A stretch of 64,000 bases of DNA from Salvator merianae (Eukaryota > Chordata > Lepidosauria > Squamata > Teiidae): NCBI GenBank assembly GCA_003586115.2, contig QVOM02000057.1, forward strand, positions 3,990,771 through 4,054,770, given 5' to 3'. The notes under the pieces are model-generated. The model did no database searches and was not told where the DNA came from. It worked only from the letters and a program-made list of their open reading frames with translations. Of the stretch, positions 1 through 64,000 are shown piece by piece. The translations under genes and the position numbers were made by a program. Within the stretch, counting starts at the first letter, position 1. Each line of letters opens with the position of its first letter.

Positions 1-706
1 TGTGAGTACTTTGATTTGTTTTCATTCTGTTTCATCTTGGCAGTTAGGGAATGTGATTGTCTCCATTCTGTATATTGGCATGGAAAGAAGGGGCAAAGCA
101 TTGTTTGGGCGGACTGTGGCAGACAGAACCCACCTGTGGTCCAGTAAATCACTGGTGTGTGTGTGCCTTTTTTGGCATTTCTCCAGAAAGTGAACTGCTT
201 TACTGCTTGAAGTTTTGCTAATTTTTAAATTAGCTGCTGATGTTCTTTTTAAAATTCTCCTCTCTCTACACAGGAGAAGAAGAAGAGGCGATAAAACCAG
301 ATGCTGTCAGCTGCCTGATGTGCTAACCAAAGACAAAGACTTCTGGCTTCATAATGTGCTAACCAAAGGCAAAGACTTTTGGCTTCTGGTTTGATGTCTA
401 CTCTAACCCTTCCAGATGGACAAGGAGAACTGTGAAGGCAAAGGGAAACTGTCTTGTAGCTACATACTACCTCCCTGATTCTCAAACACAACGCCATGGA
501 CTTAACATACAGTGCCTTAAATTCCAAGAGACTGAAATGCTTAAAAACTGAACACTTGCATTTGCCAGCCAGAAGAACAGAAAGTTATTTAGAGTCTAAG
601 CAGCTAAGAGCTTGTTTGGGGCTTGATTTATGTATGTTGTATATTTTTAAAAAACATTAATCTACTTTTTAATGCCTCTTTTTGTAAGTCACAAATAAAT
701 TATCAG
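1..706 (+). other. Putative last intron and terminal exon of an unidentified upstream gene
   Basis: A consensus splice donor (GTGAGT) lies at 2-7, so base 1 could be the last base of an exon. A pyrimidine-rich tract ending in ACACAG gives an acceptor at 272-273. The exon from 274 would end quickly: one frame reads EKKKRR then a stop at 291-293, and the other two stop at about 321 and 394. The sequence continues as a 3' UTR to AATAAA at 694-699, with a second AATAAA at 801-806. Inside it a 36-bp unit is tandemly duplicated (320-355 and 356-391). The frame cannot be fixed without the previous exon, and I do not recognise the gene. In human the neighbour here is SHC1, on the opposite strand, so synteny does not help. 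Confidence 0.35.
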
Positions 707-745
707 GCAATTATATTCATTTAGTGAATATTGTCCACAGGATTC

Positions 746-758
746 GGGGGGGGGGGGG
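746..758. repeat. Poly-G tract
   Basis: Thirteen consecutive G residues lie just after the first poly(A) signal. This is a simple repeat prone to sequencing error. Confidence 0.9.
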
Positions 759-2640
759 AACAGAGTGTTTTCATTTGGGTGGTTTTCCAGAAATATGTCC
801 AATAAATCAGAAAGTTAAGAGTTCACTGACTTTTATTTTGTTTTTCTCCAAATAATGAGTTTGACTTAAACCATACTTTCAAAGATCTTTTCTCTCTCAC
901 TAGTTCTTCTTCCTGCTGGTGTTACTATAGCTTTTGTGAAAAGGGCAGGATTTTACAATTCTGACCTTTGGGTTTGTCTATACCAGTCTGTGATTAAAGA
1001 GCCAAATTCACAAAGCTTTCTTTTTTCGTTCAATCATTTAAATGTTGTTACCTCACCCGAATAAAGACCTGTGAACACACCTTTGCCTCCTTGTTATTAA
1101 AAGAGATGAGAATGCAGATCTAAATAAATAATAGAAGCAGAAAGGGGACTACAAAGGGTTTTTAAAAGACAGGCACAAATTAGGAAAAATTTTCTGAAAA
1201 AAAGACACACGCACACACAGGTAGATATTAGCTTTATTTGAGTGTGCCCCATCTGGGTACTGGCCAGTTTTCAAGTCTCAGTCATAACATTCCATGGTCT
1301 CTCCAATTTTCCTTCCCTGTGTAGTGACTGAGGGAGGAAACGTTTGCTTAACAGGGCTTATATCTTCCGTGCCACAGTGCTGCTACAAATATCCTATTGG
1401 ACAATGTGACTATAATCTTTCTGATCCAAGCTGGTCTAAATGAGAAAGCAAATGACCCAAATAGAGATGGCTTGACCACAGCCTGCATGGAACTTTTTTT
1501 TACCACTTAGGAACATTCCAAGCAATTCCATATGTGGTCAAACTACTGGTCCACCTAATTCAGCACTGACAATTTGGATCATTGTGGGCCTTCAGTAAAG
1601 CAAGGAAAATTCTCATCCTGTTTGTAGGGTTCCCAGAGGCAGCCCAGTGGCTACTACTAACCCATGATGGTCTCTGACACAGGGCATGTTGGCATGATGG
1701 GGTGTAGGTAGATGTCTGGTCATGGCCCCCCTATTAAGTTAGGAAAAAAGGACAGGCTCCAGAAGGTCAGCAGAAAAACTTGAAAGGGTTAGGAAATTCA
1801 TAAGGGGAGCTCTGCTGGATGAGGCCTCAGCCCATCTAGTCCAGCATCCTGTCTCACACAGTGGCCCACCAATTGCTTCTGGGCATCTCAAGCAGAAGAC
1901 GAAGGCAAAACCTTCACCTGCTCTCCACTCCCTGCAAATGGCCTTCAGAGGCCTCCTGTCTGTCTCTTTAACCCAGAGGTGGTACCTAGGCATCCATTCT
2001 AGATAAGAACATAAGAGGACCCCTGCTGGATCAGACCTCAGCCCATCCAGTCCAGCATCCTGTCCAAATCCAAAATGCATTATCTGACCTGTAGGGTGGA
2101 TTAGAGGTGGGATGGGAATATGCATAACCGCATGCCCCAAAACTTTTAAGATACTGTAGATGCTTGCCTTTACATTTCATATAAACTACACAGTAGAACA
2201 CACTTGCACAACTTGTGCTACGTTGTATGCTGTTCCATTAATTTATAATGAATGTATAATAGTTTAAGACTATTTTTTCCTTGTGTTTCTTTGGGGATCA
2301 GACTAGATGATCTCTAAGACCCCTTCCAAGCTTGTGCATTTGTTTCAGAATTAAGGTCTATGGGGATTCAGCCTGAGGTTAGAAATTACAGTTTCAAATA
2401 TCTAGTCTTGCATTCTATTCAATATATTAATGTAACATCCTGCCAAATTATTTCCTCCATATATTATAACTTAGTATTATATTTAATATTTTTTAAAAAA
2501 CAAGAAAGTGAGAGCAGGATCCAAGCATTTTGTTCAGGGAAGTTTTACAGCTTTATACTATAAAGTATTACAGCTTTATACTATAGCAGTATAATCATAC
2601 AGCATGTCAAATATGAAAAACTATGAAAAATATGAAACAG
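759..2640. other. Intergenic region upstream of CKS1B
   Basis: AT-rich sequence with no recognisable exon. Its only clear content is the CR1-type LINE tail at 1795-2065, listed separately. The short open frames here are not conserved-looking and are mostly translations of the repeat. Confidence 0.6.
1795..2065 (-). mobile_element. CR1-type LINE 3' end, one full and one truncated copy
   Basis: Read on the minus strand this has the CR1-like 3' UTR: an ATTCTAG...GGATGCC start, GGAGTGGAGAGCAGGTGAAGG, then GATGCTGGACTAGATGGGCTGAGG and a terminal TTATG/TTATGTTC-type octamer. A second, truncated copy of the tail (2004-2065) lies beside the first in the same orientation. Near-identical copies occur at about 18727, 18967, 20941, 24855, 27313, 57050, 57297, 61462 and 61656. 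Assignment to CR1 (or the closely related L3) rests on the ctggactagatg core and the short tandem octamer tail known for that clade. Confidence 0.7.
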
Positions 2641-3154
2641 TAGTAATAGCAGTAGCAGTACACCTAGAGGGGCGGGACTACGGAGAGACGGCACCAACAA
2701 CCCTCGCTAGCTAACGCCATCCAATCAGGCCCTGCCACGCCCGTGTACGTCAAACTATTTTTCTCCCTCTCGACCAATAGGCGCCATTGGCGGTGCCGTT
2801 TGAAAAGTGAGCGGTTAAAGGAGGAGGTGTGTGTACATTGTGAGGGGCGTAAACCAGGAGATTGAGACAGGGCGGGACGAAAGGTAAATAGGCTGGTGGA
2901 AGCAACCAATCAGAGGAAGAGCCCCTCCTTCTACCCGCCTCCTTTCCCGACGGCCGCCAATGAGAAAAGAGCACGAGACAGAGAAGCGGCTGCTGTGCTC
3001 GCCATTTGCGCCGGCCGGACCTTGTTGTGTCGCCAGTCACGCCAGTTGGTGTCCGTCGCGGAGGCTGCTGGGATTGTTTCGTGAGGATAGCGGAGAGGCG
3101 TTTGCTCGGGTTTTTTTTTTAATGTTTATATAAGTTTTTAAAAAGAAATATATC
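2640..3154 (+). promoter_or_regulatory. CKS1B: CKS1B CpG-rich promoter with CCAAT boxes and CDE/CHR-like site
   Basis: GC-rich sequence leading into CKS1B exon 1. CCAAT boxes are visible at 2721-2725, 2774-2778, 2786-2790 (inverted, ATTGG), 2906-2910 and 2957-2961. A cell-cycle homology element TTTGAA lies at 2799-2804, preceded by GGCGG at 2789-2793 with a 5-base gap, where the classical CDE-CHR spacing is 4. CCAAT (NF-Y) plus CHR is the known arrangement of G2/M genes repressed by DREAM, and mammalian CKS1 promoters are reported to use it. A bidirectional role is possible, since human SHC1 lies head-to-head with CKS1B, but no SHC1 exon was recognised on the minus strand. Confidence 0.7.
3122..3133 (+). 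promoter_or_regulatory. CKS1B: Three-codon upstream ORF in the CKS1B leader
   Basis: ATG TTT ATA TAA lies 21 bases before the CKS1B start codon, within an AT-rich leader segment. If it is in the mature transcript it is a minimal uORF. Its ATG has a poor context and the leader after it is short, so reinitiation would be inefficient and leaky scanning is more likely. The transcription start has not been mapped. Confidence 0.45.
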
Positions 3155-7186
<4,032 letters not shown>

Positions 7187-7587
7187 CCTGGATAGATCCA
7201 TGTTTTAGATATAAGCACCTTTTTTAAAAAAAACAAACAACTATTTTCTTGTAAAAGTTCTATGAATGTTTTCAGTATCTTTCAAGAAAATGCCACTCAA
7301 CGCAATGAACATACCACTGTTGCCAGACCAGAAATGCTTCCTTTTGCTGCGGAGCAATTGCCTACTGAAAAAGACTGATATTGCTGCTGAATACTTAATG
7401 ATTTTTACACTTACTGAAGGTTCTTGGGCAATGTTAGGGGAAGCTAGTTTGATTTTATAAATCCAAGAGGTGGCATTAGGTTTCTCTGCTTGGGTATTTT
7501 GAATGTACATTTCCTTTTAAACTTTGTTTTTCATGTTAGTCCTTAGAACTTTAGTTATTCTAGTGGCACTGTTTTTAAGGCTCTGTC

Positions 7588-7593
7588 AATAAA
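7588..7593 (+). terminator. CKS1B: CKS1B poly(A) signal
   Basis: AATAAA about 400 bases after the CKS1B stop codon, followed by a T-rich stretch. It is the first canonical hexamer after the stop. Confidence 0.75.
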
Positions 7594-7849
7594 ATACACA
7601 TATTTTATGCATTCACTGTTCTGTTTGCTACTTTAAATAATCTTTACATGCCTGAATAAGGAAAGGGAAATGAAAGCACAGCTGGCAATCACTATGAGAG
7701 AAGAAGCAAAATGAAACTCAGAATAGACAAGAAGACGAGAGAATAATTAGCTAATCTCAATGAATTAAGTCTCTTGAGGCCAGGTGAATAACACTGAAGG
7801 AGCTAACTAGAGTTACTGCAGAACCACTTGCTGAGGTTTTGAGAATTCC

Positions 7850-8040
7850 TGGGCATCAGGAGAGATGCTAGAAGACTGGAGGAAGGCAAAAGTTGTCCGT
7901 ATCTTCAAATAAGAGAGGACTCGGGAAACTAGAGGTCTGTGAGTCTGACATCAGTAATGGACAAGGTCATTGAGCAGATTATTAAACAGCATTTTTGTGA
8001 GCAGTTGGATAGGAAATTAATAACCAACAGGAGAAGAACT
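7850..8040 (+). mobile_element. CR1-type LINE reverse transcriptase fragment
   Basis: The forward strand reads like the CR1 RT region around motif WRKA.V..IFK....DP.NYR.VSLTS, as nucleotides GACTGGAGGAAGGCAAAAG, then ATCTTCAAATAAGAG, GAGTCTGACATCAG and GAGCAGATTATTAAACAGC. Stops and small frameshifts interrupt it, so it is a dead fragment. It is in the same orientation as the host genes, between CKS1B and FLAD1. Confidence 0.65.
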
Positions 8041-9430
8041 TGGAACAATGCACAATGTGTAACCTTAGACAAGGCCACAACCTCAGACTAACAATCTTAA
8101 AAAGGCACAGCACACAAGGAAAAGGGGTCTAGGATGGAAAAGGAGGGCTTAATAGCAGGTATTGCAAAGCAATGCTAGTAGATCCAGCCAGACTCCAGTC
8201 CTGCTCATGCTCAGAAGCAGCAGCCACAGGTAACAGCGTCTCAAGTTCAGCTGGCAGGAATTGTGGCAGCAACAAAGTCCAGACTCTCACCCTAGCAAGC
8301 TCTTTCTGGGAGGAAGGTGGTCTCTTTTGCAGCAAAGCTGCTGGAAACAGTTTCAGCTGGTAAGAAAAGCAGGCTGGACTCTCATCTTGTAGGCTGCCAG
8401 GCAGTAGATGTCAAATGCAGTTTTCTTGGCAGTAATACAGAAGTGGTTTGCCATTACCTTTTTCCAGAACTAGAGAGATATCAGGATCAAACCTACAATT
8501 CTCTTTAAAAAAAAAAAATACTGGTTGAAAGTGGAACCTGTTATCCAAGAAGGTGAAAGGCTCTCCTAACAGGTCTTAACTGTACTCGCTAAATAAGAAG
8601 GTAGTATTCTTTATATCCTTGCTTCTGAGACAATGTAATTGGCAGTCTTTATTAAGGAAAAGCAGTGCTGGAGCAGCATGTAGCCAAACTGATTGATCTC
8701 CAAATGGTTAAAGTAGGCCTGGATGTGGCGAGGGTTTGGATGTGGGGCTACCTGGAAATACCTGGGTTGTCAAAGTTAAGCATGTTACTGCTGCATTTCA
8801 CAAAGCTCCATCCTGGCTTCTGTGTGACTCTGTCAATGCCATTATGCAGGTTTCTTGGTGAAGATACAGAAGTGGTTCACCACTGCCTGTTTTTTTGCCT
8901 TTTTATCTCACCTGGGTTAGAGCAATAAAAATAAAATGTAAAATGAGCAATGCCTGAAAGGGAGGGGAAGCTGTTTCTTTAATCAAAGGCCAAGATGACT
9001 AAATGTGTCTTCACTGATCTCCTGAACATGTACAGTGAAGATGCCTGGTGCACCTCAAGGGGGAGGCTATTCCATAGTCTGGGGGCTACCACCAAGAAGG
9101 CCCCTATGGACAGAAGCTGGGGGCTGGATCTGTGACCCCAGCAGGCAACTTGCTTTGGCATCTTTATGCAGGTTTCCTAGCAAAGGTACAGAAAAGGTGT
9201 GCCTTTACTTTCTTCTGGAAAAAGACTGAGGGTTGATTTCCCATAGGGGTTAGGAAATACTTCAAATAAATTATTGCTATTATTATTTCTACTTCTATCC
9301 TGCCGTGCAGCCTGTACCGTTAGCCACTGCGGAAGCGGGAGTTACAGCAAACAACAGGAGCTGCAGTTCCAAAAAATATTGTCTAGCCTTTGGATTTTAA
9401 CCATTACTGTCGTTACTAATTAAATTCATT
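8041..9430. other. Intergenic CKS1B-FLAD1, repeat-derived
   Basis: No exon recognised. It contains three short reverse-oriented SINE body fragments (about 8415-8480, 8845-8900 and 9165-9230, each with a variant of TTCTTGG...ATACAGAAGTGGTTTGCC) and a minus-strand L2-type LINE end (listed). The final 130 bases, with GCGGAAGCGGGAGTTACAGC, lead into the FLAD1 promoter. Confidence 0.55.
8940..9165 (-). mobile_element. L2-type LINE C-terminal/3' fragment
   Basis: The minus strand encodes [19 protein letters not shown] followed by RSVKTHLV, the characteristic extreme C-terminus of L2-clade LINE ORF2 proteins. On the + strand it appears as GATGCCTGGTGCACCTCAAGG and GTCTGGGGGCTACCACCAAG. Relatives of this block lie at about 14330, 17225, 23985, 26030, 29580, 39285, 51545 and 51785. 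Confidence 0.7.
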
Positions 9431-9733
9431 CCCTTCCTATAGAAGCTACAATGTTTCGCTTGGCATAGCGGCGGCGCCGGCGGCGGCGGCTCCCTGCGCG
9501 CTGAAGCATGATGGGAATGGTAGTTTCCGCCCCGCCCCAAGCGGGGGCCTCCTCCATCTTCCTGCCAGCTAAAGAGTGAAGGAAGACTCTGGGCAATCGG
9601 AGTTTTCCTTTCGACTTCTTTTCTACGCCCAATTGCTCTGTAGAGGCCAGGGAGGCGGGCTTTAGAAGAAAGAACAGCCAATGAGGAAGCGGTGGGCGGC
9701 GGGTAGATCTGTAGTACTAGTAGCTTGGCGGAG
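9430..9733 (+). promoter_or_regulatory. FLAD1: FLAD1 CpG-rich promoter and probable non-coding exon 1
   Basis: A CpG-dense block with a GGC-repeat core (about 9466-9490), a GC box (CCGCCCCGCCCC near 9527), a CCAAT box at 9678-9682 and, on the reverse strand at 9506-9526, AACTACCATTCCCATCATGC. That last sequence closely matches the ZNF143/THAP11 promoter motif (ACTACAATTCCCAGCATGC). It ends in a consensus donor GTGAGT at 9734-9739, so a non-coding first exon of FLAD1 probably ends at 9733. The transcription start is not determined. Confidence 0.6.
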
Positions 9734-10096
9734 GTGAGTAAGGAGGAAGAGCGAGAGGCACTTTAGGGCCGGAATGGAGGGAAGAGAGGATCGGGGTCGA
9801 AAATATTGTTGAATACAGTATAAGCTGGAGGGGGAAGACGCTAGACTCTTATTTTCAGACCTGTTCCCTCTCTCCTGGACGGCACTTGAAAAGAGGACCT
9901 CTGAGCACGTGCAGAGTGCCTTGCTCCGTAGCGTTTTTTCCTCCCCCTGTCCATTCCTTCAGATGTTCAAAGTTCCTGCTTTCATGTCGGATTGATCTAG
10001 ACATAAATCGGAGGGAAACAGGGGGGCATGTTTTGAAGGGAAGCTTCAGGACCCCTTTGCACTGGTTTCACTAACGACGCGTGTGTTCTGCGGCAG

Positions 10097-10188
10097 AGAC
10101 CAACAAGTCCCAGCGGCGGTTTCTCCCAGCCAAGCGCCTTCAGCTTCTAGGTTCCTTCAGCTGCTCTGGAGACCATCAAAGGACGTAG
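10097..10188 (+). other. FLAD1: Candidate second 5' UTR exon of FLAD1
   Basis: A 92-base segment bounded by an acceptor (GTGTTCTGCGGCAG, AG at 10095-10096) and a strong donor (TAG then GTGAGC at 10189). It lies between the promoter and the first coding exon, on the same strand. It has no long open frame and would be leader sequence. It rests on splice-site quality only. Confidence 0.4.
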
Positions 10189-10477
10189 GTGAGCTTTCAT
10201 AAAATTCTGGGAAAAAACCCTCAGCGTTATACATGCATGCGTCCCTTTATATATAAGAGTTGCTGGGTCCTGTGCCTGCTTGATCTGCACCTTGTATGTA
10301 TTTTTTCTTAAGGATTTCTTCCGCAAACTCGTGGTTTTTCATTCGCCAAACACACAGAGATCTTTCCCCCCGGTTAGTGCCGTTTTGACTACGTAAGCAT
10401 GGTGCTCTGTGCCCAAGGGTTGGAAATCAAAACAGTGCGTTGGGAAGTATATGAAGATAGGTCCCTGCCCCAGGGCA

Positions 10478-10968
10478 ATTGCAGTCTGTGACCCTTTCTG
10501 CACTTAACCAGTTGGAAACCTGGATCAGTGGGTCCAGATTAGCTCGGTCAGGATCAGCGCCGTCTACACCAACAGTACTGGTCCGGATTACCCCACGCCA
10601 CATCCAAGAACCTCATCAAGATTCGTGGCTGCCTCCCCATGCCTCTAAAGGACCTCTGGGATGTGCTTTTCAGTGTCTTGTGTAGCTGAAAGTCACCCCC
10701 AGTAGTCCCAAATATGGAAGGCATGCTTTCTGCACCCCTCCTGTATTCCGGATCAGGGCCACTGGTCCCTCTGGTAGACCCAATTAATCAGGTCTACCAG
10801 AGATCCAGATTAAGACTTCCGTTAATCCGGATCTCGCTCTGTCTTGTGCAGACTGAGCAGACCAGTGGGAAGTCTTGGCCTTATAAGTCTGGACTAGCAA
10901 CTGGCCTAGAAGCGAACTGCACGGATTAATATGGATTAAAGGTCCGTGCAGACAGGCCCTGATGATTC
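10478..10968. mobile_element. Palindromic non-autonomous DNA transposon-like element
   Basis: The block starts near CCCTTTCTGCACTTAACC and ends near GGTCCGTGCAGACAGGCCC, so both ends carry an outward-facing G/CCC(N)TNTGCAC terminus. Internally CTGGTAGACCC...GGTCTACCAG and repeated GGATTA/TAATCC and GATCCAG words form several inverted repeats. The termini resemble those of the better-defined element at 31749-32204. A target duplication is not clear. Confidence 0.4.
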
Positions 10969-11179
10969 AACGCAGAACCACCGACCAAAGGAGGAGATAT
11001 GGATGAGTATATATGTAACGGTGCGGAAGGGGGAGAATAGATAGCAAGATCAGTAACTGAGCTGGGAAGTCTTTTTTATTTATTTACTTTTTCCAGCCAG
11101 CACCACTTCTGTAGCTCCACTATGGACCCGTCTTCGCACCGCATTTAGGCCTAGCACGCTCAGAAGCGTTTGAATACCG

Positions 11180-11251
11180 ATGCATTGGGCCCTTCAGCTG
11201 TGCAGAGGTGCTTTTTTGTGGCAGCGGTGGCCGTTCGGGCATCTCCGAACT
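11180..11251 (+). promoter_or_regulatory. FLAD1: Alternative FLAD1 N-terminal extension, possible mitochondrial presequence
   Basis: Twenty-four codons in frame with the strong internal start encode a segment with hydrophobic and Arg residues and no Asp or Glu ([20 protein letters not shown], then HLRT), as expected for a mitochondrial presequence. Its ATG has C at -3 (weak). The ATG at 11252 has A at -3 and G at +4 (strong). Leaky scanning could therefore give mitochondrial and cytosolic forms, as the two human FLAD1 isoforms do. Targeting is inferred, not shown. Confidence 0.55.
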
Positions 11252-14200
11252 ATGGCAGCGCAGAGGGACAAAACCGTCTCTGGGACTGATGAGAAAAACT
11301 CCGACGGTACCGTGACTGCTGGGATTATCATTATCGGAGATGAGATCTTAAAGGTACACAGACCTCAAAGTATTCTGTTGCTGCTGCCCTTGGTTACTTT
11401 CTGAGAGGGGACTGAAGGGGGGAAAGGATCTTCAGTCCACGAGGGGTACTTATAAATGAAATTACGGTGGTCAAGAGAGCACACTATTAAATGCCCATTG
11501 TGGGTGGGAGGGAAATGTGGAAGGGGGCCTTTATACCCTGCCTGTGGGCTGCCTAAAGGATTCTCGTTGGTCCATATAGAAGCCAGGATTCTGGTTGGTC
11601 TCTGTAGAATTCAAGATCCTAGTTGGTCCTCATAGAGCCCAGGACCCTGGTTGGTCCCCGTAGAATTCAGGATTCTGGTTGGTCCCCATAGAACCCAGGA
11701 TTCTCTCTGGGCCTTTGCTTTCAGAGTTTGTTTATTTTCTGAACAGTAAGTGCCTAGTCCTTATTCTGGAGGCACATCTTGGAGAGGACATCTCAAAAGC
11801 TAGAGGAGGACCAGAGGCAGACTTCTGATGCTGAGGGAAGATGCTGAAGTTCAGGATGCAGAGATGGAACAGACAAATAGTGCAGAATTGGCTTGGGTGA
11901 TAGTTTTAGGGCGATGCTGAGTCGAGTTTTGACTCCTCATATCTCTATGGACAACTGATCGCTATTTTGATCTGTCTCTAGCAGTCTTGGCCGGCGCAGG
12001 TGAGTGCAGCCGGAAGTCCTTGCCGCTGCTGAAAACTGGTTCGTGGACTTCCTTTGGAGTCCACGTGGCACATGGGAAGAAGGAAGCTCACGAACCTTAC
12101 TTCCAGCCGGAGGTGGGGCTTCTGGCTGGGCTCACCTGTGCTGGGCGCCACTGGTTTCCAGTAGCATCTTGAAACTTATCCAAGGACATTCCAGAAGGCC
12201 TTTGGATTTCAGCCACCTGTCCTGTCTGTTATCCCGTGTGTCTCTGGAGATACGTGCATTTAAAGGGATTGCTGTTGTGATTTAAAGGGAAGGCTGGTAT
12301 GCAAAAACCAGTCGGGCAAGACCTATCTTGAAATACGCCCACTTTGAACAGCCCAGCACGCTAGATAATTGGAGCTGGAATTCTAGCCAGCAGTGGTTTT
12401 TGGGATTGCTGGTGGTTGGGAGCATAAGTTTCCCTCCCACTGTAGATCGGGCGTTTTGGAAATCAGATGGCAGAAATGATTTCTTGCTGGCTTCTCCCTC
12501 TTGGCAGGGCTACACGCAGGACGTAAATTCCTTCTTCATGTGTAAGAAGCTACGTTCCCTGGGCGTCGAGGTGGCCAGGATCTCGGTGGTCCCGGACGAC
12601 GTGGACACTATCGCCTCGGAAATCGCGTGCTTCGCCAGCAAGTTCACGTACGTCCTCACTTCCGGCGGGATCGGCCCCACCCACGACGACGTCACCTTCG
12701 AGGCGGTGGCCCGGGCGTTTGGGGAGAAGGTGTTCCCCCACCCAGAGATGGTGGAGCTGGTGAAGAAGTTCTTCGGGAAATCCGAGGCCACGTGCCCCGA
12801 GATGAAGCTGGCCCGCGTGCCGGAATCTTCGCTCCTCAACTACGGGGTGGACGAGAAAAGCGGCCGCCCTTCCCGCTACCCGCTCATCAGCGTCCGCAAC
12901 GTCTACGTTTTCCCCGGGATCCCCGCCCTGATGAAGCGAGCCCTGGAGGGCCTGGGCCAACTCTTCCGCAACGAGAAGACCCGGTTCTGCTCGCGGGTGG
13001 TCTACGTCGACGCCGACGAGGTCCTCATCGCCCCTATCCTGGACCGGGCCCACGCCAACTTCGGGCGGCGCACCAGCCTGGGATCCTACCCGGACTGGGT
13101 CAGCAATTACTTCCGGGTCAAGCTCACCTTGGACTCCGACTCGGAGGAGCACCTGCAGGAGGCCTTATCCTTCCTCATGGAGAACCTGCCCGAGGAAGTG
13201 GTGGTGCCGTTGGTAGCCGACCCTGTCTCCCGGGCCGCCGCAGATGTGTACGCCTTAGCCGAATCTGGTAGCGTCAAAAACTTCCTGGCATGCGGCTAGA
13301 TCTTTTGAAGTGGGGTTAACTAGGTTTGGGGCCTCCGGATATTGCTGAGCGAAACCTCGTGTCGTTTTTTGCAAACAGTCAAACCAGTGGGGCGAAGAAG
13401 CGTGTCTTTACCAGGGGTCGAAACAGACACAGACCTGGCAGGCCTCTAGGAGAAGGCTCTTCTGCAAATTGGGGGCCACGACAGAGGGGGCCCTTCCTTG
13501 AGCTGCCACCTTTTTACAACTGAAGATGGGGGGGTAGCAGGGAAGCCCCACTCTGTTTAATCTTAATTGATGGGCACAGTTTGCCCAGGTTAGACAGTTG
13601 CAAGCTATATATTAAAGGGCAGGGTGCTCACACACAGCAGGTTGTGTGGCACAGTGGCTAGAGTGACAGTGGTTTCTCTCTCTCTCTCTCTATCTTGTGG
13701 TCTATCCTGTCTTTCAAAATGGTTGAGAACGTCCTTGAAGACCATCTCTAATCCACCTTTTCTAGCCCAGATAGTTCTTGGGAGGGGCAGACCATCATGT
13801 GAACAATCCCACCCGCAAACTGGCTCCAAGCCGTTTCTTCAGCCTCCTCAGAGGGTCTTTTCTCGCCGTGTGTGAGGGCAGTCTTGATCATAGCTATTCA
13901 TATTTACATTTTTAAGGTGTAGCAATCTGAACAAATGTGGCCGTCTTCGATGGCAAAAATCTAGGTGGCTTAGCTCACAGGACAGATAAACCTTTGAATT
14001 GCTTTCCAACTCCAGGGAGATTTTGTGTCACTGTAAAAACTGTTGCCGTGTTGTTGTTGTTGTTGTTTTGAAAAGCCTCTGTTTTATGTCAACAGTTCCT
14101 ATTTTTATTTATTTATTTTGCTTCTCTGCAGGTTCCCCACTTGGCCAGAAGGTGGCGATAGCTCTCCAGACCATCGAAGAAGCCTTGGACCGATATAGCT

Positions 14201-17200
14201 TGTCCGCACTCTGCGTGGGTTTCAACGGCGGGAAAGACTGCACAGCTTTGCTGCATCTTTTCCATGCCGCCGTTCAAAAGTACGTTGCCTTTAGGCCTTG
14301 GAGAGCCAAAGGCCCAACAGGGTACCTGGATCCAGGACAAAGCCCCTAATTGGCTTGGGCCCCAAATATCTAAAGGAACGCCTCTTCCCATATAGACCTG
14401 CCCATGCCCTAAGCAGTGCCTGTAAGATCCTCTAGGCTGTGACCTCCCCCTCAGCAGTGTAAAAGGGTGGGGACATATGAGAGGGCCTTGTCAGTGATGG
14501 CCCCCAGACTGCGGAATAGCCTTCCCTCTTCGGGCCCTTTCATTGTTCTTTGAACCAGCTCTTTTTAATTGTGTTTTATGTTAGTTTTATTGTGATCCAC
14601 CCTGATACCTTTCGTTATAGGGTGGGACAGAGATACAAATAACCAACCTACCAAATAATTTATCCTGTTTAGACGGTATCCACAGCAAGCAGAGAAGCTC
14701 CAGGCTCTTTACATTCACACTGTGTCCCCGTTTCCTGAGATGGAGGAGTTCATCAGAGAAACAACTGAGCGGTATGAACCCTTGGGGTTTCATTTTATTT
14801 TCATTCACTGGTTGGTCCCATCTACACCTAAGTTTTAATCCAGCTTCGACCCACTTTCAGAGCGGGAGTACACCTCAGACAAGTGACTAGTCCATTTCTT
14901 TCCACTTTATTTCACCCAAAAGAGGATTTTCTGAGTTAGATAATGCCAAAAGAAAATAGCTTGTCCCTTTGCTGTTGTGTTCCCTCGCTATGAGAGTGGA
15001 TTGAAGCTGGATTAAAACTTGGGTGTAGACGGGCTCTAAATCTAGGGAGGAAGCTTCTCTTGTAAATGAATGGCTCCGTTTGGAGGAATCCAGTCTTTGA
15101 CAGCAAGGGGAGAAAATTAAAGAAGACCTTAATAAGATTAATGTTGCATCCAGACATTGCTTACTTACTCCGCTATATTTGGATATTCCGGAATAAAGTG
15201 TGGATATTCCAGAATATCCATGCTTTATTCCAGAATATCCAAATATAACAGAATAAATAAGTGATGTCTGGATGCAGACTTGGACTTTTCTGGTAGAATG
15301 CCATGACCTGATTAGCGTTTTAGCTGAAAGTATCAATAGGAATAGTCAGGAACTGGAAAAATGATGAGGAATGGCTTTGGTGGAAAGAGGAAAAAGATTA
15401 ATAAAAGGAAATCTCCTTAAGAAAGAAGGCAGGCTGGTCAAAATAATTCTAGGGAAAGGACCCAAAAGAATAAGATAAATGAAGTGTAATGGGAGAACGG
15501 CCTTGACTCACTTTGTCCGGCTCCTGTAATGTATAAGAAAATCGGTAAACAATGGTTTAGAAAAATAAATAATTTAAGTCTTAGGCAAGCATACAGCACG
15601 AACCATTAACATGCATCATTGGAGGAACGAAAAGTTGTTTTGCCCAGGTCCAAAAAAGGCTGTAGTGGAGATAGCAGGTGCGCCTTTTGTGACTGTGCTT
15701 CACACCTCGCCCAGGTACAACCTTCATGTTTGCAACGTCTATGGGAACATCAAACAGGCCCTGAATGATCTGAAGGTGCAGGAACCGCAGCTGGAGGCAG
15801 TATTAATGGGCACCCGGCGCACGGATCCGTACTCTTGCACGCTGACGCCTTTCTGCATGACCGACCCCAAGTGGCCCCAGTATATGCGCATCAATCCTCT
15901 CCTGGTAGGTAGATGCTGAAGCCCACGTGCAGGGGGGTTGGTTGGATGTCCTCTTGTGTGCCTTTCTGAGCAAGGGAGGAGACTCAGCTAGAAGTCTGGG
16001 CTGTGGTCCAAAGCTACCTGCTGTGTGGATCCAGGCAATTGACACAGTGATAGAAAAGACCCCAGGAAGAGGCTGTGGCGTAGTGGTAGAGCAAACTGTC
16101 TGGAAAGCAGAGGGTTGTTGGTTCGATCCCCAGCCTCTCCAGGAAGCAGGCATGGCAAACTACTTCTGTAATGCTGCCAAGAAAACTGCATAGAAGGGCT
16201 CATGGGGGTCTGGGAGTGGCTGTGATTCAGCGGTAGAGCAAACTGTCTGGAAAGCAGAGGGTTGTTGGTTCGATCCCCAGCCTCTCCAGGAAGCAGGCAT
16301 GGCAAACTACTTCTGTAATGCTGCCAAGAAAACTGCATAGAGGTTCCTTATAGAGGTGCCCTTGCGGTCAACCAGTAATCAGCCACGATTCGGCGGTACC
16401 CAGCAACAACAGAAAAGACCCTGATGCTGGGAAAGATTGGGAGACAGTGGAGAACAGAAGGGCCTTGTGTGCTCTGGTCCATGAGTCACAAAGAGTCAGA
16501 CACAACTTAATGACTGAACAACAATAAAAGCTGGTGTCCCTTGTTGTGGTTGGAGAAAGGCCGCTAACAAGAGGCACCCTGGGAATCAGAATAGTCGGAA
16601 TTAAGAGTAGATGAAACTTTATAGGCTGGTAATGATACTCAAGCCAGGCTGGGATCGTGAAGCACCCAGCACTGGAAGATGAACAGAGGTATAAACCAAG
16701 GTGCCTGAAAATGGGCATCTTTGTTGCTTCTATGTGTGTCAGAGTGCGCCTTTTCCAAGAAACAGGATTCCATAAAAAGGTTTTCTCAAAGCACAGTGCT
16801 GACTCTTGGCTCCAGATACAACCAAGATCACAAATCAAAATCATCTTTGGAAAAGGTTGTTTTTTATTTTTTTTTGAAAATGCATCGATGTGTTCCCACA
16901 GACAGCAGGAATACAGCCTAGCTAAAGGGTGTCGTTACCTTTTTTCGTTTCTTTTGGCCATCAGCTGTCCTAACTACGTCTTCCTCTCTTCTGGTCACCT
17001 ATAGGATTGGACCTACCGGGATATATGGAAGTTCCTTCGCACTCTTTATATCCCTTACTGCATTCTGTACGACAAAGGGTAGGTAAAAGCGTACAGAGAG
17101 GTTTGTAGAAGGGACACACTTAGACTTAGTTTCTTGCCTTCGCTTCTTTTTGTTAAAAACGTACCTGTATGCAAAGACAGGATGGAATGCATGAAATACT

Positions 17201-18404
17201 CTTGCTGTTGCTGCTGCTTTTTAAAAATTTATTTCAATCATTTTGATTTTAATTCCAATCCTCAAATTACTTAAGACGCCAAATATCTAATGGAAGGCCT
17301 TCTCCCATATCGACCTGCCTATGCCTTAAGATCTCCTGGGGAGGCCCTCCTGGTTGTACCACCACCTTAAGTAGCAAAAGGGGTAGGGACCCGGGACAGG
17401 GCCTTCTCAGTGGTAGCCCCCAGACTATGGAATAGTCTCTACTCTGTGGTGTGCCAGGTGCCTTCACTTTACCTGTTCTGCAGTTGAGTGAAGAGACACC
17501 TGTTTACCCAGATCCTTTGGCTGAGGAAACTGCGGCCCCTCTGCACTGTTATTCCCTTAACCCACCCAAAAACTTTTGGTTATAGGGTGGGATAAAAATG
17601 CAAACGAATGAATGAATGAATGAATGAATGTTCCTAGCAAGTCTAATGAAGTCAAGGATAAAACAGGCCTTGCGTTGGTTTGTGCTTGTGTCCTGCGGGT
17701 GGGTTTCCCCATGCAGCTGGTTGGCTACTTGTGAGAGCAGACTGCTGGACTAGACGGGCCTGATCCAGTGGGGCATTTCTTATGTCCTTACCCTGCTTCC
17801 CAGCATTCACTCATTCACAGGATTGAGCAGGGGGTTGGACTTGATGACCCTGGGGGGTCCCTTCCGACTCTATGGTTCTTTGACTGGAGGGGACAGCGAA
17901 CCTGGTTCCTTGCTCTGTGCCTGTCAGTGAAGATAAGCTATTTAGAGCTTGGGGGGGCAGGGGTGGATATGGAGGAAAATTGTCCAGTTGGCCCTTCCTG
18001 GAGGGGCCAGGGAAATCCTTGGGGGCCTGAGCTCTGGTTTAAAAGACAGAAGGAGAAGTAACACTTTTACCCTGTTAGGAAGAGAAGAAGGGGAAGCCCA
18101 GGGTCTTTCTGAGCTCTTCCACTGCAAACGGAGTGATGCCAGAACCAGAACTTTAGGAGGGAGAGTTAGAAATCAGGCACCTCTGATGGTTCCAGACAGG
18201 AAGGTAATGAATACCCATGTACTCCTTCTCCTTTTCCTCCACTTCCGTTTCTCCTTCCCTTTGGACAGCTACACTTCACTGGGCAGCATGAGCAACACGC
18301 AGAAAAACCCGGCCCTGTGTTACACGGATGCCCAGGGAAGGGAATGCTACCGTCCTGCCTACGAACTGGCAAACGAGGAGGATGAACGCAACTCCCGCCA
18401 TTGA
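11180..18404 (+). CDS. FLAD1: FLAD1, FAD synthase (7 coding exons)
   Basis: Coding exons: 11180 (or 11252)-11353, 12508-13267, 14132-14279, 14673-14771, 15715-15904, 17005-17078 and 18269-18404. They join in frame to 502 aa from 11252, or 526 aa from 11180. The enzyme adenylates FMN with ATP to make FAD. Residues below count from 11252. The N-terminal molybdopterin-binding-like (MPTb) domain, about 20-270, has GGIGPTHDD (87-95) and FPGIP (about 169-173); in the human protein it is linked to FAD hydrolysis. The C-terminal PAPS-reductase-like synthase domain, about 290-490, has the P-loop FNGGKDC (318-324) and GTRRTDP (402-408), and ends EEDERNSRH. Splice sites are canonical; the exon 2 donor is the weaker GTAGCG. 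The first coding exon has an acceptor at 11095-11096, and an in-frame TGA at 11171-11173 makes 11180 the first possible start. Exon 2 is unusually G/C-rich at third positions. I see no inactivating change. Confidence 0.96.
11354..12507 (+). other. FLAD1: FLAD1 coding intron 1
   Basis: No extra exon seen. It contains the 28-bp minisatellite at 11558-11710 and, at about 11990-12170, an imperfect fold-back segment with GCCGGAAGTCCTTGCCG against its partner near CTTCCAGCCGGAGGTGG, plus CTCACCTGTGCTGGGCGCC. A related CTCACCTGTGCTGGCCGCC occurs at about 34005. It is probably a degenerate DNA element. Confidence 0.5.
11558..11710. repeat. 28-bp minisatellite in FLAD1 intron
   Basis: Five full units begin at 11558, 11586, 11614, 11642 and 11670, and a partial unit follows at 11698. 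The consensus starts GGATTCTGGTTGGTC and continues CCNTAGAANCCA. Units differ at several positions, and alternate units share AGAATTCA or AGAACCCA ends, suggesting growth by a two-unit step. Confidence 0.85.
13268..14131 (+). other. FLAD1: FLAD1 coding intron 2
   Basis: Contains a partial SINE-like GTTGTGTGGCACAGTGGCTAG (about 13640), a CT-rich tract at 13675-13693 and a (TTG)n run at about 14050-14067. Nothing coding was recognised. Confidence 0.5.
14330..14645 (+). mobile_element. L2-type LINE 3' end, sense orientation, in FLAD1 intron
   Basis: Forward copy of the L2-type 3' end: GAGGGCCTTGTCAGTGATGG, CCCCAGACTGCGGAATAGCC, then the 3' UTR with GTGATCCACCCTGATACC and the terminal GGGTGGGACAGAGATACAAAT. 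It lies between exons 3 and 4 and does not touch a splice site. Confidence 0.65.
15145..15276. mobile_element. Palindromic MITE-like fold-back element, copy 1
   Basis: A near-perfect palindrome whose arms start TGCATCCAGACAT and end ATGTCTGGATGCA. The interior is built of repeated GGATATTCC/GGAATATCC and ATTCCGGAATAAA words, with TATATTTGGATATTCC facing GAATATCCAAATATA. A second copy, with the same arms and core, is at 50006-50123. Both lack coding capacity, as expected for non-autonomous DNA transposons. Confidence 0.75.
16071..16410 (+). mobile_element. tRNA-derived SINE, tandem dimer
   Basis: Two heads, starting at about 16071 and 16215, each carry box A-like TAGTGGTAGAGC or CAGCGGTAGAGC and box B GGTTCGATCCCC. 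Each is followed by the body GGCATGGCAAACTACTTCTG and CTGCCAAGAAAACTGCATAG. The second unit runs into the 3' tail CACGATTCGGCGGTACCCAG, then CAACAAC. The tail resembles an RTE/BovB 3' end, suggesting BovB-driven retroposition. The head is not a working tRNA gene: it lacks a proper acceptor stem and occurs in many copies. Confidence 0.75.
16411..16527 (+). mobile_element. BovB (RTE) LINE 3' fragment
   Basis: Starts with AGAAAAGACCCTGATGCTGG and GAAAGATTG, and ends GTCACAAAGAGTCAGACACA, ACTTAATGACTGAACAACAA. Both are hallmark BovB 3' sequences. The stretch between them is shortened, so this is an internally deleted copy. BovB is known in squamates and ruminants. It sits directly after a SINE tail. 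Confidence 0.75.
17225..17635 (+). mobile_element. L2-type LINE 3' end with GAAT microsatellite
   Basis: Forward L2-type 3' end with TTCTCAGTGGTAGCCCCCAG, ACTATGGAATAG, then a 3' UTR with AACCCACCC and GGTTATAGGGTGGGATAAAA. It is followed by (GAAT)n at about 17606-17630. It lies in FLAD1 intron 6. Confidence 0.65.
17640..17885 (+). mobile_element. Two CR1-type LINE 3' tails
   Basis: First tail: GGGTGGGTTTCCCCATGCAG, then GGTTGGCTACTTGTGAGAGC, GACTGCTGGACTAGACGGGCC and CTTATGTCCTTA. Second tail, at about 17820-17885: GAGCAGGGGGTTGGACTTGA, TGACC, CCTTCCGACTCTATGGTTCT. Both match CR1 3' ends, and the second is the classical form. Confidence 0.7.
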
Positions 18405-18664
18405 CTCCTCGCGAGGCCTGCGGACCGCGCCGCCCAGCGCCAGAGAACAGGCCCAGTTGGAAGGCTTAATTCGGTTACAGACAGTGCAGAGAAGACAGCG
18501 GAGAAAATGCAGGCGCCGTCCCAAACATCAGCATGCCCTGTATTGCTTATGGGTTAGGGACCATCTTGGTCGACGTGTGTTTACGTCTTCTGTGTAATTC
18601 TGCAGCTCTGTTTCTGTCCAGGTTGGCCTCTTCCTTGCATCAGGTGGCAAGAACAAATGCTGGA

Positions 18665-18670
18665 AATAAA
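18665..18670 (+). terminator. FLAD1: FLAD1 poly(A) signal
   Basis: AATAAA about 260 bases after the FLAD1 stop, followed by a T-rich stretch. It is the first canonical hexamer downstream. Confidence 0.75.
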
Positions 18671-18726
18671 TAACCTCAGTTAGGTTGTTTTTTTTAAAAA
18701 AAATTATTTGGGTTTTATGTTCCTGG

Positions 18727-19216
18727 ATAGATTCATAGAGGTCAGGTGTATCGACGGCTGCTAGAATGGATGCCCAGGGACCACCTCCAGATTGGAGAGG
18801 CAGGCAGGATGTCTCTAAGGGCCATTTTCAGGGAGTGGAGAGCAGGTGAAGGTTTTGCCTTCGTCTTCTGCTCGAGATGCCCAGAAGCAACTGGTGGGCC
18901 ACTGGGTGAGACGGGATGCTGGACTAGATGGGCTGTGGCCTGATCCAGCAGGGCTTCTCTTATGTTCTGATGGGCAGGTGAATCAAAACCTTTTAGAATG
19001 GATGCCCCAGTACCACCTCCAGGTTGGAGAGGCAGGCAGGAGGCCTCTAAAGGCCATTTGCAGAGAGTGGAGAGCAGGTGAAGGTTTTGCCTTCGTCTTC
19101 TGCTCGAGATGCCCAGAAGCAATTGGCGGACCACTGTGTGAGACAGGATGCTGGACTAGATGGGCTGCGGCCTGATCCAGCACGGCTCCTCTTAGGTTCT
19201 TATGTTCTCATAAGCC
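18727..19216 (+). mobile_element. CR1-type LINE 3' ends, two head-to-tail copies
   Basis: Copies begin at about 18727 and 18967. Each has GAATGGATGCCC, CACCTCCAG, GGAGTGGAGAGCAGGTGAAGG, GCTGGACTAGATGGGCTG and CTGATCCAGCA, and ends in CTTATGTTCT. They lie just after the FLAD1 poly(A) site. Confidence 0.7.
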
Positions 19217-19469
19217 AAACAACACTACTTTTTAAGAACCGGGGTGCCCCGTAGATGATACACACTGTGCACTTTATGCTAAATGTGTAATTTCTGTAAC
19301 AGATGTGACCTCTGTCTTTTTTTGCTCAACATATAAAAAACAACGATGAATGCAGGGAAAATAGCTGATATTTGGGGTGGGGGTGGTGGGGTGGTGGATC
19401 AGGACTGAAAACAGAAAGAGATGGAGAATTCTTTTTTGAAATTGGCATGTCCAAATTTAGTTTGTATTC

Positions 19470-19790
19470 TGTTGTTATTGTTGGGTACCATCAAATTGTG
19501 GTCAACTCCTGGTTGACTGTATGTGACCTCTATACAGTTTTCTTGGCAGAGATACAGACATGGTTTGCCATTGCCTATTTCCAAGGAGAGATGGGGACCA
19601 AACTGGCAACCCTCTGTTTTCCAGGCACTTTGCTCTACCACTGACCTATGACCATTCCATGTGCTCTTCTATGCAGTTTTCTTGGCAGAGATACCGAAGT
19701 GGTTTGCATTGCCTACTTCTGGGGAGAGGCTGGGGATTGAACTGGCAACCCTCTGCTTTCCAAGCAGTTTGCTCTAGCACTGCATTCAAC
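19470..19790 (-). mobile_element. tRNA-derived SINE dimer, minus strand
   Basis: Begins on the + strand with TTGTTGGGTACCATCAAATT (the 3' tail). It is followed by two body-plus-head units ending in box B complements GGGGACCAAACTGGCAACCC and GGGATTGAACTGGCAACCC. Confidence 0.7.
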
Positions 19791-20188
19791 AGTCGCTTTT
19801 CATATGATAAATAAAGCCAAAACTGGCTGTGTTAGGCTGTGCCTCTATCAGTTTTTGCCACTTGAGCTGCGATTTAAGAAATCCTCGGAGCTTAATTCTA
19901 GTTGGGCACGTCCTGCAACCTTAATTTGATCGTTTAGATTCCCAGCACTCAAACCCATGAGGTCACTGCATCCAGCAGCCAGCTGGCCTGTTTGCCATTA
20001 TGGAGAGCGGGTTGTTAGTCAAAGGGGACTCTTCAGGAAGGCGTCCAGGCCCTGTGGTTCTCTTGTGACTTTTTGCAGAATAGAGAAGCTTCCAGTGACT
20101 GCACAAACACACACACACACAAAACGGACAGGGCAGTCACACAAACCCACTAAAAGCCAGATCAGACTGCAAAGCACCCCAGAGCAAA

Positions 20189-20407
20189 ATGCATCTTTCC
20201 GTGCAGAGGTTCGCAAGCCCCTTTCCGTGGTTCTCGGGCGCCCTGGTGCAGCCCTACGTCCTGCGGCGGCGTCTGCTGCGTACGCTGGCCTTTCCTTACT
20301 ACAAAAGCGGGAACCTAGTCGGCCTGGGGTACACAGCCTTGCAGGCCCTCCGAGAATGCCTCTATGTTCTCCTCTGCTGCTGGTGCTTGAAGGAGGTTTT
20401 GGATTAG
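20189..20407 (+). CDS. LENEP: LENEP, lens epithelial cell protein orthologue (single exon)
   Basis: An intact 72-codon frame whose C-terminus reads YVLLCCWCLKEVLD. From memory, the small human LENEP protein (61 aa) ends in an almost identical LLCCWC.KE.LD block. Upstream, the N-terminal half (MHLSVQRFASPFPWFSGALV and a basic RRRLLRT segment) is more divergent. The gene follows FLAD1 on the same strand, as in human. The ATG has A at -3. The C-terminal third is hydrophobic and Cys-rich and could associate with membrane; molecular function is unknown, though human LENEP is expressed in lens epithelium and linked to its differentiation. No splice evidence is needed and no canonical poly(A) hexamer is obvious. 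The call rests on the short conserved C-terminus plus synteny. Confidence 0.78.
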   Translation: MHLSVQRFASPFPWFSGALVQPYVLRRRLLRTLAFPYYKSGNLVGLGYTALQALRECLYVLLCCWCLKEVLD

Positions 20408-20537
20408 AAAGTCCCTCTGAGGGCCGGCTGTGGGGGAATCCGTCATCTGCATTGCCAGGCTGCTGGGAGCAAACATTTGCGCCTTATCCTTGAGCTGTTG
20501 GGAAATCCGTCTGCAAACTGCGATGTAAGTAAAATAT

Positions 20538-20556
20538 AGATAGATAGATAGATCTT
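20538..20556. repeat. (GATA)n microsatellite
   Basis: Four or more ATAG/GATA units, just downstream of LENEP. Confidence 0.8.
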
Positions 20557-20574
20557 TATTTTAAAAAAGCATCC

Positions 20575-21365
20575 TTCTTCAACTGTTCGCTAAGCAGATT
20601 TGAACTTCAGGAGAAATGGAACAAAAAGAGGAACTCTTGAGGGCAGGATGTAGCTGAATAGTTAGAGATTTTGTTTAGCCATGCAGAAGGACACGGAGCA
20701 GAATGCAAAAACAGTGAAATGGAATGAGGACAGACAGAGGAAGTGATAGGCGCGGCTTTCCAAGGCAGCAGGTTGGTGCAGTCCCATGTGAAAATTGATC
20801 CTATAGCAAATGATGTTAGGACCGACAAGGGGAAGGATTTTTTTCACCCAGAGGGCCATCGGTCTGTGGAATTGTCTACTGGGAGAGGTGGTGACAGCAA
20901 TCAGCTTGGGTAGCTTTAAGAAGGGATTAGACAAATTCATGGAGGACTGATGTATCCATGGCTACTAGAATGGATGCCCGGGTACCACCTCCAGGTTGGA
21001 GAGACAGGCAGGTTGCCTCAAAAGACCCTTTGCAGGGAGTGGAGAGCAGGTGAAGGTTTTGCCTTTGCCTTCTGCTTGAGATGCCCAGAAACAATTGGTA
21101 GACCACTGCATGAGACTAAAAGGGCTGTGGCCCGATCCAGCAGGGCTCCTCTTATGTTTTTATCTAGAATGGATGCCTAGGTACTGCATCCAGGTTGGAG
21201 AGACAGGCAGGATGCCTCTAAAGGCCATTTGCAGGGAGTAGAGAGCAGGCGAAGGGTTTGCCCTTGTCTTCTGCTTGAGAATGCTCAGAAGCCATTACGT
21301 GAGGCAGGATGCTGGACTAGTTGGGCCATGGCCTGATCCAGCGGGGCTCTTCTTATGTTCTTACG
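20575..21365 (+). mobile_element. CR1-type LINE 3' region with duplicated tail
   Basis: Begins with 3' sequence including TTTTTTTCACCCAGAGGGCC and GGGATTAGACAAATTCATGG. It then has two copies of the tail module (about 20941-21165 and 21166-21365), each ending in CTTATGTT. This is the longest CR1-type remnant of the set. Confidence 0.65.
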
Positions 21366-22377
21366 CTCTCCTGAACCAGTCTTGAACTGAAGCACCCATG
21401 AAGGAGAACAGGAGAGCAGATTTAAAGCTCCATTTCAGCCCATAAGAGAGCAGCTGCTCCTGCATCGTGGACTTTGCTTTGGGGATGTTTCCTAAAGAGA
21501 ATGCCAGGTGCATTTAGCTGGTTGATAGTTCCTTGCGCAGCCTACGCAAAAAAAAAAAGTGGATTCAGTTGCTAAGCCCAGCCTGATCCTGCATGTGAAA
21601 GGGATCAGACCCCTTCCAGCACCCCTCTGTTAAGCTTTTTAAACCATGGAATCGTTTTTGACCACTTAAAAGTTCCATTTCAGGCCCGCTGCGATGTAAA
21701 AACCACAACCATAAGTTCACCTGGTTGCCCAAGGAGAAGGAATAAAGAAGAAGAAGCAATGTTTGGTTTGGGTGGGGGGGTACAGGGAAAGGTGCACAAT
21801 GGATGTTTACCTTCCATATCTGTCCACTGCAGGTTACGGATATTGCAGCAGAAACAGAAGACTCCAGACAAAGATCTAGCTGCTTGCTGTTGTAAACTCC
21901 TTTGAGATTCCACTTTAAAAGATACCGGCAGACCACAAACCATGGAGAAAGGGAGATCACTGCCTTCCAGATGTTGCCATATTCAGAATCCGATCAGTCC
22001 TGCCCTGTTGCATAGCAAGGGATGCTGGGAACTCAAGTCTGACAACATGGGGACCCACATATTCTCCAAAGCTATATGGCAGTCAGAAGTTCAACTGGTC
22101 AATTTTAGGCAGCATCCCAAATACAGCTGATATTTTCTGTTATGCCAAACAGTGTGTCTTTTGAAGGCCAGCTGGCTTTCAGTCAGAACATCTTCGTTGC
22201 TTTGCTTTGTTCTGGCTCTTGGTATGAAGTGATGGATTAATCCATAAACGTATTCCGATTTGGTTTGCCTACCAGAACGCCTTGGCAGAAGTCTGTGTGT
22301 GTTTATTTTGCATTGCGAGGGGGTGAACAGGGCATCAGCACCAGGGCTGTGATGGGGTGTGTGTGTGTCAGAGATTT

Positions 22378-22790
22378 TATTGTTGTTGTGGCCAACTCCT
22401 GGTTGACTCTGTGGACATCTCTATGCAGTTTTCTTGGCAAGGATATCAGAGAGGTTTGCCTTTGCCTATTTCTGGGAGTAGCTGGGGGTCAAACTGGCAA
22501 CTCTCTGCTACCCTAAGCAGTTTCCTCTACCACTGAGCTACAGACACTCCCAGGCTCCATGGGCCCCCCTATGCAGTTTTCTTGGCACAGACACAGAAGT
22601 GGTTTGCCATTCCCTACTTTCAGGGAGAGGCTGAGGATTGAACCGGTGACCCTCTGCTTTCCAGACATTTTGCTCTCCCGCTGAACTATGGCCACTCTGT
22701 GCAGTTTCCTTGGCAGAGGTGCAGCAGTGGTTTGCTTGCCTGCTTCCAGGGGAGAGGCTGGGGATCGAACCGGTGCCCCTCTTTCAAAGG
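22378..22790 (-). mobile_element. tRNA-derived SINE trimer, minus strand
   Basis: The tail complement TTGTTGTTGTGGCCAACTCC begins the block. Three body-head units follow, with box B complements near 22489 (GGGGTCAAACTGGCAAC), 22633 (GGATTGAACCGGTGACCC) and 22759 (GGGGATCGAACCGGTGCCC). The third unit is fused to unique GC-rich DNA. Confidence 0.7.
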
Positions 22791-23984
22791 TGCCTTCTGG
22801 CCTCGGTGCAGTCTGCGGCAGCCAGACTCCGTGCCTCGGCGCAAGCGGTTCTCGCCTTTCCCCTCCCTCGCCCGCCGGGCCGCACCGTCTCCGCTTCCCA
22901 TTCCCGTGCTGGCCAGCTTGTCTCCAGCTCTCTTCCAGCCAGTTTCCTGCTTCTCTTGATAAGCTGCTCTCCCTCTGCAAGATCCCAGACACGCTGGAGC
23001 TGACGCCAAAGGTCACCGCCTGGCCAGGCCGCGGCAGTCTCGCAAAGAATGAATGCGGGGGACCCGACTGGCTGGCTAGATGGTGGGCGGGCGGGCGGGC
23101 AACTCCCTTCAGGACAACCTCGGGCTCCTCCGGCGTCTGGCAACGGCTCCAGCTCTGGCCTGCCCACGGCCCCCGCTTGGCACCGCTCTCTGCACACCCT
23201 TGCAGGATGGCGCTCTGCTCTTTCATCTGGAGGGCCTGCCTTTGCCCATTGTCTGGGCCTGCTCTGAGACGGGGGCAGTCGAGAGAGGCTGTCCGGGGGC
23301 CCCCACGGGGTCCAGCCCTGTCCCCGCATCTCTGTAGCTGCCTGCTCTGAGGACGGCAGAGGCAGCCCGGCGCCAGTCCAATCTCTGTTATCTCTCTGGG
23401 AAGCTGGAGGAGGAAGTGAAAGAGATAGCCGGGCCTCCGGTCTTAAAGGGCCACGCTTGCTGCCAATGTGCGACAGGCTTCGGTCCGCTTGCCGTCTTTC
23501 TCTGTGCCCAGCACTGCCTGGGGCTTGAAATGGGTGCCAGGCAGGCAGGTTTGATCCAGATCTCTCCGCTGTTTTGCCTTGGCATTGCTGTTTGGGAAAC
23601 GGAGCCTCTTCCCTGCTCGTGCAGATACCTGCCTGCCCTGTAAAGCATCCTTAGGGAAGAGAGAACTGGGGGTGATTATTAGGAACCGGTTGCAGCAAAA
23701 TCCTGGAAAACGGGGCGGATTTGAAGATGTCACGGGGGCGGGGGGCAATTCTTCTAGGACTGGGCTCTGCTGGAAAAATGGAACAGAAGATGCCATTCAA
23801 TATAGTATTGCAGGACTGCTGGAGACGGGCATTTTACTCTTTAAATTTCAGTTCATGCAGTGCATGGCGCTTCCGGTTTTAAGAAAATACTAGAAGAAAT
23901 GGTGCATTCGTAGACCCGTTTGGTGAGAGTAAAGGTGCAGCAGCGATTTGCTTGTTTGTAAGACAGTTGCTGCAAATAAATAAA

Positions 23985-24245
23985 CACAGGGGTGCATATA
24001 AAGTGCAACCTATACCTGAAGGTCTCAGGGTGGGTTGCAATAAAATCAGTATAAAAACAGATAAAATAAGTGAGCTAAAACAGTGACAGTGCACTGGGAG
24101 GGAATGGTGTTCCCTCAAGCAAAGACTGGAATAGAGAAGTCTTCATCAAACATCTGAATATATACAATGAGGGTGCCTGATGCCTCTTGGAAGGGAGACT
24201 CATTCCATAACCTGGGGGCTATCACCAAGAAGGCCCTGCCATGCG
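23985..24245 (-). mobile_element. L2-type LINE 3' end, minus strand
   Basis: Includes ACCTGAAGGTCTCAGGGTGG, GAGGGTGCCTGATGCCTC and CCTGGGGGCTATCACCAAGA, all complements of the L2-type terminus described at 8940-9165. Confidence 0.65.
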
Positions 24246-24854
24246 AAAAAAAAAAACCCTTTGCCATTTCCCTTGTGGTGGCCACCTTTCATCTCTTGTC
24301 TCATGCTTGCGGGGCTTTTTGGGGAGGGACACTTTTTGATTCCCTTCTCACAGTTGCACATTCAAAGGAATTTGTGATGGGAAGAGAACATCAGAGGGGG
24401 AAGAAAAGCCCATTCACTTCCCCCCTCCTTTCAAGCAACATTGTGGGCATAAACAGCAGGCGAAAAAAGGGGCCTTTCCTCCCATAAGTCTTATCTGATA
24501 AGGGAAAATGAATGCATGCCAAGCAATTTCAAATCCTTTCCACGTGGGATCTTCTGAAGCATACATTCTAAGAATGGCATCTCCTTGGAATTTCTGCATC
24601 AACAGGCTTATGTAGAACTGCATTGCTCATCTGGTCTGGTGCACACTGTATCCTCTACATTAAGGCTGTGACCCAGGGGAAAAATTCTGTTCCGGACTGC
24701 AGTGCCTGAGTGGTGGAGGCCCCAGGGCCGCTTAATTAAAAACCTGTTCTTTTTCACTCTGCACAGAATAGACCTGTCACACAAGCTGACCACCTCTTTG
24801 CTGACTGCACGAAAGCCTTTTTAAGTGCCTCACTTTCTGGGCACCCAAGGCAGC

Positions 24855-25090
24855 ATAAGAAGGTAAGAGGAGCCCTGCTGGATCAGGCCACAGCCCATCT
24901 AGTCCAGCATCCCATCTCACCCAGTGGCCCACCAGTTGCTTCCGGGCATCTCAAGCAGAAGACGAAGGCAAAACCTTCCCCTGCTCTCCACCCCCTGCAA
25001 ATGGACTTGAAAGGTATCCTGCCTGTCTCTCCGACCTGGAGGCGGTACCTGGGCATCCACTTTAGCAGCCATTGACACATCTGTCCTCCC
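24855..25090 (-). mobile_element. CR1-type LINE 3' end, minus strand
   Basis: GAGGAGCCCTGCTGGATCAG, CCCATCTAGTCCAGCATCCC, ACCTTCCCCTGCTCTCCACC and GCATCCACTTTAGCAGCC, in the same order as the other minus-strand copies. Confidence 0.7.
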
Positions 25091-25479
25091 TGAGGTTGTG
25101 CAACCCTCTCTTAAAGCTTTAATGGAGAGACAAGCAGAAGCCGGCCTTCCCCGGGCAAGACGGGCTTTGTGCCAGGGAGTCAGACAGTAACCTCTGCAGA
25201 TGCCCGGGCGTCTGCAGCTTGGGCGGCCACTAAAGTTCACGTTTGTTCCTCTGTGCATGCTCGGAGGGGATCTTGCTTGCTTCCCTGGCGCTTCTTCCAG
25301 CTCCACCTCAGCGGCGCCCCAGCAGACAGGACGTCCCCAGAGGGCCACAAACCACCTGCAAACTCGAGGGAGGGAGGACGGGCTGTGGACCAGACGGGGC
25401 CCAAAGGTGTTTTCGCTGATGCCTCTCTGGGCCTTGAGCAGCCCAACCTGGTGATCTGCATCCTTGCCAGGTTAAGATC

Positions 25480-25711
25480 CTCTCCCTCTCAACCTCCCCC
25501 TCTCCCTCGCCCTCTCCCCCCCCCACAAACTTCCTCGTTTCCTCCTCCCCCCCCCGGCCCCCACCTCCCACGCAGAGGCAGGGCCGGGGACGGATGGGAG
25601 GGTGCTCTCTGCAAGAAAACAGCCCGCCAGGAAACCGGCGGGCTGAGCCGTCCCAGTCTTTTGACGGGTCTGCGTCCAGCGGGCTGCTATCCTGCCGCCG
25701 TCGCCAGCACA
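25480..25711 (+). promoter_or_regulatory. GC/pyrimidine-rich block with splice donor: candidate promoter and 5' exon of the SMAD-like gene
   Basis: C-rich tracts at about 25495-25570 are followed by CpG-dense sequence. This ends CGCCAGCACA then a consensus donor GTGAGT at 25712-25717. It lies 2.1 kb before the SMAD-like start codon on the same strand. Two plausible acceptors precede that start: TTGACTTGCAG (AG at 27775-27776) and ATCTTTATTAAG (AG at 27831-27832). Linking them is inference. Confidence 0.35.
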
Positions 25712-26029
25712 GTGAGTGAACCGACTGCTCCTTCTTCGCTTCTGCCCGCCCCCCCCTCCCAGAACGCGTGTGGCCCCTGGGAGCGCTAAGGCAGAGCACC
25801 GGGCGGTGGGGGGTTCGTCAGCCTGGGGATTTGGGTGCGTGGGGATGTGGCGACTCGGGCTTGCTTGCGCCCAGAACGTGTTTCTCCCTGTTTCTTTACG
25901 CATGCCTGATGATTTTGGAGAGAAAGGTTGGCCTGAAGGGAGCTTGGATAGAAAGGTCAAAGAACCACAGAGGGGCAAGTGAAATTGGGATTTTTCTTCT
26001 TCTTCCCCCTCTCCACTCAAACCTCATCG

Positions 26030-26325
26030 GATTATTTATTTACTTATTTATATTTTTATCCCTCCCTATGCCCGAAGGTTTCAGGACAGGTAACAACCAT
26101 ATCTATATATCTATATCTATATTTTAAAGAGCCCACTGAAAACAACAAGAGTACCTGAAAGTGGGGAGGGGATGCTCTTTCCTCAGCCAAAGGCCAGGGT
26201 GAATAGGTGCCTCTTTGCCGCTCTTCTAAATGGATGCAGTGAAGATGGCCCCTCTTGTGGGAGATGATTCCATCATCCGGGGAGCTACCACTGAGAAGGC
26301 CCTATCCCAAGTACCCAGCCCTTCG
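26030..26325 (-). mobile_element. L2-type LINE 3' end, minus strand
   Basis: Starts with the complement of the 3' terminus (TTTATCCCTCCCTATGCCCG, AAGGTTTCAGGACAGG) and passes through GAAGATGGCCCCTCTTGTGG to GGAGCTACCACTGAGAAGGC. Confidence 0.6.
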
Positions 26326-27312
26326 CATGCTGTCATCCCAAGATAATCACAGTGATATCCGGGCGCTTCCTGTGAATCTTCTTGTGTTGGCAGGACGCTG
26401 TGATAATTACAGGAATGTGCAGGATTTGCACAAAGTTTCTGGATCAGGCTGCTTCCTCGCGTTTCCCTGCGGATGTGTGAAGGACAGAACCTTTGAGCCC
26501 ACCTAATTCTGGGGTTGCTCGAATGTGGTATCTGATATAAGGCTTTGCAACCTCTGTTTAAATACCACCACGGCATCCTGCCCCATCGCCGGACTGCGCT
26601 TGCTTTCAGAAAACCCTTCGCGATGTGCAACTTCAGTTGATTTCCCGGCAGTTTCCACCCCTTTGGTTCTAGCCCTGCATCGAGAACGGCAGAGAACCGA
26701 CAGCATTCCACCATCCACCCTTCGTGTTCTTGGCACCTTTTCTCTGGTTGCTCAAGCTCCGTTCGTGGGCTTCTCTTTGGAGTTCTGTTTGTGGCTAGGT
26801 GAACAGTTGCTAGAGAGGGAACGTGGATTTGATTCTGAAAGATGCTGCCTCCCTTCTAAGTGAAAGGCTTAGCTAGGGTTGAATGGGGCCCCTGGAAAAG
26901 AAAGCAGGTTGGTTCCCTGATAGCATGCAGGGTGGATAGAACCCAATGCAATAAACAAACACAAAATTCAGCAACCAACCAAATATTCCTGGAGTCTTGG
27001 CAAAACCGTGACTCTCAACAGCCATTATGGGTCTCTGTAAGGCAGCTTTGTGCTGGTAGAATCCTGCCACATTTGTTCTTTTATTTATTCGATTTATTTA
27101 TGGGCCACCCTGAAGCCAGAGTAGCTTAGTGTACTATATATGATATTAGACAACTCGCTGCTTTCCAGCTTACAATTTAAAGAGACCTGATGACACAGAA
27201 GGAAAAAAGGGACTGGGAAGGAGCCACCAAGTTGAAGAAAGGACCCCTTGAGACCATCTAGTCTACCTTGCTGGCTCAGTGCAGTCAGCTTCTGATTAAA
27301 TTACTGCACTGA

Positions 27313-27400
27313 AACATAAGAATGTAAGAGGAGCCCTGCTGGATCAGGCCCCAGCCCATCCAGTCCAGCATCCCGTCTCACCCAGTGGCCCACCCATTGA
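27313..27400 (-). mobile_element. Truncated CR1-type LINE tail, minus strand
   Basis: GAAACATAAGAATGTAAGAGG is followed by GCCCTGCTGGATCAGGCC, CAGTCCAGCATCCCG and AGTGGCCCACCCATTG, then stops abruptly. Confidence 0.7.
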
Positions 27401-27836
27401 AATGAAAAGGCAGAGCATTCACCTCTGACCTTCTCAGTAGAGAACCAGAAGTGAAAATCATCAAGCAGAGAAAGGAAACCATTAAGAAATAATGTAAACA
27501 AAAGCTGAATTCTCCCCCCCCTTTCCTTGATTGTACTGCCTAAGAAATAATTCAAACACTCATTTAAAAGATGAATCGGGCTGAGGAGTATGGTTATTTA
27601 TTTATTTTTGTAAATGAAGGAAAGGATTTTTTTTCATCCATTCTATGCTGGAAATCCCTCCGAGCCGTGTGCAAAGCACCGGTAATATCAGACGACACGA
27701 CACACGAGGAAAAGCGACGGGGAGGGACGAGGCTGTAGAAGCGAGCTCAGTCGGTGTTTTAGTTCTTGACTTGCAGAAGTTATTATTATTAAAGTTTACA
27801 TGCTGCTTCTGCTGTTGTTAATCTTTATTAAGCCTC

Positions 27837-30800
27837 ATGTTCCGGTCCCGGAGAGCTAGCTTAGTACAACGGCTCTGGAGGCACCGCTGCGTAACCCCCG
27901 GCCTTGATGACAGCTACGGCCCCCTGAAACCAGCCGTCCATGCGCTTTTCAAGAAGCTGAAGGAAAAAGAACTGGAGCAGCTGCTGCAGGCCGTGGAGAG
28001 CAAAGGGGCAGGCGAATCCGGGTGTGTCTGGGTTGAGCCTCGGGGCTCCAAGCTAGGCCTCCCGCCTTCGCTGCTCCTGTGCCGCCTCTACCGTTGGCCA
28101 GATCTCCGCCATCCGCATGAGCTGAAGCGCCTCAGCTTCTGCAAGAGCCTGGGGGGTGAAGGCACCGTCCTCTGCTGCAACCCGCATCATCTCAGCCGGC
28201 TCGCTGTCCCAGGTGAGGGAGGCTGGGTCCAGTGTAAGGGTTGGCGGGCCACATTCTGCAAGCTGGGATTGAACCGGGGGTTGGACGATTATAGCTCTGT
28301 GGGAGACAGCAGAGGGTGGCAGGTTTAGCTGCATGAAAAGGTGTTGGCCGGTAGCAAGGATTCCCCTTGCTAGATACTTACTGAAGTTGTTTCAAGCTCA
28401 GACTACAACGCGTTACATAAATGTGCAAAAGAGAAGCAAGCACTCACCATAAAGCCACTAATCTGCAAATCACAGGGCCACAGTGATGCGGAGAGAAGAA
28501 TGCTCCCGGCCTCCAAAATGGCTGGCCGGGGCTGTTTCAGCCAGGCGCCCCGAAGTGGCGTGTTTCTGGGGGCGCTTACGGGAGCGCGGTGAAGTGGTGA
28601 AATGGTAAAATGCCAAGTAGACCAACTTGCTCCTGACTGCACGTGCAGTCCGCCACCGAGGAACGCTTTGGAGACTTCTTTAAAGTGGGTCTCCTGTCGG
28701 AGTGGGTTAGGGGGGCATTTTTGCATCATAGGCCGTTCCAGTACCTCGTCCCATGTGGGTTTTCTCCTGGTAGACTGGTTCACCATGGGGGCAAGGCATT
28801 CTTCCAACAAGGCCAACAGCCATTTTCTGTCTGGTGCTAAATGGTGCCAAGGGGAAATCAGTCCAAATAATGCAGATCTCTAGACAGTGGCCACAGAGGC
28901 TCAAGAGGGTGAAAAGCTCAGTCAGAGTTCTTTGCTGGTGTTTACTGGCTGACAGGGAGTCTCTGATGGTAGTTTTCATGTCTTACGAACTGGCTGCTTG
29001 CTGGGGATGTGTACAAACGAAAATTGCGCGTTTGGTTCGACTTGAACCGAACACCCGTTTGTTTGGCTCGATGGCAAATTGGCAAATTGCTGGCATTTGA
29101 TTTCAAACTTGTCCAAAAACAAAAAACAAAAAACAAACAAACCCAGTTTTCCCATTGAAATTAAAAGCCCCTTTCACAGGCTAAACCACTGTGAACACGG
29201 ACTGTTTGATTGAATTATTTGTGTATGCGAACCACATGTTTGGTTCAAAGCAAAGAACTTTGAACACAAACTATTCAATTGAATTTTCGAATTTTCGCAC
29301 ACGAACCAAGCTTGGGACGTCTCCAGTGCCTGCTAGATTAGGATGGCAACACGCCGTCACGAGACCACAGCAGCCCTTGCCGGAAGCCCATTTTTACGTG
29401 ATGGAGGCCCCCTTGATTTTTTTTGGGGAAAAGGATGTTTAAAGTAGCACGTGGCCATTTATTTCTTCTTTTTCTTTACAGAGACCCCTCCACCTCCTTA
29501 TTGCAAAATCTCCCCTTTCACCATCCCTCTGAAGTGCCCCAACAACTTTGACAACAACCGTAAAATATGGCAAGGTGAGGAAACGGATATTTATTTATTT
29601 ATTTATTTATTATTTGCATTTTTATCCCGCCCTATACTCGAAGGTCTCAGGGCGGGTTACCAGAAAGTAAAAGGCAGGCACTAAAAACAGTAGCAGTGCC
29701 TGAAAGTGGGAAGGGGAAGCTGTTTCCTGAGCCCAAGGGAAGGGTAAAGTAGTGCTCTCCTAAAGATGTAAAGTGAAGATGCCTGACGCACCTCAGGGGG
29801 GAGAGTGTTCCACAGTCTGGGGGCTACCACTGAAAAGGTCCTATCCTGGGTGCCCACCCCTCTACCTACTGGAGGTGGTGGTACAACCAGGAAGACCTCA
29901 TCTGCAGATCTTAAGTCATGCTGGTTACATTGCAGACATGTCTTGGCCTAAATCAAACTTTGGTCCATGCCACAAGAAACATTGGTTTGCTGCAGTTTCC
30001 AAACATCAAAGCCGAATGTTTGCAGACAAAAGTACTGCAACTGTGAAGTTTCTGATCTGGCTGGTTATCAGTTGGACCTGAAATGATCCAGGAAGTCAGC
30101 CATTTTTGGTCTGATGGATAACCTGCACAGGCAGAAATCACCTCTAGATATCTGCCTCCTCCACAGTTGTTGCTGAGTACCAACCAGTCATGGTCAACTC
30201 CTGGTTGACTGCAAGGACCCTCTGTGCAGTTTTCTTGGCAGGGATACAGAAGTGGTTTCCCATTGCCTACTTCCAGGGAGAGGCTGGGGATCGAACCAGC
30301 AACCCTCTGCTTTCCAGGCAGTTTGCTCTACCACTGACCTACAGCCACCCCCAGACTCCATGGGGACCTCCATGCAGTTTTCTCTGCAAAGATACAGAAT
30401 AACTTCTTTCATGGTGACTGAAACATATAGGCTGCCTTCACTTCCGGCCTAAACTCCTCCTGTCAGTCAAACAAATTCAGATTATTTGAGGCCATTTTTG
30501 CACTTACCTCCCCTGGAGCAGTTTAACTAATCTCCTTCAGCCTGTCCAGGTCTAAGCCCAGCAGATGCCGTCCGCATTGCAAGGGCTGGAACACCTTTGT
30601 CTCGGTCCAACACCCGCAGCAATGCAGATGTACCTTCTCTGTTTCACTCCAGCGCACTTCCTCCAAAAGCCCCACCCCCTCTTTCCTATGATTGGCCCAA
30701 GTCTCCGTCGCTCCAGCTTTGCCTCCATATGGGGGTTTCAAGAACGATCTTCGAAGCCTGCCTAAGGAGCAAAGGAAAACGCCACAGCTACATCTTCGAA

Positions 30801-33004
30801 GGTTACGCAAGCTTCGAAGACGAGGCCTCGGCGTTGTCCTTGCTCCAGTCCAGATGCAGAAGCCCGGATGCCTGAATCGGATCAGAAGGCAGGCATTGGA
30901 GTGGTTGTGGGCCCCTTCAAACCAGTCCACCACTAAACCGGGCTAAGCAGCCCTTGGGACGGGTCTGGGCCAGATTGGCGCCGGTCCCGTGCGGAAGCAG
31001 CGTACCAGCGAGCCGCTCGTCCCGGTACTCCAGGCAAGTGTGGAAAGGCGCTAATTTTCCTTCTGAGGCCGGGCATGGTGGCTTCCCCTCCGCTTTCTCT
31101 GTCCCCTTCCCAGCAGGAGGAAAAGCTGCCAGGGAGGGCCGTAACTGAGGGCCTTCCGGAAGCCTTGACAGAGAGAGAAAGGGCGAGGTGGGGGTGAGAA
31201 AGAGAGAGAGACGACAGGCGTCTGCCCCTGTTATTTCTGGTCTTCCGTCAGCCGAAAGGAAGTGTGGCCCTCAGAGACACAGAGACAATGTGCCTTGACG
31301 TGCAAAGCGAGGCTGGATCCTGGCATCTGGCCACCGCCGCCGCGTCTCTGAGCAAGCCCGGCGCCTGGGGTCGGCTTCTCCTCTGTCCCGGCTGCGTGGG
31401 GGCTACGTGCTCCTTCGCGGCAGAGCAGGCCCGCCTCTGGGGACTTCCACAGCCCTCCGTCCCAGGGCGCCTTTTGTTCGGCCGAAACCGAAACCGCCTT
31501 CATTGACTAAACGGGGCAGACACCTTTTAAAAAACAATAAAATAAAATAAACACATTCCCCAATTGAAGCAAATTCCCTGTTTTTCAAAATAATCGACGT
31601 GCCCGTTTCCTTTCAGAAGGTGATTTACTTCGTTCGCAGCAGTTCTCTCAGCCCCCGGAAACAGAGAAGCAGATCTCATAGTGCTCGTTCTGAAGGCTCT
31701 AAAAGAGGGGTGCTCAGCTGACGCCCCCCAGAAGTTCCTGGACTGTAAGGGCCTGTTCGCACTTACACGCTAGTGAGCGATCGGATGCTCACCAGTGAAG
31801 TGCGTCCGCATTTCGTGGAGGCCCAAGCAATCAGGAGCATCTGCCATTGCTCCCAATCATTACCAGCTGTGGAGCGCAAAACTGTGCTCCACAGCTGTAA
31901 CAGGAGCAGCTGGATTGCTCCTGGTACGCAGCGTCCGCACCTACTTCCGGGTGCGAACGCTGCAAGTCACATCGCAGCTGCAGCTGTGCAGTTGCGCCCC
32001 ATGACCCTGGTCGCCATGGCAGCGGCCAGATGTTTCCCCAGCCGCTGTCACGGTGGGTGGCTAGCATTCGCACTGCGAGTGCTGGAAGCCAGTTTCCGGG
32101 TTGTTCCAGCCCTTGTAGTGCGGATGGCCGCCGCACCACGGGGACCGATCCGCCTTGGAATGTTCGGATCTGAACATTCCAAGGCGGAAAGTGCAAAAAG
32201 GCCCTAAGTCCCTGCAAATGAATGCTGGGAGATGTAGTTCAGGAACCTCTGGAGGGACGCATCTGAGCACCTTTGCGCTAGGGCAGTGGTTCTCAAACCG
32301 TAGCCCCCCAAACTGTAGCCCCCCAGCCAATTCAGCCATGTTTGAGGCAGTTCCCGCCGTACACCCCACCTGGCACCATGCTACTCCCGGCAAGCAAGGT
32401 TAACACCTGTGGCTTTACTCCTGCTCCCCACCTGAGCCTTCCGGGCCTCTATTCCTTTCTTCCCGCAGACACGAGCCTCTCTCAGAGCTGTTTCAAAGAT
32501 GGCTACTGGTGCAAACTGGCCTACTGGGAATACCGCCTGCGGGTGGGAAGACTCTTCCCCGTCCACGAGGACTACGTGAACATCTTCTCCGACCTCCCGG
32601 CCGGCAGGGGGTTCTGCCTGGGCCAGCTGGCGTCCCGTAGCCGTAGCCAGGCGGTCCAGCGGGCGCGGGCAAAGATCGGGCAGGGCCTCCTGCTCAGCCA
32701 GGAGGGGAACGGCGTCTGGGCCTACAACCGCAGCGACCACCCTGTCTTCGTCTGCTCCCCAACCTTGGGGCTCCCGGGGAGCGTCCACCCGGCCGTCCAC
32801 AAGATCCTCCCGGGCTTCTCCATCAAGGTCTTCGACTACGAGCGGGCGAGCAAACTGGCGGTGCAGTGCCACCCCAGTGATGGCCCCTATGACGTCCACA
32901 CCGTCCGGATCAGTTTTACCAAAGGCTGGGGGCCTTGCTACTCCCGCCCGTATATCACCTCTTGCCCTTGCTGGTTGGAAGTGCTCTTGAATGCCCCGAG
33001 ATGA
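27837..33004 (+). CDS. Inhibitory SMAD, SMAD6/SMAD7-like (3 coding exons)
   Basis: Exons 27837-28212, 29482-29574 and 32469-33004 (1005 nt, 334 aa). Junctions are canonical: GTGAGG at 28213, TTTACAG before 29482, GTGAGG at 29575, CCCGCAG before 32469. The N-terminus MFRSRRASLVQRLW is the inhibitory-SMAD signature. Residues 31-123 form a short MH1-like domain: LFKKLKEKELEQLLQAVES, RWPDLRH (87-92) and CCNPHHLSRL (113-122). PPPPY (128-132) is the PY motif that binds SMURF WW domains in SMAD6 and SMAD7. The MH2 domain (about 168-334) has NGVWAYNRSDHP, PGFSIKVFDYE and KGWGPCYSRP, and ends SCPCWLEVLLNAPR, closest to SMAD6. There is no SSXS tail, so it cannot be receptor-activated. Family role: binding type I receptors and blocking BMP/TGF-beta signalling. 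At 334 aa it is much shorter than SMAD6 or SMAD7, having no glycine-rich N-terminal spacer and a short linker. The ATG context is weak (C at -3). The frame is intact. Confidence 0.93.
28213..29481 (+). other. SMAD-like gene intron 1
   Basis: Apart from the AACCGAAC-type repeat (28997-29320) I recognise nothing. No additional exon with SMAD similarity was found. Confidence 0.55.
28997..29320. repeat. AACCGAAC-rich dispersed element, copy 1
   Basis: Starts GGGGATGTGTACAAACGAAA and is filled with diverged alternating words such as TTTGGTTCGACTTGAACCG, CGAACCA, TTTGGTTCAAAG and ATTCGAATTTTCG. It ends near CACACGAACCAAGC. Other copies lie at about 33655-33970, 36960-37310, 37985-38093 and 61265-61350. 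It has an overall fold-back character but no clear target duplication. Confidence 0.55.
29580..29935 (-). mobile_element. L2-type LINE 3' end, minus strand
   Basis: (TTTA)n at 29588-29612, then TTTATCCCGCCCTATACTCG and AAGGTCTCAGGGCGGGTTAC, the complement of the L2-type 3' terminus. It continues to CACAGTCTGGGGGCTACCAC and GAGGTGGTGGTACAACCAGG. It begins only a few bases after the exon 2 donor. Confidence 0.7.
30166..30405 (-). mobile_element. tRNA-derived SINE with partial second unit, minus strand
   Basis: Tail complement TTGTTGCTGAGTACCAACCA, then GTCAACTCCTGGTTGACTG, the body TTCTTGGCAGGGATACAGAA and the head GGGGATCGAACCAGCAACCC to CTACCACTGACCTACAGCC. A truncated second body ends at about 30405. 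Confidence 0.75.
31695..32330. mobile_element. Fold-back DNA element with TGTAGTTC core, interrupted
   Basis: The left part (31705-31748) reads GAGGGGTGCTCAGCTGACG, then CCAGAAGTTCCTGGACTGTAA. The right part (32205-32315) reads TAAGTCCCTGCAAATGAATG, CTGGGAGATGTAGTTCAGG, AACCTCTGGAGGGACGC. Together they make one copy of the common repeat whose halves carry opposed TGTAGTTC and GGACTACA-like words. It is split by the element at 31749-32204. The hAT-like class is a guess. Confidence 0.5.
31749..32204. mobile_element. Harbinger-like non-autonomous DNA transposon, nested, TAA target duplication
   Basis: The left end is GGGCCTGTTCGCACTT; the right end read inward is GGGCCTTTTTGCACTT, matching at 13 of 16 positions. 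TAA flanks both sides (31746-31748 and 32205-32207), and the flanks belong to one older repeat, so both boundaries are firm. A 3-bp TWA duplication with GGG-starting inverted repeats fits PIF/Harbinger. The interior has further inverted repeats (GTGGAGCGC...GTGCTCCAC) and a perfect 16-bp-stem hairpin at 32150-32187. There is no transposase frame. Confidence 0.7.
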
Positions 33005-33654
33005 AGTATCTGTAGAGAGAAGCCAAGAAGAGGGGGCCACGTTCAGGCCCTCTGCCCAGGCCCTGCGCTCGGGGAGTTCAGGAAACGTATAATGGTTTCC
33101 CGGCTTCCTTCAGTGGGAACGGGAAGGGCTATTGGAAAGGCTTGGTGGCTTTATCTGAATTAAGCATTTCTTTATAAATATACCGGTTGAGAAGGCAAGA
33201 TAAAAGGCGAGCATCTTAAATGAGAGGCCCGTGACCTATGCAGACCAGGGGCCTGAGAAGTCCTGCTTAACAGGATGCACCCACCCCAACCCCGTCCACA
33301 TGGTGGATCGACAGCTCCCCCTTCCAGCTACTCTGGAAATTGCCGTTGGCTGAAAGCGCTCTGGCATTTTTGGCTGCTCTCCAAGGTCCCTGAAATAAGC
33401 CAAGTTAGTTTCAAACCAGTTTCAGCTTCTCTTTCGGCTGACAAACGCGGCTGCTGTTGTCGGGGAGAAGCGAAAAGAAACTACTTGGCTTCAGGAAAAG
33501 GGGGGAAAAAAGACGTGGTAATTGAGATTTCTGGAATTCTGAGAAGGTTGGAAGTTGGGGCTGCTTCCATGATGGTGGGCTGGGGAAAATATTCATGCTT
33601 GCAACACATAGTTAATGTAGAAGAGAGCGGTGGGCAACATGGCTGAATGCAACT

Positions 33655-33970
33655 GGAAACCCTTCCTTCTGCTGAAATCTGGTTCGGTTAATTCGCAGTT
33701 CGCAGCAAACAGGGGTGTTCGAATGGTTCAAACGTCAACCGAACCACCCTGCTCTTTGAAAAAACCCGGTTCAAATGGGACCTGAACCAAGGGTGTTGTG
33801 ACGAACCAAGTGGACCATAGCGAACCTAGGGTGGCTGTGCGAACCGAACCACCCTGTTCGCCGAAAAAGAAACAGTTTGAATTGAACTGAACCAAGGGGA
33901 GTTTGGTTCAATTCGAACCGAACCACTACATTTCGGTGCATGCACAATCCTATTTGCGAGCTCACGAAGC
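33655..33970. repeat. AACCGAAC-rich dispersed element, copy 2
   Basis: Contains AATGGTTCAAACGTCAACCG, AACCACCCTGCTCTTTGAAA, a second AACCGAACCACCCTGTTCG and TTGGTTCAATTCGAACCGA. It ends near GGTGCATGCACAATCC. An internal duplication of about 100 bp, marked by the repeated AACCACCCTG..CTT/TTCG word, is visible. Confidence 0.5.
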
Positions 33971-35363
33971 GGATTTCGGCAGGAGGAGGGGTTTTTTTGG
34001 TTGGGCTCACCTGTGCTGGCCGCCCCTGTTAGGAGATTTACTGTAGATGATAATCCACGGCCTTAGATAGCTTTAGAAAAGGCACCCAATGAAATAAGGG
34101 AGCAAGATGGAGTTATTGCATCATTTAACTGTGTGTCTAAATGGATAGCAGCCTGTCTTCTGAATATCACAGGCTGGGGACAGAAATCTAAGAGAAATGA
34201 ACCTTAGGAGAAGCAAGTCAGGTCTGGTTGATCTTTGGCCTGTTCTAGCAAAGTCTGTTTCAAAGTAGAGAAAACTAGGAAAGAAAGTGCCAAGGAGCTG
34301 AATGTGAACGTGGAAGAATGTTAGCAGAAAGGACAATAACCTGGCAGTAGGTGTAACTTTTGAAAATATTCACCTCTTTGGGTGAGAGTTTCTCCTTCCT
34401 GTTTGCCTTCCCTTTTAAATTATTGGCCCTAAACCTATCCCACACCCATCTGGATTGCTTTATTTGCAAAGAGCAGGCAAAAGGACGAGAAACTACGTAT
34501 GGTCAGAGGGGAAGAGGAACTATGCAAGAGACGGGCCATAAAAGCAGAGGGATGGGACAGGAGTTTGCAGAGGTGAGCCGAGACATGATTTGTGGCTGAA
34601 GTGAGGTAGAAGAACTGCAAGTAGGTGAGAAGGTGCCAGGCCAGGGGTAAAGTTGCAAAAGGCATGGAGAGGGCAGCAAAGTAAGAAATTTGTCCCGTGA
34701 AAGCAAACAGATCACGCGCTTCCAAGTATCGTTTGCAAGAACGATGGGCCAACCAAACTATCCGTCAGGGCTAACCAAACGATATGGTTCCTCCAGGTCT
34801 TACTGAAGGGCACATCCTGTGAGCTTCAGCCAATCAAACGATGGCTGCATCCAGGCAGCCAGAAAAGGATGCCTGGTAAGAACCTCCTGGGCGGGGCAAC
34901 CTCTGAGATGTGGTACCCACCCTTGGAGATGACCTGAGAAGAAGACACAAAAACCAACTCTGGGAGCCGTTTTCTGCCAGCATGCGCCCCTGCTCCTGCT
35001 ATCCAGGGGTGACTTACTTTGGGTGACTTCCTGCCTGCTGCAATTCAGCACCGGACAGAAAATGGCTGCTTTCCAGGACCGTTTCCTGTCCAGGCCTAAA
35101 TGCAGACGGGCAGGAACTTCAAAGCTGTAGAAATTTTGTTCCGCAGCTTCATAACCTTCAAGGCCAGGCCTGCTGGCAAATTATACCGTGTGTCTCCAGG
35201 TTTTTCACAATAACTTTGCTTAGCCCTGAATTGTGCGTTGCTTAAAAAAAAAAAAAAATGCACACATTGAGAATGCATTCAGGATTAAAGGTACCATCGT
35301 GAACTGCAGGCATTTTATTTATGGGGATTGGATTATTTATGAGGAACTTCTGGATAAGGAAGG

Positions 35364-35366
35364 AAG

Positions 35367-35428
<62 letters not shown>
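35364..35428. repeat. (GAAA)n microsatellite
   Basis: About 15 uninterrupted GAAA units, followed by a more degenerate purine tract to about 35500. Confidence 0.95.
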
Positions 35429-36959
35429 GGAGAGAGAAGAGGGAAGGAAGAAAGAAGGAAGGAACAGAGAGAAAGTAAGAAGAAAGAGGGAAGGAAAGAG
35501 GAACATGAGTGCTGGTGAGGGAAAGTACATAATTCTCAGGTTGATTTAAACACCTGTTCTAAGATATATCCAAAATTTAAGTCAGTATTACACCATATTT
35601 CCCTCAAAAATAAAGGGTATTGTGGTTTATTATACAAATCTTTGTTTAATACATGTTTGTTTACTTATTCCATTTATATCCTCCCTTTCTCCAAACAGCT
35701 CAAGATGGCGACCACTGGTTTCCTGCCTTCCATTTTATCCTCACAACAGCCCTGTGAGGTTGGTTAGGCTGGAAGGTAGCAAATGCCCTAAGGTCGTCCA
35801 ATCAGCTTCCACGGTGAAGTAGGAATTGCACTCTGACCCTTCAGCCATTACTTTGAACGCTTGTTCCCTCAGGCAAAACTGTCGTTATTTCAATAATTGC
35901 TACCAATACCATTATGATGAAATAAGATTTGTCGTTTTGGGTAAAGCTGATGGGAGTCAAAAGAAAGAGTGCCACTGAGCATGTCCAGAGTCCCAATATG
36001 AATGCCGTACTAGCACAGGTAAAAGACTGTTGTTAACAACACTCCGCCACCCTCCCAAAAAGTGTTCAAATATTTGAAATCCCAGGACAGGAGTTCCTCT
36101 GAGCATATTGTAAAGGGAGTTTGCACGATCCTTTTCTGAGCATGTGCAGAGTGGATGCAGCCCTTCTGCAAATGGGTAAGGGGAGCCCATCAGACTGGGT
36201 GTCAAAGAGGAGGCTGTGTGCTTCAAAAACCCCTTCCAGGTGGGCCCCATCATATCCTACCTATATCCAGGTGGTTTTGCAAGTGGAATCTGCTATCTGC
36301 CATCTGGCCAGTAGGGGGCACTGAAACCACAGACAAACCGAGCAGAATCCAGCTTTCCCTAGATGTGTCACAAAGGAACCCTTGATGGCCGTTTTGCCCT
36401 TCCTTCTCTAGCTCTTCTGCTTTGAGCATGGATGTAATTAACCTGCGGCTCTCCGTATCTTGCTGGTTTCCAATCCCACCATAACTCTACCCAATCGTTG
36501 CACTGTGGACGATGCAGGCTGGAGTTCAGCAGCCAACACCTGCCTCGACATCTGCGTGGGAGGTGGAAACCCAGCAGGTTTCACTTTGACCCAGAACGGG
36601 TATTTAAAAAATGGACCTAAATAGGCTCTTGGTTGATCTATTTTCTCTTTTGTAAGCAAATCCCATGACAGTCGGGGCGGTGTGAGAGAAGGAACCTCAT
36701 GCATTATGAACAGGGCATTCTTATGCCCTAGAAAGAAGAACAGGTGGGCAGCTCCTTTTTCTCCCACCCTTTCTTTCTTCTTGACACGTCCATGCTTTTC
36801 CCTGTTGATTGACAGCTAGCAAAGAACCTCTCCTCAAGGGCACTGACTGAAGATTCCGTGACTGGGAAGTCTCCTTTCCCTCTGCTTACGACGGTAGCAG
36901 TTCTAGCGGAAAAGTCCACGTCCCTCATTACCATCACACCAACAGTTGATTGCGCCAGA

Positions 36960-37310
36960 ACCGAGTCTTGATGTGCAAAGTTCAGTTTGCGTTTGAGTAT
37001 TCGATTGAGCAGTTCGTGTTCACGAACATTCGCCTCGCATATCCAGAAGTTTGGTCGAGTTGAACCAATCTCCTGCTTGTGGACACAAACAGTTTTGTGT
37101 TCACTGTGTTTTTGCCCTTGAAAAAGGCCTTTCTCAACAGAAAAAAAAAAAAAGAGAGAAAGTTCGGAAGAACTGGTTTTGGAAGAAGTTCAGAATCAAA
37201 CACAAACAACGGTCTGTTCAATTAACCAGTCTGCTGTTGAACTGAACAAACTGGCGTTTGGTTCGATGGTGAGCCAAGCGTACAGTTTTCGTCTGTGCAC
37301 ATCCCTAGAA
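36960..37310. repeat. AACCGAAC-rich dispersed element, copy 3
   Basis: Starts near GATGTGCAAAGTTCAGTTTG and contains GTTCGTGTTCACGAACATTCG, TTTGGTCGAGTTGAACC and AACTGGCGTTTGGTTCGATGG. It ends TTTTCGTCTGTGCACATCCC, the complement of the start of copy 1. Confidence 0.5.
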
Positions 37311-38093
37311 CAGAGACTTTCACGACCATTCTCATTTCATTCATCAGATTTTCTGGAATGTTCTGCCTCAGTCTAGTGTTCAGTGTGGAGTTGGAGCTTT
37401 TGGATATAAATGTGATCTCCAACTTCGGACTACTTGACAGTGTGAATCAAATTGACTCTCCACACAGCCAAGTCCTCCACAGATGAATATCGCAGTTATA
37501 TCTGAAAACTCAGGTCCCAAACTAAACACTAGATTGAGGCAGAACATTCTAGAAAATCCAACAAATGCATTAATGGCAGCCCTTGGGGGGGGGGGGGCTC
37601 CTACTTGGCAGCTCCTTGTACTTCCCCTCCTTGCCAGAGGTTCTGCCCTATCCACACACACCTTGGTAAGTCAATAACAATGTACAGTTAAGAGTACAGG
37701 AACACAACAAAGATATTTCATTGTTATCCAGTGAAAACTAAAGAGTCCTGCCAGATCAGAGCAAAACATGTTTTCTGGCCCAGTATCCATCTTTCAACAG
37801 GAGAAAGGCAGAGATTTTGAGGGAATCTAGGTTGCCATCACTTTCTCATCAGTGATACTGCTATGTCTGTCCCCTATTAGTAACGAATTAAGAAGCTGTT
37901 TTGCCCTCCTGAGCCAAGACCCATCTGGGAAGACCCCCATAATCAGAGCATCGAGGGCACAACTTCTGTGTTTTCTCAAGATGGGCAAAGTTAGGTTCGC
38001 CTTCGAAAATGCGATCAAACCGTTCGCATTTGCAGACGTTCACATCGAATTGAGCAGGTGGCGTTCGCGTATTCAGAAATTCGACATAGAAAT

Positions 38094-38345
38094 GGCCATG
38101 CCAAGGGGATGATGGGAAGTGGAGTCTGGAAGCAACATGGTTGTGCTGGCTGGGGCAGATGGGAAATGGAGTGTGAAACATGGCCATGCCAAGGGGATGA
38201 TGGGAAGTGGAGTCTGGAAGCAACATGGTTGTGCTGGCTGGGGCAGATGGGAAATGGAGTGTGAAACATGGCCATGCCAAGGGGATGATGGGAAGTGGAG
38301 TCTGGAAGCAACATGGTTGTGCTGGCTAAGGCTCATGGGAAATGG
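38094..38345. repeat. 88-bp tandem repeat
   Basis: Units start at 38094, 38182 and 38270 with GGCCATGCCAAGGGGATGAT and continue GGGAAGTGGAGTCTGGAAGC, then GGGGCAGATGGGAAATGGAG. The first two are essentially identical over 88 bp. The third diverges after about 60 bp into two looser relatives of the second half (GCTCATGGGAAATGGAGCC and TTATACAAAATGGAGTTC). It directly abuts an AACCGAAC-type fragment (37985-38093). Confidence 0.9.
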
Positions 38346-39284
38346 AGCCAGAAAACATGCTCTGCTGCCTGGGGATTATACAAAATGGAGTTCAAAGCAG
38401 GCCTATGCTTGTTGGGACCGACAGGCACTAGAGCAGAAACCATCTGGCGGTCCCCAAATTGGCAACAGTTGGCTGAGAGTCTAAAATGACAGGACCGCAT
38501 TGCCCCCTGCATGCCATGCTTGAGCTGGTTTCTGGTCTCCCATTGCCACCTTCAGCGGCAGCTTCAAAGAAATTGAAATATTCAAAACAAGGCAGAGATG
38601 GTCTGTGCCTTTGGGTGGGTGGGGGAAACAGTCTGGTTTAGAGTGAGTTTTCTGTTTGTGTGTGTGTTTCCGGTGGTATATTGTCACCCGGAGGGAGGGG
38701 AGCAGGAAGACGGGGGACCACGGCGGCAGGGCGGAAGCGTGTCGTAAGCGCCTGGATTCCCCGGGCAACAGCGAGCAAAGGCGCCATTTCCCTTCTTCTG
38801 TGCCTTCTACGAAGAAGCCACGCTTCCTCTGCACAGCTTGTGTGAGTTTAGGGACATGTTGCACACAAACGTCTGGGCTCTTCTCCTTCCGGTCCTGTCG
38901 GAAGTACAAAAAGAGGCTGCAGGAAAACTTCAGCTGCTCTAAAAAGGCCGGTTCCTGGAAACTCTCGGAGCCCCCGTGGGGAAACGTTGGCCCAAAGTTG
39001 CCCTCGCCAAACTGCTCAGCTCTTGCTCTGCTGAATCTGGATTTCCCCTCACTGCATTCAAAACACAACAAGAAGCAGCGAACCGGGACAGCTCTAGAGG
39101 GAAGGCAGGGGGCAACCGGGTCAGGACAGCAAAGGTCACAGACGCCAAAACTGACCCGGGGGGTGGGGGAAGTCTGGCATTAACCGGGGAGCAAGTGTGG
39201 GAAGGAAAGAGTTGGAGGGGGGAAAGCCCTGCAAAGAATGTGAGACCATAGCAGATAATTCAATGTATCATATAGGTAGGGGTA

Positions 39285-39645
39285 CCCAGTGAGAAGTTTG
39301 GGCCTTTTCCATGGTGGCCCCCAGACTTTGGAACAGCCTCCCGCTGGAGGTTCGCCAGGCATCTACATTGCATGGTTATTGGAATCTGGTTAAAACATGC
39401 CTGTTCACCCAGGCCTCCGGGTGTTGTCCTGCTAGGGAAGGTGGGAAGGTTATATTTTAAATATGTTTTAAGAATGTTTTATGTATTTTATTTTTTGTTG
39501 TTGTGATCTGCCCTGGGACTTTCTGGTGAAGAGCAGCATATAAATTCTTAGCTAACTTATTTTGTCTCTTGTTATGCTGGTTTTATGGTAACCCACCCTG
39601 AGACCTTCCAAGACCGGGTGGGAAATAGAAGCACCGCTGGGAGAG
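39285..39645 (+). mobile_element. L2-type LINE C-terminus and 3' UTR, sense orientation
   Basis: The forward strand encodes [17 protein letters not shown], then a Lys-Thr stretch and LFTQASG, the L2-clade ORF2 C-terminus. It is followed by a 3' UTR ending in CCACCCTGAGACCTTCCAAG and GGGTGGGAAATAGAA. It starts at TTTCCATGGTGGCCCCCAGA. Confidence 0.75.
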
Positions 39646-39855
39646 TGTTATTGCCTTTTTGGTTTTGTTTTGTTTTGTTTTTAATTTTGGTCTTGTTCAC
39701 ACTCTTGAGGAGCCCAGAAAATCCATCCTTGGGTTGGATAATGCGGAAAGAAAAGGGTTTGTCACTTGTGCTGATGTGTCCTCTCATTCTGGAGACAGAT
39801 CAAAAGTGGATTAAAACTTGGAGTGCAGCTAGACAGAAGTGGAGCACACAGAACC

Positions 39856-40705
39856 ATCCATGTGGTTTTCTTGGCAGCAGTATAGAAGTGGTTTTCCATT
39901 GTCTTCTTTTAGAGAGATGGCAGGGATTGAACCTGTGACCCTCTGCTTTCCAGGCAATTGTTCTACAGCTCAGCTACAGCTAGTGTATGGAGACATCCAT
40001 ACAGTTTTCTTGGCAGCAATGTAGAAGAGGTTTTCCATTTTCTACTTTTAGAGTGATGGCAGGGATTGAACTTGCAACCCTCTGCTTTCCAGGCAAGTGC
40101 TCTACTGTTGAGCTACATCTATACAGTTTTCTTGGCAGCAGTATAGAAGTGGTTTTCCATTGTCTTCTTCTAGAGAGATGGCAGGGATTGAACCTATGAC
40201 CCTCTGCTTTCCAGGCAATTGCTCTATGGCTAAGCTACAGCCAGTATGTGGAAGCATCCATACAGTTTTCTTGGCAGCACTGTAGAAGAGGTTTTCCATT
40301 TTCTACTTTTAGAGTGATGGCAGGGATTGAACTTGCAACCCTCTGCTTTCCAGGCAAGTGCTCTACTGTTGAGCTACATCTATACAGTTTTCTTGGCAGC
40401 AGTATAGAAGTGGTTTTCCATTGTCTTCTTCTAGAGAGATGGCAGGGATTGAACCTATGACCCTCTGCTTTCCAGGCAATTGCTCTATGGCTAAGCTACA
40501 GCCAGTATGTGGAGGCATCCATACAGTTTTCTTGGCAGCACTGTAGAAGAGGTTTTCCGTTTCCTACTTTTTCAGTAATTACGGAATTGAACTTGCAGCC
40601 CTCTGCTTTCCAGGCAATTGCTATACCCATACAGGTACATCCATACAGTTTTATTGGCAGCAATATGGATGTGGTTTTCCATTGCCTTCTTCATTGCCGG
40701 GGATG
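39856..40705 (-). repeat. Tandem SINE array with 261-bp higher-order unit
   Basis: Six to seven tRNA-SINE body-head units lie head to tail, all on the minus strand, about 130 bp each. Two alternating unit types (...GCAGCAGTATAGAAGTGG... and ...GCAGCACTGTAGAAGAGG...) form a 261-bp pair repeated almost identically. The same block starts at 39987, 40248 and 40509. Box B complements such as GGGATTGAACCTATGACCC and GGGATTGAACTTGCAACCC remain, but no terminal SINE tail separates the units. Confidence 0.85.
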
Positions 40706-41789
40706 GAAGGCAGAGACTTTCGGCATGCAAAGCCCATTCTTTGCTACTAACCTCTCACACACACCCCACCAGCCCTTATATAGCAACATACGAAACGCAT
40801 GCAATATGAGGAAGAGACGACGGCATAAAACACCCAGGCCGGGAGACAGTAACCATTTCCCTCCTTGGGGTCTTAAAATTAGAAACCAGGTGGCAGGAGT
40901 GGTTTCGCGCCAGGGACCTGGGGGCGGAGGGTGGTTTATGACACTGGGTGGGTTGGTTTTCAGGCCCCTTCCTCCGTGCTCCTGCTCTTCCCCGAGCCCC
41001 TCTGAAGTGGTTCACACAGGAAAGCTTCCACCCCCCAAAGCGCATGATGCCCCCAGTACAAGCGCAGCCCTGGTTTCACCCACCGCAGGCGCCGGTTTTG
41101 GCTGTGAGTGATCGCAGTTTTTCAATCACTGCGGACCATAAACGGATGACGACTGTGCTTCGAGGCCCTGGGAGAAGAAAGTTCCGCACCAGGGAGCTCG
41201 CCGCGGATGTTCCTGCAGAAAGAGGTCTCCCCGTTGCCAGACCCAGATTTTGGACAACTAGGCGCTGGAATCCGGTCCCCGTAGAATGGCGTAGCGCAGG
41301 TTTGCAGGCTTGGGGAGTGATTATGGAGGCCATTCTACCCACGGCGAATTCATCCGCAGAGGAATTCGGGAGGTGATCCAGACCACAGGCCAGTTGCATT
41401 TGGACTGCCCTTTGCTATTGTGGCACAAAACAATCGGAGGAAAGGGGGAAAGAGTGAGGGGGGGAGTGAATAACATAAAAGAAATAAACAATTAAAGACT
41501 GCTAGGAGTGCAGAGCGGAAGCTGCCAATTAAACAGATGATTTCAGGCTCAGCAATGATGACAAGCAGCTTCTGGGGGGGGGGAAATGAGGTCAGGGAGC
41601 AACACGGTGAATGTATCGGCATCTGTACACAGTGATGGGGCGGTTTAAGAGTGGGTGGGGCCGGAGGTAGGCATGGGCGGGGCTAATAGCAGGTGGAATG
41701 CTGCAAACCCGAAAAACTACACACTCTCGCGGGAGAGGGACGTGTGGGGTAAAAGGTGTAGGATTCTATTGCTGCTCTTCGGTGTCACC

Positions 41790-42260
41790 AGGTCATGGTA
41801 AACTCCTGGTTGACTGTATGCGCCCCTCTGTGGGCCCCTCTCTGCAGTTTTCTGGGCAGGCATACAGGAGTGGTTTCCCATTGCCTACTTCTGGGGAGAG
41901 ACTGGGGATTGAACTGACAAACTTCTGCTTTCCAGGCACTTTCCTCTGCCACTGAACTATGGCCACTCCATGGGCCCATCTGCGCAGTTTTCTTGGCAGG
42001 GATACAGAAGTGGTTTGCCATTGCCTGCTTCCAGGGAGAGGCCGGGGATCGAACCAGCAACCCTCTGCTTTCCAGGCAGTTTGCTCTACCACTGAGCTAC
42101 AGCCCCTCCCAGACTCCATGGGCTTCTCTCTAGGCAGTTTTCTTGGCAGGGATACAGCAGTGGTTTGCCATTGCCCACTTCCAGGGAGAGGCCAGTGATT
42201 GAACCAGCAACCCTCTGCTTTCCAGACAGTTTGCTCTACCACTGAACTACAGCCCCTCCT
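41790..42260 (-). mobile_element. tRNA-derived SINE trimer, minus strand
   Basis: The tail complement CACCAGGTCATGGTAAACTCC is followed by three body-head units, with box B complements near 41905 (GGGGATTGAACTGACAAAC), 42045 (GGGGATCGAACCAGCAACCC) and 42195 (TGATTGAACCAGCAACCC). The spacers are of the CCATGGGCCC or CCATGGGCTT type seen in every multimer. Confidence 0.75.
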
Positions 42261-44429
42261 GGGAAACATCAGAAGCTGGTAACAAGTCTGACAAACCAAT
42301 CCCTCTCTAAATCCAGTTTTACAGGCAACTGCGGATCAGCTCGCTGTGATTTGGGGGGTATTTTGTAGCGCACGATCAGTCCTGCGTTACAGTGGGTGGC
42401 GTTCTGTTCCGAAGGGCGGGTTGCTTTCACCCTGTGTCCTCAACTGGCTTTGTATCCCAGCTCGAGTGCCGACTGCAGCAGGGGCGGATCGGCGTTCGAT
42501 CGAACCCCAACCAAATACCGTACGCGGCTAAGCGAGCCCCGGTCGCCCCTTGGCATTCACGGAGGCCTGCAGTGTCTGCAGCCGGCCTTCCGTTGCGAAA
42601 GATTCCCCCGCTGCTCCACTGAGATAATGTCTGTGCAAAGAGACCTGTTTGCTTTGGCCAGGAGGCCGCCAGGATCTCCAATCTTTCCACCGACTTCAGC
42701 GGGAAAGAAAAGAAAAAAAAAAAATTGGAAAAAATTGGAAAAAAATGGAAAAAAAGGCACACGGCAGCAGCGTCTTCTTCTGAGTCAGGCCGAGAGAGGC
42801 GGCCAGGGTATTTGGAAGACAAGCGCGGCCGGGGGAAGACCATTGCTTCAGGCTCCGGGCAGGGCAGAAGGGGCTGTTTGGGCGGGGCGACGAGGAACGC
42901 CGCACGCACTTCCCACCCGTCAGGTGGCAAGCGAAACAGGTCGGGCCTGTGTCACCCCACCCAGTCACCTGGGCTGAGGGGGAAGCCAGGAAAAGCGAAG
43001 GAAGCCGGCTCCGCCCAGGCCGGCACAGGCAGGCGCCGAATTCCCATCAAGCCCGGCTGGGCCACTCCGTTGGCATCTGGGCCCGCTCCTGCTTCAACCT
43101 GTCCCGCCGCCTCGGGGCTGGGGCAAAGGTGACTTCGCGCCAAGGCTCGGTCTCCAGAGCTTGCCCTGCTTCCGTTGCGCAATGGAGAGCAGGTGGAAGC
43201 GCTCCCCACCCCCACCCCCTGCTTTAGGCACATAAAGGCATTTCCGGGGGGGGGGGGCATGACTTCATGCCAAAAGGCCCTGTCCAGAGAACCATCCTCT
43301 GCCTTTCTGGGCACCGCTTTGTACGCACCTCGGACTCTCAACCGATGGGAGGATTGATTTTATCGGCAGCCCATCTTCGTTCTCAAGGAACGTAAGGCTT
43401 CACCTTTTGCCAGGCATTCTCCTCCTTGACAACAGCCCTGTGGGGTAGGCGAGTCTCAGGGAGTTCCAACCTGTCGGCTGGTGGAGAGCAAAGGCAGAGA
43501 GGACATGATCTGAAGTCTGCATGGCCACCCCGCAGCTAAAAGCACTTTTTCTGCACTCACAGGGCTTGAGGCGGTCTGTGCTGTCTCCATTCTGTGTCGG
43601 ATCAGGACAAAAACGGTCTGGGCTTAAAGTCTGCACACACACACCCCGGTCCTGTACCCATCAGCCTTCGTGGCCCTACGTACAGAAGCTGTGGTGTCCC
43701 CCCCTTGAGAAATGGCAACACTGCAGATCATTGAGCATCTGAAACCGGTCCTAGAGAACGCACTGGGACTTGTGTCCTTTGGAATTGCAGTAAAAACAAT
43801 GCTTAAAGGCAAATACTTCGGATTGTTTGAGGATAGGATGGTCTTACTGTATTCCACCCCACCCCCTTCTGCTCCCTTCTGCCTTCTCCCTCTCCACCAG
43901 TTCTACCATTTGGTAAAACTGTCCCGGATTCACTCCCAGAGAACCCACCTGGGGCGCGCTCCACGTCCCAGATAGGAAAAGAGGCCTTGTATTATTTTCC
44001 AGTAACTCTGTGGCAGCTGTTTTCTTGGCCTCTCTGCCAGCATCTGAGAAAGAAAACCAGCAGCTCCCTCGTTTTCCATCTCCCTCTCCCTGTTCTCTCT
44101 TCTTCCGGCTCCACGACACGGAAACAAATCTCGTTCCATTACTAAAAGGTAAGCCCAGTGCAGACAGCTTGGCCATTCGGACCCCCCCCCCCTGTTTGCC
44201 GGCCATTAGGACTTGTCACTGTCCCAAACTGGAACGCCCAGCAATCCCCCATCTCTGCATTTTCTCTTCCTAATAGTTATGCCGTCGTCCTTCTGGGCTT
44301 CAGATGCGCCGTGAAGTTTATTACTCTGCTCCACGGTTTACTGGATTATGAGAGAAATAGCAGGCCAGAAACAGATGTGGTGCTAAATGGGTTGACAGTT
44401 GCTGTCTTGATTATTTTTTTATTTTGGGG

Positions 44430-44504
44430 GGAGGGAGGAAGAGAGAGAGAGAGAGAAGAAGAAGAGAAAGAGAAAGGAAGGAAGGAAAGAAGAATGAAAG
44501 AGAG

Positions 44505-44591
<87 letters not shown>

Positions 44592-44594
44592 AAT
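44430..44594. repeat. Purine microsatellite (GA/GAAA)n
   Basis: Mixed GAGA, GAAG and GAAA runs ending in about 13 GAAA units. It is prone to length variation and encodes spurious Glu/Arg/Lys frames. Confidence 0.95.
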
Positions 44595-45410
44595 TTGAGT
44601 GAATCAGAGCAGAGACCTAGAACTTGTAAACAAGATGGAGGAGGAGGCCTGGAAAATAAGCAACAGGCATCAAGGAACTTAAGCATGTGCAAAGTGCCTT
44701 CCTCTTTTTTCCATTCTAACAAGTGCCAGCTGTTCCCAGCAGCCCCCAGGGCTAAGCATGATGGGAACTGTAGTTCAGCTACATCTAGAGGCCTCGGGTT
44801 TGCAACGCCTGCTTAAGAATGGCGTCGTTTCTTGCCAATCTGAACTCCTGCACCTCTCTTTTTTATAAAGCGCTGCGTGCCATCTGGCAGTCTCTTCTTT
44901 GCTTCTTGAAAGTGCTAGCAGACTATTTCATGGGCTCTGAACACCTTAATCTCAAGACATTTTTAGAATAACCCTGCTGGGTAAAAATGCCTTCCTATTT
45001 GAAATACTGGGCTCAGCGACCCGGCAAACGTTTGGACATTCTGAGCTTTGTAACGCTAGCGGTTATGTCTCTTAAATTAGTTTCTGTATTAGGAAAATCA
45101 GAGGTGATGGTGGAAACCTCAGTTAGGTGGGTCTCCGTTCTGTTCTCTCCAACAGTTGAAAAACACAGAGCCCACAGGGTTCCCTAAAATCCGTTTGCTT
45201 TCTACAGTGCTGGCTTCATCTTCAGAAGTAAAATCCAGCCCTGCAGAAGAACTTGACTTTTGGCTACACATTTTATTTTGCCTTGGCCTTCTTCTGGGGG
45301 GAGATGTCAGTGCTGATTCAATCTGGGACCTTCTGCATGTAAATCAGGTTCTCTTCCAGGGAGCTAGGAGCTATTATGAAAATCAGGGGCCTGTACCAGT
45401 GTTGAAAGGA

Positions 45411-45620
45411 GCAGCCACAACTCAGCGGTAGAGCAAACTGCCTGGAAAGCAGAGGGTCGCTAGTTCAATCCCTAGCCGCTCCCCAGAAGGAGGTAATGGC
45501 AAACCACTTCTGCATCTCTGCCAAGAAAACTGCATAGAGTTGCCCATGGAGTGGTCATAGCTTAGTGGTAGAGCAAACTGCCTGGAATGCAAAGGGTTGC
45601 CGGTTCGATCCATCTCTTGA
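45411..45620 (+). mobile_element. tRNA-derived SINE dimer, plus strand
   Basis: Heads with CTCAGCGGTAGAGCAAACTG and TTAGTGGTAGAGCAAACTG. Box B sequences are AGTTCAATCCC and GGTTCGATCC. The second unit is cut after box B. Confidence 0.75.
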
Positions 45621-46329
45621 ATTTCTGAGCGGAGGGAGGGCACATCAGATGACATTTTGCATGATCTAGTGGAGATCAGAATTAGGACAGCCCTGATTTA
45701 GCAGAAGGGTCTTTGAACAGTCAGTTGAATAGTGGGGGGTGGGAGGGAAAGGCATTCAGGCTTACAACCTTGAAAAAATGGAGGCGCATATCACAAAAAG
45801 AAAAAGAACTTGCTTGCTTTTCCTCTTCCCTCCACAGCTCATTTTCCTTTCGTGCTGTGCGTCCCCCATTCTCCAAGGCTGCAAGCCCGAATGCCTGTTT
45901 CCCCCGCTGTTCGGCAGACTGTTCCAGAACCCTTTGGCTAGCTCAGGGCTGTCCTAATTCCCTTCAGATCTTGCTGGAGGTCTCGGAACTCCTACCGATT
46001 TCAGGTAAGCACGATGGAAGCTTGGAGGTTCAGCAACGTTTGGAAAGGGCTGTAAAATTCGCCCCTCTACGCATCACGCGTGGGGATGCGGTTGGGTTTT
46101 CGCGCTGCTAAAAATCAGAACACCGAGCTGCTGCGTAAAGCCAGGCCGAGGTCCCGAAAGGGAAGGGAGCGGAGGGGGGGAGGGAAGAGGAGCTGACCCA
46201 TTCCCCTCCCTCCCCCTCCCCTCTGGGAAGTCCCCCCCCTTCCCCCGCCCCAACCCCACCGCTTGGGGATTTAATCATCTTTTCCGCTCGCAAAGTCGCC
46301 TTCCGCAGCCGCTGATGATTCAGTTATTC

Positions 46330-46353
46330 CTTTTCTCTCTCTCTCTCTCTCTC
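46330..46353. repeat. (TC)n microsatellite
   Basis: An uninterrupted CT run upstream of the CpG promoter. Confidence 0.9.
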
Positions 46354-46559
46354 TGCCCCCCACCGCAACTTTCAAGTGACCGGATTCTCCCCCCCCCAAC
46401 TCATTTTTAGTCCATTTGCAAAAATAGAAGGAAAACCCCGGTTAACCCTTGCATCGCCAGCAAGAAAGTGGCCTCCCCAGGTAGGCCGGGCAAAGCCGCT
46501 CACCCGGCCGGCTCAGCCTGCCTCTGGCAACCTTAAATAACCTCCTCCTGCCCCGTCCT

Positions 46560-47260
46560 CCAACTGGGGGTGGGCTGAGAGGGGGAGGCCTGGCGGTCAG
46601 CCCGCTCCGCCAATGGGAGTCCGCGGGCCCTCCGGCCTTGCCCAATGAGGAGGCGGCGTGGGCGGGGACGCGTCTGAGCGCTCGGGGGAAAAGTAGGGCG
46701 AAAGCGATCCGAGCTTGGGATGGAGAAGAGACCGTGATCGCGGGAGACGCCAGGTGGGGAGGCGGAGAGGCGGAGGGGGCGGGGCTTGGGGGTGCAGGTG
46801 GGGGCGGGGCTTGGGGGTGCAGGTGGGGAGGAGTTGGGGAGGGGAGTTGGGAGAGGGGGCCGTCCTCTTTTGGCTGCTGGAGTCGACCCCGGTTGCCTGG
46901 CGCTAAGCTGGACGGGGGGGAGGCCAGGTGAGCGGCGGGGGGCGGGGCCGGGACAGGTGAGCAGGGGGAGGGGGCAGGCCGGCCAGGGAGGGAGGGAGGG
47001 AGGAAAGGATCGCGCCCCACACTCTGCCGCGGAGACCGGCTACAGCCAGCACGACCGGGAGGGACGCGAACCAAGGGCCCCGACGGAGCGTCCCTGAAAG
47101 GCAGCCGGTGGCGCAGCAGAGAGCGGCGGGGGGGTGAGTCGGGTCCTCCTGGCGGGGAGGGCGGGCGAGCGGGACGGGGGGGAACCTTGCCCTCTGCCCG
47201 CCAGTCCTCGATCTAGCCCCCCACCGCGGCATTTTGCTGGGACTCCCTCCTAAAAGGTCC
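46560..47260 (+). promoter_or_regulatory. ZBTB7B: CpG-rich promoter and candidate non-coding first exon, probably ZBTB7B
   Basis: A strongly CpG-rich block with two CCAAT boxes 32 bp apart (46610-46614 and 46642-46646), many GC boxes (GGGGCGGGGC) and G-runs able to form quadruplexes. A unit containing GGGGCGGGGCTTGGGGGTGC is tandemly repeated at about 46776-46830. Candidate donors are GTGAGC at about 46928 and 46957 and GTGAGT at 47134-47139. In human the next + strand gene after LENEP is ZBTB7B, which starts with non-coding exons, so this is probably its promoter. No BTB or zinc-finger coding exon lies in the window, so identity is by synteny only and strand is assumed. Confidence 0.5.
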
Positions 47261-47305
47261 ATCTTTCTCCTCCGTTAGTGACCCCAAGCCTTCCTTCGTA
47301 GCCAC

Positions 47306-47336
47306 CTACCTACCTACCTACCTGCCTACCTACCTC
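47306..47336. repeat. (CTAC)n microsatellite
   Basis: Seven CTAC units with one CTGC interruption, downstream of the CpG promoter. Confidence 0.9.
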
Positions 47337-47876
47337 TCGGTCTTTCGGGGAGAGCTCGTGCCCTCTCCCCTCCCTTCGCCCAAGTCCGACTTTCCAAAAC
47401 TTCCTTTCCTTCTCTCTCTCCTCTCCTCTCGCCACCCACCACCCCCCGGTTCTCCCTTCTCTTTCTCCTCCACGCGTTTTCCCTCCTTTCCTCCTCCATC
47501 GTTTTACAGGTTCGCCCTCCTTCCCGGCCCCCCTCCCTCCCTCCCTCCCCTTCGATGTTTGAACCGCCCCTGGCCTTTCGCCCTCTTTCACCCGCCCCCA
47601 CCATGCACAGAATCACAGCATGCCCCCGAGTCGGAGTGGCTCCTCAGAGATCATCGAGTCGGACCCTCCCTCCTCTCTCTGTCTCTCCCCCCCCCAATAC
47701 GAACCAGTGAATCTCCGACAGGCACGCAGAAGGGTCAGGCTGGGACACACTGGATGCGCTGGGATGTAGGAAGACGAGAAACGCTCTTCCTTATTTGCAC
47801 TAAGATTTTGCAAGCTCCCCTTTTCTCTCGCCGCTTCCTACCAGAGCAGGAAGCTGAGCTGAGAATTGACTGAACC

Positions 47877-47930
47877 CCCGCGGGTGGGGGAGGGGGCGGG
47901 AACCCCCGCGGGTGGGGGAGGGGGCGGGGG
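47877..47930. repeat. 26-bp GC-rich direct duplication
   Basis: CCCCGCGGGTGGGGGAGGGG with its GCGGG end occurs twice back to back. Both copies contain long G-runs. Confidence 0.9.
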
Positions 47931-50005
47931 GGTCTCAGTGGGACACAAGCCCCCGGATGTAGCTGGCCCTCTTCCTCAGCCCGGCTTGTCCCAGGAGCGC
48001 CTGGCCGCGGAGGGGAAGCGTGTCCTTTTAAACCATTTCCTGGACGGAAGGCATCCTTGAATCATGCTGGTCTGAGAACAGCATCGGGTGCGATGCGGAT
48101 TGAAGGCGGAGTTCTCCTGGAGAGCGTTGGAGGCAGCTTGGTTTAAACCCTGCTTGCCCGTGCTGGGCCAGAGGCCGTGGGACCCCCGCTCCAAGCGGGC
48201 CCACCATCTTTGTCCACCAGGAAACTGGCACTGGCGTTGGCCAAGGCCCTGGACCGGGTGAGCGACAGACACCTTGCCTTCGCTTGGTGGGCACCCAGCA
48301 AACTGTCTGGATGCCGATTTGGTCACCAGGGCTGGGCACACCCCTTCTATGGAAGCTGCTTAGCTGGCAGGGTGATGGGTTTTGTTTTTTTCCCACCCTC
48401 CCCCGGAGCTCTCCGCTGCTTAGAAAGCTGCCTGTCTAGATAGGCCCTGTGGGGGACTTATACACCTTGCCCTACAAACACCCCATTGCTGGGCAATACC
48501 TGGGAAGAATCCTCCTTAGACGGTTCTTCCAGGCCAGATGGCCCCGTGATAGTTTCTGGCTCGCCTCCGTTCCTTCTGGTTTGATCTATACGTCCTGATC
48601 TCCTCGGAGTTCAGCACGCTGGTTTTTCTTTTTTGAGTAAAAGCATGTCAAACGGCTTGTGGCCTCATCCCTGGCCACCGGCTGCCTTTGACTTGTTTGT
48701 GGGTCCACCCGGCCCGCAAATGGGGCTTGTAAACAAACAAGGTGCTTCAGCAACAGCTAACCTGGGCTCAAGTGACACGGCCAAGGCGTATTTGCTCGAG
48801 GGAGAAGGTGCCCTTTGGAAATTCTTCCGCGCCCATTGGCACGGGCACAATTCAGGGCTGCTGTTTTCTTTCAGGCTTGTTCTTCCCTTTTCCCCCCTTT
48901 GGACAAACTTTCGACTTGGACTCTGTCCTCTGGGGCACACCCACTGATCACCCTTGCTTTCCTGCCTAGGGTGTGGATCTGTGTATTCACGTTGGCAGGA
49001 CAATCTGTGCCCCTCTAGAGCGCTCCTTTTGACTCACTTCTGCCCGGGGAGATTGTAGTACGGGACCAAGTTTGGGATCCTGAATGCACAGGAGTCTGGG
49101 AAGAGGTTATTCCAAAGTTTTCAAAGCTTCCATTCCCCTCACCCCCCACAACTCCAAAAATTCCACCGTGGCACAAGAGAGCTATGATCGAGGCTGGTGT
49201 CCAGCTGTGGCTAAAATTAGGCAGTGCAGTGTAGTGGCTAGTGCCTCAGAGTTGCAGTTTTGGGAGATCTGAGCTTGCGGGTTTATTACATTTCTGTCCT
49301 GGCCTTTGCCCAAAGCTCTCAGGGTGCGTTCAGGGACATCATTACCATTGGATGGGCCTGATATTTTGTGGTGGTGGGGATTTCAGGAAGCAAAGGGGGG
49401 CTGTTTGGGGGTTGCTGAGTTTGGTGTACATCTCTCATTGTGCTCTGCACGTGTGTTTGGTTTCGTCTGTGTAAGTTTTGGGGGCATTCCTAGCTGCAGC
49501 CTGCTTCGGTCACAATAATTATAATAAAAAAAAAGCTCGTAATTAACATAGGGAAATGGTATTCCTCCCACCTCCCACCCCCGCAAAAAAAAAAGGTCTT
49601 ATCCAGGAAGCAAATTGTCATGTTGGTCACTGGCTCTGTGTCTCAGATTGACCTGTCTTATAGGGTTGATACAGGGGGAAACGTGGGGCAGGCAGGCAAG
49701 GGAATTTTGCTTGTCGCTTCCAAAATGCATTGGAGGAGAGTTGTAAAAACGTCACATAAAAATTAATAATTGGGAGTTACCTGCCCAGACGATAAACCAG
49801 GGGCTTCTAGCATCCGAGGGAATCAGGTGGGGTGGTGAGTGTGATATTGTGCGATTCTTGCAAACAGAGCAAAGGCGTCTTGATTTTTATGTTTTGATTT
49901 TCGGTGTTGTTACATTTAAAAATAATGAGGATGGACAAAATTATGTAGAAAGCTGCAGAGGTGCCAGGTGTTTGGAGATCTCTGTGTGAAATATCTGTGA
50001 CCCAG

Positions 50006-50123
50006 GCTGCGTCCAGACATCGCTTGTTTATTCCGCTATATTTGGAAATTCCGAAATAAAGCATGGATATTCCGGAATATCCACGCTTTAGTCTGGAATA
50101 AACAAATGATGTCTGGATGCAGC
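50006..50123. mobile_element. Palindromic MITE-like fold-back element, copy 2
   Basis: The arms are GCTGCGTCCAGACAT and ATGTCTGGATGCAGC. The core has TTTATTCCGCTATATTTGG and GGATATTCCGGAATATCC (itself a perfect palindrome). It is clearly the same family as 15145-15276. Confidence 0.8.
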
Positions 50124-50274
50124 CCAAGAATCCAGAACAAAGGAAGCGGCGAAGAATGCAGGTGACTTTGCCCAGGAGCAAGGAATGTAGAATGTTGCAT
50201 GTGGGATGCTAGACACCTCCTGCTTTTGTACGTGGATTTATGACTCCTCTCTCTGGCCTTTTAACTCCATCTTA

Positions 50275-50407
50275 GGATGGTTCCACACTGGTTGGTATAC
50301 CGGTCCAGCAAGTATTCTAGGAGCCTCCCTGAGACCACGCCAGCATGCGGAAGGGAGGCTCCTAGCACGCTTGCTGGTCCAGGATACCAGCTGGTGCGGA
50401 ATCGTCC
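50275..50407. mobile_element. Second-type palindromic MITE-like element
   Basis: Long inverted repeats: the left arm starts GGATGGTTCCACACTGGTTGG and the right arm read inward starts GGACGATTCCGCACCAGCTGG. Both continue through GTCCAGCAAG or ACCAGCAAG to CTAGGAGCCTCCCT, leaving a short loop. There is no coding capacity. Flanking TTA and TTTA may be a decayed target duplication. Confidence 0.7.
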
Positions 50408-50578
50408 TTTATCCCGCTTTTATTGATGCTCCAGGTCTCGTGTTTGGATGCCTCTAGGGGTTGTGTTTGTTTATTTACTATTTATTAACAGAGCTGCTGT
50501 TGCTTCCCTTCCCTTCTAATCCTCAGACCAGCCCTGTGGTGTTGGGTTAGGTGGAGCGGCAGGAACAGGCCATCCATG

Positions 50579-50745
50579 GGTTCATAGAATCATAGAGTTG
50601 GAAGGGACCCCTAAGGGTCATCTAGTCCAACCCCCTGCTCAATGCAGGATTCTCTAAACCATCCCAGACAGATGTTTGTCCAGCCTCTCCTTGAAGACCT
50701 CCAGCGAAGGAGAGCCCACCACCTCCTGTGGCAACCTATTCTATT
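50579..50745 (-). mobile_element. CR1 LINE 3' end, minus strand
   Basis: Classical CR1: ATAGAATCATAGAGTTGGAA, GGGTCATCTAGTCCAACCCC, CTGCTCAATGCAGGATTC and TGTCCAGCCTCTCCTTGAAG, all in the expected order on the complement. Confidence 0.85.
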
Positions 50746-51544
50746 TTTCAGGGCTGAAAGGGAATTNTGGACCCCGGGTCTCCCAGCCTGATATTCTCAC
50801 GCCTACACCCTCCCTCTGTTTGCCATTTATGGGGTCTAGGCTTGGGGCGTTGGATTCAGCAGGCGGTCTTTGCCGATCCCTTTCAAAGGGCTGATTGGGC
50901 GTTTACAGTTTTATAGGATACAACTTTTCGTGGCTCCCCGTGCTTCGGTGGGAGAGTTAATAAGCGCAGAGTGCCGAACCTCCGTGGGGGGGGTTACCCA
51001 TCTCCCAGGCCAAACGCAAGCCCGCCTTTCGGGAGTGTACGCCCCTTCCTGGGTCCGCGTGAATTTGCTCGCCCAGCGGAGGGTGCCGTTTCTGGATCTG
51101 CCGGCATAGCCTATCTTCTGGCCTGTCTTCGCTGTTTGCTTAGACCCAGGTGTCCCCGAGGACTCTGAACTGGCAGTACAGCGTCGGGGGGTGGTAGTTG
51201 GAGAGCCGGCTAAGAATACACCTGCGCCGCGTGTCCCCAGGTGTCCTTGATGCGCAGACTATGGGGGTGGAGTGAGGAGGGTTTACCAGCGAGCAAAGTG
51301 GATTGGAAGGAGGCGAGCAGGCAGTGGGGGTGGGTGGGTGTGCTTGGGTGTAGCAAAAATAGCAGCCTGGGCACAAACAGCCTCGGAGGAGAGAACCTGG
51401 GATTTAAGGCGCGCAGACCCAAAGGCGCTGCCCTTGCCAAAACTGGAGGAAAAGACCTGGAAAGGATAATGCGTAAATATAATGTTCAAACGAAACAGAA
51501 TAAAGGATAAACAAAAACAGAGCAATGGCTGGGAAATGGTTCCC

Positions 51545-51770
51545 AGGTGGGCAGGGCTGCTCTGTCCCTAAAAGCCTAGGTGAGCAAATGAGTTTTCAGC
51601 AGGTTTCGAAACACAGGCGAGCGCCAGTGGGAAGGCGGTCCCATTGGGTGGGGGGCCACCACTGAGAAAGCCCTGATCCTGGCAGTGTTCCCATGGGTCT
51701 CCTCTAAGGATGGAATCGCTGTGTGAGTTCCAGGGGCCCAGTAACTAAATATCCCCCCCCCCAAAACTGC
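51545..51770 (-). mobile_element. L2-type LINE 3' fragment, minus strand
   Basis: Contains GTGAGCAAATGAGTTTTCAG, GGTCCCATTGGGTGGGGGGC and CACCACTGAGAAAGCCCTGA, the complement of an AFSVVAP-type C-terminus. Confidence 0.6.
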
Positions 51771-51784
51771 TACAGGTGGTTGGC

Positions 51785-52065
51785 CTTTATTTAAAATATT
51801 TATATTCTGCTTGCCATTAAAATATAATCTCAAAGCAGTGTGCAAAGAATAGAAACAGCTACAGTCATGATAGTTGTATAAAAACAATTAATCAAAGTTG
51901 AGGGAAACAAGGAAACATTCTTTCTAGAAAAGTCTGGGTGAAAAGATAGGTCTTCAAGGCACCTGAAAACCAGGAGTATAGACGCCCTATGAATATCAGA
52001 GGGGAGACTATTCCAGAGCGTGGGTGCCACCACAGAGAAGGCCCAACTGCAGGTCGTCACGGCTG
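51785..52065 (-). mobile_element. L2-type LINE 3' fragment, minus strand
   Basis: The minus strand encodes AFSVVAPTLWNSLPSDIHRA. Upstream on the + strand are TATATTCTGCTTGCCATTAA and GTCTGGGTGAAAAGATAGGTC. It adjoins the previous L2-type copy but is a distinct subfamily. Confidence 0.7.
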
Positions 52066-53707
52066 GTTTAGCAGGCTGCTGAACTTGGTGTATGTTTATT
52101 ATTCCGCTCTATGCTTGTTTTGGGCCTCAATCTACACTGCACAGGGGTACTATCATGCTTTCATCGCTGAGGGTCCACCCAAACTATTATCCTGGGTAGA
52201 AAAGTTTTGGCTGCATGTTTTTTTATTTGCCAGGCAGATTCTAAGGCAGCACCTGGTCCAGCTTCAACCCAGGGCCCAGTGAGGATTTACAACCAGGGGA
52301 CCCCAGAGTTCTAAGCCAACCCTTTAGCCATCGAGCACATTGGCTCTTCTCACGCTTAAGGGTGAGATAAAAATACATTAGATAAATAAATGTGATAATA
52401 AATGAAGCCACACTGGCAAAGCTGTTGCAGTGATAGCATCTTTCTGGGAAGACCTCACTTCCTTCCCCGCCCACAGCTCATTTGCATGTATTAAATCATT
52501 TAAGGAAAATGCCAGTGTTTGAAAAAGGATGTCAGCTGCGCCCTTTGGAATTTGGGAGAAAAGCAATAACTCAGCTGCATGTGCCCTGGAGAATTTGCAG
52601 GGCACATATAGCCTGAGCAGATGGCACCGGACTTTAATTCCAGTTTTTGGAACTTGGGTCAAAACTGGCTGATTTTTTTAAAAAAATAATTGCAGCTGGC
52701 TTTCTCTGTGAAAGCCTGCCCAGAAGGGAACATAGTTAGTTGGAACCTACAAATTTTCCTTAAAATGGTGATATGGGACTTGGCTTGGCACTTTCATTCC
52801 TATATTCTTTCTCTACATAAGAATCATGGGAGCTGTAGTTTGATTTTTTTAAAATAGCATCTGGATTCCAAGTCTTTCTTGGAATTTAGCAAGATACTGG
52901 AGTCTACTCCAGAACTGTCTGTAAGGCTTCATGGCTCCTTAATCCCTGCTCTGTCTTCTTTGAAAGAGTGAGAGAGTCTCAGAACATGTGCAGAGTTTTT
53001 GTTTTTGTTTTTTGGTTGATGAGAGGGGTTAATGTGTCAATTTTTAGAACTTTTACGGAAACTTCTGCAAAGCTTTACTGCTGTGTGCTGACATGGCTGT
53101 TAAAAGCAAAATGGTTGGTTTTGGTGGTAGGATGGGGAAGTTGGGGGACGGATCCTGTTTAATTGTAAGGATGTGTTGGTATTCAACAGGTGAAGTTGTT
53201 GGTTTTTGTTTTTCCTTATGGGCTGTGTGAACTTGCAAGATTTTGTCGGTGGGGTTCTTTAAAGTAGGGCAGCCGGAGAGCGTCATCTTAAAGGAGTGCT
53301 TATATTCAACAGGTGAAGCATCATTCTCTCTTATACTGTCCGTGGGCTCTTGTTGGACTTCTGCCTGCTAGGATGGTTTGCTCAGAGTGAAACAGTGTGA
53401 CCGTGAGTTACGAAGTGGGTGAACTGGCCGTCCAAAATATGACATCATCTCTGAGCGCGCGTCCTGCTGATGTACCCATTATTCAGAAGGTTGTCTTATT
53501 TCGTGTCAAGGCTTTAGGGGGAAGGAAGAACCTTATTTGGAACAGATCGGAGTGGTTTGCAAGGGGAACGAAGACGTATGAGGGTTAGGAGTTAGGAGTT
53601 TTTATTTGTAGTTCTTTGTTTTGTTTTTAATCCATCTTGAACGTTTTATGTTTTCTGTTCTTTTTAGAGTTTTGCAAATCAATCTGGTCATTTGACTATA
53701 AATGTGC

Positions 53708-53731
53708 TTGTTTGTTTGTTTGTTTGTTTGT
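53708..53731. repeat. (TTTG)n microsatellite
   Basis: About six GTTT units in a row. Confidence 0.9.
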
Positions 53732-56700
53732 GTTCGGCTAGTGGGCTTCCTTGATACCTCGAGAACCGGCTGCTGGGCAGATGGGCCAAGGGTTTGATCC
53801 AGAGCGACATTTCTTCTGTTATTATGGCTGGATGAGGTGCCTGGATCAGTACCACTTTGCTCTTCTCCTCAGTTTGGGAAAGGGGGGGGCAGCTCTCACC
53901 AGACCAGAATGTGGCCCAGTTGAAGGGCACCGTTTGGCACTGGTACTAGCTTAGTTGGCTGCAGCTAGGCATTGTGGGAAGGGCTGCCCCCGCCCCCGGC
54001 ATAGTCACAGTGGCCACTAAAGGCAGAGGTAGCAATGCCGGCGCTATGAGTTGGTTCCTTAGGGGGTGGCTGATGAAACAACCAAGAAATCTCCCTCTGT
54101 GCCACTCCTTCCTTCTAGGCTGGGGGTGCCCCCCCAGGGTGGGGGCAACGCCGCCCCTGAGCACCACTGTGCTTCCTAGCAACCCCTGGCACGTGTCTCC
54201 CCCCCCCCCGCCTGCTGTAACCGGAGCCTGGCTTTGCAGAGGGAAGCTGCAAGGTGGAGAAGCAAAGCCGGGCACCGTGCCAGCTGGTTGGCACTGCCAA
54301 GGAACGAGAGCGCAGGCATTGGCAGGGGGGGCACGGTTCTTGCCCAACGGCTACCGCAGCTCGCATGTAACGAGGGGGCAGCACGTTACAGGATCTTTGC
54401 ATTCAGCTGAGACTCGCCCCTCCCGCACCGGGGCAGCTAGCGCCCCCTCCCCGAAAGGGCGATCTGTTCCCAAGATACGGTGCCAGGTGACCTATATTTG
54501 CCAGCCGGGGATGCGAGAGCGATGTCCTGCTTTTAAACGAGACCCGGCTCCTTGCTGTGCCCGGAAGTGGGGGTCACCGAGGCACTGTATGTCGGAAAGG
54601 AGGGTGTTAACTCTCGGGAACGTTGGGCCTCGGGAAAGGTTCCCCTTCCCGGGGAGTGCCAGGGACCAATCAGAAGGATAAGGAGCTCAGCCTTTGACAC
54701 TGGGCCTAGCAGGGGCTACCTCCCTCCTGATTCCTTCTCTCTCCAACCTTTTGGGTCCCGGACAGAGTAAAACAGAGAACCCAGACTGGGGAAAGGAAGC
54801 CCTGTTCCTTATCCTTGCGACCCTGTTTTCTGCCTAGGTTTCTAGGCAGACGGGCACTGTATGCCATCTCCCGAGAGCTGTCGCTTTGCCAGAAAGAATG
54901 TTAAAAGAGGGGGGCCATCTTCCTCGATTCCTCCCTCCTGGTAAAGCAGCAATTCAGATTGTCAACCCCAGCAACCAAGGAGGAAGTGTGTGGGGACGTT
55001 TGTTCTGTGTCCTCGGAACGCATAGTATGGTCATTGTAAGTTATGTGTGTGCGCGCGTAGGTTAAGAGTGCAAACGGGGGAGCAGGCCCACAAAGATTGC
55101 ATTTGGAGAAGGGCTGGGAGAAGAAGAGGATGTATTTCTTGGTGTCCTGGCCTTTATATCCTGTCTCTCCTCCCAGGAGTCTCCTCCCAGGAGTTTTCCT
55201 TCATCCCTTCCGTTTTGTGCTCACAACAACCCTGCAGGGAAGATCAGGCTGAGTCTGTGCTTCCACAAAGATTTGGAGCAGGCCGGGAGGGGAGAGCAGG
55301 TCAGCAAAACCCCTTGCTTGCTGTATCAAAGGGCCCATGGGGCGCCCGATAAAACGGTTATCAAGGCACCCTTCCTGATAGAACGCTTTGTTTGCTGCAT
55401 TAAAGGGCCCCAGGGGCGTCCAATCAAACAGTGATCAAGGCACCCTTCTGGATAAATCGCACCCTGTATGTGAAGGTGCTTACAGCGGCGACAGCACCCT
55501 TTGCTTGTCACGGGGCATTTTGCTGGCACAGATGGCCGCTTAGCCGCTTCCAGAAGATGCCGAGTGAGTAAAGTGGAGACCCGGTCTGTATTTGCTGCTT
55601 CTAGAAATTCAGGGCGAGCAGTCTGGGATAGATTCAAGTCCTTTTCTGGGAACATACTGTTTCTCCTGGCCTTGCATGGCCGCTGTTGCCAAGTTAATAT
55701 TGCTACACGCCCATAAAATCCCACTTGGGTCACCTGTGTTCTAGGAAGAATCGCTGTTGCATGCAAAGGAAACATAGATAAGGAAGAGGGACTATAATTT
55801 CCACCAGGGGTGTGCCTCCCAGTTGAGTGCTGGATGCAAAAAGGTGGATGGCAGAGAATACCTTCATGGTCATTGCCCCGTTCTCTTCCATCTCTACCTG
55901 CCTACCGGTATCCTGGGCCACCCCATTGTTCCCTAGCGCCACCCACTGGGCATCTTGGATATTGCAGCCTAGTGGCAAAGCCTTTTCTGCGTATGAGAGA
56001 GAGAGAAACAGAAACAGAGAAAGAGAGAGAGAGAGACTGATTTGTGTTGCAGTGGTGTGCTTGGGTGGCAACCGAGAACATGATTATATTTATTTATTTA
56101 TTTAGCACTCCGCCATATTCCATGAAAGCATGTGAAATGTTTATTGATTGATCTATGTGGCTTGGCTTGCCCTCCTGGCTGCGCATGCGTGTCAAGGGGT
56201 TGTGGTGAGTGGGTAGAAGCTACTTCCGTGGGTGGGAGTCGGTCTGACAAGGTTGGAGATTAGCTTGGAGCTTTTCCTCTCTGGTTGGGTCAAGCCGTTG
56301 CGATTGTGGGACATTGGGCAGGGCAGGTGGGAAATGGGTCACCTTAGGTGAGCTGAGGTTTGAACACTATCTGTGCGTGTACTTGAATTGTTCAGCTATT
56401 TCCAGGAGAGGCGGGGAAGGGCGTTCTTTCTTTTCTCTTCCTTTTCCTAAAAGAGTGAGGCGGAGTCGTGCACTGTACTAGATCCCCCTTACCTTTCTAT
56501 GAAATCTGGGTGACAGCCCAGGCTGGAAAAAAAGTCTAACGGGTAAGTGGGATTATTAACTCGCCTCCCGCCCAGAAAAAAATCTTGGTGTCTAATGTAT
56601 GCTGAATTATGAGAAAGCATTAAAAACAAACGGGCACCCAGTTGTGATTATTTGCAGTCATGGATTCCCCAGAATTCCAAGGGACAGGGCGTTGTCTTGC

Positions 56701-57049
56701 TCCCATCCTGTCTGCATAGTGGCGGAGAAACTCTGTTTATGCTCAGATGCTTTCTGGAGGTTTATGGTGACGATCGGAATGGAGATGTAGTTAAGGACAA
56801 GCTCCTGGCCATATCTTCTGTTTTATTTCCTCACTGGGTGCCTTGTGGGCAACCATCCCACCATTTACATATTTTATGCAGTGTTGATGCACATAATTGA
56901 GAGGATGGGGGTGGGGGGAGGCAGGCCAAGACACCCTCAGCAGATACACAACTGCCTATCAAGGCCGTATGGCGAGAGGGAAAACTCCACCTGTGAGAGA
57001 GTGACCTGTTGAGATCTTTTTTACTCCTCTTTCCTTTGGCCTCTGCTGC

Positions 57050-57420
57050 ATGAACATAAGAACGTCAGAAGAGCCCTGCTGGATCAGGCCACAGCCCATC
57101 TAATCCAGCATCCTGTCTTATACAGTGGCCCCCAATTGCGTCTGGGCATCTCAAGCAGAAGATGAGGGCCCCAAACCTTCACCTGCTCTCCACTCCCTGC
57201 AAATGGCCTTGAGAGGCCTCCTGCCTGTCTCTCCAACCTGGAGGTGGTACCTGGGCATCCATTCTAGTAGCCATTGATACACCTGTACTCTGTGAATTAA
57301 GAGGAGCCCTGCTGGATCAGGCCTCAGCCCATCTAGTCCAGCATCCCTTCTCACAGAGTGGCCCACCAACTGCTTCTGGGCATCTCAAGCAGAAGATGAA
57401 GGCAAAACCTTCATGTTCCC
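57050..57420 (-). mobile_element. CR1-type LINE 3' ends, two copies, minus strand
   Basis: Copies at about 57050-57290 and 57297-57420, each with GCCCTGCTGGATCAGGCC and CCCATCTA(A/G)TCCAGCATCC. The second is truncated within the body. Confidence 0.7.
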
Positions 57421-58336
57421 AAAAGACGCCCAAAGTCTTGTCTGATTCTAGGTGTGGTCTCCCTTCCTCTGGACAGCATGGAACGGCTTTTTAAGTGGGT
57501 GAATCTTCGTTTTCTGCACTTTTGCTCGGGTAATATTCTTTCTGAGGGGGGGTGAAGAAGACTTGCTTAAGGCCTGCCTGCTTCTCCGACTTCGCCCGAA
57601 TCTCCCTTGCTCATCGTCTTCAAAATTACCCCTTCTGTTTTCTGGCTGACACCCACTCAGCAAACCCCACCCTTGGGCCTCTCCCCTCCCGGCCCTGCGG
57701 GGCTGAGTCCCACCCTATAATGTTCCCTGAAAATGTTCCTCCTTCACTCCCCCTCCAGTCCCCCAGGCATCCTGGCTCCTCCAACTCCTTGTAATCGCTC
57801 TCTTATCGCTGAGCCGAACACTTTCTTTTTCCCCTTTCAGAAGCGCTGGATGAGGGACAGGAAGTCTTTAATAGGTGGAGGTCCCTCTAGCTGGCAAGTT
57901 GAAAAGCAAAGTCTTTGCCAGCAAAGTCCACATTATCTAGACTTCACCCCCAGCTATTTTCAGCAGCCCCAGAGCTCTTCTGAGGCTTAGGCAAACAATG
58001 GCAAGGATCCTCTGAGCATGCACAAAGGGCTTTCTTCATTGTATGTTGAGGTCACAGTCAGAGCTGCTCTATTTTGTTCCCTTTTTTTGTTTTTGGTTTT
58101 TTTGGACCCCTGTGCAGGCAAAGTACCTGAGGTGCTTCTGCGAAGAGGTGGAAGGAAAATAGAATAAGAAAATGAAGAGTGGGTCTTATGTATGCTCTCT
58201 GTTTCTCCCCCACCCCACCCCTATGGGGAGGGGTGGTGGAAATCTGTGGTTGCTGGTTCCGTTCCTTCCTGTTTCCTAGGACTGGTGCAATTTCACCAGC
58301 AATTTCCTCCCTCCTGCCTGCATAGCCTGTGCCTTC

Positions 58337-58343
<7 letters not shown>

Positions 58344-58373
<30 letters not shown>
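58344..58373. repeat. (TA)n microsatellite
   Basis: About fifteen TA units. Confidence 0.95.
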
Positions 58374-58379
<6 letters not shown>

Positions 58380-58794
58380 CAGGGAGCTGCACAGTGTGTG
58401 TCTGAAAAATCTTCATGCATTTCGCTGCCCCCAACCCTACAATCCAGCAACCCTGTGAAAATTACGGCTTTTTCTATTATTATTCTTTTCTGTTTCCCTA
58501 AAAGCTACCGATGCTTTGCTACTGCTTGGCTTCCAATCTGGTTTGCAAGGAAGGCTTGAGAATCCATTGATGCAGGCCAAATTCCCCCTTTCTTCCCTAC
58601 TTGAAGCAGCTGAATGTGCCCAAAAGGAAGCCTTCGGGGCACCACGCCAAGGTCTGTGATCGGATCAGGGCCCTCCTCAATGGAGACAGTACATTTTGTT
58701 TCTGTGGGTTGGTTGTACAGCCCACCAGATGAAATAACCGGCCGGTTTGTTCATTTGGAGCTTAACTGGGGTTTTGCTGTTTCTGTTGCCTACC

Positions 58795-59140
58795 ACTGAA
58801 TCATGGCCGATGTCCAGTTGACTCCATGGGCCCCTCTGCGCAGTTTTCTTGGCAGTGACATAGAAGTGGTTTGCCATTGCCTGCTTCTGGGGAGAGTCTG
58901 GGGACTGAACCGGCAACCCTCTGCTTTCCAGGCAGTTTGCTTTAGCGCTGAGCTGCAGCTGCTTCCGGACTCCACAGGCCCCTCTGCGCAGTTTTCTTAG
59001 CAGAGATACAGGAGTGGTTTGCCATCGCCTCCTTCTGGGGAGAGGCTGGGGATCGAACCAGCAACCCTCTGCTTTCCAGGCGGTTTGCTCTACCACTGAC
59101 CTGTGACCGCTCTAGGCAGTTTTCTTGGCAGAGATTCAGC
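58795..59140 (-). mobile_element. tRNA-derived SINE multimer, minus strand
   Basis: The tail complement ATCATGGCCGATGTCCAGTTG is followed by two full body-head units (box B complements near 58900, GGGGACTGAACCGGCAACCC, and 59050, GGGGATCGAACCAGCAACCC) and a truncated third body to about 59140. Confidence 0.75.
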
Positions 59141-60109
59141 GAGCTTTTTTTCTTCAAAAGCCAAGCCAACCCTTAGCGCGACTGCTGCGTCTTGTGCCCC
59201 TTTCTGCTCGCTTGGATGCCTGCAAAAGGCGACTGCCGGGCTGCTCGCTCGGAAGATAAAAACGTGCTCCAACGAGGGATTAGGGTGGGTATCTGCTCTG
59301 CCCGCCTTCCGCGCTGTCCCCATTCCACGTTTTAATAACTGCTTGCGGCTTGCAACAGAGGGAGAAGTTTCAACAGCGAACTCCCACCCGAGCTGAGTCA
59401 CGCGGCCGTATCCCAACAAGGCTCATCCCCCCCCCGCCGCCTCTGCTAGCTGAGAGTCCAAACTTTGCTTGCCACACAAGGTGCTAGGGGGCCCCTCCCT
59501 GGTGGCCTCGCCCACCTTATCTCCCAGCTGGTGAAGCGGGCACTCCAGGAAGTGGAGCGATGCGGGTGGTGCCGCGCCGGTGGAGCAGGGGAGAAACTGC
59601 GTCGAGCGAAAGGTCGGGGCAAGGTGGAGTGCTTGAACTTGGCTGTCGCTTGCTGGGTTTCGCGTCTTCTTTCTCGCGCCTCTCTCCTTTCGCGGGCAGC
59701 CCCCGAGCAGGGCTTGGAGTCCGCCGGGGGGGGGGAGCAGGCGGGCCTCGTAAGCTCCCGTGGAGCCTCCAAGTCCAGGAAGAGTCTATCGGGATAGCAG
59801 CAAAACGGGAAACCGTGATGGACTTTTGCGCTTGCCAAGGCAGAATGGATGAGCTGATTGGGGGGGGGGGGCGGGAAATATTCGCCTGGGCTGTCGATGG
59901 TTACCAGTTTGAGTGGCTTCCTGGGCCCCGGGGTGGCTGGGAACAGGACAAGGCAGGTCCTTACGCCCTGCTGGTGGGCTTCCATATGCAACTGGAGGCC
60001 ACTGGGGGAAGAGGCTGGAGGGTCAAGCAGGTCGCCCACTGGCCTTCTGCTGCAGAGCGTTTCTTACACAGTTTGTCCAGCAGAGCGAAAGCGAATTTCC
60101 AAGCTGGTG

Positions 60110-60260
60110 GCTGAGGGTTCTCCATCTCTGGAGACTTTCAGGAAGAGGCCGGACAGCCCCTCGCCAAGAATTGTTTAATTTGCTTCCCCGGGCGTTGCCA
60201 CAGGGTGGACTAGATGATCTCCCGGGTCCCTCCCAGCTCCATAATTCCACGGTTCTGTCT
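60110..60260 (+). mobile_element. CR1 LINE 3' end, plus strand
   Basis: CTCTGGAGACTTTCAGGAAG, AGGCCGGACAGCCC and GGTGGACTAGATGATCTCCC, then CCCAGCTCCATAATTCCACGG. This is a classical CR1 terminus. Confidence 0.75.
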
Positions 60261-61011
60261 CGGCAAAGCGTCCAACCTACTGTACTCCCTGTACCACCAG
60301 TGGCAGTAGTGGGGTGGGAAGCGCTTTTGAGCAGATCTGAAATGGGCGCCGGGGTTGTTGCAGGCACAGGGGTCTCCCTGCCTCAAAGCTGACCCTCGCC
60401 TGCTCTGAGGCACAGCCCAAACTCTCCCGAAAACACCGCAGCCGGTGCCTGCTTTGTGCCCACTCCGGGCAAGGTGCCAGGGTGCGTTGGAGCCTGTGTT
60501 CTTCCTGGCACGCTTGCTTGGGACCCCACCCAGCCAGAGTTGCTCTGACCCGCTTTCTTGGCCAACATGGGTGGGTGCCTTGCACAACGGGTCTGTCTTT
60601 TTCTCCTTCCGCGAAAAGCAGGGTGACGGTCGAGAATTTCCTTGCTCTTGTTCCCTCCAGCCCGCGGTCTTTAGCTCTCATTCTCCTCAGATTCTTGGGC
60701 AATGTCACCCCTCTACTCCACCCAGCCCTGCCTCGCTGCTTCCCCTTTTGTGCCAGCTGTTTGAAAGAACCTGCCCTCTCTGGTTCCTTGTTTGCTAGGT
60801 CGCTCTGTTCCCCTTCCTCTCTTGGACTGGCACATGGGTGGCGGGGCGGTGCCAGTGTTTGCGAGGGAGATTTCTGCCTCCTGCTGGAAACAGGGGAATT
60901 TTGTTTGTGGTGTTGTTTTTTTCCCTGCCTGTAAAAGGCACATGCATAGTGGGGAGTGGAAGGTTTTTTGTTTTGTTTTCTTTTCTTTACGAGCTTTCCT
61001 TTGCCAAATGT

Positions 61012-61080
61012 TGCAAGGGGCTGGACTAGATGATCCCTGAGGGACCCTTCCGCTTCTGTGGTTCTGTGACGCTGTGATTG
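61012..61080 (+). mobile_element. CR1 LINE 3' tail, plus strand
   Basis: GCAAGGGGCTGGACTAGATG, ATCCCTGAGGGACCCTTCCG and CTTCTGTGGTTCTGTGACGC, ending in the octamer-like repeat. Confidence 0.75.
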
Positions 61081-61264
61081 CAGGGATGGGGTTTCACGTT
61101 AACTTTATAGGACCGAGGAATGGGGCTGGACCAAAAAGATGCTTGTGTGTTGTGGGGAGCAGGAGGCCAACAAACCTTGGTTATTCAACCTTCTCCCAGT
61201 ATCGATTAGGGCTGAGGATTTGGAGTGCAAATCCTGATTCACACCTGATGCTTACTGAGTAGAA

Positions 61265-61350
61265 ATGTGCCAGACGGGTGTAGCCGGTTTGCGGTTTGCA
61301 GCAAACTGAACATTTGGTTGTTCGAATATCCAAAAATTCCATCGAACCGA
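61265..61350. repeat. AACCGAAC-type fragment
   Basis: GTAGCCGGTTTGCGGTTTGC, GGTTGTTCGAATATCC and CCATCGAACCGAACCAG. A short relative of the copies at 29.0, 33.7 and 37.0 kb. Confidence 0.45.
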
Positions 61351-61461
61351 ACCAGTCCCTCCCCTTGCTGGTCCCTAGACTCCCCTACCTTGCAGGGTTG
61401 TTGTGAGGACAGAACGGGAGAAAGGGAAGCTACTAGGAGAAAGGGTGGAGTATAAATATTA

Positions 61462-61890
61462 CTGGTACCACCTCCAGGTTGGAGAGACGGGCAGGAGGCC
61501 TCGAAAGGCCATTTGCAGGGAGTGGAGAGCAGGTGAAGGTTTTGCCTTTATCTTCTGCTTGAGATGCCCAGAAGCAGCTGGTGGGCCACTGGGGGAGACA
61601 GGATGCTGGACTACATGGGCTCTGGCCTGATCCAGCAGCGTTCCTCTTAATTCATGGAGGTCAGGTATATCCAAGGCTACTAGCGTGGATGCCCAGGTAT
61701 CCCTTCCAGGTTGGAAAGAGAGGCAAGAGGCCTCTAAAGGCCATTTGCAGGGAGTGGAGAGCAGGTGAAGATTTTGCCTTCGTCTTCTGCTTGAGTTGCC
61801 CAGAAGCAACTGGTGGGCCACTGTGTGAGACAGGATGCTGGACTAGATGCACTGTGGCCTGATCCAGCAGGGCTCCTCTTAAGCTCTTGT
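61462..61890 (+). mobile_element. CR1-type LINE 3' ends, two head-to-tail copies
   Basis: Copies at about 61462-61655 and 61656-61890, with GGTACCACCTCCAGGTTGGA, GGATGCTGGACTACATGGGC (first) and GGATGCTGGACTAGATGCAC (second), and GATCCAGCAGGGCTCCTCTT. Confidence 0.7.
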
Positions 61891-62660
61891 GTTCCCCTCT
61901 TTCACACCCCTGAAAATTAGGTTGATCTCTTGAACCCATTTTAAAGCAAGCATAAGGTCCTTGGCATATGTAGCAAACAGTTCCAGTCACGCTCAGACCT
62001 CTCCTGCTTGGGGTGGGCGATTTGGATTGGAAAGAGCTGAATTTCAGGGACTCATGCATTCATTCCTATTTTTTCTCTCTCTTTTTTTTTTTTAATCGTC
62101 ACAGGTATTGGTTGCTTTGCAATCTTTTCCTCCTTTCCCTCCCAGCCGATTTCTGGCCGCCCGCAACTCAGTGCCCGGTCCGGGTCCTAAACTCTTGGGG
62201 CATGATCCTGCCCCTCGACTGAGAGCCCTTCCTGCCAGCTCTGTCGCCGCAGCCCTGCAGGTTGAGTCAGACTGGCACTTTCAGGGAGGGACTTGGGTCG
62301 GGGCGCGGTTTGGGCCAGTGCCCACCTTTTGGGCTGCCAGCCAGGCAGGTTAGGGCATGCCACCCGTGGCCCCACCCCTGGTGGGTGATACAATCCAGCT
62401 TGCAGCAGCAGCAGGGTGCCAGGGAGGCGAAAACGGAAGGGCACGATGGGAGGATGTGTGTGTTTTGCCTGCTTTCCCCATGGCCTGGTTGTCTACCTCC
62501 TTCTGTTGGCATAGGGAAGAAAATGGCGTCTCGGTGACATCATTTTAACCGGCATTTTTCTGGATAGAGAAGGTGCTTTATGCCCCTTTGTCCAGGGAAG
62601 TACCTGGGGGTCCCTCTTCCTCCTCCCCTGGCCAAAAATACCTGCATAGAGCGCCCCTTG

Positions 62661-62997
62661 GAGCGGTCATAGCGCAGTGGTACAGCAAAGTGCCTGGAAA
62701 ACAGAGGGTTGCCAGTTCGATCCCCAGCCTCTCCCTGGAAGTAGGCAATGGCAAACCACTTCTGTATCCCTGCCAAGAAAACTGCAGAGAGGGGCCCATG
62801 GAGTCTGGGAGTGGCTGTAGCTCAGAGGTAGAGCAAACTGCCTGGAAAGCAGAGGGTTGCTGTTTTGATCCCCAGCCTCTCCCTGGAAGTAGGCAATGGC
62901 AAACCACTTCTGTATCCCTGCCAAGAAAACTGCAGAGAGGGGCCCATGGAGTCAACCAAGAGATGGCCACGACTCGATGGTACCCAACAACAAAAAG
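62661..62997 (+). mobile_element. tRNA-derived SINE dimer with complete tail, plus strand
   Basis: The first head has CGCAGTGGTACAGCAAAGTG and box B AGTTCGATCCCC; the second has CTCAGAGGTAGAGCAAACTG and a decayed box B TTTTGATCCCC. The shared body is AGGCAATGGCAAACCACTTC and the tail ACGACTCGATGGTACCCAAC, then AACAAAAAG. This is the clearest full-length copy for defining the consensus. Confidence 0.8.
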
Positions 62998-63584
62998 AGG
63001 TGTTATGATGAGGCAGTGCAGCAAGTGCAAGGAAGACAGAGTTTGCTAATTCAAAGATTTACGGGGTAATCCTAAAAGGTTGGGCTGCAGTTTCTTTGAC
63101 TTTATTTTCATAATAAATCAGTTACTTCTTAAGATAAAAAGATAGGGAGAATTATGTTACCAGCATCCCACCGTGGTTCTCAGCTGCTGCCTGCCTGAAG
63201 CCTGCCTGTGAATTTCGCTTACTAAATTTGCGTCAGAGCCATGCTGATTCTACTTGGGGGGACGGATTGGTAGAAAATTTCCTCTCCGGCCTCAGATGAT
63301 TTGAGACACGGGGCTAGATTTCATTTCTAAGTCAAAGACTTGCAGCATCTTTGGAGGAAGGATATGAAAAGGAAATACCTCTTGAATGCCTTTAAAAAAC
63401 ATGCATCAGGCTCTATAAGACATGAGACCTATTTTTATTTTTTTTTGTGAGAGGGAGCACTGCCTTATTCCATGACACTGTATCTTAGTTATTGTGCGGA
63501 AGTGGAACTGGTATCCATCTGGCCCTGCTTTCGGGCATCTGACCCAAACAGGTCTAGTTTTTTTTATTTTGCTACGTAAGGTAA

Positions 63585-63745
63585 AAGGGCCTCCAAGCTG
63601 ACTTTGATTCCTGGTGACAACATGGACAAATCCATGTATTTTCCTTGTCCACAATATGGAAGTGACTTCCTGTTGCCTTCTGGGACATTTTCCAAATTTC
63701 CAGTCGATAGTACTCTGGAGCCCTAAGATTTCCTTGTGGTCCCCC
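63585..63745 (-). mobile_element. Diverged SINE/RTE-tail fragment, minus strand
   Basis: GGGCCTCCAAGCTGACTTTG, ATTCCTGGTGACAACATGG and CACAATATGGAAGTGACTTCC resemble an older subfamily of the same SINE body and tail. Confidence 0.45.
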
Positions 63746-64000
63746 ATCCATGTATTAATCAGCCTTGGCTCTGCCTAGCATTTGAGCTGAGGCAAAGCCT
63801 TGTATCCAGAGTTACAGGCAGGGCCTTCTAGTAAAGAACATCCCTATCAACATTTTTTAAAAAGAAAAAAACTATTCTATTGAAACCAAAGTCCATCAAT
63901 TTCTTGCTGAACCCCTTCTGATGGTCTTGTAAGGTAGGCAAGAGGTGTTGTCCTTTCCCTCCTTCAGGTAGAAACACTGCCTGAGACTACATCAGAGGAT

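Follow-up and report, generated by a model that had tools for sequence, protein, structure and literature searches.

SMAD6B, an intact third inhibitory SMAD gene in the LENEP-ZBTB7B interval of the lizard Salvator merianae

Introduction

Does the lizard Salvator merianae possess an inhibitory SMAD (I-SMAD) gene in addition to SMAD6 and SMAD7, and if so, where in the I-SMAD family does it belong? The question is raised by a locus within a stretch of 64,000 nucleotides (hereafter the window; C1602:3990771-4054770 of the 2.05-Gb assembly), in which a sequence-only reading had claimed a third, intact I-SMAD gene, separate from SMAD6 and SMAD7, kept in this reptile and absent from mammals. Here we conclude, with a probability of about 0.9, that the window gene is SMAD6B, a third I-SMAD whose lineage would have parted from those of SMAD6 and SMAD7 during the genome duplications of early vertebrates and which this lizard retains.

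A SMAD6B duplicate was published by Zheng et al. 2018 (PMC5979292), and the window gene, although correctly read, is thus not new. The published SMAD6B is of the same I-SMAD type, and the identity of the two genes rests here on taxa and tree position. Birds, turtles, crocodilians, lungfish and rays are not named in the parts of the SMAD6B text of that paper on which we draw, and the literature searched contained, by titles and abstract openings, no other report of tetrapod SMAD6B. The present study adds a wider taxon range (birds, turtles, alligator, lungfish and rays), linkage to a second SMAD4-type gene and tropomyosin exons, introns in common with SMAD6, the lack of a PLDLS motif throughout the SMAD6B rows (0/30), and the placement of teleost and cartilaginous-fish rows named "smad6b" outside the SMAD6B clade.

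Results

Gene model and locus

The gene claimed at 27837..33004 proved correct to the base, with an ATG at 27837, a TGA stop at 33002-33004 and three coding exons which join, with GT-AG at both introns, into a single open frame of 334 aa (Table 1); the model is the sole junction choice tried with GT-AG at both introns and one open frame. The MFRSRR start, the CCNPHHLSRL segment, the PPPPY motif, the SCPCWLEVLLNAPR end and the lack of SSXS that had been described from the letters were all found in the window protein. Its MH1 and MH2 domains both score well above the Pfam curated cut-offs and far beyond chance, and the SSXS C-terminal phosphorylation motif occurs neither in the window protein, which ends LLNAPR, nor in any of the 30 rows of the SMAD6B clade described below. 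The nearest solved structure to the window MH2 is the SMAD7 MH2 (7cd1, E 4e-58), with SMAD2/3 next. The structure predicted for the MH2, of moderate confidence (mean pLDDT 70.7; below 40 in two of the five models, and below 50 at model residues 152-159, the L3 loop), has SMAD7 MH2 as its top Foldseek match (E 4e-19).

Table 1. Features of the window and the evidence for each
Feature	Position in window	Strand	Evidence
CKS1B, two matched stretches (3155-3214, 3899-4030)	3155..4030	+	tblastn, human CKS1B query
FLAD1 (FAD synthase) long frame	12286..13299	+	match to 8ron, E 3.5e-90
LENEP C-terminal part	20318..20404	+	tblastn, human LENEP query; 30 aa at 53%, E 1e-7
SMAD6B coding exon 1 (N-terminus and MH1)	27837..28212	+	ends phase 1 before GT
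MH1 domain, residues 31-122	27927..28202	+	Pfam PF03165, E 2.0e-23
SMAD6B intron 1, GT-AG, 1269 bases	28213..29481	+	place and phase as own-genome SMAD6 intron 1
SMAD6B coding exon 2 (linker)	29482..29574	+	joined frame
PPPPY motif, residues 128-132	29487..29501	+	sequence; aligned with SMURF1-binding PPXY of human SMAD6 (role: PMC10284603)
SMAD6B intron 2, GT-AG, 2894 bases	29575..32468	+	place and phase as own-genome SMAD6 intron 3
SMAD6B coding exon 3, entire MH2 and stop TGA	32469..33004	+	joined frame, Pfam, MH2 structure model
MH2 domain, residues 169-331	32504..32992	+	Pfam PF03166, E 2.1e-50
L3-loop KGWG, residues 308-311	32921..32932	+	aligned with human SMAD6 K470-G473 (receptor-binding role: PMC3492913)

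CKS1B, FLAD1 and LENEP lie upstream of SMAD6B on the same strand and serve as synteny anchors. Beyond the window's right end are a 356-aa frame from 81297 in window numbering (MGSPEDDLIGIPFPEHSSELL) and a zinc-finger frame from 83939, both of which we take, by their letters, to be ZBTB7B; the start of the ZBTB7B-like frame lies ~17 kb past that end and ~48 kb downstream of SMAD6B. With a LENEP match upstream and a ZBTB7B-like frame downstream, outside the window, the placement of the gene in the LENEP-ZBTB7B interval was right. No coding frame was recognised by eye among the ORFs of at least 130 aa in window positions 33005-64000.

Three I-SMADs in one genome

An MH2 family search of the genome gave 24 matches which, grouped by place, represent ten SMAD genes, seven with a split MH2 and three with a single-exon MH2. 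The latter are the three I-SMADs, on three contigs: the window gene (C1602), SMAD6 (C1564) and SMAD7 (C511). The search for SMAD6 and SMAD7 elsewhere in the genome, proposed earlier as a check on the claim of a third gene, thus recovered both as distinct genes. SMAD3, identified by the letters of 5xoc, lies ~0.14 Mb from SMAD6 on C1564, and C511 carries, together with SMAD7, what we take, partly by their letters, to be SMAD2 and one SMAD4.

In the main tree (77 protein rows, 341 columns, IQ-TREE, LG+C20) the window gene falls in a 30-row SMAD6B clade with support of 100/99, apart from SMAD6 and SMAD7. The clade comprises the window gene, nine more squamates, three turtles, five birds, alligator, four frogs, axolotl, two caecilians, lungfish, coelacanth, sawfish and manta; Latimeria, X. 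laevis, Python and Eublepharis are among its members, which identifies it as the SMAD6B orthologue group, and the window gene adjoins Rhineura and Lacerta within it (91/81). The SMAD7 clade has 24 rows and the SMAD6 clade 21, teleosts included, each with a copy from this genome. Some within-clade placements in the 77-row tree are odd, such as Ambystoma SMAD7 beside Gallus. Forcing the window gene together with SMAD6 cost 183 log units (p-AU 2.1e-9) and forcing it together with SMAD7 cost 110 log units (p-AU 1.2e-4), so that both groupings, named only after inspection of the tree, were rejected. The claim of a separate paralogue therefore stands: SMAD6 and SMAD7 are both present as further genes in this lizard, the window gene lies outside either clade in the tree, and the AU test rejects both groupings.

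Could the window gene nevertheless be an ordinary SMAD6 orthologue moved by rearrangement? In MH2 it shares more identity with SMAD6 than with SMAD7, and its database name is SMAD6-like, but a separate SMAD6 sits near SMAD3 on C1564, the AU test rejects a grouping of window gene and SMAD6 (p 2e-9), and the window gene has neither PLDLS nor the long N-terminus, which together make this explanation hardly credible. The earlier description of the gene as closest to SMAD6 in MH2 holds by identity (60.1% to the lizard's own SMAD6, 53.3% to its own SMAD7) but not as a sister relationship, since a tree rooted with SMAD3 and SMAD1/5/9-type MH2 does not pair the two. In that tree, where the root is unsure and outgroup branches run to ~2 changes per column, SMAD6 and SMAD7 group together (97/99) and the SMAD6B rows form an unresolved set around the root.

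Intron positions and the linker

The lizard's own SMAD6 has four coding exons, and its first and last introns correspond to both SMAD6B introns in position and phase (phase 1), the common sites being the Glu of ESPPPPY/ETPPPPY and the Asp preceding MH2; the last exon of its SMAD7 begins at a position and phase like those of SMAD6B and SMAD6. SMAD6 exon 3 starts after a phase-1 intron and must, given the phases of its neighbours, end in phase 1. The CtBP-binding PLDLS motif of SMAD6 spans the exon 2/exon 3 junction, and was found in 20 of the 22 SMAD6A rows as against none of the 30 SMAD6B rows. The counterpart of SMAD6 exon 3 may either have been lost or have merged into a longer SMAD6B exon 2. 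Queries with SMAD6 exon 3 and the SMAD7 linker, together with the splice pattern, gave no convincing fourth coding exon in SMAD6B intron 2 (best tblastn E 0.06 among the matches listed); one open phase-1 candidate at 31652-31744 resembles neither SMAD6 exon 3 nor the SMAD7 linker exon and was set aside.

SMAD6 (SMAD6A) resembles SMAD6B in its MH1, MH2 and PPPPY, its lack of SSXS, its first and last intron sites and its 60% MH2 identity in this genome, but differs in a longer N-terminus (430-520 aa in 20 bony-vertebrate rows), a fourth coding exon here, and PLDLS. SMAD7 is alike in MH1, MH2, PPPPY, the place and phase of the last intron and as the best solved structure, but differs in its 53% MH2 identity in this genome, its own clade and its far stronger conservation.

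Possible traces of a large-scale duplication

A second SMAD4-type gene with open MH2 exons lies on C1602 (3253558-3255867, minus strand), ~0.77 Mb from SMAD6B, and is probably SMAD4B. The lizard of PMC5979292 is said, in the part of that paper used here, to have retained SMAD4A, in which case either the present squamate differs from it or that copy was missed there. Tropomyosin-family exons gave 12 genome matches, on C1602 (3.52-3.55 Mb), C511 (49.6 Mb), C1625, C1655 and C67; none of the 12 is on C1564, the SMAD6 contig, which limits the paralogon argument to C1602 and C511. The I-SMAD, SMAD4 and tropomyosin copies common to these two contigs fit the remnant expected of a large-scale duplication.

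The long squamate SMAD6B stem (0.32) and the faster evolution of the gene relative to SMAD6 might instead suggest a squamate- or sauropsid-specific SMAD6 duplicate or retrocopy that diverged rapidly. We consider this highly improbable: the clade spans amphibians, lungfish, coelacanth and rays, the linked SMAD4-type and tropomyosin-family copies fit large-scale duplication, and two introns common with SMAD6 in place and phase make a retrocopy unlikely.

Taxonomic spread and database records

A protein search with the window gene returned 1106 matches, of which the best 120, assigned to type by their top match to the tree rows and reaching down to a lowest listed score of 370 bits, comprised 106 SMAD6B, 13 SMAD6A and one SMAD7. 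No mammal or ray-finned fish is among the 104 named SMAD6B-type proteins of these best 120. The lungfish and ray proteins reach 381-414 bits, and a mammalian copy, if any, would therefore be expected among the best 120 of 1106; for ray-finned fishes absence above the 370-bit floor is weaker evidence than it is for mammals. In both groups the absence is one from the best 120 of 1106 matches and not proof of loss, and on these matches SMAD6B seems to have been lost from mammals. The earlier claim of absence from mammals agrees with this result, but retention specifically in this reptile does not hold, as many non-mammals (birds, turtles, alligator, amphibians, lungfish, coelacanth and rays) carry SMAD6B; the guess that orthologues already sit in databases as SMAD6-like was correct, with records so labelled.

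Contigs of 2312 and 1630 bases carry two full-length SMAD6B frames from other species (P0004, P0030; source "lgn"). Both contigs are shorter than the 5.2-kb gene and hence presumably spliced transcripts, provided that the introns of those species match the present ones in length. Many bird SMAD6 records (e.g. P0056, P0065, P0066) seem to run past the first donor site (AAPGECR..., AVPGECR...). Such read-through in bird SMAD6B predictions is likely an annotation error, and the models need care. We have set aside the motif counts over the 106 SMAD6B matches in the best 120 of 1106 (PPPPY in 59/106, PPxY in 63/106), because read-through of this donor seems to affect many of the bird records.

Teleost "smad6b" resembles SMAD6B in name only, as four teleost rows, two of them labelled 6b, lie inside the SMAD6A clade (ray-finned rows together 99/95). 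The "6b" rows of catshark and Narcine are placed beside SMAD6 with weak support (91/58), outside the SMAD6B clade. Records named 6b (P0106, P0107, P0111, P0239) carry labels that disagree with the SMAD6B clade.

Evolutionary rate and conserved residues

MH2 identity between this genome and emu is 70.8% for SMAD6B, 94.6% for SMAD6 and 98.2% for SMAD7. Judged by sequence identity, the SMAD6B clade evolves much faster than SMAD6 and SMAD7, and its constraint could be relaxed. A decaying gene of little function, retained by chance, would likewise evolve faster than its paralogues, and might be expected from the loss of the PY motif in four frog rows and the replacement of PPxY by LPPY in Lacerta and Sceloporus. 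Decay is nonetheless unlikely, as the window frame is open with MH1 and MH2, the MH1 motif CNP[YHF]H is kept in 30/30 clade rows, 54 of 168 MH2 positions are invariant among them, the receptor-loop residues do not vary, and other species have presumed transcript contigs.

SMAD7 K312, K316 and K401 are basic positions for type I receptor binding. The window residues aligned with human SMAD6 functional sites are Y132, P254, G309, W310, G311 and C322. Residues matching SMAD6 G471, W472, G473 and C484 and SMAD7 K316 and K401 are invariant in 75/75 rows (30 SMAD6B, 22 SMAD6A and 23 SMAD7), as are KGWG, C322 and K225 in window terms; R221 is basic, and 29 of the 30 SMAD6B rows have proline at P254. 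PPxY is present in 24 of the 30 clade rows; the exceptions are the four frogs, Lacerta and Sceloporus, the last two with PLPPY. Pogona has PPPAY. Frog SMAD6B records (P0069, P0076, P0084, P0089, P0096, P0104, P0109, P0113) have the PY motif replaced, for example by SSSPLSIK in Xenopus, and frog SMAD6B may therefore not recruit SMURF.

The BMP-response motif GRCGNC-N5-GTCT has no match in the window against 0.38 expected, which leaves feedback induction of SMAD6B without support here.

Discussion

According to the parts of the sources used here, human SMAD6 binds SMURF1 through PPXY and CtBP through PLDLS (PMC10284603), its L3 loop with G471, W472 and G473 binds receptors, the variants C484F and P415L inhibit BMP signalling more weakly (PMC3492913), and a basic groove has been described in SMAD6 and SMAD7 (PMC7589189). 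We propose that the SMAD6B MH2 would dock through its L3 loop and basic groove onto type I receptors in their activated state, the likeliest being the BMP receptors preferred by SMAD6, and would there block or compete with SMAD1/5/9, and that its PPPPY would bring SMURF and lead to receptor breakdown. As it has no PLDLS, SMAD6B is predicted to lack CtBP recruitment, which forms the nuclear repression arm of SMAD6. The conserved residues support a predicted receptor-level inhibitor of the SMAD6 kind that lacks the CtBP arm and may work as a feedback brake. A further possibility, which we advance tentatively and at somewhat under an even chance, is that SMAD6B would be a functionally distinct, CtBP-independent receptor-level BMP brake extending from rays to birds, with a loss in mammals and perhaps another in ray-finned fishes.

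An extra I-SMAD has also been reported in chick, SMAD7B, beside Smad6 and Smad7a (PMC2663054). Although likewise an additional I-SMAD gene, it is, at the 98% protein identity to SMAD7a given in the part of that report used here, a close SMAD7 copy, and we rejected it as the same gene.

The name "smad6b" is common to teleost and tetrapod genes, which carries a risk of false transfer of results between them. Accounts based on mammals count two I-SMADs, whereas three appear to be present in many other jawed vertebrates, the third without a CtBP motif. In birds, frogs, turtles or lizards, studies of BMP feedback may therefore encounter a brake that is unpredictable from mouse. If SMAD6B is indeed a distinct third I-SMAD, mammal-based models of I-SMAD feedback would miss an entire gene lineage, and work on teleost "smad6b" would be unrelated to it.
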